Assembly: GCA_035236585.1 (NCBI GenBank)
Contig: CP141126.1
Coordinates: forward strand, 11,855,001 to 11,919,000
Length of the DNA stretch: 64,000 bases
Reading direction: 5' to 3'
DNA from: Warburgia ugandensis
Taxonomy: Eukaryota; Streptophyta; Magnoliopsida; Canellales; Canellaceae
The position numbers and the translations under genes were made by a program. Of this stretch, positions 1-64,000 are shown one piece after another. The number at the start of each line of letters is the position of its first letter. Within the stretch, counting starts at the first letter, position 1. The notes under the pieces were generated by a model. It saw nothing but the letters and a program-made list of their open reading frames with translations, was not told where the DNA came from and searched no databases.

Positions 1-757
1 TAGGCAAACCCCATGCACAAATTGGTTATTGACATTCTCTTTGGCTAGGGCATTCCTTGTAAGCGACACGGTGCATTGGATTTTGGATGTAGTGGAAAAT
101 TGACATTGGCTGCTAAGGCATTCCACCCAAAGCAATGTATTGCATATGATCCACAGTAAAATAGAAAATAGGTAAAATCTACTATAGCATTCCCTTGGAA
201 GTGAATCATTGCATCAAAACCCAAGTGCAATGGAAAGTAAACTTGGATTCCCATGCCATTCAGGAAGTTCATATGTAAAGGCTAGGTCATGAGAATAAGA
301 TTTGTATCGCCACATGGAATATAGGTACATTGATATGTAAGAGTCCAAAGTTAGTAGATACGATAAAACAAAGGAGAGAAAACATTGCTTCTATTCAAGA
401 AACTATGTGAAAATGGGCTAAAACTAAAGAAAATGATGGACATAAGCTCTCATACGTAAAAAAAAAAAAAGATAATAATAGAAATGACAAAGGGATAGTG
501 GTAGACAAAGAATTAAAAGAGAAAGTTTTAGATGTTAAAAGAACTACTGATAAAATTAGACTAATAAAACTTATTATATGAGAGAAAGTCATAAATGTTA
601 TAAGTGCATACACACCACAAGTAAGTTAGAAGATAGAATCGAGAGATACTCCTGGGAAGATAAGAGGGAGTAATGTAAGAAATTCTAATGGGCATGTAGG
701 AAAAGAAAATGAAGGATATGATAGCGTACATGAAGTGTATGGTATTGAAAATAGAAA
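1..757 (+). mobile_element. RTE-type LINE fragment A (5' part, decayed)
   Basis: This stretch aligns by eye with the 5' region and endonuclease start of the longer LINE at 32.8-35.6 kb. It has the same repeated 5' leader (about 45-270), then a decayed endonuclease reading whose counterpart in copy B is TTWNIGTLTGKS and IQETKW. Around 690-757 it keeps a GHVGKEN-like stretch that copy B has lost. Homology stops near 757, and no reverse transcriptase follows. Stops and frameshifts are frequent, so it is a dead fragment. The left end is outside the window. Confidence 0.7.
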
Positions 758-2733
758 TGAGATGCATCCTCCCCTATATAGTTTCCTTGTTTCCCTCCCT
801 TACACCTCGTTAGGAGTGCTATAGGCATGAGCAACTCCTGTGTGTGACGAAATGCATCCTTTGACCAGCCTGAGATGAGGCAAGTGCCCCTTTCCATTTT
901 TGGTCTGCAGGTAAGGTTTTTTTGTGGTTAACACCAGAAAATGACGTGGAATGTCATTTTTTTAGTGAATACATGTAACTTACTATTTTTATGAAAATAA
1001 TCTGATGAAATGGTGTTAGATCCATGATTTGAACCTTTCATTTTATGCATAATGAAACAAGGAACAAATTCATGAAATTTCATGGGAATCCAATGGCTAA
1101 GGATGCTGAAAAACGTGAAAAATAGTGAATAGGAGAACTTTTATAAACATGGTAAAAATAGAGAAAAAAATCCAGAAACATGTAAAATCAGTTAATGAGA
1201 AGGTTGGAAAGTGAAAGTATGTAAAAATCTGGTCAAAACGGTATAAAGATCGCTAAATTTTGACATTGTTAGTGTCGTCGGCAGCAATCCAAAGTCTGGT
1301 CATCATCTCTGACGACGGCAACCACGTCGGACGCCCAAGACACACTAGGAGATGCACGGCATGTAACTCGCACTCATCTCATGTGCGGGCTGCGCTTGTA
1401 GCGTCTTCGCCACATGACAGAATGCGCGTCATGCAGCGCTTCCTCATGACGTCGCGTGATCTTTAAATTAATATTTTATTAATTTAGACAGTCTATTAAT
1501 AAAAAAAACCTAATTTTGGGAGCTACAGAGGCTCAAATCAAGATTCAAAAGATTCATTGAGATCGTCTCAATGATGAGGATCTCGATTTGACTTGAAAAC
1601 CTAGATTTGAATACTTTTTAAATAGTCAAATCACAAAATACCATTAGATGACCTACATCTGGCCGATCAATGGATGATCATGCCTTAAAACCTGATTGTA
1701 TGCATCAAATATAAGATGATCTAGGGGATTAGTAGAGTATATATCATGTGATTGTCAAGAAAAGTTATCTTGATCATTGATCTAAATTAGGTACCTTAGG
1801 ATTCGCTGATCAGAGAACAATCTGACCATCAGATCGATATGTAATCATAGAGATGTGTAAATCACTAAATAAGCACTGAAATTAGGAGAATCATAATAAA
1901 AAGGATTGGAATTGATGATCAAACATTAATTATAAGTGATATAGAGCGACCAACAGCTAGATGGTCCCCAAACTTCATGAAAAGCTAAAGACTAACCCCT
2001 TTATTAATTAAGGGGCTTTAATTGAAAGATTTATGATATAGATCAACAATCAAAGGCCGCAGATGTTGTATAGATGTTAGAAAACCCAACATCTAGTTCA
2101 AGATTGACCTAATGGAGGGTTAATTAGCTGATTTGGGCCGTTGATCTAAGATTAACCACTAGATTAGGGAATTATCATTTGGGTGTGTTTACTTTAGAGA
2201 TTTGAGGACACCAAGTGATTGGATGATTTGTGACATGGAAAGTATGTAAGAGCGCACGACTTGATAGTATACGCGTTTGATTGGAGTATTGCGCTTATCG
2301 AGGTAGGTGATTACATTTGGAATTTTTTCATAATTTTTTAGATCATGATGTATTACTTGAGAGCTTTCAAGTATGGATTTCATTCCCTACTATGTTTGCG
2401 TGAGGTTACTTTGCAGCATGTGTTGCCGATATGTTGCTACTCCTCTTGTGCATGATTTATACCCTGCTTCTTTATACATTTTATGTGGCATTGATTTGGA
2501 TTATTTGAGGATGTTATATACTGATTTTTTATGTATGGTGTTGATATACTAAATTACCCCCCCTCTCTCTCTATTAGTTTTATTGAGCATGATTATGCAC
2601 GAATTTTGATTCTTGATTCATGGTTTATTGATTTATGATGGGTGCTTCTGCCCGGTAAGTACTATGCTAAGAGGGTTGTAGGATTGGCCACCTACCCTCT
2701 GACTTTGTGATGATTATGATTAGACGCCAGTAT

Positions 2734-2871
2734 TGTCCGTAGGGGTGGTATCATGGGTAATCCACACTACAACCCCGTCTTCTCCCACGTGAGACGGAGG
2801 TATGTCCGTAGGGGTGGTATTATGGGTAGTCCACATTATGAGTCCATCTTCTCCCATGCGAGACGGAAGGA
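2734..2871. repeat. Two-unit 69-bp tandem repeat
   Basis: Units 2734-2802 and 2803-2871 both start TGTCCGTAGGGGTGGTAT and end near a GAGACGGA motif, with about ten to fifteen differences. They lie inside the putative LTR. Confidence 0.8.
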
Positions 2872-2978
2872 GTCTCTTGCTCCGGTGTCGACGGGGAGCG
2901 GCAGTGGTTGAGATCTTGGAGTGGTTGCCACTGAAGTATAGTAGTCGATACTCTTGTTCTGTGTGCTTGTATGACATG

Positions 2979-3002
2979 GATATATATATATATATATATA
3001 TA
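2979..3002. repeat. TA microsatellite
   Basis: About 12 uninterrupted TA units. Confidence 0.9.
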
Positions 3003-3984
3003 TGGACCATGGGGTAAGCAGGGGCTCAGGGTTGATGCGGGCTGCACGTGAGGGACCTAGGGATTTAAATGAGTACTCATTACCATTGCCGTGAGTGTAG
3101 TTGAGACACTAATAGGGCTTAATTGTGCACAACATTATGTGATTTTGACATGCATTATATTATTCAGTGGACATGGAATTTTGTTGTTTTGATGGATGTA
3201 TATCCATGTATTTTCATGCCTTGCATGCCTTGCATGCCATGATGCTCAAGTTCAATATCAATTTGTTCATATCATGATTTTCTTATATTATTCATCATAG
3301 ATGTCTGATGTTTTACGTGCTTTGTATATATTCATCTTATGAGATTCATCATGATCTTGATACTTTGTGTCATATGATTTCATCATGTTTATTATTGAAT
3401 GTGAATCACCTACACAAGCATAGCTTGCTGAGGCATTGCTTTGTTTTGCAATGCCTTAGACCTGGAGAACAACAGCACTAAGGGAAAGCAGGTGGAGCAG
3501 AGTTGATTAGGGCGAGGACTTGAGGACCATCTGCATTTTGTGTTTCAGAGACTGATTTAGTGTATATCTCTTGGACTTGTGTTTAGATTTGTTAGGCTGT
3601 ACATGGATGTTTACATTTTGGATATATTGGACCCACACTATTTATATAGTGTACCTTTACTTGCCAATGTGTGTATGACGTGGTGATCATAGATGGACCC
3701 TAGGGGATTTTAGACATATTATTATTATTGTTGTCTTTTCACGAATGTATATGATTTGTTGTAGTTTTACTATGAGCATGCTCAGTGTATTGACAATTTG
3801 ATTTCTGCTTATTATTGTGGTTTTGGATATTGGATGACCCTCGGGGATTTCTTTCGAACACTAAGTTATTTATGAAAATGATGGTGATTTTTTGTTTTCA
3901 GGGATCCCTCCTATTTTATAAAATAAATATTTTTATTATTATATGTATTGGAAAAAGGTTTAGAAAATCCGGGGTGTCACACCT

Positions 3985-4319
3985 TATGAGATTGACCTCA
4001 CTCCATACATCCACTACAATTGATTTGTGCATTTGTGAGTAATTTTAAAGCTACACCAATGATCTAACGAGGGTAAGAAGATTGAGCCCTAGTTGGTGTA
4101 TGGCCAATTGGGGCATGTTAAGTCCAACTACCTTAGGAAAGGCAAGGCTAGGGCAAGGGAAAAAATGGTGATGGTGGGAAAAGGTGGAGATATCACTAAG
4201 GCTTTAATGATATGGTCAGACGAGGACCCCTAGTTTTTGGACTCTTCTGCTACTTGCTGCATTACAAAGGCTGGAGAACTCTTTACTAACTTTAAGGGAA
4301 AGAGTATTGTGAGATAAGG
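3985..4319 (+). pseudogene. Ty1-copia gag-pol fragment 1 (zinc knuckle and protease)
   Basis: Conceptual reading of the + strand gives a CCHC-like knuckle remnant (GQLGHVKSNYLRKGKA) followed by FLDSSATCCIT, which corresponds to the copia protease motif LDSGAT. The reading is interrupted by a stop just before FLDSS. It breaks exactly at 4319, where the 1.9 kb LTR-like insertion begins, and resumes in the same order at 6237. The 5' gag and LTR are not recognisable upstream. Confidence 0.7.
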
Positions 4320-5592
4320 TGTTGATTATTTAATCGCAAGTGCACGAGCTATTGTAGTGTAGCTTATGTAAGTACGAGTCGATCCCACGAGGACTTGATT
4401 TAAAATGATGGAGTTTTCAATAAAATTCAATTAATAAAATAATTAAAACAAAGAATATAGCAAAATTCAACTAACAATAAAATAAAATTCATATTTATTC
4501 AATTGTTTCAATGTTCACAATTATTTATTCCAAAAACACATAAATTGTAACAAAATAATCAGTCCTGGATAAGCCTGTCCTAGATTGCACTGTCCTTGGA
4601 TAGTCAAAATGAGGATAAAACAGAACCAGGACATAGATGTAAATATAATTGGGACCCAGTTGGAATTAAATCGGGGACATGGATGGAATTAAACTGGGGA
4701 CACAAATGGGATTTTTGAAAAAGGACAGAGTTGCTATTAAAACAAGGACTCAGATGGGATTACTGAGATCTGCCAGGGGGCAGAAACGTGAATTTGCCAA
4801 GGTTTTTGGTTTTAAACGAAAAACCAGGAAAACGATGAAAACCGGAAGAGAAGGAGGGAGGGAAAGAGGAAGGAAAAGAAGAAGAAAAGGAGGAGAGGAA
4901 GAGAAAGAGGAAAGAAGGAGGGAGGCGCCGGGAATGGAAACCTGATTTAGGTTTCCTCCCTGGGAAGCTGGAGAATAGGGAAGAGGGGAAAATGAGATAT
5001 GGGAGTGAAACGAGAATGACGCAGAGAAGAGAGGGAGCTGTGCGGTGAGCAAGAAGAATGAAAGGGAGAGAAAGAGAGAGAGATGGGGGTTGTGAGGCAG
5101 AGAGAAAAAAAATGACCAGGGAGAACGAAGAAGAGATAGGAGCCGGAATAGATGGGATGATTTGTTAGAGCAGGGCCAATGCTGGGTTCTGTTCGGAATG
5201 GAGAAACAGAGAGGAATGCCTCGATGCTCTACTGCGCAATGCCGTACACGATGAAGCTTGGAGTCGTAGGCTGGAAAGGGATCAGGCGAAGATAAACGGT
5301 GATGGAGGGCTGGTCAAGTGAATAGAGGAAAAGCAAAGTAGTGACAGACAAAGGGGAAGAGATGATGGTGCTGGGCTGGTGAGGGAGCCAGGTAGAGGTG
5401 GAGAAGAAGGAAATAGAAGAAAAGGAGTGAGGAGAAGAGAGGACTGGGATGGAAAGAGAAGAACGAGCAAGAGAGAGAGAACATGGGAAAGAGAGTAGAG
5501 AAGGAGAGAAGTGGGTTCTGGAAATTGGTGTGGTGCGGACTAGGCTGGATTGTGCAGGGCAGACAAGGGGCTAGAAGAGATGAAGAAGAACG

Positions 5593-5664
<72 letters not shown>

Positions 5665-6231
5665 GTGAGGGAGTGGTCTGCCTCCTTCCTACGTCCAGCA
5701 AACCCCCAAAGGCCAAAAACATCCCTCAAGCGAGATGGGAAGGGGAATATAAAGGAGAAAGAGAAAGAGACATGAAAGAGAGAGGAGGAAAGAGGGAAAG
5801 AGATAGAAGAGAGAGATAAGGGAGGAGAGAGATAAGAGAAAAGATAAGATAAGATAAGAGAGAGAGTGAGGTCCACTAGAATTCTAGACTTGTTAGAACT
5901 CTACAAGTCTTCAACTTTGTCTTGTACTAGGACTCTTCAAATTCTATCTGATTTCCATGAAACTTCATCCTCTTCATCTGATATTCTTGATTTGATATAG
6001 AGCGTCCACGCCTAAGTCGATTGATCTGCAATGCACAGGACTCAATTAGCGCAATCTAAACCGTTCATTAGCTTTAATAATCATCTAACCACTAAATTTT
6101 ACAATTCAACGGTTGGATGGCCAATTAAAGCTAAAATAAAATATTTGATGTAAAATCTTAAAATTAATGGTCTAGATGCTCTAATTAAATACTAAATTAT
6201 GGGTATTTTGACCAAAATTGAACACTTAACA
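4320..6231. mobile_element. 1.9 kb LTR-like insertion (probable solo LTR), 5-bp TSD
   Basis: The unit begins TGTTGATTATTTAATCG and ends CACTTAACA, so it has TG...CA termini. It is bracketed by the 5-bp direct repeat TAAGG (4315-4319 and 6232-6236). Removing it restores copia coding order. I see no second copy of the 5' end inside and no pol motifs, so a solo LTR is the simplest reading. A small non-autonomous LTR element cannot be excluded. The middle is purine-rich with a long GA microsatellite and open frames that are only low-complexity artefacts. Confidence 0.7.
5595..5661. repeat. GA microsatellite
   Basis: More than 30 GA units inside the LTR-like insertion. They generate spurious RE or LS open frames on the two strands. 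Confidence 0.95.
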
Positions 6232-6236
6232 TAAGG

Positions 6237-7067
6237 TCTACAGGGGAACAACACCTTTTCTGAGGTGCATAGCTTGAGTACTATTAGGATTGAGCTTCTT
6301 AATGAGAGGCATATTGTCCTGATTGTGATTCTATTTATGCATGTTACGAGGCATAACTTGATATTTGTTCCCAAACTTACTATGAAGGGCTTTGAGGTCA
6401 AGTTTTGTGAGAACATGACTATGGTTGTTAACCAAAAGACTAATATATGTTTTTAATGTTTTATGTGATGGGTTGTACAAATTTGACAATACTACAATTC
6501 ACTGGTTTAAATAAAGATAATCCTTTTGGTTATGATTGTTTGCTTTTTGAATATGATTGTTTATCATGACATATTAGGTTAGGGCATGGAAATAAAGATA
6601 AATTAGAAAGGATGTTTAGGGGTGGTTTAATACCTATTGAAGTAGAAAAACATGCTAAGCCTATTTAGTCCATTTAGATTGATTCAATAGGAAGAAGGGT
6701 TAAAATTGAATAAAACAAAATCTAAGTGTCTTTTGCTATGCTTTTGTTACTTATTTCACACATAAGAGGGTTTTGGACAATTATACCATTCACAAATGGT
6801 CTTAAGTAGGGCTATTTTAGTCTTTTGTTGATGCTTTCATGTTTAAATATCACAATGAGGGTTGTAAAATGAGGTTATTGATTTCTAATGAAAAGATTTG
6901 TAGCCTAAGGGATTTTCAAGGATTTCTTTGTGCACCCTTTTGAGATTTTAGTTAGAAAATCTCAACTTGATTAATATTCCATTGCGTTAACTGTTTATCT
7001 TATAAAATGTCTATGACTTCTCTTGCTATAGGAAAAAGAGCCGTTGAACCCCTAGAGGTCATTCATT
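6237..7067 (+). pseudogene. Ty1-copia gag-pol fragment 2 (pre-integrase and integrase start)
   Basis: The reading continues from fragment 1: LLNERHIVLI and HNLIFVPKLT MKGFEVKF (protease/pre-integrase linker), then IRLGHGNKDKLERM, a clear GAG-pre-integrase signature, and near 7045-7070 EPLNP...VIHSH, comparable to the start of the copia integrase core. There are many stops and frameshifts. The reading is interrupted at 7067 by the hAT insertion and continues after 20314. Confidence 0.75.
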
Positions 7068-7075
7068 CTCATGTC
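7068..7075. repeat. hAT target-site duplication, left copy (CTCATGTC)
   Basis: Perfect 8-bp match to 20307-20314. Eight bp is the hAT-superfamily duplication length. Confidence 0.93.
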
Positions 7076-7087
7076 TAGGGGTGGCAA
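7076..7087 (+). repeat. hAT left terminal inverted repeat
   Basis: TAGGGGTGGCAA; pairs with 20295-20306 with one mismatch. Confidence 0.9.
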
Positions 7088-7099
7088 TTTGGGTTGGCG

Positions 7100-7310
7100 G
7101 GTCGTGTTTGTGGCGACACGAACACGACACGAATAGTGTTACGGGTCGACACGAACACGACACGCTTAATAGTCGTGTCAAAAACCTATGACTCGTACAC
7201 GACCCGGTTCTTAAAAAAATGACACGACATGACCTGTGTAACACGATTAATTGATTGAGTCGTGTTGGATACACAACACGAAATGACACGACACGACCCG
7301 ACATATTAAA
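7100..7310. promoter_or_regulatory. Left subterminal GACACG/CGTGTC motif cluster
   Basis: Many copies of GACACGA or its complement occur in about 210 bp directly inside the left TIR. Such subterminal motif clusters are the usual binding sites of hAT transposases. Binding here is inferred from position and repetition only. Confidence 0.65.
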
Positions 7311-7423
7311 AAAACTGCCCTCTCAAGTCAAGTCCCAACTCCCAAGTGAATAGAAGTTATAGAACGGCTACCAAGGCCCGAACGGGCCAAATCCCAAAAC
7401 AACCACAATAAAATAAACTAACA

Positions 7424-7671
7424 TATAGGACGGTTATTTCACAACCGTTCTATAAAACCCTAACATATAGGACGGTTGTAACATAACCGTCCTATATATC
7501 ATTGGTTTTAACTTTTATACGACGACTGTGAAATAACTGTCCTATATATATTACAGATTTTATAGAACGGTTGTGAAATAACCGTCCTATATGTTATTTT
7601 ATAGTACGGTTATTTCATAACCGTCCTATATGTTAGGTTTTATAGAACGGTTGTGAAATAACCATCCTATA
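7424..7671. repeat. Hairpin array A (about 6 units)
   Basis: Each unit is a short palindrome: TATAGRACGGTT, a spacer of about 5-7 bp, then AACCGTCCTATA. One unit is degraded (CGACGACTG...). It lies on the 3' side of the transposase gene. Confidence 0.85.
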
Positions 7672-8272
7672 GTTTACTTTTTATAATTTTATTCCACTCC
7701 ACCGTTATGACTGATCTTTTGATTCTGACTGAACTGTATCTTGAATCGTTGATCACCTGAAGCAATGACAATGAGGTTCTGGAGCAGAAAATCAGAATTG
7801 AATAGCATGGGTCTTTCAGTTATGAAGAACTAGACTTTCAACCCAAGTTACCAAGTACCAACCCCCACATAAATTGTTAGGAGGGAATTCATTTCTCCAA
7901 CTCCTTTCATGCTCATTATCACTGGTCATTGCTATATCCATTGAATTACTGGTGACTGATCCACCACACCACACGACAAGTACATAGACAACCAAATTAC
8001 CAATAATGTTCCTGTAATATTTTGTTATTTTATTTAGAAGCAACACAGTTCTTTATAGTTTAGTATTACACCACTCAGTCACTCACTGACTCACTTCACA
8101 AGTTCACAATTCACATGATATGTGAAAAAAAAGAGACTGAAATGAATCAAATAACCACAATAGTAGTAAATAAATATGGATTAAGTAGCACATGATGGAA
8201 ATATACTTCCATCAATGTATTATGTATCAAACACAACAAATTAAAATAAGTCATGAAAATTATACAAATTAA

Positions 8273-10936
8273 TCAAAATGAATTGATCCGGAGTCTTGAT
8301 TGGTTGAAGTGATCCCCAGTGCTACTTATGCTTATAATGTCCTCAGTAAGCTCATCCATGGCAACTGTAATGGTATAGTCTACAATCATATAGAATAAAC
8401 AAGCATTAGTTATTACTAAGCTCATATAAAATATAATGTAAATATAGAATTATAAACTATTACCTTTCAATCCATATAGCCAATCTCTCACACAAATCAA
8501 TGCTTGCACGGTTTCTGGCTTTAAAGTAGATCTATATTGGTCAAGAACCCGACCACCAACACTAAAAGCAGATTCGATGCACCGTAGATATAGGAATGCT
8601 CAAGACATCACGAGCCATGGCAGCAAGTTCAGGATACCTAAAATCAACATTTGAATCAAATATAAATGTAAATAAGATTACAGAAAATAGTGTTTACATG
8701 AGATTATTAGTCAAACAACCTGTATTGATTGCCTTTCCAGAATGCAAGAATGTATAACTTTGACTCTTGCAATCTTGGTTCATCTAAATAAAGCTCCAAT
8801 TGTGATTTTTGCATAGCCAAAGTACCTCCTTCACCTTCAAATGAATCAAATTCCTAATGCAAATGCAATTATATTATTCAACATACTATAAGTCTATAAG
8901 ACAATTCATACTTCATAGCAAATTTTAATATGCTAAGTAGTAAGCGACATATAATGAAAGATACAATTATAAATAAAATCACCTTCATGACATCTAAAAC
9001 CTCTTGACTATATGACATGTTCTGTCTATCATCAGCACTTGCACCTCTAGCCACTTGTGTAGATGAGGAGGAAGGAATAGGATAAATCTTAACCTTATAT
9101 TCATTGAAGAGAGAGAATAACTTTTTCCTAACTTGAGCAAACTCCAAGCAGCCACTGCCAAACAATTTCTTATACGAGAATTCCACAAAGGAGAGCTTAT
9201 ACCGAGGATCCAACACACATGCAATTGCCAAAATGGTGCTGAATTCAGACCAGTACTTTGAAAACTTGGCAAACATTTGGGTGGACATACGCTTCATATA
9301 GTCATCATCACTTCTCATGTATTGTGTTAAACTCAAATAAATTACAAATGCTGCACGAAAGTAGAGATTTGCAATGGGATATTTGGATCCAGAGAACATG
9401 CAGGTGGCATCATAAAAAACTGCCAAAAACTTCAAAATTTTTGTAGCCTTTTCCCATTCAATGAAAGAAGGACAATGCTTATAATTTGAGTCACTTAGTT
9501 CTAAGTGACAAAATGCACGTTGGTAACAAAGAGCACTTTCAAGCATCAAATACGTTGAATTTCATCTTGTAGGACAATCTTGTCTTAAGCCCTTTTTTGT
9601 CTCAATTGACATGTGATTCACACACTCTAAAAATTTTTGTTTTCTACTTTGTGATGCTTTGACATACTTGATACTCTCTCTAATTTTTTGAATAGCATCA
9701 TCAATTTCTTTCAAACCATCTTGCACAATCAAATTCAAAACATGACAACAACAATGTAGATGAAGGAACTCTCCACCACAAACAAGAGTGTTCCTGATGT
9801 TTAATTGATGCCTTAATGTACTCAACGAAGAATCATTAGAAGAAGCATTGTCTAAAGTGATTGAAAAAATCTTTTTCTCAATCCCCCATTCTACCAATAA
9901 TGAGTATAACTTTTCTGCTAATGATATTCCATTATGTGGAGGTGGTAGGAAACAAAAATTTAATATCCTCTTTTGTAAGAGCCACCGACTATCTAGAAAA
10001 TGTCTTTGTGAGACTTATGTAACCATCAGTAATACAAGAAGTCCACAAATCCGATGTCAAACTTATCCTGCTGGGTGCCAATTCTAACATCTCTTTTATC
10101 TTTCCTTTTTCTCTTTTATACATTCTCAGAACATCTGCTTTTACTATATTTCTACTAATCAAGTGCAAATCTGCACGCAAATATTTCAGTAGAGTTCTAA
10201 TTCCATCATACTCAACAAATTGAAAAGGCAAATCATGCATAACAAGCTGAAATTTGCTACTAACTCATGATAAACTTCAGGATCAAACTTATTATCCGAA
10301 GTCGCACTTAGTGACACTGACATCCTCCCCCGACTTTGAGATAAAAGCAACTGGCCTATATCACGAGAAGAGCTCCGTTGACAAGTCTTTATATGACGAT
10401 TTAAGTTACCAGTACCAAATTTGCTATCGCAAATGTATATTGCAGAGCACTTCTTGCATTTACACCTTTGCCTTCCATCTTCTGATAGAGGAAGGTGTTC
10501 AAAAAAATTCCAAACTGGAGACATTAGTTTCCTATGCTTTTTACCTCTATTGGATTTTGAAACTAACTCCAAGTTCTCCAAATCAGCAAACTCATCATCA
10601 TCGTTGTTGTGGTGTAGCATATTCAAGTTATCAGAAACATCAGTGCTCCCAACTTCAACTTGTGCCTATATTGCAAAATGCAAATGACAAAAAAAAATTA
10701 GTTCACACTGACAGTAAACTAAACACTTCAGACTTCACCAACAATTACTAATAAGTAATAAGGGAAGGGAGTGAGTGAGTGAGTGAGACACTGAGACTTG
10801 AGAGTTGAGAGTTGAGACTCGAGAGTGAGGAAATTGAGAGGAATGAAAAGAGTCAGACTCATAATTTCATAGAGAAATAACAAAAAACAAACACATGACA
10901 TACCTGTGGTGCTATAGTAGGGGTGCTGGTGCTCAT
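8273..10936 (-). pseudogene. hAT (Ac-like) transposase gene with BED zinc finger, lightly damaged
   Basis: Read on the minus strand. A short first exon (10936-10904, MSTSTPTIAPQ) is spliced in phase 0 to an exon starting at 10665. That exon has a BED zinc finger (CKKC...HIKTC), then the conserved block LTSDLWTS, the core with ITLDNASSND, LNLIVQDGLKEIDDAI and FLECVN, the DUF4413-like region (FAKFSKYWSEFSTILAIACVLDPRYK), and a C-terminal dimerisation domain (PELAAMARDVLSIPISTV, then VLDQYRSTLKPETV in another frame). The last exon ends at 8273. Defects: a 1-nt loss near 10250 and a 1-nt gain near 10003 that restore each other's frame, TGA in place of the invariant Trp of PTRWNST (9562-9564), and two single-G losses near 8575-8585 that break the dimerisation domain. 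The gene would supply the element's transposase, but this copy should not make a full protein. Confidence 0.85.
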
Positions 10937-11120
10937 CGTGTTAGAACTTAGAAGGGTTAATGTTTGAACTTGAAGAAGATATCTAGATTCTGGTCCTCTG
11001 GAGTCTGGAAAGGGAAATCTGAAACAGATGTAAAATTGTAAATTATAAAAGCAGCTGCAAACCTGCAAGCCTTCAACTTCAACCTTGGGTTGGTAACGTT
11101 GGTTATGTTACTTATGTATT

Positions 11121-11387
11121 AACGGTCCTATATTTATAAAATATAGTACGGTTATGTATTAACCGTCCTATATTTTAAAAATATAGAAACGATTATGTTA
11201 TAGCAACCGTCCTATATTTAGATAATATAGAACGGTTACTTACTAACCGTCTTATTTTTTGTAAGCTTTAACATATAGGATGGTTATACATTAACCGTAC
11301 TATATTTTCCAAATATAGAACGGTTATACACTAACCGTCCTATTTTTACATAATAATATAGGACGGTTACGGACTAACCGTCCTATT
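11121..11387. repeat. Hairpin array B (6 units plus a half unit)
   Basis: Same palindromic unit as array A, placed about 190 bp upstream of the transposase start codon. The second unit has an enlarged loop. Confidence 0.85.
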
Positions 11388-11394
11388 TTACACA

Positions 11395-13150
11395 TGGTTT
11401 ATTCCTTCATTACCAATCTGTGAGTGTGACTGTGAAGTCTGTGATGTGCCAGATTTTCGCTTTTCAAGTGACCAGTCTGCCTGACAAAGACTGATAGCCT
11501 TCTTTCCTCCAATTCCAAACTGGCAAGTGGTAAGTGGAGTTAATGAAAGTTGAAACTTACACTTCAATCATTTGTCAAATATTTTGATGCCCCTAGTTAT
11601 TGTCCTTAATGTTACTTAACTTACTTGTTAGATAACTTAGATAGTTAGATGTCATGAATCATGATAGATGATCCGAGGTGGGGGGGCCCCTTGTAGACTT
11701 GTAGTGGCGGGAAAACAAAATGAAAGTTGAAAACTGAAAAGAACATAAAGGTTTAACTTTAACTAATTAATAATTATCTAAGTATACTAACTACTAAGTC
11801 AATCTAGAGTCTAATATAACTGTCTAAGGCAATTGTTTTGTCTTTTTGTATAATTGTATTGTATCATGTAAGTTAAGTAAGCCCAAATCCAATTATCCAA
11901 CTATAAGCCTATAACTATAAGTTATAAATAATCGTATAACCAATTTCTTATCAACCATTTTCAGTTTAGCTACACATTGTCACATGTCAATTGTTACAAC
12001 TTACAAGTTACACTTAGTAGATAAGTTAACCAAGTTTTGTAAGTTGTACAAGTAAAAGTGAAGTGAGAGAGAGACTAACTAACTGTCATATATTGTTGTA
12101 TAAAATTATAAATGCTAATGAATAATGATTTTCTCATGTTAATTTCACATGTCTCACCAACCAATTGATCTAATATATCTCTTTTCAATCAAATTCATGA
12201 ATATCATGTATCCAACTCATATAACTCAATATTTGTTTCTCATTTCTAACTCCCAATTGATGATAATAGATTAGGAATAACTCATTCATGATTCATCCAT
12301 GATCCTTTGATCCATCATTCATGTAGACATTGTAGAGTAAAATTTAGTAACTCCTTTAGTAATATCATTCAACATTTGTGTGAATTCAACACACAACTCC
12401 TATTCTCTGTTCACATTCTCACCTCACCTAATGAGTTAATTACAATGTTACATAACTAAATAACTAATAACTATTCCCTTGGGACCCTTCCTAGTTCCTA
12501 TACTATACTCATTATTCTCTAATGAGATAATTACACAACTCTTTCTATACTCATTCTCAAGCTACTGAGTTAATTACATAACTGTTTCTATTCTAGTTCA
12601 GTTCAGTCATTCTTACCTAATGAGTTAATTACATGACTCTTTCTCTTTCTTTACTTATTATCATTTATCAATGTTATCATCAACATTCAACAACTTTTGA
12701 ATTGAGTATGAGTTACTTACATAACTTTGCTTTTTTAAGATGATCCTCAAGTGAGATCATCAGACATCAGATGAGTTAAATACATTATATACATAATTAA
12801 CACCAACTTTACTCATCCTCCTCGACCTCAACCTCAACAACTATGTTGAATTGAATATGATAGTATGAGTTACTTACATAACTTTGCTTTTAAGCCGATA
12901 GATACTCAAGTAACTCAACTCAACCGAGAAGTCCGAGCCTCGAGATAGTGAGATGAACATAATACATATATGATATATGCCTATATGCTCTGTCTTTTTA
13001 AGCTCATCCAGTCATCCTTAACTTAAGGAAATTAAGATGAGTTAATTACATAACTCTTTCTCCACTCTATACTTAATAACTAGTTTTATTTAAGCACATC
13101 ATCAACTAAGATTAATTAAATACATAACTCTTATAGCTTATACAACTCCT
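11395..13150. other. Central non-coding spacer of the hAT element
   Basis: No gene is visible. From about 12430 a degenerate motif close to GAGTTAATTACATAACTCT recurs at least seven times at irregular spacing (for example near 12430, 12560, 12620, 12705, 12870, 13040 and 13110). The spacer separates the two divergent gene starts and is bordered by hairpin arrays B and C, so it probably contains both promoters. Confidence 0.6.
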
Positions 13151-13160
13151 ATATTTCAAT

Positions 13161-13528
13161 ATATAGATGGTTATAAACAAACCATCCTATATTTAAATAT
13201 ATTATAGGACAGTTATTTTAAAACCGTCCTATATTTAAATATATTATAGAACGGTTATTTTGAAACCGTCTTATATTTAATATATTATAGAACGGTTATT
13301 TGAAAACCGTCCCATATTTGATTATGTTATAGAACGGTTATTTGAAAACCGTCCTATACTTAAGTATATTATAGAACGGTTATTTGAAAACCGTCCTATA
13401 TTTAAGTATAATTATAGAACGGTTATTGAAAAACCGTCTTATATTTAAGTATATTATAGAACGGTTATTGAATAACCGTCCTATATTAGTATATTATATA
13501 GAACGGTTATTTTAAAACCGTCCTATAT
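13161..13528. repeat. Hairpin array C (9 units)
   Basis: The longest and most regular array, with a period of about 40-43 bp. The consensus unit is TATAGAACGGTTATTTGA then AAACCGTCCTATA. It lies just upstream of the probable first exon of the Ulp1-type gene. Confidence 0.9.
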
Positions 13529-13599
13529 GGTTCTATACATATAATATATCGTTTTCACTTTTCACTTTTCACCTTGGTCATTCTCAGCCCTAATTTCAA

Positions 13600-13697
13600 T
13601 CTTCCAAGTTCCAACCCAACGATCCAATCCAACCTATACTGAGGAGGTGAAAACGACCATTCCTCTTCAATCTTTCACAGATCTAAGCAAAGAAAGG
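13600..13697 (+). other. Possible 5' UTR exon of the Ulp1-type gene
   Basis: A stretch ending AAGAAAG followed by the good donor GTATGT lies between hairpin array C and the first coding exon at about 14878. The assignment rests only on the donor and the position. Between it and 14878 I see no coding similarity. Confidence 0.3.
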
Positions 13698-14882
13698 TAT
13701 GTATTTACGATTTTTTGCATCTTTAATGTAATTTCGTATCTGATTCGTTATACATGAATCGTAAAAAGTAATAAAAGAACACAATCTAATAAAAAAAAAA
13801 CCTCTGTCTAGTTTCTCTGATCCTTGCCTTGAACTTGTTATGTCATTTCGTTGTCAAACACCTATTTCTCAGATTTTGATTTATGTTGTCTTTCATTTGA
13901 GTCTGGAAACGGGGTTTGTTGGGAAAAAGATGGATGAGCAAAAAAAAACGGAGCTGGAAGCCTGGAAGTGGAATGGGATTATGGGAGATATCAGATATGT
14001 ATGTTCCTCTGACGGAAAAACCAAACATATAAATTATAAAGGTTCTGAGTCTTCTGACTTTGCCCATAGTGCATTAGTGTTGAATTAGTGAATCCTGATA
14101 GATAGGTTCTCAGAGAACTGCATCTACTGAAATAGTCTCCACTCTCCAGCTGAAATGTAGAGCAGATCGAGCAAAGAGAAGAAGCAGACGTATGTCGAAG
14201 ATTGAGGGAGAGAGACATTAAACTAGTTCTTTCTTTTACAAAATGGAAAAAAACATTACCTTTATCTAATTTATCACAAACTAGCTACAGCTTATATCCC
14301 AATTTCTTCTTTTCCTTAAGGGAGCCCTAGAAAAAAGAACCAAATCAAGAAAAATCTCTCAAAAACTAAATTAACATATCTCATATCTGCATTAAACAAT
14401 GTCAGATTTTTAACATTTTTGATGTGTTGGAACTGTTGAAACAAGAGGAATGATTAAGTGATAGTTGACCAAAATAAAAAATAAAGGATGAAGGAACATA
14501 ACAGATTTTTTAAATTATTATTAAACTGGAATGAATGTTTTGAGATAGGAAACTTAATGAAATGGCCAAATCAAGCTACAAATAATGAATGTTATACAAA
14601 AACAAAATATCAAATTGTTTTTTCCACTACGCATACTTGGAATGGCATACTTACGGGGCTATGGCACTATGCCAACATCACAAAAAATGGGAACATGCAT
14701 AATTGCTTGTTTGAAGAGATAGAGGGAGCAACAATCTGACCTTGTAGGAGGCTTCCAGTATAGTCTCCACTGTCCAATGAAAAATTTGTGATGGTTTTCA
14801 AGGGTGCTACTGCTTATTATCCCTGTATAATTGTATTCCTCTTTTCTTGTCTAACTGTAGTCACTTTTATTTTGAAGCAAAC

Positions 14883-17800
14883 ATGGAGCAAGTAGAAGAG
14901 GTAGGAGAGGTACAAGTAGAACAATTACAACACACAGAAGCAGAACAATCAAGGCTATCAAGCACATGTCCATCAATAACACCACCGGTGGTCAGTGTCA
15001 AGAGAAAGGTCAGGGGGAGGGGCCCAACGCAAATGGAACATATAAATAAGAGAACCTCAGTTGGAATAAAAGAAACGGTACAATTCAACACTAAAGGCCA
15101 ATCGATTGGTGGTGTTGCACATGCCTATGCTAGCTTCATATGTTGCACTGTTAGAAGACTTGTGCCGATATCGTTGATCGATTGGAGACATGTATCGCCA
15201 CAAGTCAAAGATTCAGTATGGGAAATGGTCAAGGTATGTAAATTCTTCCTACATATAACATAATATGTCCTTTATATTTATATGTTTTGTTTTTGTTTGC
15301 ATATGAATCACGATAAGATACACAAAGTTGCTGCAATACTCACTAGTTAGTCACTTTAACATGCTTCTTCTTTTGTTTTGTAGTCTGCCTTTGACGTATC
15401 TGATGAGTGCAAGAAGTAAGCCTTGCTAGGAGCTGGTGAAGCTTGGAGGAAATGGAAGAGTGAGCTTGCAAGGAAGTACATACTTCCAAATTCTCATGAT
15501 CCTTCTACGCTTCACATGGTCCCTCAGTTGTATTCCTGCTTCATTAACCAGGAAGCATGGAATCAATTTGTACAGTATAGGCTATCTCCTGATTTTGAGG
15601 TAATCACAACTTGAACTAACCAAGCTAAATTTTGAGTCTTGTAATTATTATAATTGATTGTATTTTGAATCTTTGATCACATTACTTTGATGTCCAGGCA
15701 AAGCGTATAAAAGGACAAAAGGCTCGTGCACAGAACCATACACCGAACCACCTTTCAAAGGTTGGCTATGCACGATTAGAGGCAGATGTAGTAAGTATAT
15801 CATGTCACATTCCATTTGTCTAATCATATTAGATTATTATTTTTATTAACTCTGACTTAGTGTCTCTTATAATCTTATTACAGCAAAAGAAGGCTGGGAC
15901 AACGGATCCCATCGACCGTGCTATTCTATGGAAAACGGCACATTCGAAAGGGCGTAACTCCCACACCTTTGCCAATGAGACAACTGCAACAATTGCTTCA
16001 AGAATTGTAAGTGGTTTAAGACTTTAAGTTTTATACTTTTACTTTATTTGCATACTGCCTAGTTAAATACTTTTATACTTTTATACCCTTGCATAGTATA
16101 TTATTTAAATATTACATATATAATAGTGATTTTATCATGTTATGATCTTTATGTGTGCAGGAAGAGTTGACCCAAGAACAAGAAGAAAGTGCAACTACAG
16201 GGACTCTTAGCAGCACTGCTGCAAAGGGGGACATCCTGTATAGGGCAATGGGTAACAAGAATGAGCACCCTGGCCGAGTAAGGGGCCAAGGTCGGGGTGT
16301 TGTTCCTTCCAAATTCTTCCCCAAATAAAAGGCTCCTACGCTACAAGAATTGGAAGAATGGAAGAAGCAAACAGTTGTGGAGATATATAGCATGGTCAAA
16401 GATCAACTATTGAAGGAACTCCAAGGTGGCTGAAGAACCTCATGTGAGGATGTTGGCGGCCCTCAAGCTGAAGCTCAACCTCAAGTTCAACCAGCAAGAA
16501 ATAATAATAGCTGCACTCCTACTCCTAGTCCTCTATCAGATGAAGAGGTGGCGTAACAAGTACTCCCAATCAGTGAGGTATGTATATTCACTTGTTTAGT
16601 TTTACAATGTTACTTATTTACTTTTGTTTTTAGTTTACAGTTTACATTACATCACTAATTATTATATATATGTCATTTCTCAAATGCAGGTGAGTCAGTG
16701 CATGTTGCAGCTACATACATTTGAGAACCATGTGGCTGTGGCAACACTGTACGAGGTTCGGCCCATGACTTCCGCCACCTTGCATGGTAAGTTGATGCCT
16801 CCACACACTAAGCGTGTGTGCATCACTACCGCCATTCGACCAGTATGCTCCCCTTCCATTTCCAGTCGAAGGGGATGATGTTGAAACTGTTGGGGATGCA
16901 ATTGGATATCATGTGTGTTGGCTAGAGAAACACATAAAACTAATGATATCCAATTCCAAGGTACATATATACTAACTGTAGTCATGGCTTCATTTTCTCC
17001 TACCTTTTTTTAAGTCCTCCTAAACTGTTCACTGATTAATATTGTCTGCAACATGTCGGACAGTCGGATCACGAAAAGCAGCACAAGGGGCAATTGAAGC
17101 AAACCTTGCCGCCAGCAAATTCTGGCATAGTGGCAAGTGTAGCAAATCCCAGCCTTCTCAGGTAGTACTAGTTCTATGTTTTTTCATAGTCACTACTCAC
17201 AAGTCATAAGTCAGTAGTACTAGTTCTTTAGTTCAAAACACTTGTTAGGTGCTCACTAGTCACTACTCACAAGTCACAAGTCAGTAGTCACAATGTTATT
17301 ATTGTTATATTATAAAATATTCTAATTTTACCTCACTGGGTTTCTTCTTTTATATCTGCTAGTATATTAGTATATGTTGTATATATTCATTACTAATTTC
17401 TAAAATGTTACATGATTACATTTACAGTGTAGGTATCAGGTGGAGGTTCCACCTAACACACCTCCATTCCTAAGGGTACTGCATGACCGGCCAATGAAGG
17501 CAACACAAATACAATGAACCCTGTAAGGATAGAGGCAGGTGTGCTTTCAAACGATGTGGTTGAGGTTCCACTCTTCAAGGAAGACCTCATAGCCATATGT
17601 AATATAGATCAATTGGAGTACATGCACATCATAGTCTATATAGGGTACGTCGTGTAACTGCTCTATTAGAGTTAAGACTTACCAATCAATGTAACATTAC
17701 TTAATACTTGCTTTTTTAATAAAACTTAATAATTATTTGACATTAACCCAAATTTCAAATGCAGGTATTTGCATGATAGCTTGCATAGACTAGAGGTCAA

Positions 17801-18743
17801 GGACATTTACAAGTTCCTTGACCCTTCTCTTGTCTTTCAATTGGCCCATTTGCCTATGGACAAACAAAGTAAAGATATCATTCCTGGTCTCATGACTTGT
17901 GCGAAGGGGCAAGCATTACTGATTCCCTACAATAGCGGGTACGTTGTAACATAGGTTGCTTAATTATGCCATTTTAATTTCACAATTCATAGTTTCATAC
18001 ACATGAATACTACATCAGTTAAGATTAGAGAAAATTCAATTGAACTATTATTTTTATAGGTCCCATTGGATGTTGCTAGCTTTGGATGTGCATGGTGGCC
18101 ATGCAATTTTTTTTTATTCATGTGGAGCACACATTCGGGAACACCTTATGGAAATTATAAACAAGTAAGTCTTTATTATTCTTTTTATTATAATATAACT
18201 ACTCACGTGCCAACTATCATAATATTCATACTCTAATGCTTTTCCATTATATGTGTGTAGAGCATGGTATAAATGGGCCGAGAGGGAAGGCATTCACCAC
18301 CCACCAAAACTCAACCGGAAGAAGGCCAAGGTACAGGTTTACTAATTCTTGCTCTTTAGACTCTTTCATATAATTTTAAACCCGAACTTGTTGGAAATTA
18401 TATTTTGAAACTTTTATGTTGTCTTTGGTGGCATTGTTTTGCAGTGCCCTCAACAAAAATCAGATTGGGAGTGTGGATATTATGTTCTTAGATACATGAG
18501 AACCCTCATTCGCAATGGAGTTTCAGTCTCACAATTGAGAAAGGTAACACTTAGACTTACTGACCAAAGTTGCACTTTTGATTTGTATATTTCTGACTTA
18601 ATTCAAGATTACATGTCTAATCTCTGAACTAAGTTATTATATGTTTCTTGTAGGTGGATTTTGGAACCAAGAGTTACTCCCAGTTGGATCTAGATGATAT
18701 TAGAATGGAATGGACAGATCATATTATGAATTTTAATTTGTAG
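14883..18743 (+). pseudogene. Spliced Transposase_24 / DUF8039 / Ulp1-like protease gene inside the hAT element
   Basis: Thirteen exons can be chained with GT-AG introns: 14883-15233, 15384-15599, 15698-15790, 15884-16006, 16161-16577, 16690-16960, 17064-17161, 17428-17644, 17765-17938, 18060-18164, 18261-18330, 18445-18543 and 18654-18743. The first five stay in phase 0 and resemble the plant Ptta/En/Spm Transposase_24 family (VPISLIDWRHVSPQVKDSVW, GAGEAWRKWKSEL, DPIDRAILWKTAHSKG, EHPGRVRGQGRGV). Exon 6 resembles DUF8039. Exons 8-13 resemble a Ulp1 C48 protease: SHWMLLALD (His), HAIFFYSCG where the Asp is expected, then CPQQKSDWECGYYVLRYM (Gln and Cys). Defects: TAA at 15417, TAA at 16326, further stops in exon 5, and a frameshift in exon 6. 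Its role for a transposon is unknown. SUMO-protease activity is only a family inference. Confidence 0.75.
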
Positions 18744-19851
18744 TTCAGTGATGTAAAATTGTAAATGAATGTATATTATCATTCATGTATATACATTTTA
18801 CTCAAATATAATACAAAGATCAGTTCATTTCAATGAATGTGTTCTATTTTTCTTTTGATTGAAGTACACTGTATCAATGTATGTGCTTTCTTTGTTTCAA
18901 ACTTTCAAATTTCAATGATGTGATTGTGAAGTTGGTGTTTTGATCAAATAGATGGGTTAATCATCAATTTTCAATGATGGCTTAGATCAGCAGATGGGTT
19001 GTATTGTATCATGTATGTACATACAATCTACAAATACAGTATGAGTGGTTGATATCATATCATGTATTGTATCATGTATTGGAGAGGGAGTCATATATGG
19101 AATGGAGGTTGATGATTGAAATTACTGATATATACTGAAGTTGTAGATATGATTCATATGAATATGATACCAAAAAACTTTCAAATTTCAATGATGTGAT
19201 TGTGAAGTTGGTGTTTTGAATGGAGACCTGATGGACATCCTTGCCTATACAGGCAATTTCATTCATTTGCTGAGGAATGAGGATAAAATTAAAAATGCCA
19301 AAGTTTAGAATGATTGTCTGCATTGGTGCCTGCCTGGGCCTATTGACAATTGGAATGATATAGTCATGGAGATGGTGCTAAGTGATTGATATGTTGGGCA
19401 ATTGTGATGATTGGAGCCCATGATTCTAAGCTACCAAGTTTCTGACAATCAGAACACAATTGTTTGTGTGAACAGAAAGAGGGATGAGGAAGTTCCACTA
19501 GTTGTAATTATATCATGTTTGCAAGCTTTCACTTATCTGTTGCCAATCAAATGTGTTTTATCAGAAGCTTGCAAACTGGAAGGTCAAGTTGCTTCGGCTT
19601 ACATTTCAGGAAATCCTGCTTCATTCAGATCTTGAATCATAGATTTCTGGATTATATTTTGTGAATTCCTGTTTATAGTTTGTCACTCTCATGTCTTTGC
19701 TTTCTTTTCATATTCTCTAAGATGCACCCGAACGAGAACCTGGAAGAAGTTTGTTCCTCCGAGAATATCTTTATAGTATATGTGTGAGAATAACTCATTA
19801 ACTCTTAACGGTGGCTCAGAAGAACCCTCCATTCTCCAATATAACTTAGTA
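18744..19851. other. 3' flank of the Ulp1-type gene, no gene seen
   Basis: Non-coding, with one imperfect internal duplication: a segment reading CTTTCAAATTTCAATGATGT occurs near 18900 and again near 19178. Open frames here are short and unrelated to known families. Confidence 0.5.
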
Positions 19852-20074
19852 ATATAGGACGGTTAGTGAATAGCCGTCCTATATAAATAGTAATATAGGA
19901 CGGTTTGTGAATAGCCGTCCTATATATAACTAGTAATACTAATATAGGACGGTTTGTGAATAGCCGTCCTATATATAAGTTATATTATAACTACTAATAT
20001 AGGACGGTTTGTAAGTAACCGTCCTATATAATATAAATACTAATATAGGACGGTTACTCATGAACCGTCCTATA
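19852..20074. repeat. Hairpin array D (5 units)
   Basis: Units read TATAGGACGGTTTGTGAATAG then CCGTCCTATA, slightly different from arrays A-C. The array is the mirror counterpart of array A next to the right end. Confidence 0.88.
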
Positions 20075-20114
20075 TTTTCAAATCGTGTCTTAAAGTGTTA
20101 AGGTAACAAGGTCA

Positions 20115-20292
20115 TGAGTGGGTCGCGTGTCAAACAGGTAGACACGACGGGTCAAATTCATTGACTTGAACACGACACGATTTTTGGCGTGTCATTTTTG
20201 GGTCACCCGAAAATGACACGAACACGATAAGACTCGACCCGAACCCACTAAATTCGTGTCGGGTTCGAGTCGTGTTATCATGTCGTGTCATA
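20115..20292. promoter_or_regulatory. Right subterminal GACACG/CGTGTC motif cluster
   Basis: Repeated CGTGTC and GACACG motifs, mirroring the cluster inside the left TIR. Probable transposase-binding region by analogy with other hAT elements. Confidence 0.65.
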
Positions 20293-20294
20293 TT

Positions 20295-20306
20295 TTGCCG
20301 CCCCTA
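20295..20306 (-). repeat. hAT right terminal inverted repeat
   Basis: TTGCCGCCCCTA, the complement of TAGGGGCGGCAA. It is followed directly by the TSD copy CTCATGTC (20307-20314). Confidence 0.9.
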
Positions 20307-20314
20307 CTCATGTC

Positions 20315-21760
20315 TATAGTTACTCATATGAGTTACATATTTCATTACTTTCACCCATTTCTATTCTAAGTTTGGATATGTGTATCTTTTGAGTAAGTTA
20401 TGCAAGGTTCTAAATGATAGAAAATTGGCTTTATAGGATCATTAAAGTACTAGGATATGACAGAGGTAATGAGTACACACGTAATGTACTCAATCATTTT
20501 TATTAAAGTTAGGGTATTGTGCATTAGGTTGCTTTACCCTATTCCCCGTAATGGAGTTGCTGATAGATGAAATATAATCTCGTTAGATATGGTTTGAAAT
20601 ATGTCGAACCATTCAAAGGTAAGAACATAGTTTTGAGGAGCTCTCCACCTTGATATATATTCTAAATAGTATACCCTTAAAGAATGTCAAGGTGACACCT
20701 TATGAGTTATGGACTATTATAAAACTAGACATAAGTGATCTTAGGGTGTGGAGTGTTGATGCTCATGTAAGAGTGTCAAACCAAAATATTCCTAAGTTAG
20801 ACCTTGGGACTATAAAGTGTAATCTTATGGGGTACAATCTTTAAGGCTATAGGTTTGTAGTACATCACTCTAATGGGTTACTAAGAGTCATAGAAAGTAG
20901 AGATGCTCCATTTGTAGAAAATAATTTAAGACCTTAGAATTTTGGGTAGAAAGCTTGAACTATTCAAGGTTCTAAAACTCAAGGAGAGATCCAATGATTT
21001 GGTAGAGATTGTAGATTCATATCCTAATGTTGATTCTGTCACTAGACTAGTCAAAGAAATGAGACCTTTTCTCAGGATCACTTTGTGATGTTAGATGAGG
21101 TAGAAGAGAAGTAGCTGTTGAAAAGCCTCATTTAGATTATGATTCCCAAAGTTATTCCAAAGCAATAAATGTTAAGGATGTTGATAAATGGCTAGGTACC
21201 ATTCAATGAGACATGTTCTACAAAAAAAGAACAATATTCGGATGCATGATGAACTACTTAAAGGCAAAAGTGCCATTGGTTGCAAATGGATCTTCAAGAA
21301 TAAAATGGAACCTGGTAGTTCCATGAATAAGAATAAGTCTAGAATTGGGCCCAATTGATTTACTTAGATGGGGGATTGATTATTAGGAAACTTTCTTTCT
21401 AGTGTCTAGGCTTACCTCAATTAGAATCTTGATGATGATTTTTGCATATTTACATTTGGAGTTATACTAAATGGATGTAAAAATGGCCTTCCGCAATGGT
21501 GACTCAAAGAAAGAAAGCCCCAAAAGGTAAAGTGAGAAGGGTGGTAAGGGCTTAAATAGGCTAAAACAATTGTCTACACATTGATATCATACAGTTCATA
21601 AGGTTATCTCAAAGTAATGTTTTTTGCCTAACATATATGTCCACTATGTGTACCCATTTGTTAGTGAGAGTATTTCATTAGTCATAGGCATCCGTTGGGA
21701 TTGAATAGAGACTAATGAGTTTCTTGTACTCTCAAGTTTAAGCAACTAATTGGAAGATGT
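20315..21760 (+). pseudogene. Ty1-copia gag-pol fragment 3 (integrase C-part and reverse transcriptase)
   Basis: Copia order resumes after the hAT element: an NGVADR motif near 20540 (integrase QNGVAER), NVKVTPYELWT and DLRVWSVDAHV (20670-20780), SNGLLRVIESRDAPF (20870-20915), CKWIFKNKM (about 21280-21310, RT start), then LYQMDVKMAFRNGD-like RT near 21465-21500 and a faint continuation to about 21760. Stops and frameshifts are numerous. No RNase H or 3' LTR is clear. It is an old, dead element that served as the target for two later insertions. Confidence 0.75.
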
Positions 21761-22540
21761 TAGTCTAGCAGTCGACCAAACCATAAGATGGTTAACTTGG
21801 CTCACTTGATTGAGCTATTATTCTTATTCTTATTATTATTCTTCTTCTTATTATTATTATCACCATCTCTCCTAATTAAACTGATCAACTAATTGAGTGA
21901 TTTCGATGATTGAGGTCTTATGATTTTATAGGAAAATATTCAGGACAAAATGGTGTCAATGAATGGGCCATGCATTACTTGCATTGCCTATAGTAGTATG
22001 TAATTATCTCCCTAATTGAAACCTAGGCTTTAGATTACCCATTAGCTGAATGTATGATCGAGATTAAGCTCCTTGATAGGAAAATCACATAAAGATAATG
22101 ATAATGAGAGAGACAAGTAATTAGTTGTGTTTTCTTTGTCTTTCTCCCTCTCTCTCTCTATGACTTCTAGAAGAAAAAAAAAAGGAAAAATCGCAAGATC
22201 TAATTTGGAACACTAATGTAAATTTTTCTTGGTTTTTCAAGCTTGAATCTTGGCGCTACAAAGCTTGGGTTGTGTGATCTTACCGAAGGCTATAATTTGT
22301 GGTTCCTCATGTACATGTGTGTCTCTACTTGTATCTTTATCGTGTTCTTATTCTCGAGGTTTATAGAGATGTATGCTAAAGAGAAAGCTTGGGAAAACTC
22401 TGTTGGTCGATAGAGGTAAGATTTATATATCTCTAATCCCTAGTTTCATTCGAGTTTTTGAGTTGATTATTTTTATTGTAATTCAGTGGCGTCTGCTTAC
22501 TGTTCACACGTTACAAGCTGCAGCTACTGAGGACCTTTTA
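21761..22540. other. Intergenic, no gene seen
   Basis: AT-rich with a TTATTATTC-rich tract (21830-21860) and a short CT tract (22150-22162). It may include remains of the copia 3' end. Nothing further is supported. Confidence 0.4.
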
Positions 22541-22998
22541 AGGAATGTGAGGACAGGATAGTTCGATATGTTGAAGAGGCCAGAGCCAACAGAAATATAA
22601 TGGATGTGGGGCAGTTGTTTCACTCTATGACATTCAACCTAATTGAAAATCTCGTCTTCTCGAGGAATTTTTTGAACCCTGGTTCGAGAATGGGGGCCGA
22701 GTTCTTTTACCATGCTGAGAAGGTATTGGAGCTTGCTGGCAAGCCAAAAATGGCAGACTTCTTTTCATTGGCAAGATGATCCACATAGGATAGGGGAGAA
22801 AATGGACTTTCATGTGGGACAAGGGTCAAAGCTTGTAGCTAGCTAGGTTTGCCAAGTACAGACTGAAGAAAGAGGGAAGAGAAGGAGAAAGAACTATGTT
22901 GAAGGACTACTCTGAATGTACAATTTTACGTGGATGGAGTTCAGAGAAACTGGCAGGGAAGAGTCCCCGAAGTTTTCTTCCAGAATAATCAATCTCAC
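22541..22998 (+). pseudogene. CYP76A-like P450 pseudogene fragment
   Basis: Nucleotide similarity to exon 1 of the next gene is plain: the segments coding there for VDVGKLFHYMALNLIGNLMFS, MGADFFYHAGKAMELAGKP and KNMDFHVGQGLKLVA all have counterparts here, up to an AATCAATCTCA that matches the end of that exon. The first half of exon 1 and all of exon 2 are missing, and there are several stops and indels. It is the relic of a third tandem P450 copy. Confidence 0.85.
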
Positions 22999-23280
22999 CC
23001 CCCACCCCACTCTCTCTCTCACGCGCGCGTCCCATGTGCTCGTGCACTAAACATGAAATGAAGCAATCAAGAATGTCATAAATTAGAGCAATGATGTGTT
23101 AGCTAGCTGCCTAAGTACCCAATGGTAAATGTATATATGGGGACCAGAAGTAGGGCCCAAATTTTGGGTGATACCCCACCATTTTTCTTCGTGACCTTGT
23201 CTTAATAGCCATGTCCCAAAGTCCCATTGGTTGAATAATCTTAAGCTTCTCTCCAACTTCAGATAGTCTCGTATCGATAG

Positions 23281-23386
23281 CACATAGTCTTACCTTATAT
23301 TTTGCAAGAGACCGTTTTTACACCTTGAGCCCATGATTTCAAAGTCACACGACGACAACTCTGCCGTCACGCTAAGGTTCCCCTTC
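23281..23386 (-). mobile_element. Au-type SINE, partial
   Basis: Reverse-strand match to the tRNA-like 5' part of the Au SINE, including the A-box side (complement of TTAGCGTGACGG) and the GCAAGAGACC segment. The 3' half is missing. Confidence 0.75.
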
Positions 23387-24815
23387 ATGAAAAATTCTTT
23401 GATGCAAGAACTTAATATGTTAAGGAGGCAACTTTCTGAAAACTGCATCAAGACAAAAAAACACCATTCTATAGAATATTTTGGGAAAATTTCGAAGCCT
23501 AACAATCTGCCTCGGCAGGGTCGGACTCTTTACAGGTTGATGCAACAAATGGGAGAAACCCTAGAAACAGACCATTCCAAGAAAAGGGGGGTTAACAGGG
23601 TTTGCAAACACACCCATAGGACTAAGTTATTAAAGGCGTTGAGGAGGTCGCAAGAACAGTACATGCAAATAGCACTAAATAGATTATAGACTGAACCAAA
23701 ATCTCACTGAACATCACACTAATCAATCCGGAGCTGCTTACTCATGAGTAATAAGAATATGCAACGGATTAACTGGAGCTCCTTCTCTGGCCAATGAATC
23801 AAACTTATCCTTAGCAGAATGCAGAATATGCCGAGTTCGGTTACTTATATGTTCCTACGAAGTTGCTATTTCCTCGAAAATATTAGCAAACATCATCCAA
23901 TTGAATTTAGTTACACCCTAGTCCTAGCAAACTATTCTTCACTAGAACTTGACCAATCAAAATTTAATTTAATCCAATGATGCAAATAGGAGCAACCTAA
24001 CATCACAATAAGCTTTTTGTTGAGGATTGATAATCTCTAGAAAAGACTTCCATTTGATGAAGACATTTGCCTATGATTAGATTATGTTGAGTCTGCAATG
24101 AATAAATTATGTTTAGTTGTTTTTCTTAATTCTGAGCAAATATCTTCTTCTAGGTTCTCTTTCTTCCTATTTTTGTTCTTTTGGTGGAAATAGGGAGTGG
24201 TGAGGAGACTCAATCCTCAAGTTAAGACGAATAAGATTTTTCTATCCATATTCGTTCGGCTGAATCACATGTAGTTTTACATTTGTCACATTTTGCATCA
24301 TGAATTCGCAGAGTTTTGTTGGGATGAAAAAGCAGGCTTTTATTGCCGACCTCTGACAGGAATATTAAATTATAATTTTCATTCTCTGCGTTGTCCCAGT
24401 CTCTACCACCTTAACCCTGAGTCAACTCGTTTTCGCAAACGATGCTTTGATCCACATTTTGAGTTTTGACACTTTTTACGTCTGTGCCGTTGCGTAGAAT
24501 CGAAGACACTTGGCAAGAGAAACACTTGATTTTGTGACCTGATGTCACAGATTCTCTCGCAGCCCATTAGATTTGTGCAACCAGGACAGTTGTCAGCTTT
24601 GTGGCGGCACATTAGTGAGCAGATTTAATTTTTACTAACAAAAAAGTGCAGTTTCAATGCTCCTACGTATGCACTGAGATTGAGAAGGAGCAAACTACAA
24701 AGATCAATAGGACGCAATCTTAGGCTGCGTATAGCTGGATCTCACAAACAAATGGACATATCCAATTTTATGGCCGGCCTGTACGAGCCAACTGTTATTA
24801 AGATCGGTGGTAGTC

Positions 24816-24819
<4 letters not shown>
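23387..24819. other. Intergenic upstream of the P450 gene, no gene assigned
   Basis: A 118-codon open frame at 23333-23689 overlaps the SINE and matches nothing I recognise, so I do not call it a gene. The remainder looks like ordinary non-coding DNA and probably includes the promoter of the gene at 24877. Confidence 0.4.

Positions 24820-24862
<43 letters not shown>
24820..24862. repeat. GA microsatellite just upstream of the P450 start
   Basis: About 21 GA units ending 14 bp before the ATG at 24877, so probably in the 5' leader. Confidence 0.95.
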
Positions 24863-24868
<6 letters not shown>

Positions 24869-24876
24869 AAAGGATC

Positions 24877-25778
24877 ATGGAGTTCGGGCTACTAAGCTTT
24901 CTAGTAGCTCTAGCGGTGTGCATGCTGGCTATGGCCATGGAACGGCGCAAATCTGTTTCCGCCCAATTGCCTCCAGGGCCAAGAGCTTGGCCAGTGGTCG
25001 GGAACCTATTCCAGTTGAGTCTCACCCGTCCTTATGAATCCCTCACTAAATTGGCCCAGAAGTATGGGCCGGTCATGACTGTTCATCTTGGTTCAATGAC
25101 CACTGTAGTCGTGTCTACAGCAGCCGATGCGGCACAAGAAATGTTCAAGAATCATGATGCTGCACTGGCAGGGCGCAAGATCTATGAGGTTATGAAGGGT
25201 GGACATGGCACTGATGGGTCCATCATAACAGCCCAATACGGTCCATATTGGCGCATGTTGAGACGCCTTTGTACCTTGGAGTTTTTCTCCAAGACTCGCC
25301 TTGATCAGATGCTCGGTGTTCGTCGGAAATGTGTTGACAGGATGGTCCGCTATGTTGAGGAGGCGGGGTCCCGTAGAGATTCAGTGGACGTGGGGAAATT
25401 GTTCCACTATATGGCACTCAATCTAATTGGAAATCTCATGTTCTCAGGGGATCTGATGGACCCTGCTTCCAAGATGGGGGCTGACTTCTTTTACCATGCT
25501 GGGAAGGCAATGGAGCTCGCTGGCAAGCCTAACGTGGCGGACTTCCTTTCGTTTGTGAGATGGTTTGATCCACAGAGGATAAGGAAGAACATGGACTTTC
25601 ATGTGGGGCAAGGGTTGAAGCTTGTGGCTGAGCTTACCAAGGATACACTGGAGAGACAGGGCAAAGAAGAAGAAAGATATAGTAAAGACTACTTGAATGT
25701 GTTGATGGAGTTCAGAGGGGATGGCGTGGAGGAGCCGGTGAAGTTCTCTTCAAGAGTAATCAATCTCATTGTCTAGGT

Positions 25779-25837
<59 letters not shown>

Positions 25838-26981
25838 GTTGGTCTCACCGTCGAAACCACTCCCATTGGACCACAAACAGTTTCCGTATTTATATTACAT
25901 GGCATTGGTTTCCACGTGAAAACAGTTTGCACTGGGAACATACTGCCGGCCAAAATGTACCATCGGGCTTTTTATCAAGGGTCCAAAACATCTATTTTCT
26001 AGGCCAGACCAGGGATGAGGCATGCACCATAATTACGATCATTCTGTAATTTTAGCCCTCTGATTTGTGGCCTACAAACTGACAGTCGGAAAAGGAAAGG
26101 CAACGGTTCATATTCATCACAAAAAAGCATCACATAAGAAAGGCTTACAATCATCAAACAGTGGAAATTTGTTACTGGTTCATCGCACACCCAAAACAGA
26201 TAGGATCATTGCATGTTAGCCCACTAAAATTTTCCAAATGAAAATATGCACTTCCATGGAATATCAACTAATATTTTCAACTCAAGTTGCCGTTAGGTTC
26301 ACTAAATTGTGCAATTTCCCTCATTTCCTAATTGTTCTTCATCAGGAGATGTTTATCGCTGCTACGGATACAACCACAAGTACCTTGGAGTGGGCAATGG
26401 CGGAGCTCCTTCGCAACTCCAGGATCCTAAACAAGGTGCAGGCTGAACTTCGCAGAGTCGTGGGTTCTCACGGAAAGGTGGAAGAGAGACACGTTCAGGA
26501 CCTTCCATACCTCAAAGCAGTCATTAAGGAGACACTGAGGCTGCATCCTCCTATCCCTTTCCTGGTCCCGCATAAGGCCATGAGCTCTTGCAAAATGTTA
26601 GGCTATTCCATACCACAGGAAACTCAAGTGTTTGTTAACGTTTGGGCTATAGGAAGGGATCCGAAGTCTTGGGAAGATCCGTTAGTCTTCAAGCCAGAGA
26701 GGTTCATGGAGTTGAGTCACATTGACTACAAGGGACACAATTACGAGTTCATACCATTTGGGTCTAGCCGAAGAATGTGCCCCGCCGTCCCACTTGCTTC
26801 TCGTCTTCTCCCATTGGCTCTTGGCTCTCTTCTTCACTCCTTTGATTGGATCCTCGCCGACGATGCTAATCCGGAGACCATGGACATGAGTAACAGGATG
26901 GGAATGACACTGAAGAAGGCGATTCCATTAAGAGCCATACCTATACCTCACAAGAAAAGTTTAAACCAGGGCTCCTCTTGA
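24877..26981 (+). CDS. CYP76A-like cytochrome P450, full length but probably non-functional
   Basis: Two exons, 24877-25773 and 26346-26981, would give about 510 residues, the normal P450 size. There is an N-terminal membrane anchor (residues about 4-22), the PPGP hinge at about 32-35, WRMLRRL (C-helix), I-helix AATDTT at 304-309, KETLR (ExxR) and PERF at 416-419. Family resemblance is to the CYP76A group of ER monooxygenases; the substrate is unknown. Two oddities suggest decay. The heme signature reads FGSSRRMCPA, so the cysteine (444) remains but both conserved glycines are replaced. The codon just before the usual donor is TAG (25774-25776), aligned with the last exon-1 codon, CTG, of the neighbour gene. 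A weaker GT at 25771 would remove the stop while keeping phase 0. The intron (about 570 bp) begins with a CT microsatellite. Confidence 0.8.
25781..25835. repeat. CT microsatellite at the start of the P450 intron
   Basis: About 27 CT units, beginning 4 bp after the splice donor GTAA. Complementary to the GA tract at 24820-24862. Confidence 0.95.
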
Positions 26982-29233
26982 AGGGCCTCTTTTGGCTTTA
27001 CGAGCAAGGATTGTTCATAAATCCAAAGATTCCTATTTTTTTATCTGCTGCAATAACATAAGACATTCCAATAAGTACAAGAATGCTAGTGGAAAGCATG
27101 GGGATGTTTTGGCAATGTTCAACACAAAATTAGAGTTTTTTTCTCATCCAAATCATTCTTCCCCAAGATCTTTTCTTGGATAAGCTGTGCCCCATATCTC
27201 ATGCATTGAAAATTCCAACCGTCTTGACTGCTTCAGATTTTTTGTACTATTATTTTGAACTTTCTAAGCGATCCAACTATAACGCTAAAGTAAAAAAAGC
27301 TAGATCATACTGGGAGAAACTTTCTCTAAGACGAGGAGCAGAATGAACGCTTTAGATCACCAAGAATCAGCCTTTCACAGATAAATATGGGTAATGATAA
27401 ATCTGCTCTCTCCTTAGCCAAGGGTGGCCCCCGTAATGTGTTTAACGCTGGAAGTCTCCCCGTTCAGTTAATGATTGCTTGCTGTTCCTATGAATTGGGG
27501 CTGTTTAACATCAAAAGACAGAGGTATAAATCAATGAGAGGGGACGCTAATTCGCCTGTGTCGTCAAGAATGAAGCTAAGGCTAAGGAAAGGGTCATTTT
27601 AGCCAAGAAAGTCTAGGAAAAATAATACCTAATCAATAACTTCGATCAGTTGGTATGCTTTACAAGAACGGGGCTAATGTAGGACTGACCCTCTTATTGG
27701 TTCTTAACTGACCAAGAGACAGGCCATCTTTTGAGCTTTTTATTTGCCCTTCGGGCATTTATATAACAAAAGCCCCTGCTTTCATTTGGAAAATATCAAC
27801 GAGCAAGTACAAATGGGCTCTTTTTTTCTTTTTCTTTTTTAAATGATCAAAAGCACCTAGTAGGCCACATTTTGGATGAACATTGCACTGGAGTTCAACC
27901 CATGTGACAGTTCTAAACCTATGTGACACAGCGGGTATAGTAGAAGAGAACCTTGAATCCACAAAGCAAGAAGATAAAACTTACTCAAAGAGAGAAAGCA
28001 ATTCTACTTAAAGGATAGAGAATTTGATTCAAACTTTGACGTCTCAACCATTAGTTTACATATCTATTTATAGAACTAAAAAGAAGACTCTAGTACATAA
28101 TTAGAACTACCTGTGACCTAGATCCATTTATTCCTTTTTTACTATAAGTTAGAATACTCTAAAGATTCAACAAATTTTAGACTTTTCTCATATTATTATA
28201 ATTCAATCCTCTACATAATGGTCTATCCTTTAGAACCTTCTTGATTTGGACTCAACTCATAGACTCATGGGCCATCATACTTATAGAGGTTCATGGGCTA
28301 TCATGTCCAAGGCTCATGGGCCATTATATCCTACATCACTATGATTTGTGGCCTTAAATGGACGGTTAGAAAATAAAAGGCCATGATTTACATTGACCTA
28401 CAACCCTCAATATCAAAGGCTTAGAATTATCCAACAGTTGGAGATATTTTATGTCCGACCGGCCTTGCACGACCTACCAGATAGTTTGGATTATTGGAAG
28501 AATAGGCCACATTGTATCTTTGCCCACATGAATCATCTAGCAGTGCTCTAGTGCGAATGTGTAAGAAAAAATGAAGTCGAAAAACGCACAAATTAATTAG
28601 GTGGCTTGTGTAAGCAATATAAGCAAATTAATTAAAAGTTATGAAGATGAGAACAATGACACTGACCCACAAATTTAAGTACTGCAGCGTTCATGAGAAA
28701 CCAGCAGTTCTAAGTTACAGTTTCTATACTAAGAACGTACTAAGCAAATGGCTTCAGAGTTAGAGAAATTATAGTTTTCGTTGTTATCTATGCGATTATG
28801 TTCTCTATGCATTATCTTTAACCATCAATCAATTCGAACTACAGATTGACTCAGTTTACGTGGATTGGGCGAGTTTTTAAAGCCAAATCCGTTGCCAATA
28901 GCAGCTCAAACATTTGGAATACTCCATTAACTGTCCGGTAAGCGATCATTTCGAGTAAAAGATTCCCTTTTCTAGCAAATGAGAGTCAGACACCTGCTTT
29001 GCAACAAAGAGTACTAAGTCTTCAACGGTTGGGACAAAGCAGATATCCGCAAGGCGCATATTTTACACTTGAATTCATCTAAATGAATGAAGTAGAAGAC
29101 AAACAATTAGAAGCAGAGAATCTCGAAATAGTCGCTTGTGAAAATGCCATCTAGTTGGGAAGCAATTAATATAAGATGTAAGAACCAGGAACTAACTAGT
29201 AAAGCTAAGGTTTGTTGAAGGCCTGAGCAGGGC
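26982..29233. other. Intergenic between the two P450 genes
   Basis: No gene is visible. 27280-27640 has a composition reminiscent of plant mitochondrial non-coding DNA (weak). 27922-28341 looks like a small LTR on the minus strand: read in reverse it begins TGTAGGATATAATGG, contains TATAAATAG and ends CACA, but I found no TSD. Inside it the phrase CATGGGCCATCATA or close variants recurs three times (28258-28335). 28345-28450 resembles 26040-26180 in the preceding gene's intron. Confidence 0.4.
27922..28341 (-). mobile_element. Candidate small solo LTR
   Basis: TG...CA ends in reverse orientation and a TATAAATAG promoter-like box fit a short copia-type LTR. No duplicated target site and no second LTR were found, so this is tentative. 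Confidence 0.3.
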
Positions 29234-30838
29234 ATGCCCATGGAGGGCGCATCTGAGTTCTTGCTTTGGTCTACCATCTGCTTATTGCTGGCTCTGCTTA
29301 TACTCAGACAGGCAAAGAACAAGAGGCACAATGGTTCGGGGCAGTTGCCCCCCGGGCCTCGCGGATGGCCTATAGTGGGCAACATGTTCGATCTGGGACA
29401 GATCCCTCACCAGGCGCTTGCTGGGCTCAGCCAGAAACATGGCCCGGTTGTGTGGCTGAACTTCGGGGCAATGAAGGCTGTTGTGGTATTATCAGCCAAA
29501 GCAGCCACAGATCTGTTCAAAAATCATGATGCAGCTTTCGCGGGACGAACCGTCACGGAGGCCATGAAGTCCTGCTGCTATGACCAAGGCTCCTTGGCCC
29601 TTGCCCAATACGGGCCCTACTGGCGAATGCTGAGGCGGCTATATGCCCAGGAGCTCTTCATTAGTAGGCGCCTCAATGAGACTGAGGCTGTAAGGAGGAG
29701 ATGTGTTGATGACATGATCCGGTGGATAGTAGAGGAAGCTGACAAGAGGAGCACTGTGGAAGTCAGCCACTTTGTGTTCCTTATGGGCTTCAACTTGATG
29801 GGCAATCTCATGCTCTCTCAAGACCTGTTAGATACAAAGTCTACCGAAGGAGCCGAATTCTTCCGCACAACAGCCAAACTAATGGAGTGGAGTGGACGTC
29901 CCAACATGGCTGATTTCTTCCCTTCACTGCGATGGCTTGATCTGCAGGGTATAAGGAAAGGAATGGATCGGGACCTCGGACGTGTTCTGGAGATTGCTGC
30001 TGGCTTCATAAAAAACCACATTCAAGAGCAAAGGTCTGCACAAGCGAACGGCAAAAGGGGACTCTTAGATGTGTTGATGGAATTTGAGGGTGATGGGAAG
30101 GAGGAACCCACAAAAATCTCCGACAGAGACTTAGAGATACTGATACTGGTAACGCCTAGTTGTTTTGCATGAAAGACAAATAAATTCCAGATTCCTTGCA
30201 CTTAATTAAGCACCTATATGATGCAGGAAATATTCATAGCTGCCACAGACACAACAACCAGTACTGTCGAATGGGCAATGACGGAGCTTCTTCGTAATCC
30301 TGGATTGATGAGCAAAGCCCAAGAGGAGCTTGATCATGTTGTAGGCAGGAGCAGAAAGGTTGAAGAAAAGGACATTGAAGACCTGACTTACCTACAGGCC
30401 CTGCTGAAGGAGACCCTACGTCTGTATCCTCCAATTCCTCTCTTGGTACCACGCAAGGCCTTAAAAGACACCAACTTCATGGGTTATACCATACCCAAGG
30501 ATACCCAAGTGATGGTTCATGCATGGGCGATCGGGAGAGATCCAGCTTCTTGGGATGATCCCTTGTCCTTCAAGCCAGAAAGGTTTCTAGACTCAGATAT
30601 TGACTACAGGGGACACCATTTTCAGTTCATTCCTTTTGGAGCAGGGCGGAGGATTTGTGCAGGTCTTCCATTAGTCAACCGCTTCCTTCCCCTTGTTCTT
30701 GCATCGCTACTCCACTCTTTTGACTGGGTTCTACCTAGCAATGTCACACCAAAGACGATGGATATGGGAGAGAGGATGGGGTTCACCTTGCGGAAGGCTA
30801 TTCCTTTAAAAGCAGTACCTAAATGTCGCCCTGTTTAA
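29234..30838 (+). CDS. CYP76A-like cytochrome P450, intact
   Basis: Exons 29234-30148 and 30227-30838 join in phase 0 across a 78-bp intron (GTAACG...ATGCAG) to give 508 residues. Visible motifs: N-terminal anchor (about 8-25), PPGP at 39-42, WRMLRRL, I-helix AATDTT at 310-315, KETLR at 366-370, PERF at 422-425 and a complete heme signature FGAGRRICAG with Cys449. These define a catalytically competent class II ER monooxygenase. Wording throughout (AATDLFKNHD, VRRRCVDDM, NLMGNLMLSQDLLD, LMEWSGRPN) matches the CYP76A subfamily; the substrate cannot be read from the sequence. The start at 29234 (MPMEG) could equally be the ATG at 29240. It lies 2.3 kb downstream of the damaged paralogue in the same orientation, so it is the only intact member of the cluster in view. 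Confidence 0.92.
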
Positions 30839-31071
30839 GTTTTCATGTAATATGATAGATTGCATTTAATGGTGAGTAAGTTGTTTAATCAAGAAACTGT
30901 ATGAATTTATGTTCGGCAACTATAAATTCCAAACAAGCTAGGTGGGATTATAGGAATTCAACCAAAACAATGAAATTGAAATAAAATAAATTTAACCAAT
31001 AAACAGAAACTTATTGTAGCTTCATTGTTAGTTACCAGAGCTAAATGAAGCTGAGACAGTATTTAAAAGAT

Positions 31072-31462
31072 GAGGAATGCTAAACCAAAGTGCTTGTAAG
31101 CGGTTTGAGTCAAAGCGCTTCAATTTTTTGCATGATGGAGTTCACCTATTGATGATTTACCTGATTCATCTTATTGCTTTGTCTTTAGATGTATCGAGCT
31201 CCAAAAATCATGCAGATTGGATGATTCTAATATCTAAAGACCTCTTATTTTCATGGCCAGCTAGAAAAACTCTGTAAACAATTATCTATATTCAGAAACA
31301 AAAAAACACTATCTTGTAACAGGCTAATCAGTATTATTTTTTGACTAGGAGACATCTAAAGCCAAAGCAATCAGATGAACAAGATAGATCCTCCATTGGT
31401 GGAACCAGTCTTGCAAAAAATTGGAGCACTTTGACTCAAAGCACTTTGGTTTAACGTTCCTC
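31072..31462. mobile_element. Long-TIR MITE (Mutator-like), 9-bp TSD
   Basis: A 391-bp foldback element. The left end GAGGAATGCTAAACCAAAGT pairs with the right end (complement of GAGGAACGTTAAACCAAAGT), and pairing continues inward for about 135 bp per arm around a loop of roughly 130 bp. Exact 9-bp direct repeats TTAAAAGAT flank it (31063-31071 and 31463-31471). Nine bp with long TIRs is the Mutator-like pattern. No coding capacity. Confidence 0.82.
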
Positions 31463-31889
31463 TTAAAAGATTGTATGGTACAAATGCTCTAGGATGCCAT
31501 AAATAGAAGATTTCAATTTTTTTCCAAAAAATAAAAAAGCACCATAAATGGAAGGTGTTGCAGCTATACTTGTGTATCTCCATGCTAGTTTCCACAGACC
31601 ACCGATCAAATACCTCCAAAACCATGTTTCAGCATATCAGCAGATCAACTATCCAACCTCACGAGGCTGACAAAAAAAATTCCCATTTAAGGCACATAAC
31701 AAAAACATAAGAACAGAAAACATGGACATACTTCAGATATAAAAAAATGCGCCACGAATTAGTTGCACAAAGCAGGGAGCTAAAGCAATTCGGTTGCAAG
31801 GCAGAAAGGACAGTTAGAAAAAACACTAAGCAATCTGGGAGCTGAATCATTCAATCGTAACTTAGATTATTCATGCAAAACTTATATCA

Positions 31890-32300
31890 CATGGCATTGG
31901 CACCTATTTTCTGCACTCCGTTTTTAATAGCTGAACTCCCATCTCACTCTTCGGCAAGCAATAACTCCCACATGGCCAGGCCTTTGGAAGATCCAAACCA
32001 TTCACAATCTTGTTCTTATCCTAGATGAGTTATGCTCCAACAATTTCATGCATTGAGTAGTTCTAAATATGCTTTGTTAAGTTAAAAAATGAATAGCCTA
32101 ACTGCTCACCATCCATTTTAAACTCAAGAAACAGTGGCTTAGATCATCCACAGATAAGATTTCTAGTGCATAACTCATCTAGGATAGGAGGCAAGATTGT
32201 AAATGGTTAGGATCTTCCAAGAGGAGGGCCAGGATGGAGTATAGCTTGTCAAAAGCGGAATGGGCATGTAGCCTATTAAAAAGAGGCGTCCAGAATACAT
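31890..32300. repeat. Imperfect inverted repeat
   Basis: The best-paired portion is 31974-32038 against 32170-32236 (both arms share TTGGAAGATCC, CCATT.ACAATCTTG and ATCCTAGATGAGTTATGC). Weaker pairing extends outward. The loop is about 130 bp. No clear TSD, so it is either an old foldback element or a locally inverted duplication. Confidence 0.65.
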
Positions 32301-32485
32301 GCATAGGTAGATGCTTGTAGTGTTGAACTTCAGAAACAATAGAGATGACTAAAAGTGCAACAACTACCATTTTTATGATATAAATATATATTTTGTAAGA
32401 CAATAGAAGTTGGTTACATCTACTAATTAGAAGCCAAGTATGATTAGGGTAAGTTCAAAGCTCAAGCCTTTAAAAGGAGGAGGGT

Positions 32486-32766
32486 CTTACGTCAGGTGCT
32501 AGCCGGCAAGGAAGAAGTTGAAAATGATGTCGTTATTTTGTTCTTACAAATAAATATGCATTTGTATATTAGTTTGTAAGGAAGAAATGAAATCATCTCC
32601 AGCTTCTTAAAATATGTCAACCCTTGCATCAGGTGCCTGCTGGCAAGGGTGAAGCGGAAGATGATTTTGTTATATTTTTTTCTGCTTGCAAATAAATATG
32701 CATGTGTATATTAGTTTGTAAGGAAGAAATGAAAATCATCTTCAGCTTCTTAAAACTATAGCAACC
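32486..32766. repeat. Two-unit tandem repeat of about 137-144 bp
   Basis: Units 32486-32622 and 32623-32766 share the order CAGGTGC...GGCAAG, AAATAAATATGCAT, GTATATTAGTTTGTAAGGAAG and CAGCTTCTTAAAA. They lie directly before the LINE. Confidence 0.85.
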
Positions 32767-32803
32767 CTATCATGACATGAATCAAAAACTGACATTTCCT
32801 CGA

Positions 32804-33007
32804 GCTAGGGCGTTCCCCATAAGCGATGCCCTACATTGGATCCAAGGTGTGGTGAAAAATACGCAATGGTTGCTAGGGCATTCTCCCAGAAGCAACATGC
32901 TACATCGGATCTCGAGTGTAGTGAAATATGGGCAAGGGTTGATACAGCGTTCCCTCAGAAGTAACACACTGCATCAGAACCCAGGTGCAATGAAAAGTGG
33001 ACATGGG
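32804..33007 (+). repeat. Three 67-69 bp monomers in the LINE 5' leader
   Basis: Units 32804-32871, 32872-32940 and 32941-33007 share the pattern GCTAGGGCATTC...AGAAGCAACA...GCATCGGAT...GTGTAGTGAAA..GGGCAAGG. The same triplet occurs in fragment A at about 45-270, so it belongs to the LINE family. Confidence 0.8.
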
Positions 33008-33022
33008 TTCATGCCATGAAGG

Positions 33023-35600
33023 TTGAGAAAGGCGATAGTAAATAGGATATCTCCAAAACATAAGATTCATATCACCACATGGAATATAGGAACATTAACA
33101 GGTAAGAGTTTGAAGTTAGTAGACACGATGAAACATAGGAGAGTCAACATTGCTTGCATCCAAGAAACCAAGTGGAAAGGGGATAAAGCTAGAGAAATAG
33201 ATGGATATAAATTATGGTATGTAAGAAAGGATAATAACAGAAATAGTGTAAGAATAATAGTGGATAAGGAATTAAAGGATAAAGTTGTGGACGTTAAAAG
33301 AATCAATGATAGAATTATAATAATAAAACTTGTTATAGGAGAGCGGATTATAAATGTTATAAGTGCATATTCACCACAAGTAGGATTACAAGAGATAATC
33401 AAGAGATAGTTTTTGGACAATATGGAAGGAGGCATGCAAGAAATTCCAAATACTGAGGAGATACTCGGTGATAGTTTAACCTCACAACATAGGTTAATGG
33501 TTATGAATATCCATATCAAAAGATAGAAAAAAAGAAATGAACTTAATAGGTATCCAAAATTAAGTGGTGGAACTTAAAAGGAGAGAAAATAACCTCATTC
33601 ACAAATAAGTTGATGGTAGAAAGAAATTGGAACTATGAAACAAAAGTAAATACCATGTTGATTAATATTGTTGAGTCCATTAAGAAAGTGGCAAAAGATG
33701 TCTTAGAAGTATCTAAAGGTAAAAGACAATTAGTAAAAGAAACATGGTTATTAAAGAAAAACGGATATGTTTTAAAGCATAGCAGAATACTAGAAATAAT
33801 GAAAACTATGAACAATATAAGAATGCTAAAAAGGTTGCTAAGAGAATAGTAAGTGAGGCTAAACTTAAAGCATATGATGAGCTCTATAATAGACTACGAA
33901 TAAGAGAATGTGAAAAATATGTGTTTAAACTTGCAAAAGTAAGAGAACAGAAGGGTGAGGACTTATATCATGTTAGGTGCATTAGAAGCGATGATCAAAA
34001 GGTATTAATCAAAGATGATGAGATCAAACAAAGGTGGGAGACATACTTTCAAAAATTGTTAAATGATAATGGCTCTGAGAATATAGGGATTGAAAATACT
34101 ACAAATCTAAATAACATTAGATATTATAGATATGAATGTAGAATTAGAATACCTGAAGTAAAAGAGGCTTTCAAAAAGATGAAATCAAGAAAGGCTATGG
34201 GGCCCGATGGTATACCAATAGAGGTTTGGAAGTATATAGGAGATATTGGAGTAGTTTAGTTGACCAAGTTATTTAACAAGATTATAAAAATAAAGAATAT
34301 ACCTGATGAGTGGAGGAAAAGCTCTATTATACCAATTTATAAGAATAAAAGAGACATACAAAGCTGCACTAATTATCAATGGATCAAACTTATGAACCAC
34401 ACTATGAAACTTTTTGAAAGAGTAATTGAGAAGAGGCTACAACATGAAACAAGTATATTAGAAAATCAATTTGGTTTCATGCTTGGGAGGTATACCATGG
34501 AAGTTATTTTCTTACTAAGACAATTAGTAGAGAAATATAGGGAAAGTAGGAAAGACCTCCACATGGTCTTTATCGACTTAAAGAAAGCTTATGATCGAGT
34601 CCCTATAGAGTTAATATGGAGGGTGTTGAGCTATAAAAGGGTTTCGCATGGGTATATAGACATAATTAAATATATATATATATATATATATGAGGGAGCA
34701 GTAACAAATGTTAAGACCACTAGTGGCAAGATTGGTGATTTTCTTGTCATTGTACGATTGCACCAAGGATCAGCATTGAGCCCATACCCTTTCACATTGG
34801 TTATGGATGAGTTAACAAAATATCTGCAAGAGGAGATTCCCTGGTGCATGTTATTTGTAGATGATATAGTCTTACTTAATGAGACAAGGGATGATATAAA
34901 CATAAAGCTATAGTTATGGAGGGAAGCATTAGAATCTAAAGGATTTAAAATTAGTCGAACTAAGACAAAATATATGGAATGCAATTTTAGCAAGGAGATG
35001 AGTAAAAGTGGAATATCAGTCAAGATTGATAACCAAAAAGTCCTCGTAAAAAACCACTTTCGGTACTTAGGATCAATGATTCATGAGAGTTGAGAGATTG
35101 AGAGGAAGGTTACCTAGAGAATCCAAAAGGGTTAGAACAAATGAAGATGTGCATCTGGAGTTTTGTGTGATTGGCAGGTGTCACTTAAACTAAAAGGAAA
35201 AATTTATAAGATGGCCATAAGGCCGACCACACTCTATAGATTAGAGTGTTGGGCAGTTAAGGAACATCATGCTCATAGGATGAGCGTCGTAGAAATGAGG
35301 ATGTTAAGATGGATGAGTGGTAATACAAGAAAGGATAGAATTAGAAATGAAAATATTAGATGAAATTTAGGGATAGCACCAATAGGCAACAAGATGAGAG
35401 AGATTAGACTTAGATGGTTTGGACATGTTCAAAGGAAACCAACAACAGCACCAATTAGATTGAGTGAGACAATACAGGGGAAGGCCCAAAAGAATGTGGG
35501 TAGAAGTGGTGGGGAAAGATTTAAAAACTTTGGAACTAATGAGGCCATGGTACTTAATAAAGAGGAATGGAGGAATCAGATTAATGTGACGGACCCCTAA
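33023..35600 (+). pseudogene. RTE endonuclease-reverse transcriptase ORF, disrupted
   Basis: Endonuclease start HKIHITTWNIGTLTGKS, then IQETKWKG and ISAYSPQVG (33050-33400). The rest of the endonuclease is missing: the reading jumps from QEIPN to TSQHRLMV, so about 100 residues are deleted. Further on come KSRKAMGPDGIPIEVWKY (RT start, about 34180-34240), a stop at 34257, IPIYKNKRD, ENQFGFMLGR, HMVFIDLKKAYDRVP, RLHQGSALSPYPF and the catalytic-site box FVDDIVLL (about 34850-34875). The C-terminal part has LYRLECWAVK, RMLRWMSGNTRKDRIRNENIR and RLRWFGHVQR. Several frameshifts and stops make it inactive. A TA microsatellite has expanded inside the RT at 34668-34690. Confidence 0.85.
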
Positions 35601-35632
35601 TGGAAATAAGGTCTTGATGATGATGATGATAT

Positions 35633-36343
35633 ATTTAGAATCTCTTAGCTAGGCAGAGGAAGAAAGAATGATCATCTGTACTCCACATTTTTTTACAAGA
35701 CTAGAGAAGAAAGTTGCCCACGAGATAAGGGGCGTGGGTTATTCCACGTTAGATTGGTTTTGTTTCAAGGTCATAGATTTATCTCGTTTGTGCCACGTAT
35801 GATTAGTTTTTATTCAAACCAATATTAAGTTTCCAACTGATGCGTGCATATCCATGCTTATTTGTTGTTTAAATCATGTTGTTGATTTATATTAATATTG
35901 GCAAAATAGCTAAGTACCATTTGAATATCATTGTTGATTCATATTTATATCAACTAAGATTTATTTTTTTAATTTCATTTGTCAATTTATGCTGATATAG
36001 AAGCATGAAGTGCATGGATTTGTTTGCTATAGGTGCATAGAGTGCATGGATTGATTTGTTAAAGGTCATGAAGGGCATAGATTTGTTTGTTATAGGTGTA
36101 TGGATTATAGGTTTATGGTTTGATTTAATGTAGTCACACGGATTATAGGCGCATGGATTGATTGGATGTAGGCGCATGGGTGGATTGAACATGGGCGCAT
36201 GAATTGATTAAATGCCATTCATTATTCCATATTAATGTAGGCGTACATGCTAGATCATTTTCACCCCCATTGATTTCACTCATCCTTGATTTTACGGTCA
36301 CTCTTGGCGAGTTTTTTTTATTTTGGATTACACCATTGATTTC
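35633..36343. other. Intergenic with degenerate GCATGGATTGATT repeats
   Basis: No gene seen. Between about 36010 and 36215 a motif close to TAGGCGCATGGATTGATT recurs six or more times with variation, a decayed minisatellite. Confidence 0.5.
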
Positions 36344-36524
36344 AAAAGGGGAGCCTTGGCACAATAGTAAAAGTTGTCATCATGTGACCTTGAAGTTATA
36401 GGTTCGAGGTGTGGAAACAGCCTCTTGCAAATGTAAGGTAAGGTTGTGTACTTTAGGCCTTTTTGGTCGGTCCTTTTCCCAAACTGTGCATAGGTAGGAG
36501 CTCCGTGCAGTGGGGCTGCCCCTT
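36344..36524 (+). mobile_element. Au SINE, full length, 17-bp TSD
   Basis: Starts AAAAGGGGAGCCTTGGCAC, has tRNA-like A and B boxes (TTGGCACAATAG, GGTTCGAGGT) and ends GGGGCTGCCCCTT. Exact direct repeats ATTACACCATTGATTTC flank it (36327-36343, 36525-36541). Confidence 0.92.
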
Positions 36525-36809
36525 ATTACACCATTGATTTCCGTGTTAGTACGGTGCATGTCCTTCAAATTATAAATTCCGGGTCATGTGCATGACTTCT
36601 TCGCCTAACCTTGTGATTTTCATATGCACCAACTTCTAGATTGTCTTAGATAGCACCGTAAATTCCAAATTGACATTGCTGGGTTGAGAAAACATGTTTT
36701 TGTAGAAAATGTGTGCAAGAGATCTTCAAGTTTACGGCTTCTCTAAAAAAAGAAAAAAGAAAAATCATGGAAATTATAAATGAAGAGGGCAGAATTTTAC
36801 TTATCTATC

Positions 36810-36945
36810 AGTTTAAGGCGCGAAAACAACCTCTTATAAAATGCTAAAATGCAAGGTAAGACTGTGTACTTTAGACCATTGCAGTCCGCTCCTTCCCCGA
36901 ACCCTGCATAGGCGGGAGCTTCGTGCACCGGGGCTGCCCTTTATC
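36810..36945 (+). mobile_element. Au SINE, 5'-truncated
   Basis: Matches the family from just after the B box to the 3' end (GGGGCTGCCCTTTAT). Confidence 0.85.
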
Positions 36946-38082
36946 AGCAAACTTCACAAATTCTTTTTCATGCTTTTCATTGCATAATAACTGAGTACAA
37001 TTCAATAGCTTCCTGCTATTGGTTTAATCTTACAGTCAACTCAAAACCTTGATTTGTTCTTTTACAATAAATCTCAGAAGCATAGAGCATTGTGATGGTA
37101 ACTGCGATGGGGCTCGTGATTAAGAGATCCACTCTCCTCTGATTCTGCTATGGGACTCAGCATGCTCAGCTTGATATGGGAGGTTACTTTGGCTATAAAT
37201 TTTCATTGATCAAATGTGGCTCTAAGTTACCATAAATCACTCAAATTGGACTTGGAGATAAAGCCCGGACACAGTACTCTCAAATGAATATCAGGTCCAA
37301 TACATATAAAGTAGTTTAGTTGCTAGAAAAAGCATGAATGCATGTGGGCTTCTCATTGACAAATCATCAACAATGCTCATGCCATTAATGCTTTCTCAGC
37401 AGACAACAATGCTGACAGTAGAGAAGTGACACTTTGCTGACTCCCCAACTGATTGCAGGCTCGCAGCCTGCAACTACCATGCTGAAACAATCTTTAGAGC
37501 TGCTAAAACACGTACAACTCACACAGGAATTTGTCAAATTTCATAACATGACTAAGAAGATAACAATTTTGTCAAACAAATCCTATGAAAAAAGCCGTAT
37601 GCCATAAAATTTACATGTAATATGAAGTATAAATATACAACTAGCCAATTTCAATGGCCACAAGAAATTCAGATGCTCCGTGCAAGCGAATTGGAGGAGC
37701 TGTGAGGTGACAAAGCGTGCCATGAGGTACAGCAGGAACAGCCAAATCCATTTTGATGGCCGGGAGAACAAGAGCCACACTGCACTAAAGAAAGAGAAGA
37801 ACTTCAGAAACTCAACCACTACCTCAACTGCTGGATGGAAATTGTCCTTGGTATTATAGAATTCAGATGAATAAAGAACTCCATGGCTTCAGGGGAATAA
37901 CGGCGCACCACTTTAAGGATGATCCTCCAGTCAAATCCTTCTGAATTGCCAGTTTAAATGCATTTAGGATTCAAAAATGGGTACAGATCATAACAGTAGC
38001 TCGAGGTTTCTTAACATGGCCTTGATGTGATAACAGAGATCACCCATTTACTGCCAAATAATCATCAAAATCTAAGCTGCTT
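36946..38082. other. 3' flank of the DUF668 gene
   Basis: Mostly non-coding. On the minus strand 37583-37860 encodes a hydrophobic stretch (WLLFSRPSKWIWLFLLYLMARF) with no recognised family. As it lies just downstream of the DUF668 gene on the same strand, it may be 3' UTR or a decayed gene exon. I do not call it a gene. Confidence 0.4.
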
Positions 38083-39741
38083 TTAGCTTCTAATAAACCT
38101 ACAGATATAATTCAGGCCAACAAGAAGCTCTGTGATTACTGTTTCAGTCTTTGCCTGATCTGCAAAGAACAGAGTTTCCAAAAGAAACACGTTTGTCTTT
38201 GAGACTAATTGCTTCTGCTCAAAATTCCGCTCTGACTGCCACCTGATCATGTTATGAGCCAAAGGAGTCAACCAGTCCAATATTCTTCCCAAGGCTTCGT
38301 TCCACTCTGCAGCAAGATTGGCATCATAAACAGATGAGGCCAAGGTTTTGGTGTAGGACTTTAACCTTGCCCTCAGAGCTGCTCTTATGCGCACAGGTAA
38401 CATATTATACAGGTCGTCTCTTACATCAGGAGCTATCAGGTGGGGATATGTCACCAACTTCTCGATTATGATTATAATGTTTGCATAGTGAGCAGCTAAA
38501 GCGGCAGCTCCAAGAGTCGATGGAGGAGCATTCAACACCAACCTCCTGTTGGAACTTAGGAGAGATGCTAAATTGTTGTTGAGAATGTTGCTCCAATCAA
38601 CAAAAGGTTCTGAATTGACATCTTCAGTCCCATCAGGCATTCCTGAAACAAAACCCTTTGATCTTTGATTTCCAACACCAACTGGCGTATAGCTCTGCAA
38701 CCTTGGGTTCAAATCTCCACCACCCGTCATGCATCCTTTAAATGGCCCCACAGAAGCCGACCACTTAGTTTTCGATCGCAAGGGTCTGCTGTTGCTGGAA
38801 AGAGGCCCTGATTTTGTAAACCATCTCCCGCTATCCGTGGAAAGGCGTCCCGATTTGGCAACGAATCTTCCAAGGGGACCGGAAGCGAACCTACCCAAAT
38901 AACTCTCCGACGGATGAACAGATGATCGTGCCAATGCAGTGATAGACCGACTGCGTGGAAGGTGATTCAAAACTCTCGAATCACCACTTCCACCAGCCAT
39001 AGGTTGAATCCCAAAAACATGTTTGATTCTCCCAACTATCGTGAAGAGCGACCGTGCCAGAAGGCGAACAGCATAATCGAAAGTCCGATTCCAAAGCGAA
39101 TTCTCTCGAAGATGCTTCACATCCTGCCTCTGCCACACCACTTTCCGCTGGAAATCGACAAAATTCCCCCGACTCAGATCATCGCCGTTTCCATGCATCC
39201 TCCGCAATGTCTGCTCAAGCTCCGTAAGCACTTCCATCTCCTGGTACAAATTTGCAGTTGCCGCAACAAATCTCTCCATCTTATTAACCTTCCGCCTCAT
39301 CTTCTTCCACGTATACGCCCAACCATAAACATCAGCAGCACCTCCATTCTTAATCAGATCAACAAAAACATGCTCCAAACCCTGCAAAACAGAGTCCGAA
39401 CACTTTTTCCCGAGCTGAGCAACCGATCTCGCCGCGAACCCTAAATTATCAATAATCTCCGCAAGAACCAACCCTAGGAGATACTCATCATCATCAGAAA
39501 CAAGCTTCCGCACTCCCTCCGAGTCAATCACCTCATCTCTCAACATAACCACCTGTTCATCACTCAAACACTTCCACAGATGAACCACTTTGGACATCAA
39601 ACTCGCAACCTCAAAAGCCAGCACTCCAATCGTAGCTTTCTCGCTCTCCACACGCGACGACGACCGCCGACTCCACAAACTACTCCCGACGCGGCTAAAC
39701 CATGACTCCATCACCATTTCGCCGGAGTAAAGAAAACCCAC
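38083..39741 (-). CDS. DUF3475/DUF668 protein (PSK-simulator-related family), intronless
   Basis: A 552-codon single-exon frame. Residues about 38-95 (IGVLAFEVASLMSKVVHLWKC onward) match the DUF3475 pattern, and residues about 408-490 (STLGAAALAAHYANIIIIIEK, then LPVRIRAALRARLKS) match DUF668. The linker (about 240-400) is Ser/Arg-rich with repeated GRF and SGR motifs and looks disordered. There is no signal peptide or membrane segment. In Arabidopsis the wider family includes the PSI proteins linked to growth promotion by phytosulfokine signalling; the shorter intronless members, which this resembles, are less studied. Starts at 39741, 39717 and 39711 are in frame. The last gives MESWFSRVGSSLW, the form I find most family-like. 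A 49-codon upstream ORF ends 12 bp before the longest start. Confidence 0.9.
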   Translation of the reverse strand: MGFLYSGEMVMESWFSRVGSSLWSRRSSSRVESEKATIGVLAFEVASLMSKVVHLWKCLSDEQVVMLRDEVIDSEGVRKLVSDDDEYLLGLVLAEIIDNLGFAARSVAQLGKKCSDSVLQGLEHVFVDLIKNGGAADVYGWAYTWKKMRRKVNKMERFVAATANLYQEMEVLTELEQTLRRMHGNGDDLSRGNFVDFQRKVVWQRQDVKHLRENSLWNRTFDYAVRLLARSLFTIVGRIKHVFGIQPMAGGSGDSRVLNHLPRSRSITALARSSVHPSESYLGRFASGPLGRFVAKSGRLSTDSGRWFTKSGPLSSNSRPLRSKTKWSASVGPFKGCMTGGGDLNPRLQSYTPVGVGNQRSKGFVSGMPDGTEDVNSEPFVDWSNILNNNLASLLSSNRRLVLNAPPSTLGAAALAAHYANIIIIIEKLVTYPHLIAPDVRDDLYNMLPVRIRAALRARLKSYTKTLASSVYDANLAAEWNEALGRILDWLTPLAHNMIRWQSERNFEQKQLVSKTNVFLLETLFFADQAKTETVITELLVGLNYICRFIRS

Positions 39742-39752
39742 AAACCTTAACC

Positions 39753-39902
39753 CTAGTTTTCTCTCAGATCTAACGATTTTAACCTAGAGGAAGGAGAGAA
39801 AACAGTAGAATGGATAAGCTTACCAGATGTATACCTCCGACATTTTGGATCAAACGCGGTTTCAGCCGAAATCCTCCGTAGGCTATTCAACCACGACTCC
39901 AT
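39753..39902 (-). CDS. Upstream ORF of the DUF668 gene, starting MESW
   Basis: Fifty codons including the stop, on the same strand as and just before the DUF668 gene. It begins MESWLNSLRRIS, and the main protein begins MESWFSRVGSSLW. The two starts also agree at the nucleotide level (ATGGAGTCnTGGTT). It could be a regulatory uORF, the relic of a duplicated first exon, or an alternative first exon using the donor CTGGTAAGC near 39823. It is not established that it is translated. Confidence 0.45.
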   Translation of the reverse strand: MESWLNSLRRISAETAFDPKCRRYTSGKLIHSTVFSPSSRLKSLDLREN

Positions 39903-40315
39903 TAGAAACCAGGATGGTAAGAAAAGGCAACAGAAAAATCATAGAAATAAATGACCTCGGAAAATGATGGATGGGTTTCCAGATAGAGTATAATAAGAGG
40001 AGAGGGCAGTCCAAGCAAAGCAGAGAGGACGGCTACTCGTCGGCATCGGCCCCAGACGCCCAGATACAGTCAAAGACTAGACAATGGGCGCCAGTTCGGA
40101 TGATGGTGCAGCGTGCTGGGAACGTAAGCCCGGGGTTTTCGTTTTGAGTTGAGTCGGGTGGACTCCCGATTTCTATAATATATAATTTTAGTTTGTATTT
40201 TTACAAGCTATTTTCACTCGTTAAACAAAAATTTTAAGCTCACATCTAAGTTTTAAAATTAAAAAGTAAAATTACTAATAGAAAATATAGTAATCCTAAA
40301 TTGTGAATACTTAGA
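39903..40315. other. Probable promoter region of the DUF668 gene
   Basis: Non-coding. Relative to the minus-strand gene this is the upstream flank. No clear TATA box position can be fixed. Confidence 0.35.
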
Positions 40316-40491
40316 AGGAAATCTTGGCACAACGGTAAAAGTTATTGTCATGCGACCTTAAGGTCACGGGTTCAAAGTGTGGAATCAGCCTCTTGCAAAA
40401 TGCAAGGTAAGGTTGCCTATAGGGCCTTGTGGTCCTCCCGTTTCCCAACCTTGCATAGGCAGGAGCTTCATGCACTGAAGCTACCTTTTTT
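40316..40491 (+). mobile_element. Au SINE, TSD of about 19 bp
   Basis: Family sequence from GGAAATCTTGGCACAACGG to CTACCTTTTT. Flanked by TAAATTGTGAATACTTAGA (40297-40315) and a copy with two differences (40492-40510). Confidence 0.9.
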
Positions 40492-41773
40492 TAGATTGTG
40501 AATACTTGGAGATGGTAATGGTGAGGAGGAGATATACTTTGGTTGGAGGCTTCGGGGAGTGTTTCAGCATTTTAGTTGAGTTTCACGGAGGTAACGTGGA
40601 GACCCAGTTTGTGGGCAGTGGCCCAATGAAAGGCAAAAAGGATGGAGAGGCATTTCTCGAAGCCAATGGTGGGGGTTAATCTTTGGTTTTTCTCTAAAAA
40701 TATTATTATATTTTAGCATTTTGGTAGAAAAGTCTAATGTTTGTTTTAGTTTTGTAAGTTTGCCATTAAGTTTTCGTGAACCTTGTAAAATTGTTATTCA
40801 ATTAGTTTTCCATCCTCTTCCATGTTAGTTTTTTTGAATTTCTGATGTTACCTTTTTATATTTCTTTCTCTTAATACGTTTTAATAGGCCTACTACCTCA
40901 CAAACCTAGATGTGATTAAGTTGCCAATTTCGGCCACCAAGTTTAATGATTTTTTTAATGAAAAATAATACAATTTGATAACAAGGAAGCTAATGGTAAG
41001 ATTAGATTGCAATACAAAACCAACTGATAATGAGATATTCAACCGTAAACATACTATTTTCACCAATCTGCACAAACAGCACCTATTAAGCTTTTTCAAA
41101 GAAATTCAACAATTTAAACTTTAATTTCTAACTGAAATTTGATATAAAAATCTTATTAACACAAATTAGAACATAATCAATGCTTTAAATCAAAAGCAGA
41201 ACAAATTTAAAAATTCAAGCTTAAAATATAACCAAAATATTGTTTCTATTCACGCTACAAAGATGATTAGCAAACTTTAAACTCTTTGTTCGATGCCTTT
41301 TTAAATAAAAATTAGAAATCTAAGGCTTGACTCTTCTTCTTCTTCTTAATGTCTTTTGTTTAACACAATCAATTTTAGAGATTTTGATTAATTAATAAAA
41401 TAAAAATTACATGCAAAGTCCTACAAGAACATATTAAGAGAGAGAAACAGAGAAGGATAATAATAAAAAATTGAAAAAACTACAAGGAAAGGCAGATGAA
41501 AAACTAATAGAATGAAAATTTTGCAACGTTCACGAAAACTTAATGCCAAATTTGCAAAACTAAAAAAAGTTAGACTTTTTTTACAAAAATGCCAAAATAT
41601 AATAGCATTTTTGCAAATAAAACTCTTAAGTTTTTTGCCTTGGGCTAGCTAAGTGGTTGGACCATTCTAGGGTGGGAGTTTACATGATTGGGTAATTGGG
41701 TAGAACTAATTGAGGGTAAATCGGCAATTGGTGGAGAAAGAGTTTTATGATTTCCTAGTTTGACATTGTAGTT
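40492..41773. other. Intergenic, no gene seen
   Basis: AT-rich from 40680 onward, with nothing identifiable. Confidence 0.5.
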
Positions 41774-41950
41774 GAAGGAGAGGCTTGGCGCAATGGTAAA
41801 AGTTGTCATTATGTGACCTTGAGGTCACGGGTTCAAGGCGTGGAATCAACCTCTTGCAAAAATGCAAGGTAAGACTGCCTATGTTAGGTCATTGTGACTC
41901 GCCCCCTTCTTCAAACCCCACATAGGCGGGAGCTTCGTGCACCAGCGTGC
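41774..41950 (+). mobile_element. Au SINE, 20-bp TSD
   Basis: Full length with A box TTGGCGCAATGG and B box GGTTCAAGGC. Flanked by CCTAGTTTGACATTGTAGTT (41754-41773) and a one-mismatch copy at 41951-41970. Confidence 0.92.
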
Positions 41951-42557
41951 CCTAGTTTGACACTGTAGTTATGTGACTTTTCCAATGACTACAAAAGAAA
42001 ACAAAAATGTCTACTCTTTGCACGGGTCTTTCTCTTGACGTTGTTGTTGGGTCAGTTTCCACGTGCATGTTTATGTCAACACTTCGAGCGTAGTTTTCTT
42101 CCCGATGACATGTATGTGGAGGAACGGACAGCTCTGCCATTATTCTCTAAGGGAAAAATAGGTATTTCGCTTTAAAAAATCAAGATTTGTTTGCATTAAA
42201 AAATTATATTGTAAATATAATTTTATTTTCTTGCACAACATAGCATGGTCTATGAAATTTTAACTAGTCAAGGAATACACATGATGTAGCAAAAATTACA
42301 CGGCATCGTAAAAATATCATCGTCGTCAAAATCTTATCTCCATTAGGGATCGGTCACGTGAATCATGTTCCTTAAATTGTCAATATAAAGCTGAAGGATC
42401 AATATGTAAAAATATATAAGCCGCCAGCCCCCTCCTAGACGTATGTGTGATGTAGCATGCTTTGATTGGTTGCATATGAAGAAAAGTTTACCTTCAACCT
42501 TTAGATTTGGCTTTGGGGGAGCATGAATGATGTTCAAGATCTATTGGATAAACAGTG

Positions 42558-42746
42558 AAGGGGAGCTTTTGGCGCAGTGGTAGAGTTGTCGTAGCGTGAC
42601 CTTGAGGCTTGAGGTCACGGGTTCAAGGCATAAAAATAACCTCTTGGAAAATAAAAATTAAGGCTGCATACTATTGACCTTTGTGGTACACCCCTTCTCC
42701 GAACCCTAGATAAGCGGGAGCTTCGTGCACCAAGCCTACCCTTTTT
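42558..42746 (+). mobile_element. Au SINE, 19-bp TSD
   Basis: Contains a local duplication of GAGGCTT between the boxes. Flanked by ATCTATTGGATAAACAGTG (42539-42557) and a two-mismatch copy (42747-42765). Confidence 0.9.
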
Positions 42747-43307
42747 ATCTATTAGATAAATAGTGGATCTTTTCAAACCTAACACAAAAAAGGTGAGCGT
42801 TCTTTCCTCATTTTTTGTCTAACTACTACATTTCTTATCCTCTTGGCATCTGTTTTCTTGACTTTTTTACGTTCCCAACTTTTAGCCCCTCTTTTCTTCT
42901 TCTTCTCTTGCTGATCTTATTTTTTAGTATATTTGTACAAATGTGCCTGACTTACAAGTTCCCCAGAGGAAGTCCCCGAATGCCTTTTAAGGATTTGCTA
43001 CATTTAAAACGTCAAAAACCATTTAATATGCGGTCATATCCCTTGCTTCTATTTTTCTCTACAAATTTTCATTACTTCTTCTCCAAACGCAATTTTCATG
43101 AATCTAGCATTTTTTATGAGAAGCGCCATACTTTTGCATTTACAAGTATTTAAATATAAAATAATGATTAATTAAATGTTTAAGAAAAAGTGTGAAGTTT
43201 CATTTGCATATTTGCGTTTGTGGATAATATTGTAGTAGAAGAAATTATGAAGTGAGATAGCAAATGAATAGATATATTAAGGGAACATATTTGGCCACTT
43301 TGTAATG

Positions 43308-43395
43308 ATAGCAACGGTAAAAGTTGTCGTCATATGACCTTGAGGTAACGGGTTCAAAGTGTGGAATCAGCCTCTTGCAAAAATACTAGGTATGG
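43308..43395 (+). mobile_element. Au SINE, 3'-truncated
   Basis: Only the tRNA-like part, from CAACGGTAAAAGTTGTCGTC through CCTCTTGCAAAAATAC. Confidence 0.8.
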
Positions 43396-43970
43396 CCACT
43401 CTGTAATAATAGAATTTAGTCCGAAGTCTCCCTGTCAAGAATTGTGTTGTGATTTTTTCTTTAAGAGAACACTTCTCTTTGTTAAGAAGACTCATTTTTG
43501 TTATGTTTCTGGAATGTAGTAATTAGTGACTACATGAATTCCTAGACTCTGCTACAAATAACTAATATTGGTCTTACTTAAAATATAATAATTTGAAGGA
43601 TATTGCTCTTTTTCTATTATAACTTCATAACTTAATTGTTCATACATATTTTTTAAGTTAATAGTAAAAAAAGCAAACTGACGGCTAACCAATATGCTTC
43701 ACATAACAAGAAAACACCAATAATTCATAAAAAAAAGCACACGAAACTTTTGGGTTGGGTGCGTAAGTGTGGCACAATGGCACAAGATTGAGTTTCAATC
43801 ATAAAGGTCATGATTTGGCGGATTCTAAAGGTTTTGTGTTTCTCCATTAAAAAAATAACTTCTTAGGTAGAGATAGATGCATGAAAAATTATGTAAAACA
43901 TACTTAAAATATAATATAATATTAGATTGTCAAACATCACTCTATCAGTAAAACCATGTGATTTCATAAA

Positions 43971-44173
43971 AGGAAAATCTACAAAAATATAAATGTTATG
44001 ACTGATATAACCCCCTCCAAATATTGCCAAGATATAAAAGTTTTGAGTCCAACCATTGTGGTACTATTGTGTTGTTTCTTATATATGATTGAAAGAAAAG
44101 ATAATTCTTAATCTAACAGGAAGCCAATAAGAAAGATAAAGCATTTTCTAGGAGAAACGTTTTAAAGAGATAA
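43971..44173. repeat. Direct repeat, copy 1 (about 200 bp)
   Basis: Shares long identical stretches with 45369-45571, for example CTCCAAATATTGCCAAGATA and ATATGATTGAAAGAAAAGAT. Confidence 0.85.
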
Positions 44174-45368
44174 GTGTAATAACCAAAATTTTTATAAATT
44201 GATTTGAGAAAATTAATGAAAGTTTGAAATTTTAGAAGACTTGGGCTGGAATATTAGGTTAAAAGCAAATATCTTTTCATAGAGATTAAATCATGAGTGA
44301 AAAACTTAGAAATTAAGAATGTACATAAAATATCAAATCAAATGACACTAATTTTGTTAAATTCTGAGTTAAAATGAAAAATCTCAAATTTCTACATAAA
44401 AGGGTAAAACGGTCATTTGCACCCATAACCAAGATTTAAAATTTGAATATTTGAAATGTACTTAAAAAACTAAAAGGTACTTGAAAATTTGATTCCAGCG
44501 CCATTGAGTACACTAAATTTTGAGTTTGGATAAATAATATATATTTTTCTCTATTTTTATAAATAAAAAGGCAAAAAACCATCTTTTCACATGAAAATAG
44601 GGCCCACAAAGTAGGAAAATGTTTTGAAAGCAACAATAATTGAGAAATGCACTACCATATTGTAGTAGAGGAAAAGGTGAAGGTGGAAAGTCCACCCATA
44701 AATAAAATAATAGAAAGAAAGAAGGAGATTTTTTATATAAAAAATTAATTTAAAATTTAAAAACTTGCCTAAAAATAATTTTAAAATTTTCACAACTTCA
44801 TCATGAAATCCCCTATACTCCTCTTAAAATCAGAGCAAAACTCCTCCCCATCTCCCCCAATTTCTCTCTTTTTTTCCTCTTTCTCTGACCTCTTTCTAGA
44901 ATAGTATCAAGAGCCCTAGGTTCAATTAGCCACTATATTTCAGATCAAATTTCACAAATCTCACCATCCATATTATTTTAAATTCCCTGATCTACAAAAC
45001 CCCCAAAGTAATTTCAAGATCCAACAGTTCAATCAACAAAAAATTACAAATCAAAATTTATTTGGTGTTATAGCACACAACAAGGGTTTATTTATTTTGG
45101 CATCAATTTGTCAATTCTAAGCAAATTAGGTAGGAGGATATCCTCCAATATTTAGTTTATGTTATTTTTTATATTTTTAATTTCACTGGATTTGACTTTC
45201 TGTTAATGTTTTGGAAAATAAAGTTTTGATGAAAAACCCTCCAGATCGGCATCATGGAGGGCTTAGGTAAAAAATCTGAGCCATCCAATAGATTCAAAAG
45301 GGTTCAAAACCCTGAAATATGAAATAATAACCAATTTTGTAGAATATGATAGGCCAATTTGAAGGAGA
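44174..45368. other. Sequence between the direct repeats, possibly an LTR relic
   Basis: Starts TGTAATAACCAAAATTT, like many Ty3-gypsy LTRs, and has a CT-rich leader-like stretch near 44860. No coding motifs or clear far end. Assignment is tentative. Confidence 0.3.
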
Positions 45369-45571
45369 AAAGGAAAATTTACACCAGTATACATGTTATG
45401 ATCAATATAAACCCCTCCAAATATTGCCAAGATATAAAGGTTTTGACTCCAACCACCATGGTACTAGTGTTTTGTTTCTTATATATGATTGAAAGAAAAG
45501 ATAATTCTTAATCTAATAGTCAGCTAATAAGAAAGAGAAAGCATTTACCTGTAGAAATATTTTAAAGAGAT
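45369..45571. repeat. Direct repeat, copy 2 (about 200 bp)
   Basis: Counterpart of 43971-44173 in the same orientation, about 1.4 kb apart. Confidence 0.85.
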
Positions 45572-47329
45572 AAGGAAATAGAAATATGTCACAAGAAAAT
45601 TTATTATAAAACAACAAAGAGATAATCAATAAAATTAAATGAAGTTAGTTTGGAGGCCCACACATAGTAACCGATCCAAAGTCTTTGCTTTAATGACATT
45701 TATTACGGTAAATGTTAAGATTAAGAATAAAAGAAAGCTAAAAGGGATAAAAGATAGAAAAAGAAAAAGTGACGTAGAACACTCTCCCCTAAAAGGCACC
45801 TCATTTTATATTATAGTCATTAGTGACAAAGTTTAGAGTCATGAAAAAGTAAGCGAGGATAAAAATTGTAAACTTAAGAAAAGGTGATGGAAAAAAGAAG
45901 ATAAATTTTAAAAATCATATATGAAAAAAAAATAGCAACATATTTCATGGCATCTTAAGTATAAATTTATGTTATGATAAATTAAATTAAATTCATATCC
46001 AATATAGAAATTATATTATTATATTGAGAATAAGTCTGGAGTTAAAACGATAAAGAAAACATAGAAGATGGAAAGTCCAAAAAAGGAAAAAGTCATAAAA
46101 ATCTAAGTTGTTTTTTTTAATATAGATTTTTAAACAGAAAAAATGAAAATATCCCATCACTAAGCAAGTTGATAGAGGCTTGGGATTGTAGTTTGGACTT
46201 TGGAGGTCTAGTGTTCAAATTGTAATTCAAACAACAATTTGTGCTTTCAAATAAATAAAAGGACAAAATAAAAAAACAAATCCAAAAATAGAAGTTTTGT
46301 TAAAAAATAATGCTTTTTAAAGTTTGATATGACTAGTGAAATACACACACCTTTCTAAATAAAAAAAAAGAGAGTTCTTATAACAACAATTGTATTAGAT
46401 AGAGTATAGTTTACACAAATTTTATAGTATAATTGGCAAATATTATGACTCTCCTAAGTTGGTTCATGTTCAAGTCGGGGATTTTTCTTTACATATAGTT
46501 AGAGAATCCTCATATTTTAAACATGTCTTATTTTAAGACGCTAAATTTTTATGATTTTAGGTTAGATATTCAGAATAATAACCCATTCGCATTATTTGTT
46601 ATCCTTTTAGATTATTCATGCACCATTAAAATAAAAGTGAAATAAAACCCAAGGTTGGGATCATCAGATTGATATGATTTTTAATAGGCAAGATACAAAG
46701 ATGAGCCCCAACAAGATGATCATCTTAGATAATAATAAAAAAAGGAACAAAATGCATCCTATAAAAAAAAAAGACTCTATCTTATCTTCTGAAAAATACT
46801 TGGACTCTGATATAGATTATGTTGGATATATATAGTATTAACTAAATATATAAAACTTAAAACTTTATTTTTCATATTTGAATTTTTGAAAGCAAAGGGT
46901 GTGTGTCTTACAATTTAAATGAAGGGACATATTATGCAATAAAAATTAACTACCAAGTTGAAGGGTCACCTTACGAAGAGTTATTTTGTGAGAAAATAAC
47001 AAAATGCTAATTCTATAAAAGGACTTATCCTCTTATTTCTAATATAAGTTTTTTTTGTTTTTTTGAAATATTTTGACTTCTCTTTTATTGTTATTCTGCC
47101 ACATTGAAGCTTGCCTAGTTAGAGTTTGATGTGGGTCTTTGGAAGCATCGAAGTTGTTTCCATTAGCCCAGAGAATCAATCTATCTATATAAATTGCGGG
47201 AGCAAATAATATTTCAAAGAAAGTATATTTATATACACTCAAACATTATTTATTTCTCTAGGAAGACACACAATTACTCGTTTTCTACTCCATTTACACT
47301 CTTGTTTCCTAACAATTTTCCAACAGTTT
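45572..47329. other. AT-rich intergenic, no gene seen
   Basis: Only short AT-rich open frames with no family resemblance. Confidence 0.5.
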
Positions 47330-48240
47330 TAAAGTGTTATTACCTCTTGAATTAGACTGCAACTAGTATGGTTACTATTGGAAAAAGCTATTATCGCAAA
47401 AATGGCTGAATACAGCCAACTATCATTACGAATTTCATCTTTCGACCAAAAACTCGGCCAGCAACTTCCGTGCACAGACATAGATTCATTCTTCATACCT
47501 AGTCCAGTCTTACAACCCTTTGCTGGTTGGTAAGACAGAATTGGACAAATAAAAGAGAGTGCTCGGCCGGAACAACAGCCAACCCTCCTAACACGAGAAA
47601 GTAAAAGCTGCTGGGTTACGGACCCAGTAGTCAAATACTTATTCAAAACAAAGAAACCTTGATTCCTTCCATTGGAGGGCAATTATTATTAGGCCCAAAT
47701 TTATCATCACAAAAATAGCTAAGCTCTTTGCCTCTTTTTCCTCTCATTTTCGCATAGGAAGGCACTGAGAAAGATTTTCACTCCCATAGCTTGTTAGGCT
47801 AGACTGCCTGTCTGATCTGAACTGTGTCACCGAGGAAAAGATCCGCTTTTTAAGTCAAGCGCAGCCCTCCTGAATCCCTCCTTTGTTGTGATTGGAAGTT
47901 TAGAAGAGGGTGAAAGCACTGAAGTACTGGCTGGGTGCTGGAAATCCAGTACATCATCTGGTAAAAGAACACTGTCAATGTGCCGATTTGAAGATCACAT
48001 TACGTACTGTCGAAGCCATCCTTCTTGTTCCCTCTCTCCCTGCTTTCGAGAACCCTGTGAGACGGCTAGTAACCAAGAGTATTCGCCATTAATAAAAAAG
48101 GCATGGTTATGCAAGATGCATGAATTGCAATGCTAGTCATAAGAGATCATTTCTAGCTAGCAAGGAGAAGGAAGCAAACAGAAAGAGCTTCATTTTCGTT
48201 TAAGGGAAGGAACGAGCATTAAACAAGAAGACATAATTCA
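47330..48240. other. Candidate organelle-derived (mitochondrial) DNA insert
   Basis: A roughly 900-bp island of higher GC content between AT-rich flanks, with the texture of plant mitochondrial intergenic DNA (for example GGGTTACGGACCCAGTAG and GTGTCACCGAGGAAAAGATC). The open frames at 47329-47682 (minus) and 47888-48136 (plus) match no family I know. The organellar origin is an impression from composition only. Confidence 0.28.
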
Positions 48241-48960
48241 ACATAAATAAGATAAAGAGAGGAAGTATGTTGGAGGAAGGTTTATTTTCTTTAAAGAAGA
48301 TACATATAAGCAAAAATCCTTGGGATGCATTGACCAAGATGGTCACAATATAGATGTTGAAGGTACGCTCAACTTTTATAGTTCTTCAAAAACTGAAGAC
48401 AAAATAAACTCGCATTAAGTTTCATTCCAAATGCATCCTTTTCTGCATCTTCTGGTGGCTATTTTTTGGCCACAGAGAAAGCAAAACTGATGTGAACCCA
48501 TGAATGTACCTTAATTCAGGGGAACTACATAAATCTATGTGTTTGTTGCTTTGCATATTTTTACATATTCACAAGAATTCAAGCCCAAGTTCAATTTGGT
48601 AAAAGTAAGTCATTGATAAGCGGTTGGGATTAATATTATAATGAGAAATAATGCTGACCGTTACTTAAAAAAAGAAGTTAATTTTGAAGTGTAACGAAGT
48701 CCCGATGTATTAGACAAGTATATATAAAAATAACATAAAGACTTGGCCTATATACGAGAGTAAGGATTCTCTTGGGTTCGCTCGTCATTCAAGGATTAGC
48801 AAGTGGTCATTTACGATATTAAGTGAAATAATTTGAACATCTTACATGGAAGTTGCCATTATCTGCATGGCGCTCCCAGTTTTATCACACATGGTTAATT
48901 GGTTTAAATGCTATAGGCCACTAGAAAATTCTATAAAACTTTGAGGTGCTTATACTAAGT

Positions 48961-49145
48961 AAAAGGGGCAGCCTCGATGCACGAAGCTCCCACCTATACG
49001 GGGTCTGGGAACGGGGTGGACCACAAGGGTCTATAGTCGGCAGTCTTACCTTGCATTTTTTGCAAGAGGCTGTTTTCATGCCTTGAACCAGTGATCTCAA
49101 GGTCACATGAGGACAACTTTTACCATGACGCCAAGGCTTCCCTTT
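48961..49145 (-). mobile_element. Au SINE, 15-bp TSD
   Basis: Full length in reverse orientation. Exact direct repeats GTGCTTATACTAAGT flank it (48946-48960, 49146-49160). Confidence 0.92.
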
Positions 49146-49334
49146 GTGCTTATACTAAGTGGATGTTTAAAATTTAAAAATACCTTCATTTATGAACAAT
49201 AATTTTATTTTAATATTTAATGAAACATATTTAACTAGGGGATAATGTTTTATGGATTATATTGTTAAGTATGTTTAATTAACCAGGAGAGTGTTGGGTA
49301 TTTTCATGTTAGTTAAATGTATTGACATTCACCT

Positions 49335-49380
49335 GGACCCCGCATAGACGGGAGCTTCGTGCACCGGGGCTGCCCTTTAT
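49335..49380 (+). mobile_element. Au SINE 3' fragment
   Basis: Only the last 45 bp, CTGGACCCCGCATAGACGGG through GGGGCTGCCCTTTAT. Confidence 0.8.
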
Positions 49381-49601
49381 CCATTTGAGGCTAGCAATAG
49401 TTTCAAAAAACCATGGTATGTTTGATTAGCCATAGTATGCAAGTTTTGGAAAAGGACTCACTTTCTCGCTAAGACGAATGGCTCAGATTATGAAAAAGGG
49501 TTGGACCCTCTTATACTTTACCACAAAAGAGCATGTCACAATAGTCTAAAAAGGGTTGGAAACATAAATTTTTAGGGCTTTTTTGTAGTCAGTTCTTTAG
49601 A

Positions 49602-49788
49602 AGGGGAGCCTTGGCATAACGGTAAAAGTTGACATCATATGACCTTGAGGTTACGGATTCAAGGTGTGAAAACAACCTCTTGTAAAAATACAAAGTAAGG
49701 CTGCATACTATAGGTCCTTATGGTCTGCCCCTTCCTTAGACCCCACATAGGCAGGAGCTTTGTGTACCTGAGCTGCCCCTTTTTTGTG
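49602..49788 (+). mobile_element. Au SINE, full length
   Basis: From AAGGGGAGCCTTGGCATAAC to GAGCTGCCCCTTTTTT. Flanks share an imperfect TTTTTTGTAGTCAG / TTTTTTGTGGCAAG, a possible TSD. Confidence 0.88.
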
Positions 49789-50183
49789 GCAAGTTTGCTG
49801 AGATGAATGGCTCAGACGGCAATGGTCTTAGAAAGGAGTGGGGATATCATTTTCGTTTGGAGCATGGCTTATTCGCAGCATGATCGCTAAGATGAATGAC
49901 CATAATATGAAAATAGTGGGGCCCATACCGCTAAGATGAATGGCCAGATTATAAGACAAGTGAACCTCTCTTTTACTTTACCACAAAACAGAGTCTCCCC
50001 ATCGGGTTTGCCACAGGAAGGTGGGAATATCATTTTCTTTTGAAGCATGGCTCGTTTATATCAAAGATTAGTAAGATGAACGGCTCAAATTATAAATGGG
50101 GTAGGCCCCTCCTTTACTTTACCACAAAACAGTGCGGGCCAATGATCACAAAGGAAATGGGAATATCACTTCACTTCGCTAGA

Positions 50184-50367
50184 AGGAGAGCCTTGGCGAA
50201 ACGGTAAAAGTTGTCGTCATGTGACCTTGAGGTCACAGGTTCAAGGCGTGAAAACAGCCTCTTACAAATGCAAGGTAAGACTGTGTACTTTAAGCCCTTG
50301 TAATCTGCCTCTTCTCCAAACCCTGCATAGGCAGGAGCTTCGTGCACCAAAACTGCCCTTGTTACTG
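50184..50367 (+). mobile_element. Au SINE, 12-16 bp TSD
   Basis: Full length. CACTTCGCTAGA occurs exactly on both sides (50172-50183, 50368-50379) and similarity extends a few bases further left. Confidence 0.88.
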
Positions 50368-50569
50368 CACTTCGCTAGACATTTAATTACATGGAGTAAT
50401 AGAAAATGACAGAGTACGCATTTGAAAGGAACACGCAATTAGGAGTTACCCGTAACTTTTTATGTAAATAAAGTTTCAAACGATACCTATTTGCGTGTTC
50501 CCACTACTTAGGATGCGTGTCCCTATCAATTTCCTTTAATTAACTAAATTATATAGACGCGGTTTAGAC

Positions 50570-50690
50570 ACAAGGATTTTGATTTATAATGCGAAGTTCT
50601 ACCTTGTATTTTTACAATAAGCTAAAAACCGTGACCTGAAACTACTTCACCGCCGTTACATTAAGGCTACCCTTCTCGTGAAGCCTACCT
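50570..50690 (-). mobile_element. Diverged Au SINE relic
   Basis: Reverse-strand similarity to the tRNA-like half (complement of GGTAGCCTTAATGTAACGGC and the following boxes), heavily mutated. Confidence 0.5.
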
Positions 50691-50985
50691 TTGAATAGCC
50701 AAAAACAATCATCTTATTACTCCAACTTTAATTTTCTTATAGATTAAAAAGCATAATGTGAGAATTGTTCAAGCTTTTAATAAGCTGTTGGCTATTTATA
50801 AAGCTTCTAAAGCATCTTTTTTATTTCTTTTTCTGAAGGTGTTATGGAACACGGTTTTTTATATGCTTTTTGCATGTTAATAAATAACATATTTTTAATT
50901 TATATATAGGCAGCATAGTACATGAAACTCATTCCTATATTTTTAATATATATATACACACACATACATGACATTTAAATTTAGG

Positions 50986-51150
50986 AGGGGAGTCTTGATG
51001 TAATGGTAAAAACTGTTGTTATGTGACCTTGAAGTCACGGGTTTAAAGCATAAAAACAATTTCTTATAAAAATACAAAGTAAAACTGGCTACTATAAATC
51101 CTTGTGGTCCCCTTCTTCAAACTCGGCAAGAGCTTTTAGGCAACCTTTTT
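50986..51150 (+). mobile_element. Au SINE, diverged
   Basis: From AGGGGAGTCTTGATGTAATG to GGCAACCTTTTTT. Older than its neighbours, judging by point changes, and about 200 bp upstream of the F-box gene start. Confidence 0.8.
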
Positions 51151-51347
51151 TATATGACATAATAATAAGGATGGCAAATTTAACATTCCCTTAAAATGTT
51201 TTATTGGATTTCTTTATGCTGTTGGTGAAAGAATGACGTAAAGATGAGCACATGTACATTCCCTCGTATCTTAAACTATATAAACTCTGCCGCTCAGAAT
51301 TTCTTGCCCCCCACCTCTCTCTCTCTCTCTCAATTCTCAGAGAGGAA

Positions 51348-54300
51348 ATGAGTCAGGAAGAGGTTGAGGTGGAAATAGATCGCCTTCCAGTAGACCTTCT
51401 GGCCCATATCTTCTTCCTTCTCTCTTCTCTCAGGGACTTGGCACAGTTAGTATATTTTATGTGTTTTTCAATTCTTTGCAACTTGTTTTCTTTTCCTTTG
51501 ACTGAAAAAACTAATGGTTTGCTTTATGGATTTTCAGAGCAGGAAGCGTTTGTAGGAAATGGAGACAAGGGATGGAGAGGTCTCTAGCTAGAAAAAAGAG
51601 TCTGAGTTTTGCTGGGTGGAAGATGGACGATGATTCTACTGCTAGGCTTGTGAGCATGGCTTATGGCCTTAAGGAGCTTGACATGTAATTCAGTTCTTTC
51701 CATAACTCAACTCCTTTTCTTTCTATGTGTTTGAATTTTTCTTTTCTTTCACAAGGTTTGTTTTCTTGCCTTGTCAGATGAATAGTGTGGCTAGTTGGTT
51801 TTCCCTTGGGTACTTTTGGTTTCAATATTTACCGTTTAATAGGAAATTCGACCTTCATCAGAAACTTTGAGTATCATTTATAGTTGGGAAGAACAAATTC
51901 TCTGAAATCAGAAATGGAAAAAGAGAACCATTTACTCACATAATCTAAATTTTTTTTTTTCCCTTTCGAAATTTGCTTTTATTTTTCTGGGTTTGTTGTC
52001 TTCTTTCTGATATGATGTGTGACGAGTTCATGAGTAGTTGAATTTGCAGTCTCCTTATATGCATCTTTGCCATCAACAGTTGTAGATAGTGAGGTACATA
52101 ATCACTGAAAGGAATGGAGTGAACTAAGAAAATTTTCCTTTTGTGTTCATTGTTTTGTGATGCCTCGTAAATAGTTTAGTTAGAAGGTTGTGTTTCAGGC
52201 ATTTTTCGCTCTTAATATTTGCTTATGACATAGTCATGTAGGAAGAGAAATTTGCCCTTTATCAAGAACCTTTCCGTATCATGAAGAGGGGAAGAAGAAA
52301 CTAGGGAAATGAGATTAGGGAACAAAAGGTTAGTTTGGCTGTGCAATCCAATTACACATCTGGTGCTAGATGGAAGGTGGGATGATGATTGAACTGTAGA
52401 TTTGTGAGCCTGACTTAATAGTCTGAAGGGGCTTGACATGTAATTAACTTGTTTTAACAGCCCATTTTTACTTTTCCTTCTATCTGTTTTAATTTACTCT
52501 TTCTCTTTCTGGTATATTGTTTTTCTTTGTCAAATGGATAGTTGGTTAGCTAGTTGACTTTTAGGCACTCTCTTTCAGTATTTGCTTGTAGTATAGGCAT
52601 CAACTGAAGGGAATTGTAAGTTGAGAAGAAAATGAGTAAGATGGACACAAAGAATAAGGAGTCAATTTGGTTATGTGAACCAATTGAAGTATGGGTGTAT
52701 ATTGGTTATAACTATGTATGAGGTATGGGTTTCAGAAGTTCATGAAACATGAAACAGAAGTGGGTTTCCAGTTTTTCCTATATGGTCATGGTCATGAAGA
52801 AGAACAAAATTTTTGTGCCGCAAATGAGGAAGTGAGAAATTGGTGGTTTAGACTGGCTTTCTAGAACTTTTTCAATATACGAGTCAAGGGCACATGTGTT
52901 GCCTGCTTTCTGCCTTCTATAATAGTTATGATAAATGGTCAAGGAGCACTTCATCAATTACTAAGAAATTATCAGGAAATCTTACATGACATTCTGTTGT
53001 TTGATCTATTAAATAGACAATCAACTGTTAGTTCATCCAGGATGGGCCCTTTTGAAAGATTAGCATAAAATTGTAACAGGTTGACTCATCAAGCAGTGTT
53101 CTCTTAGGAGAGCTATGTGCAAACACTGATCTTGACATCTTTGTTTTGCCACTAGAAAGGCCGTTGCAATCCAAATTGGTGTTATATAATTCAAATGTTT
53201 TTACCCAGTGAGGTAGGTTTATCTTGTCTTTCTTTTTCCTACAATGGAGTTCTGGCATTTCTGTTGCTGCCTCGGCACTTGGTTGTTAAATCTACTCGTC
53301 AAACTCTGTAATGCTGCTTTGCTACTTACTAGAAATATTCCTGAATACCCAGAACTAACTCATACGAGGTAAATTCCCTTGTCTATATCCAGACATGGGT
53401 TCCACTAATCATATGATAATTACTCTATATTCTCTGTTGTTGAACACAGTCTTACAATCATTCACTGGTGTAATTACCAACTGCTACTTTACCTGGATTT
53501 CTAGACCAAAGGTCTGATATATTCTGAAATTTGGCTATTCTAGTTTCAACTTTAGTTGGACATGCTGATGTACCATAGCAATACTAGATGGATGTTTGGG
53601 CCTGCTGAAAATTCTCAGAGAAAAACCAGTTAATCATGGATGCGTCTACCTTTACAGAAACATTTTTCACATGGATTTTATGTGCAGGGATGAGTATATT
53701 ACTATCTGAAAATGTCTTGAAATGGATATTCTTTTAAACAATTGACATTCTGTAGTGTCATTGATATTTTCATTTAATGTTCAACATGCAATGTATATTA
53801 TACAAACATTTTTGAAGTGAGTAGCTGAGCCCTAATCAGGATAAGGCTTTGATGATGATGATGATTTTTGAAGTGGATGGTTTCTGTGGGTGTGAGTGTA
53901 TTGCCATCTGAAAAAAAGTCTTGAAATGGATATTCTTTTTAAACCATTGACATTCTGATGTGGCATTGATATTTTTATTTAAGGTTCTACATGAGAGCCA
54001 ATCCATATTGTCAGAAGTATAATGGTTTCATGGGGGCTTCCGTCTTTCTCTTTGCTAGAAAGCTTGTGTTCTAGAATTGTGGTAGCAGATGTACATATGC
54101 TTCCATCATATGTATAGGGAGCAGAGTCTCTGATTCAATGCTTTCAAATACTCATTTCAAGTTCCTATGTAACTTCAATTGCTAGATGTTTTGGTTCTCT
54201 CATGTCTTTAGTTTTTTGCAGTTCAAGAAGTTGTTGGGGATGCCAAATAACTGATGATGGACTCTACAAAATATCTTTGGCAAGATGTGTTGGCAATTTG

Positions 54301-57300
54301 ACATCAATTTCCCTGTGGGGTATGGCAGGGATCACAGACAAAGGCGTAGTCCAGCTGGTATGTGACCTTATGAATTGTTGGGACTTGTGTTTTGGCACCC
54401 ATAGTTCAGCAGACATTGTTTCGACCTTGCAGTTAAAGATTGGATGGAAATTTTATATTCTAACATATCCATCTTTGAGCCAATTAACCTTTAGACAGTT
54501 GGCTGGGGCATTCCTAGCGATGATGAACATTGATTGTCTATATGACTGGCAAAAAGAGCAGATCCTTTTGGGACTGGGAATTCTCTGAATAATCTTAACT
54601 GACATCTAGAAAAAGCATCTGGCTACCACTTCATTCCAAATAAACATCTGGGAGATAGAAGGTTGCTCTGGTCGAAGTCTTCGAGCTCTCAAAAGGAGCT
54701 AATAGGATCCCATTAAGAATTACAGCCATTTGTAGCCTGTTTCACTGCCCTGTCTATCAATCTGAACACAGAGCCTACTGTTACATGACTTGCTACAAAC
54801 ATTCCCTTCCACGTGTTATATGCCTGCTCCGGTGTCTAGCTTTAGAAAGAGATTTTGGATCCCATGGTTCTTCTATTCAATATCCCTCAAACATCATGAT
54901 CTCGAAGCTTTTCATCCTTCTCCAAGAATATACTTCTTGGAGGTGAGGTGTAATCATTAGTATCGTCTACTAGTCACAAAGAATGACCAATCCCTGTTTA
55001 GTAGGATGAAGATAATCATGAGCAGGTGACAGTGGTCCATAAATTGTAGGAGAACAGGACTACTACGTGGCCTGTTTTTATGTTGGGATTTTCTGACAGA
55101 TACCGGACGAGCTTTGTTATGTGCTGGGATCAGGATAAATTTTTGACCTGTTTAATTTGGAAATTCTAGGATACCAATTTTTTATACCCCTCGTTTTACA
55201 TAACAAGTTTTCAGTATTACTAAGTGCTTATTTAGACAACTCAAAATTTATAAAACGGCAACATAATGTAGGATACCAATTTATTATACCCCTCATTTTG
55301 CATAATAAGCCTTCAGAATTACTAAGTGCCCATTTAGACAACTTCCCAAAATTTACAAAACAGCAACTTCGTGTAACCAAATTAATACTTTATTTGGAGT
55401 TTTGAAATATATTAGAAAAACCACCCTGCAGGAAAGTTGATAATAATATGACCCAATTTTCACAAACACCTTTCTGGGAGGTAAGCAAAATATGTCAAGA
55501 ATGCATTGGTGTTTATTCATATGCATATTGGCTAATTGTCTTCATTATTTTTGTGTCATGACTAAGACCTTATGTGGTCAATAAAAGCTATTTAATAAAA
55601 AAAAAAGGCTCAGGAAGTTTGAATTTGTCTAATGGCTACTTGTCTTGGTGATTTTTGTTTCATTTTCTTTTATCATTAATCTCTCTTAACATTATTTTTC
55701 TTGTCTCAACAGGTTTCAAGAGCTATGTCCCTTCAGCACCTGAACATAGGTGGTACATTTATTACGGATGAATCTTTATTTGCAATTGCTACTAGTTGTC
55801 CCCAACTGAAGGTAAGATAAAAATGCTCTATGGAAATTTTCTTCCGTTATAATGCTAGAAATTATTTTTTCTGTCCAGAAGTTTAGTGTAACACTAGAAT
55901 TATTGTTCTTCTAATACCAGTTAGTATAATTGTATCTTCTAGGTTATTTGATGTATGTATTTTGTCAATAGAATGGTAATTCCACCTTGGAGTAACAAAC
56001 CACACCCTTTTAGTTGTTAGACATGCCAAAAGGGCATTAAATTCAATTTAACAACCATTTCTTTAGCTGAAGGTTATATTATCATGGAGTTTGTGCTTGA
56101 CAAGAGTGATGTATGCTAGTCGGGCCCATCTAGTCTTGCAAAGCTTTCAATACAACAAGGATGTACCACCATTGGGATAAACCAAATACTGACAATTAGC
56201 TATTATTGCTCCTTACTTCCATGGGAAGCGGCTAATACCCATCTTCAGTCCTCTCACGTATCACTAGGAAAGGGAGAGAAGATGTCTCTGTAGACTAATC
56301 ATCCTAACTGGATGAAGAGGAATCTACATCTGGGAGCAATAAAATAATGGTAAATACTAGTCTGGGGATGTCAGTCATGGAGAGAGCGTTAATATGTTTT
56401 ATAACTTCATGAAAGACCAGATTGCTGCTTCCTAAGAAGCTTATGAAATGCTGTTATTAGAAAATGCAATACTCCGGGTTGGTACTTATTTTAAATAATT
56501 GGTTTGGTCATTAATATTGCTAAGAATTAGATACTGAAAGGCACTATAAAGTGTTTCTGACTTAAAGCATGTATCAAAAATCTGTTCATTACACGCTATA
56601 ATTAGGAAATATTAGAACATGGGTGGAAGTATTCATATAGTCATGGTGGATACATTACCACCTTTGATAGAAAAGAAATGCTCTGTCCATTAACATTTAT
56701 GATGTGATTTTCTAGTGAAAAAGCACCTCCATGGTTAAGATGAACATGTACTTCTTCAGATTTAGAAAGTCAATTTACTTTCCCAAGGTTTTGATGTAAA
56801 AAATGATAAATGGGATATGTAATAGGAATCAGAGTCAGAATCACCATTTGCCACATATCCTCCTTGAGTAAATATCTGAAATTGCTGCAACATGGTGTGA
56901 CTTCCAGACAATATGACCATTTTTATCAGTCTGTTGCTGATTTTCTGGGAGAATCATACTGTAGGCTGCTTGAATAAGAAATGTTGCACGAGACACTGCC
57001 AAAAAGTATGTTGATATCTCTCATTTGAGTGAGCTTATTAGGCAATTTATCTCAAATAATGTACCAGTGAATTGTTCTCTGCTGTAAGCTCTCTTCAATC
57101 AGTGCCTTTCCAAACAGGCTCATGCATTTTCATTCACATTTCCAATCAACTTACAAGTGATCAAGAGGTTAGATATGCCTTCCCTCTTAGGTTTCAGATA
57201 ATCTACTTCTTGCAGTGGATCCAAAGTGTAAATTTTCCATTATTGGAAAGTACACCGTTTTTTCCTCGTCATTGATGATTTTTCTACAAAAATTCCGTGG

Positions 57301-59738
57301 CATACCAAGAGCATATGAGAATGAAGGGGAGCCTTGGCGCAACGGTAGAGTTGTCGTCGTGTGACCTTGAGATCACGGATTCAAGGCATGGAAATAGCCT
57401 CTTTCAAAATGCAAAGTTGTGGTCCGCCCCTTCCCCGGACCCCACATACGTGGGAGCTTCTGCCCTTTTACCAAGAGCATATGAGAATGGTCCCATGGTA
57501 TGGAATTCAATTACATGGAGTCCAATAGCCTTTGTGGATGGACAAATAGGTTAATTGGGGACCATGAGAAATTCAGGTAGTGGAAGTGTTAAGTTGAAGA
57601 TGTCGTGGAGAAAATTGAGAACTGTGTTGCAATAGATGGCATCTATGACAAACTGATTGATCTTAAGATCATGATGTTAAATTTCTAAGTTACTTTGGAA
57701 GAAATTGTGGATTGAACTGTAGTTCTCAAGTTCTAGTGCCTATCATTTCCAAACCAATGAGCAATCAAAGGTATGTTAATTGGACCCTTCAAAATTTTGG
57801 TGGAGAATGCTAGATGATGGATGAAATCTTGGCTCAAGGAGATTATGCATGCCAAACTTAACACTACCTTCAAATGTTAAGTTGTGAGATAACACAGAAA
57901 AGTGAGTTATCATATTTGTAAGATTCATGAAGAATACGAAGAGCCATAAATGACAAGTACAAGAGTCCCTCTGATCTGCATTTACTGGCAAAGGAGTTTA
58001 TAGATGGTAAATCAGGTATTGGTGCATTCCCATGATGTGCATTTTCCTAAATGTTCCAATGACAAATTATCCCCCATGTCCCAAGTATCGCGCGATGTAG
58101 AACTGGCTTAAAATCAACAACTATTTGAGGAAGAGGCTCATTTATACTTAGTTTTTCAGAAAGTTGACTGTGTTAATGCTTGAGAAGTGGCATTTATCAT
58201 CCTTACTTGACACTAGATACTGGGGGTCAAGGCAGAACCTGTGTAAACCAATGTACTAGGCACTTGCACGCACTTTTTTGACCACTAATCTGACAGCATG
58301 TATTATTTCTGTAATGTCCTTTCGTGGATGATGAGCATAGCTTAATGATAGAGGAAAGCTGATCTGTATACAAGACTTATGAAGGAAAAGGAAAGAAAGA
58401 AAGTCTTTAAGGACTACTATGCCTTTTGACCAAATGATAGAGAATTTGATTGCATATCATACGGTACACATTTGAATTACTTAAAATTGGTATCTCTTTA
58501 TATGTACATGTGTTTGTATCCGCATGTGGTGTGTGTATCTGTGAACAAATTAACACGGTTTAACTGAGTTCATCCCATTCCATTTTTTCTGCAGGAATTC
58601 ACCTGTTAGCATAGTTGAGATCATTTTTTCAGGAAAACTAGGGCTTTTCTATGTTCGATAGGGTGATTGGAATCTGTTAAGGTTCAAAGATCAAAATTGT
58701 TTCTTTAGGAGTCGTTTTCCTACATCTGCTTGCACATCTGAGGCCATAATGTATCCATATCATTGTTTAATAACTTGTCAAATGAGGAAGTCCCAGTGGC
58801 TATGTACTATAACTCTAGGCCCAAACTCTATTATCTAACAGTTTACTATGTGCTGCTGTTTTTGATTGCCGCAGAACACCTTGTTTTTGGCTTCACTGCA
58901 CCCTTTGTATCACTTCTGTCTCTTTTCTTAGTGTTTTTTCATACATAGAGAAGCTAAAATTAAATTAGATTAGTTGCTTTTGTTAATCCTTAATGTTAAA
59001 TGGGCTTTGTTGCAGTTGCAAACCCATGCCATTTATGAGAGTTCCTGGCCGTTGAGGAACTATGACTAATTTAGATCACTCATCCAATTGACAGTTAACC
59101 ATTGCACTTGTTTGGCTTGCTTCTTTCCTGGTATTTTGATACTGACGTACTTAAAAATTGGTTTACTCAATACATGAGAGCATGACAATTTTGTATGCTG
59201 CAACCATATTTGAAGATTCTAGTACTTTGGAATATATGTATCCTAGATTTCCAAATCATGCATTGACAGCATGTGACTTACTAGATGCTTAGAAATTGGC
59301 TCAAGCAATTTGGAGCATTTGAATATCCCCTAGGAGATAGTAAAAGTGAGAATAGAACTAGCTTTTAGAGACAAGTAACTCGGGCTCTAAAGCTGTGTAT
59401 TTTGCTGTGATTATATTGAGTGAGCATCCCATGACGCCAGACATTACATTCCTTTGGTGAAATATCTAATCATCGTGTAAAAGAGCTCACTTCTATCAAG
59501 TTAATTATGAGCAAGATATTATTTCATTTTACAGGCTATCATTCTATGGGGATGCCGCCATGTCACTGAGAGTGGGCTTCTTATGCTTGTAAATAAATGT
59601 CACAAGCTTGAATCGATCAATGCGTGGGGTATGAGAGTTCCTGTGGACTGTTTCATCAGTTTGCTTGCAATCAGCCCTGCCCTTCAGATTAAAGCCGGGG
59701 GAGTACAACCAAATGCTTCACTTTGGCCTGTCTTATGA
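51348..59738 (+). CDS. F-box/LRR protein (At5g67140-like), five exons
   Basis: Exons 51348-51445, 51538-51684, 54222-54357, 55713-55811 and 59535-59738 splice in frame through GT-AG introns to a 227-residue protein. The N-terminal F-box (about residues 9-50: DRLPVDLLAHIFFLLSSLRDL then AGSVCRKWRQGME) would bind SKP1/ASK in an SCF ubiquitin ligase. The rest forms leucine-rich repeats of the RNI type (CQITDDGLYKISLARCVGNL, AGITDKGVVQL, TFITDESLFAIATSCPQLK, RHVTESGLLMLVNKCHKLE), presumably for substrate choice. Length and layout fit the Arabidopsis F-box protein At5g67140; the target is unknown to me. The start follows a CT-rich leader. Introns 2 (2.5 kb), 3 (1.4 kb) and 4 (3.7 kb) are large. Introns 2 and 4 hold transposon insertions, and intron 2 also holds a decayed copy of exon 2. 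Confidence 0.88.
52330..52445 (+). pseudogene. Decayed duplicate of F-box exon 2 within intron 2
   Basis: 52365-52445 aligns with 51610-51690: GATGGAAGGTGGGATGATGATT against GGTGGAAGATGGACGATGATT at the start, and GGGGCTTGACATGTAATT against AGGAGCTTGACATGTAATT at the end, including the splice donor. Stops interrupt the reading. The flanking intron sequence is duplicated as well. Confidence 0.75.
53820..53863 (+). mobile_element. 44-bp RTE 3'-end insertion, 12-bp TSD
   Basis: Contains CCTAATCAGGATAAGGCTTT followed by GATGATGATGATG, the same tail as LINE copy B. Exact direct repeats ATTTTTGAAGTG flank it (53808-53819, 53864-53875). Confidence 0.85.
55168..55371. repeat. Two-unit 102-bp tandem repeat in F-box intron 3
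   Basis: Units begin AGGATACCAATTT at 55168 and 55270 and share ATTACTAAGTGC and CATTTAGACAACT with scattered differences. Confidence 0.85.
57324..57468 (+). mobile_element. Au SINE with internal deletion, 21-bp TSD
   Basis: In intron 4 of the F-box gene. Starts AAGGGGAGCCTTGGCGCAAC and is close to consensus, but lacks about 30 bp after AAAATGCAAAG and the end CGTGCACCGGGGC. Exact direct repeats containing CCAAGAGCATATGAGAATG flank it (57303-57323, 57469-57489). Confidence 0.92.
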
Positions 59739-60420
59739 TCTGTATGGATACGATTTTATTCATTCCAAAGCTGTTGTTGATATCTGTTGTTTGGGACATT
59801 GTTGTTACTATTGGACAAAGAATTTGTTGTGAATATTTAAAAAGAAAATTTTTAAAATCATTATACTTATATCTTGGATTCGGATTGGTACTCCAAATTT
59901 AGAAAAGGAACTCTCAAGAGTGCCACTTTGCTTACACTTGGCATACTAGCACAGCTCTTCTAGGACGTTAGAGCTAAATATGCACTAGTATCTCAAAATA
60001 TCATCATATTGCTTCGATGAAAGGAAGCGAGTGGAATTGTTCAGATTGCAGACTTTGAGCCTAGATCTGGCTCATTGACAAGAGTTAGGCCCGGATATGG
60101 CTCTTGACAATCCTTTCCTTTTGCATCCCCTGTTATATCTTTTCTTGTACCAAGAGCTTTAATGTCTCTCTCTCTCTCTCTCTGCGTAGTTTCTTAACTC
60201 AGTCTACTGACCTATTGTTTTTCTCTGTAATCCAAAAAATGTAACAAGCTAGTACTAGCGTGAAGAATCTTGCATAGAACTTCATACTTTCTGCATGTGT
60301 AATTATTTTAGTAAGGAGGACAGTTAGGTGCAGTTAATGTATATTCCATGACTTTGGCTGCAAAAGTCAGACAGCTTCACTGACATTAATCTCTAAGTTA
60401 AACACATGTCTGGTTTAGAA

Positions 60421-60690
60421 ATTTACCTACTCTTGTGAGTAATCTCAGACTTCTATAATGAATACAGAAGGTCTCACATTTTAACAAATAAAACTATACA
60501 ATATTGGGCTATTTGTGCATTCTCAGGCTTCAGAGCCTGGCTGATCTTGGTAGAAATTTACCTACTCTTGTGAGTAATCTCAGACTTCTATAATGAATAC
60601 AAAAGGTCCCACGTTTTAACAAATAAAACCATAGAATATTGGGCTATCTGTGCATTCACAAGCTTCAGAACCTGGCTGATCCTGGTAAAA
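60421..60690. repeat. Two-unit 135-bp tandem repeat
   Basis: Units starting at 60421 and 60556 share ATTTACCTACTCTTGTGAGT through CTGGCTGATC.TGGTA with about eight differences. Located 0.7 kb after the F-box stop codon. Confidence 0.9.
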
Positions 60691-60865
60691 TAGCAGTTGA
60701 CAGGCATGTTCATGGGGAAGGAAGAGCAGAAAAGCTTAAAATAGATAACCAAGCACATATCAGAGTTGCAGAAGAAAGATTGAAAGAGTGTTCATGCTTG
60801 ACTCTAAGACCACAGCAAATAGTTGATAGTCAAATACCACCTTGCATCTAAATAAGAATAGAGAA

Positions 60866-61044
60866 GGGGAGCCTTGGCGCAACTGTAAAAGTTATCATCA
60901 TGGGACGTTGAGGTCAAGGGTTCAAGTCGTGGAATCAGCCTATTGCAAAAATGCAAGGTAAGGCTGCCTACTTTAGGTCATTGTGGCCCGGCCCTTCTCC
61001 GGACCCCGCATAGGCGAGAGCTTCATGCGCTGGGGCTGCCCTTT
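60866..61044 (+). mobile_element. Au SINE, 20-bp TSD
   Basis: Full length, near consensus. Exact direct repeats ATCTAAATAAGAATAGAGAA flank it (60846-60865, 61045-61064). Confidence 0.95.
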
Positions 61045-61431
61045 ATCTAAATAAGAATAGAGAATTAAAATTGTTGGAAATTAGAATGTTGAGGATAGGG
61101 AGTTTCTGATACCAACTTGTAATGGTCAAATAAGTATTTTGCTAGTTCTTTAACTTGGGTATATTTGGCATTTTTATCAAAATAGAAGGCGTTGAATAAA
61201 TATTGTCATTGGAAGATATGAGCCAGGAATTGCACATTGGCTCACTCTGTTCAGATATGCAAACCATCTGGTAAAGCATCCTTTTATTGTAAGCATTTTT
61301 TTTTCCCTTTTTTTTTGGCTAAGCAAAGAATTAGCCAAGCAAATCCACTCACACGTTCTCACTCACACCATCCGGTAAAACGTCTATGAAATTGTAAGCA
61401 TTTTTTTTTTAGCGAAGAATTATGAAGCAAA

Positions 61432-61537
61432 CTAAATGAAGCCATGGTATTTAATAGAGAGGAATGGAAGAATAAGATTTATGTGGCCAACCCTTAATTG
61501 GGATAAGGTCTTGATGACAATGACGATAATGAAAGAA
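61432..61537 (+). mobile_element. 106-bp RTE 3'-end insertion, 17-bp TSD
   Basis: Aligns with the last 100 bp of LINE copy B (AGCCATGGTATTTAATAGAG ... GGATAAGGTCTTGATGACAA). Exact direct repeats AAGAATTATGAAGCAAA flank it (61415-61431, 61538-61554). Confidence 0.9.
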
Positions 61538-61621
61538 AAGAATTATGAAGCAAATCCTCTCACACATTCTCTTAAATCTAATACTTGGACAAAAGAAAAG
61601 GCAATGAGTGTCACTTATGAC

Positions 61622-61668
61622 CACAGCCTATTACAAAAATGCAAAGTAAGGCTGCCTACTCTAGGCAT
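61622..61668 (+). mobile_element. Au SINE fragment
   Basis: A short middle piece, ACAGCCTATTACAAAAATGC then AAAGTAAGGCTGCCTACT. Confidence 0.65.
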
Positions 61669-62366
61669 ATATTAACACGTACTATAAGCATTTGATGTTA
61701 CCTATAACTTTGAGAATCCGAAGAACCCAGTAGTGCTTCCCTGGAAGCATTCGTCATTTTAGCATGATGTGATTGGTTAGGCTTGGATATCTAACGGGTG
61801 CCTTTACTGCAAAATGTTGGCGCTTTTAGGGAAGTGCTGTGAAGCATTTCATTATAGAAAGGAATTCTAAACTGACTACAAAGGGAGGTGTGTCCGGGGA
61901 CCATAGTTTTTGAAGCTTACTTTTGCATGATCCAACCCATTATCTCTTTGCTTTATCTTATATCATCAAATTGAGAAGAGATTTTATAGCGGTACTGGCA
62001 CCTTTATTATTTCACTTTTCCCACCTCTCCCGTGACTTCCCGCACCAGTGTTGTACACTGAGAATTACAAAAGAAACCAAGACATTGAAAATATTGCTCT
62101 TTTTATTTTTTATCATTATGTTTTTTAAGCATGGCGAAAAGTTATAAAACAACCTATAAATATATCCTAATTCCTGAATTCACTTGATATCTCCCAGTAA
62201 AGAAAAATGCCACCTTGAACCTCAAACCAAGTATAACGACGAGAGGTGTCATAATATCTGCAACCAACTGTACTAGACATAGTTTTTTCGTCAAGATTAT
62301 TGTTTTGATCATTGAACTAATCGGTTGTATCAATCCTTTGCATATCTTCAACAACTTATTGGTTGT

Positions 62367-62447
62367 AAGAGGCTGTTTACATGTCTTGTACTCGGGACCT
62401 CAAGGTCACGCGTTGATAACTCTATCGTTGCGCAAAGACTCCCCTTC
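62367..62447 (-). mobile_element. Au SINE, 5' part only
   Basis: Reverse-strand tRNA-like half ending in ACTCCCCTTC. It lies about 740 bp upstream of the RAD5A-like start codon. Confidence 0.78.
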
Positions 62448-63188
62448 AATGGTAAGATTACACGCGTAGAAAATAGGACGCCAAGCTAGACCCGGACAGT
62501 GCTGCTCGGGAGACCGGTTTCTAAAAGGTGAGTGCCATTATCAAATGAAGGGAGTGTCATTATCATTTCCCCCCGATATATTCGCTATTGGCGCGCGCGG
62601 CAAACTTTAATCGATGCTGCTGACTGATTTCATTTTGTTTTGGGGTCGGCGCTCTTCTTTTCATTCTCTGTGCTTTCTACCTCTCACTTTCCACTTCCTT
62701 CTTCCGGTTCAGATCGCCAGCAAAGCCTGGTACTTGGTGCATTCTGCTGCCAAGTTCCTGCAAGAAGGACCCTAGATCTTGAAGACTTCATTTCTTGGTA
62801 CTGCAAACCTTAGATTTCTCTTGTTTCTCCTTGATATTTCATGGTAGAACCTTTTTCACTTATTTTCTCTGCATTAAGATACACTCTCCGTTCGCTGCAT
62901 TCAATTCTCGACCTGGAGATTTTCCAACGAAATCGCAATTTTCTGTTGTTCTGGATGCCTGGGATATAGCCTCATTTCATTCTTCTCTCTTTGTTAGCAT
63001 CGAATTTCACGTATTTTAGCTTTGAGCGTCTTTGAATGCCCTAGCTTTTGCATATGGGGCTTTTGACAAACCTAGGGTTCTGAAGGGATTTTTTCCGGCT
63101 TCAAGTTTTGGATCTGCCCTTTTTCTTTCAGTGCTCTGCGTCTCTCGTACCGGCACTTTTGCTATTAAAAATTCGACGTGGGATTTAA
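62448..63188 (+). promoter_or_regulatory. Probable promoter and 5' leader of the RAD5A-like gene
   Basis: No competing gene. From about 62640 the sequence is CT-rich, as plant leaders often are. A leader intron is possible but I cannot fix its ends. Confidence 0.4.
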
Positions 63189-64000
63189 ATGGCAAATAAG
63201 ATCAAGGATGAACTGGTAGAAGCAGTTCGATCCGTTCTTGGCCAAGAATTCTCGGACATGGATATAGTCCGAGCTCTTCACATGGCTAAGAATGATGTAA
63301 CTGCTGCAATCAACATTATCTTTGATACCCCTAGTTTCACCACTAGGGAAATCCCAAACCCACGGAGGAGTTCTGTCAAGCCTTCTAGGTCCCCACCTGT
63401 TCGTAATTCGAATAGGGAAACTGTCGTTCCAAGACTCAAGGTTAGGGAAAATGAGAATTGGGTTCAGTCTTTTGACTCGAACGTGGAACGTGCGTTCAAT
63501 CAAAATACTAGTAATGACTGTGACAAAAATTTAGAATGCGGGAACGAGATATTTAAAGAGGACCCAAGCAATGGTGTCACTGAAATTGTCGCTCCCGAGA
63601 GCAAGTCTTCGAGTTCGGCTGATGAGAAATCCAGCAGTGATGTTCGTAAAATTCTTCAATGTGAGAGCAAGTCTTCAAGCTCGGTTGACAGCAAGTGGTG
63701 GCTAGTTGGTAGGTCCGACCTGGCTGGGTTGCCCATATGCAAGGGGAGGAGCAAGTGTTCAAGTTTGGTTGACGGCAAGTGGTGGCTAGTTGGTAGGTCT
63801 GACCTGGCTGGATTATCCACATGTAAGGGGAGGAAGCTTAAAGCCGGTGACAGAGTGGACTTCTCATTCCCTTATGAGAAGAGCTCAAAGTCACCTTCAG
63901 GGGGCAGATTTCACAGCCGCGGGAGGACAATGGCGGCTTGCTCTGACATTGTAAGGTTCTTCACAGAAGATTCTGGAGAGGTTAGTATAACAATCAGTTA
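63189..64000 (+). CDS. RAD5A: RAD5A-like DNA repair helicase/ubiquitin ligase, first coding exon (partial)
   Basis: Open from ATG 63189 to a donor GAG|GTTAGT at 63980/63981, 264 codons. The gene continues beyond the window. The start MANKIKDELVEAVRSVLGQE, the block SDMDIVRALHMAKNDVTAAI (UBA-like) and NIIFDTPSF are characteristic of plant RAD5A. The HIRAN domain begins at WWLVGRSDLAGLSTCKGRKL, and the exon ends DIVRFFTEDSGE as in that family. RAD5A is a nuclear SWI2/SNF2 ATPase with a RING domain that acts in error-free post-replication repair and recombination; those domains would lie downstream. Odd feature: residues about 160-187 are repeated in tandem at 188-215, so the HIRAN start WWLVGRSDLAGL occurs twice. 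The identity is strong for the family; RAD5A over a close paralogue is likely but not proven. Confidence 0.88.
   Translation, partial: MANKIKDELVEAVRSVLGQEFSDMDIVRALHMAKNDVTAAINIIFDTPSFTTREIPNPRRSSVKPSRSPPVRNSNRETVVPRLKVRENENWVQSFDSNVERAFNQNTSNDCDKNLECGNEIFKEDPSNGVTEIVAPESKSSSSADEKSSSDVRKILQCESKSSSSVDSKWWLVGRSDLAGLPICKGRSKCSSLVDGKWWLVGRSDLAGLSTCKGRKLKAGDRVDFSFPYEKSSKSPSGGRFHSRGRTMAACSDIVRFFTEDSGEVSITIS
63667..63834 (+). repeat. In-frame 84-bp tandem duplication in the RAD5A-like exon
   Basis: Units 63667-63750 and 63751-63834 differ at only about nine positions and keep the frame. An earlier partial copy of the unit's first 30 bp occurs 66 bp upstream of the first unit (63601). Confidence 0.95.

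Follow-up and report, generated by a model that had tools for sequence, protein, structure and literature searches.

The window, the whole 64,000-nucleotide stretch of Warburgia ugandensis DNA that was analysed, contains at positions 7076-20306 a single element with hAT ends, flanked by an 8-bp target site duplication (TSD), CTCATGTC (Table 1). The 12-bp terminal inverted repeats (TIRs) and the exact 8-bp TSD described in the first-pass annotation are both present, and the TIRs, TAGGGGTGGCAA and TAGGGGCGGCAA, are identical at 11 of 12 bases. Short TIRs with a TA/CA-G-rich start are typical of the hAT superfamily. When TAGGGGYGGCAA was searched in the 64 kb with at most one mismatch, both TIRs and nothing else were found (0.33 matches expected), and thus no internal hAT end was detected within the element. 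Inverted similarity beyond the TIRs joins the two subterminal repeats of the CGACACGAACACGACACG type. In a comparison of 14 stretches in direct and inverted orientation, similarity of at least 50 was found only between the arrays described below and between no other pair. The ends read TAGGGG, so that CACTA termini are absent from them, and the TSDs are of 8 bp and not of the 3 bp of CACTA elements. CACTA ends were rejected both for the element and for gene 2, since CACTACNA, which occurs 6 times in the window against 5.6 expected, is found only once inside the element (11699-11706). KAONASHI-type MULEs have a MULE transposase and a TSD of about 9 bp; here the TSD is of 8 bp and the transposase found is of the hAT type. 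A literature search with the letter string TAGGGGTGGCAA returned no title on transposons.

Two divergent genes lie between these ends. Remains of a BED/hAT transposase had been announced inside the termini, and matches to zf-BED (E 2.1e-4), hAT-like_RNase-H (E 1e-26) and Dimer_Tnp_hAT (E 1.9e-10) were obtained with three of the six minus-strand pieces scanned; the dimerisation domain was matched at E 1.1e-31 by a peptide from another copy. The transposase had 112 matches among proteins, and many of those with a name are plant RICESLEEPER/DAYSLEEPER-like proteins; among viral contigs, no relative of the transposase piece tested was found. Gene 2 is split into a Transposase_24 part followed by a Ulp1 (Peptidase_C48) part, and both domains were recognized in spliced peptides with X at stops (E 3.8e-14 and 8.6e-11), which agrees with the Ptta/En/Spm-type and Ulp1-type motifs noted earlier. 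The earlier count of 13 exons holds approximately, as about 13 exons were obtained with some edges that are approximate only, but the DUF8039 domain also assigned to this gene had no Pfam match in three middle pieces of the window copy or in the open exon-6 peptides of two other copies. The six Ulp1 exons, with the first counted from 17499 (its start may be at about 17428), splice into a single 229-aa open frame; exons 1-5 are followed by GT donors, and exons 2-6 are preceded by AG acceptors. In the N part of the window copy, exons 2 and 5 contain four in-frame stops and exon 6 is frameshifted. The position of the Ulp1 catalytic Asp is occupied in frame by Tyr in the window copy, in three other copies (L009, L017 and R38) and in a CACTA copy of the same genome (L059), and an Asp codon is present there in 4 of 10 hAT copies, out of frame at a T-run. 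This Asp/Tyr codon sits at the end of the T-run, which is of variable length. A protein database search with gene 2 gave no homologue at E 0.001, in a database where plant relatives of the hAT transposase are present.

Table 1 Positions of the features of the element within the window
Feature	Position	Strand	Basis or remark
Left TSD CTCATGTC	7068..7075	.	exact copy of right TSD
Left TIR TAGGGGTGGCAA	7076..7087	+	inverted match to right TIR
Left subterminal CGACACGAACACGACACG-type repeats	7114..7149	+	inverted match near right end
Array A1, 6 dyad units	7424..7671	.	3' of hAT transposase
hAT transposase	8453..10665	-	frameshifted in window copy; profile matches and relatives
Dimerisation piece	8453-8599	-	Dimer_Tnp_hAT match
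hAT-like_RNase-H piece	8881-9561	-	hAT-like_RNase-H match
Middle pieces	9992-10264, 9565-10014	-	part of frameshifted gene
BED piece	10189-10665	-	zf-BED match
Array A2, 5 units at <=6 mismatches	11112..11390	.	5' of hAT transposase
Array A3, 8 units, 42-bp period	13147..13528	.	5' of gene 2
Gene 2, 5' exons with Transposase_24	14883..16961	+	Pfam match; some edges approximate
Gene 2, 5' exon edges	14883-15233, 15384-15599, 15698-15788, 15884-16007, 16161-16577, 16690-16961	+	some approximate
Gene 2, Ulp1/Peptidase_C48 part	17499..18743	+	single open frame
Gene 2, Ulp1 exons	17499-17644, 17765-17938, 18060-18164, 18261-18336, 18445-18543, 18654-18743	+	spliced frame
Array A4, 5 units	19853..20074	.	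3' of gene 2
Right subterminal repeat	20233..20272	-	inverted match of 7114-7149
Right TIR TAGGGGCGGCAA	20295..20306	-	inverted match to left TIR
Right TSD CTCATGTC	20307..20314	.	exact copy of left TSD

The element also contains four arrays of 31-bp dyad repeats (consensus TATAGRACGGTT N7 AACCGTCCTATA). All 24 units found at up to 6 mismatches lie in the element and none elsewhere in the window, and a limit of 3 mismatches gave 46 matches (at 23 places, counting both strands) against 0 in 100 shuffles; in viral contigs the pattern was found 0 times. The symmetry within units was no better than that of shuffled pairs (1.33 vs 1.24 mismatches in the window). The transposase of Ac binds AAACGG in subterminal regions, and the arrays might in the same manner be sites of the hAT transposase and not of the gene-2 protein, with gene 2 acquired separately. 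Such a role would suit the short distances to the element ends (about 350 bp from the start of A1 and about 230 bp from the end of A4) and the ACGG core of the units, with ACGG/CCGT at 33-41 per kb in the arrays vs 1.2 per kb in the transposase region. However, AAACGG itself is present in none of the four arrays, and the same dyad design occurs in CACTA elements in which no hAT transposase match was found, so we regard this explanation as improbable.

Copies of the element in the genome

The first-pass annotation had suggested a distinct two-gene hAT lineage and a search for further copies by termini and genes, and this search supported the suggestion. When 10 other copies were picked by the left end only, 9 spanned the element. 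Every one of these has the two genes, the four arrays, hAT ends and an 8-bp TSD of its own (7 TSDs were determined by script and 2, those of L013 and L019, from the flanking sequence by eye); the tenth copy stops within exon 1 of gene 2. Both ends follow the TIR pattern TAGGGG[CT]GGCAA, with small variants at the right ends of L013 and L019, and both genes are full-length in the nine spanning copies, except that one gene-2 exon of L017 is 64 bp short. An older subfamily copy, R38, likewise has an 8-bp TSD (GCCTCAAC), gene 2, four array clusters and a transposase of 88-90% amino acid identity. Seven loci show 85-92% DNA identity, and the five tested (L033 and L036 were left out) are all hAT elements, as judged from the whole of R38, transposase DNA at the expected place in three, and left-end DNA at L032 (83% over bases 1-599, where the exact TIR was not found). 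The transposase and gene-2 trees have an identical branching order (main, S34, S37, S31 and R38), in which the S31/R38 pair has a support of only 0.46 in the transposase tree.

The two genes were also found together when gene 2 was the starting point. Among the 10 best gene-2 matches outside the left-end list, a hAT left end lies upstream in 8 (exact TIR letters in 6) and transposase DNA in 2. Marker 28-mers occur 585 times for gene 2 and 522 times for the transposase, and some of those for gene 2 could fall in CACTA elements. For exact matches from C1 to C4:46 Mb, 53 of 100 gene-2 28-mers are preceded on their own strand by a transposase 28-mer at a distance of 4-25 kb, compared with 0 on the wrong side and 1 on the wrong strand in controls; an exact partner in this range is missing for 47 of the 100 gene-2 places and for 39 of the 92 transposase places. 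In the genome DNA searches the best 40 of 2219, 2728 and 5983 first-look candidates were scored, and among the copies examined, which are such best-ranked matches, members lacking gene 2 are excluded.

A further possibility was that 13.1-20.1 kb is a separate element that landed by chance within a decayed hAT element. In the window copy the block from A3 through gene 2 to A4 can be read as an insert, and a colinear block exists in CACTA elements; but the identical arrangement is present at many loci with differing hAT TSDs, no hAT end is found internally, and within the element no CACTACNA match lies around 13.1-20.1 kb. A search for a second element bounded by its own ends found none, and the recurrence of the structure at many loci rules out nesting as an account of this locus alone, which leaves this explanation with a negligible probability. 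The window element belongs to a multicopy plant hAT family that carries two divergent genes, and the copies show that hAT termini, 8-bp TSDs, the hAT transposase, the second gene and the arrays have moved as one unit to many sites.

Relationship to CACTA elements and other known systems

The closest parallels of gene 2 were found in CACTA (En/Spm) elements. Descriptions of Chenopodium Jozin types 2-4 give an ORF2 with Transposase_24 followed by Peptidase_C48 (PMC8978399), the same domain order as in gene 2, and those of the soybean Tgmt* elements give Transposase_24 only (PMC2613891). Transposase_24 is in use as a tnpA marker. Near their ends, CACTA elements have arrays of short repeats in direct and inverted orientation, a trait shared by the hAT element; TnpA is described as binding such subterminal repeats, and the second protein is regarded as their binder (PMC8195511; PMC2613891). 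In this genome, 2 of the 10 loci with DNA (R29 and R30) are deeply diverged gene-2 relatives, and both lie 3' of CACTA-transposase remnants: the R29 remnant matches Transpos_assoc (E 2.8e-13) and DUF4216 (E 0.0073, below its cut-off), and the R30 frames resemble those of R29 by eye. The element itself had no nucleotide match to the TNP2 remnant of R29, and the Pfam search for TNP2 (Transposase_21) covered some of the frames. The decayed CACTA copy L059, known from its mid array through its right end, contains, in this order, a mid array, an ORF2 in which both parts of gene 2 (Transposase_24 and Ulp1) have tblastn matches, a 3' array and an end of the CACTA type; the right half of the hAT element shows a colinear arrangement. 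Both R29 and L059 share the dyad design. Gene 2 and at least A3 and A4 thus look CACTA-derived, and the colinearity suggests that in an ancestor of the family a module of ORF2 and arrays from CACTA was joined to the ends and transposase of a hAT element; from the published architecture and the three diverged loci, we infer that the transfer would have gone from CACTA to hAT. The arrays had previously been taken as a sign that both genes evolved together. Their four constant places are confirmed, but the arrays alone do not show that the two genes evolved jointly within hAT, since CACTA elements of this genome also have a related ORF2 with arrays of that design beside it.

Compared with CACTA elements, the ends, TSD and transposase are of hAT type, the transposase is opposite in orientation to gene 2, and arrays of one repeat lie on both sides of the transposase. 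Ac-like plant hAT elements with a RICESLEEPER/DAYSLEEPER-type transposase share the 8-bp TSD, the short TIR and the BED, RNase-H fold and dimerisation domains, but they are usually one-gene elements, and the element here differs by its size of about 13 kb, its second gene and its four dyad arrays. KAONASHI and other ULP-carrying MULEs are likewise DNA transposons with a C48 protease-like gene, but their transposase and termini are those of MULEs, and the passages describing them mention no Transposase_24 (grapevine, PMC2528002; review, PMC13317346). In the main text of this 2026 review the whole word hAT occurs 0 times. Gossypium gene models of the class Zf-BED-DUF-Dimer_Tnp_hAT-Peptidase_C48 combine C48 and hAT transposase domains in one model and may be vestiges of an element like this one, but they are reported as a protein class and not as a transposon, in an account that, where it presents them, gives no termini, arrays or Transposase_24 (PMC9296551).

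Possible role and decay of gene 2

We consider it probable that the element is a hybrid of hAT and CACTA that has borrowed a TnpA-like helper, whose function we infer. The hAT transposase would cut and paste the element, and the gene-2 protein, acting like TnpA of CACTA elements, would bind the array dyads, which lie upstream of both genes (A2 and A3) and near both ends (A1 and A4). This binding could activate the two promoters or prevent their closure and/or assist in joining the ends, and the Ulp1 domain may affect chromatin or silencing proteins through their SUMO-type modification, or may only bind these proteins. More tentatively, this may be a working hybrid between superfamilies: a hAT family could have adopted the CACTA TnpA/Ulp1 regulator with its binding arrays, set arrays by its own transposase gene, and by means of this regulator escaped silencing and reached a high copy number. 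The superfamilies of DNA transposons are mostly regarded as separate lineages, each with its own transposase and helper proteins. A CACTA-type ORF2 and arrays in a multicopy hAT family would demonstrate that a superfamily can receive the regulatory half of another and retain it. The Transposase_24/Ulp1 second gene is little understood in plant transposons, and its function can be tested here beside a different transposase. Annotation by Transposase_24 or Peptidase_C48 alone would mislabel such hAT elements as CACTA.

Alternatively, a single capture may have brought a CACTA ORF2 and its arrays into a hAT element, and this cargo would then have been copied without aiding transposition, which the hAT transposase alone performs. 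Captured sequences are described in grapevine hAT elements (PMC2528002). Gene 2 has frame breaks in all 10 copies compared (the window copy and 9 others), its Ulp1 domain shows Tyr at the Asp position wherever the frame is open, and its within-family dN/dS is indistinguishable from 1: the intervals include 1 for both genes in 6 of 6 copies compared with R38, and changes shared among copies are no more constrained than private ones (shared ratio of gene 2 against the S31/R38 pair, 1.15). These data are compatible with neutrality of gene 2. On the other hand, both genes have kept their whole length in the spanning copies (apart from the short L017 exon) and in the older subfamily copy, and the arrays hold constant places that include both flanks of the transposase gene. 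The gene-2 breaks vary among copies, nearly all gene-2 exons being open in the least decayed ones (L025 and L017), and the transposase is broken to a similar degree, seemingly also in every one of 10 copies compared. Moreover, when L025 and R38 are compared over the codons matched by tblastn, gene 2 has a pN/pS of 0.68 [0.49-0.92]. We regard a mere passenger as rather unlikely. Between gene 2 of the hAT element and that of the CACTA locus R29, pN/pS is 0.49 [0.41-0.59].

Organization of the two-gene hAT element

The element found in the window carries the ends of a hAT transposon, as the first-pass annotation had claimed, with an exact 8-bp target site duplication (TSD) on each side and terminal inverted repeats (TIRs) alike at 11 of 12 bases. 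When TAGGGGYGGCAA was matched across the 64 kb with at most one mismatch, just the two TIRs were recovered, and further inverted repeats of the CGACACGAACACGACACG type are common to both ends. The annotated hAT transposase remains (hATase) and the Transposase_24/Ulp1-type gene (gene 2) were both confirmed by domain matches inside these ends, where the two genes are divergently oriented. Gene 2 is split, and its six Ulp1 exons form a single open frame once joined. Dyad units of 31 bp (n = 24; consensus TATAGRACGGTT N7 AACCGTCCTATA) lie in four arrays (A1 to A4), and none was found in the rest of the 64-kb window.

Features of the window element and its neighbourhood (window coordinates)
Feature	Position	Strand	Description
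Element	7076-20306		exact TSD CTCATGTC on each side
hATase	~8.45-10.67 kb	minus	pieces matching zf-BED, hAT-like_RNase-H, Dimer_Tnp_hAT
Gene 2, split	14883-18743	plus	matches Transposase_24 and Peptidase_C48
Ulp1 exon with the Asp position	18060-18164		within gene 2
Dyad arrays (four)			A1, 3' of hATase; A2, 5' of hATase; A3, 5' of gene 2; A4, 3' of gene 2
Direct repeat	18899-18943 and 19175-19219		exact, 45 bp, 3' of gene 2
Two adjoining genes	24877-26981 and 29234-30838	plus	ORFs like plant cytochrome P450s (by eye)
ORF	34260-34913		like LINE-type reverse transcriptase (by eye)

In literature titles and abstract openings, a scope outside which most subscription papers and Repbase lie, no hAT element with a Transposase_24/Ulp1 gene was found. 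The nearest published cases, in the accessible parts of the sources, are ULP domains in grapevine MULE and CACTA families, with grapevine hAT elements reported to carry captured sequences of other kinds (PMC2528002), and cotton gene models combining BED, hAT dimerisation and Peptidase_C48 (PMC9296551).

Copies and joint inheritance of the two genes

Using the left 325 bases as query against the assembly containing the window (1.12 Gb, 14 contigs), we obtained 40 full-length matches of at least 98%, including the window copy (best 40 of 2219 first-look candidates). The 10 best others, chosen by left-end match, were retrieved, and all showed 97-98% identity to the window copy in aligned parts. 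Nine of them reach across the whole element (12,958-13,502 bp), each with its own exact 8-bp TSD, seven identified by script and those of L013 and L019, whose right TIRs differ slightly, by reading the flanks. Four array clusters lie at matching places in the window copy and all nine. The proposed search of the source genome for further copies with the same ends and arrays had a positive outcome. The tenth copy, L015, has the first three clusters and is interrupted inside gene-2 exon 1. In the joined L015+L016 copy (C1:16.85 Mb), the break falls at ~8301 and is followed by unrelated DNA starting TGTTG, perhaps a later insertion.

The association was also seen from the side of gene 2. When the 10 best gene-2 matches absent from the left-end list were inspected 10-11.4 kb upstream, eight aligned to the element starting at base 1 or 2 (six with the exact TIR letters), and the remaining two had hATase DNA upstream. 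With at most one mismatch allowed, marker 28-mers of gene 2 have 585 matches and those of hATase 522, and the reversed control patterns of both gave 0. For exact matches from C1 to C4:46 Mb, 53 of 100 gene-2 places are preceded, at a distance of 4-25 kb, by an hATase place in the same orientation, with a spacing of 7.0-9.5 kb in 42 of these (controls: wrong side 0, wrong strand 1); conversely, a gene-2 partner exists for 53 of 92 hATase places.

Twelve places match a wobble pattern of the Transposase_24 motif, and DNA was obtained for 10. Identity to the window copy is 98% at one of these loci, 85-92% at seven and 67-69% at two in aligned parts. Five of the seven were inspected for hAT parts. 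R38 (85%, fetched whole) is a hAT element of an older subfamily with the TSD GCCTCAAC at both sides, an hATase at 88-90% amino acid identity, gene 2 and four array clusters. All three further loci checked for hATase DNA contain it, and L032, of the same identity group, has left-end DNA at 83%, with no exact TIR found at that end. Trees of hATase and gene 2 have the same branching (main family, S34, S37, then S31 + R38), with support for the S31/R38 pair of 1.00 in gene 2 and only 0.46 in hATase. This matching order is consistent with hATase and gene 2 having been inherited together.

In R38 (L053+L054), ~6.8-9.04 kb of the joined sequence, the interval separating A3 from gene-2 exon 1, mostly lacks a main-family match, except for a short block at 7391-7523. 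Homology resumes at window ~14836-14841, likewise in L031, L033 and L037. The stretch looks as if the promoter/leader of gene 2 had been replaced.

CACTA relatives of gene 2

At the two loci of 67-69% identity, R29 and R30, deeply diverged gene-2 relatives lie behind CACTA-transposase remnants, and no hATase match was found at either locus. R29 consists of a dyad array (TATAAGATGGTT...AACCATCTTATA), the remnants (Transpos_assoc, E 2.8e-13; partial DUF4216, E 0.0073, below the family cut-off), a second array and the gene-2 relative. R30 has frames resembling the R29 remnant by eye and then its gene-2 relative, and no dyad array was found there. Over matched codons of the 5' exons E1-E6, identity to the hAT gene 2 is 57% for R29 and 43% for R30. 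The R29 remnant as query returned 40 places (the best-scored of 5983 first-look candidates), and the other places align to its second half at 86-89%. One of these places, the CACTA copy L059, was covered in its right part. It shows the 3' part of a CACTA transposase and a short dyad array (two units at the threshold used), continues with stretches that match gene 2 in its Transposase_24 and Ulp1 parts (47-80% amino acid identity per stretch by tblastn, stops present), and finishes with an 11-dyad array and ...ACTGTAGTAGTG, which is a CACTA-type end. In the hAT element, A3, gene 2 and A4 follow this same plan. As side observations, a 171-bp tandem repeat lies upstream of ORF2 in L059, and its family is apparently abundant, judging from the candidates for the R29 remnant, of which the 40 best were scored.

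According to the accessible parts of published work, CACTA ORF2 encodes Transposase_24 followed by Peptidase_C48 (PMC8978399), tnpA genes were picked by Transposase_24 (PMC8195511), and subterminal repeats are bound by TNPA (PMC2613891). The simplest history is that the hAT element acquired a CACTA ORF2 along with its arrays, and we infer the direction of transfer as CACTA to hAT.

Proposed working and state of the genes

The ends, domains and TSDs support the view that hAT transposase moves the element by cut and paste. By parallel with TnpA, the gene-2 protein may bind the dyads, whose placement 5' of each gene and close to each end would fit a regulator and end-binding helper. A working hAT-CACTA hybrid that reached high copy number using a borrowed CACTA helper against silencing is conceivable, and we lean slightly against it.

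The state of the genes makes this functional reading slightly less probable. Almost every gene-2 exon is open in the least decayed copies, L025 and L017, but a gene 2 without any break was not found among the 10 copies compared (the window copy and nine others), and the hATase pieces appear broken in every one. Break positions vary from copy to copy, and several lie in homopolymers. The N part of the window gene 2 has four stops where other copies have Q, Q, R and E; three are absent from the other copies compared, and the fourth is common to L021. Part of the decay may be assembly errors in repeats. Numerous small indels distinguish the copies L009-L028, and some fall at identical positions in both genes.

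The Ulp1 domain is related in sequence to SENP5 and SENP1, and its His and Cys are retained in the window copy. The position that we take, from SENP, to be the catalytic Asp is an in-frame Tyr (TAT) in the window copy, L009, L017, R38 and the CACTA copy L059. Among the 10 hAT copies, a GAT (Asp) codon occurs there in four, out of frame at the end of a T-run; a further three carry Tyr-type letters, also out of frame. The pattern reflects either a pseudo-protease or sequencing noise, and with Tyr at this position and Asp codons out of frame, protease activity is uncertain.

Within the family, dN/dS of six main-family copies versus R38 is 0.64-0.81 for hATase and 0.72-1.11 for gene 2, every interval including 1, which counts against the working hybrid. 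Shared and private changes did not differ (Fisher p 0.18 to 1.0; shared ratio of gene 2 versus the S31/R38 pair, 1.15), in a test that lacks power because numbers are small and hATase fails it too. Using tblastn-matched codons, which favour kept frames in all three comparisons, pN/pS for gene 2 of L025 is 0.68 (0.49-0.92) versus R38, 0.49 (0.41-0.59) versus R29 and 0.63 (0.52-0.76) versus R30, and the R29 and R30 values may reflect CACTA history.
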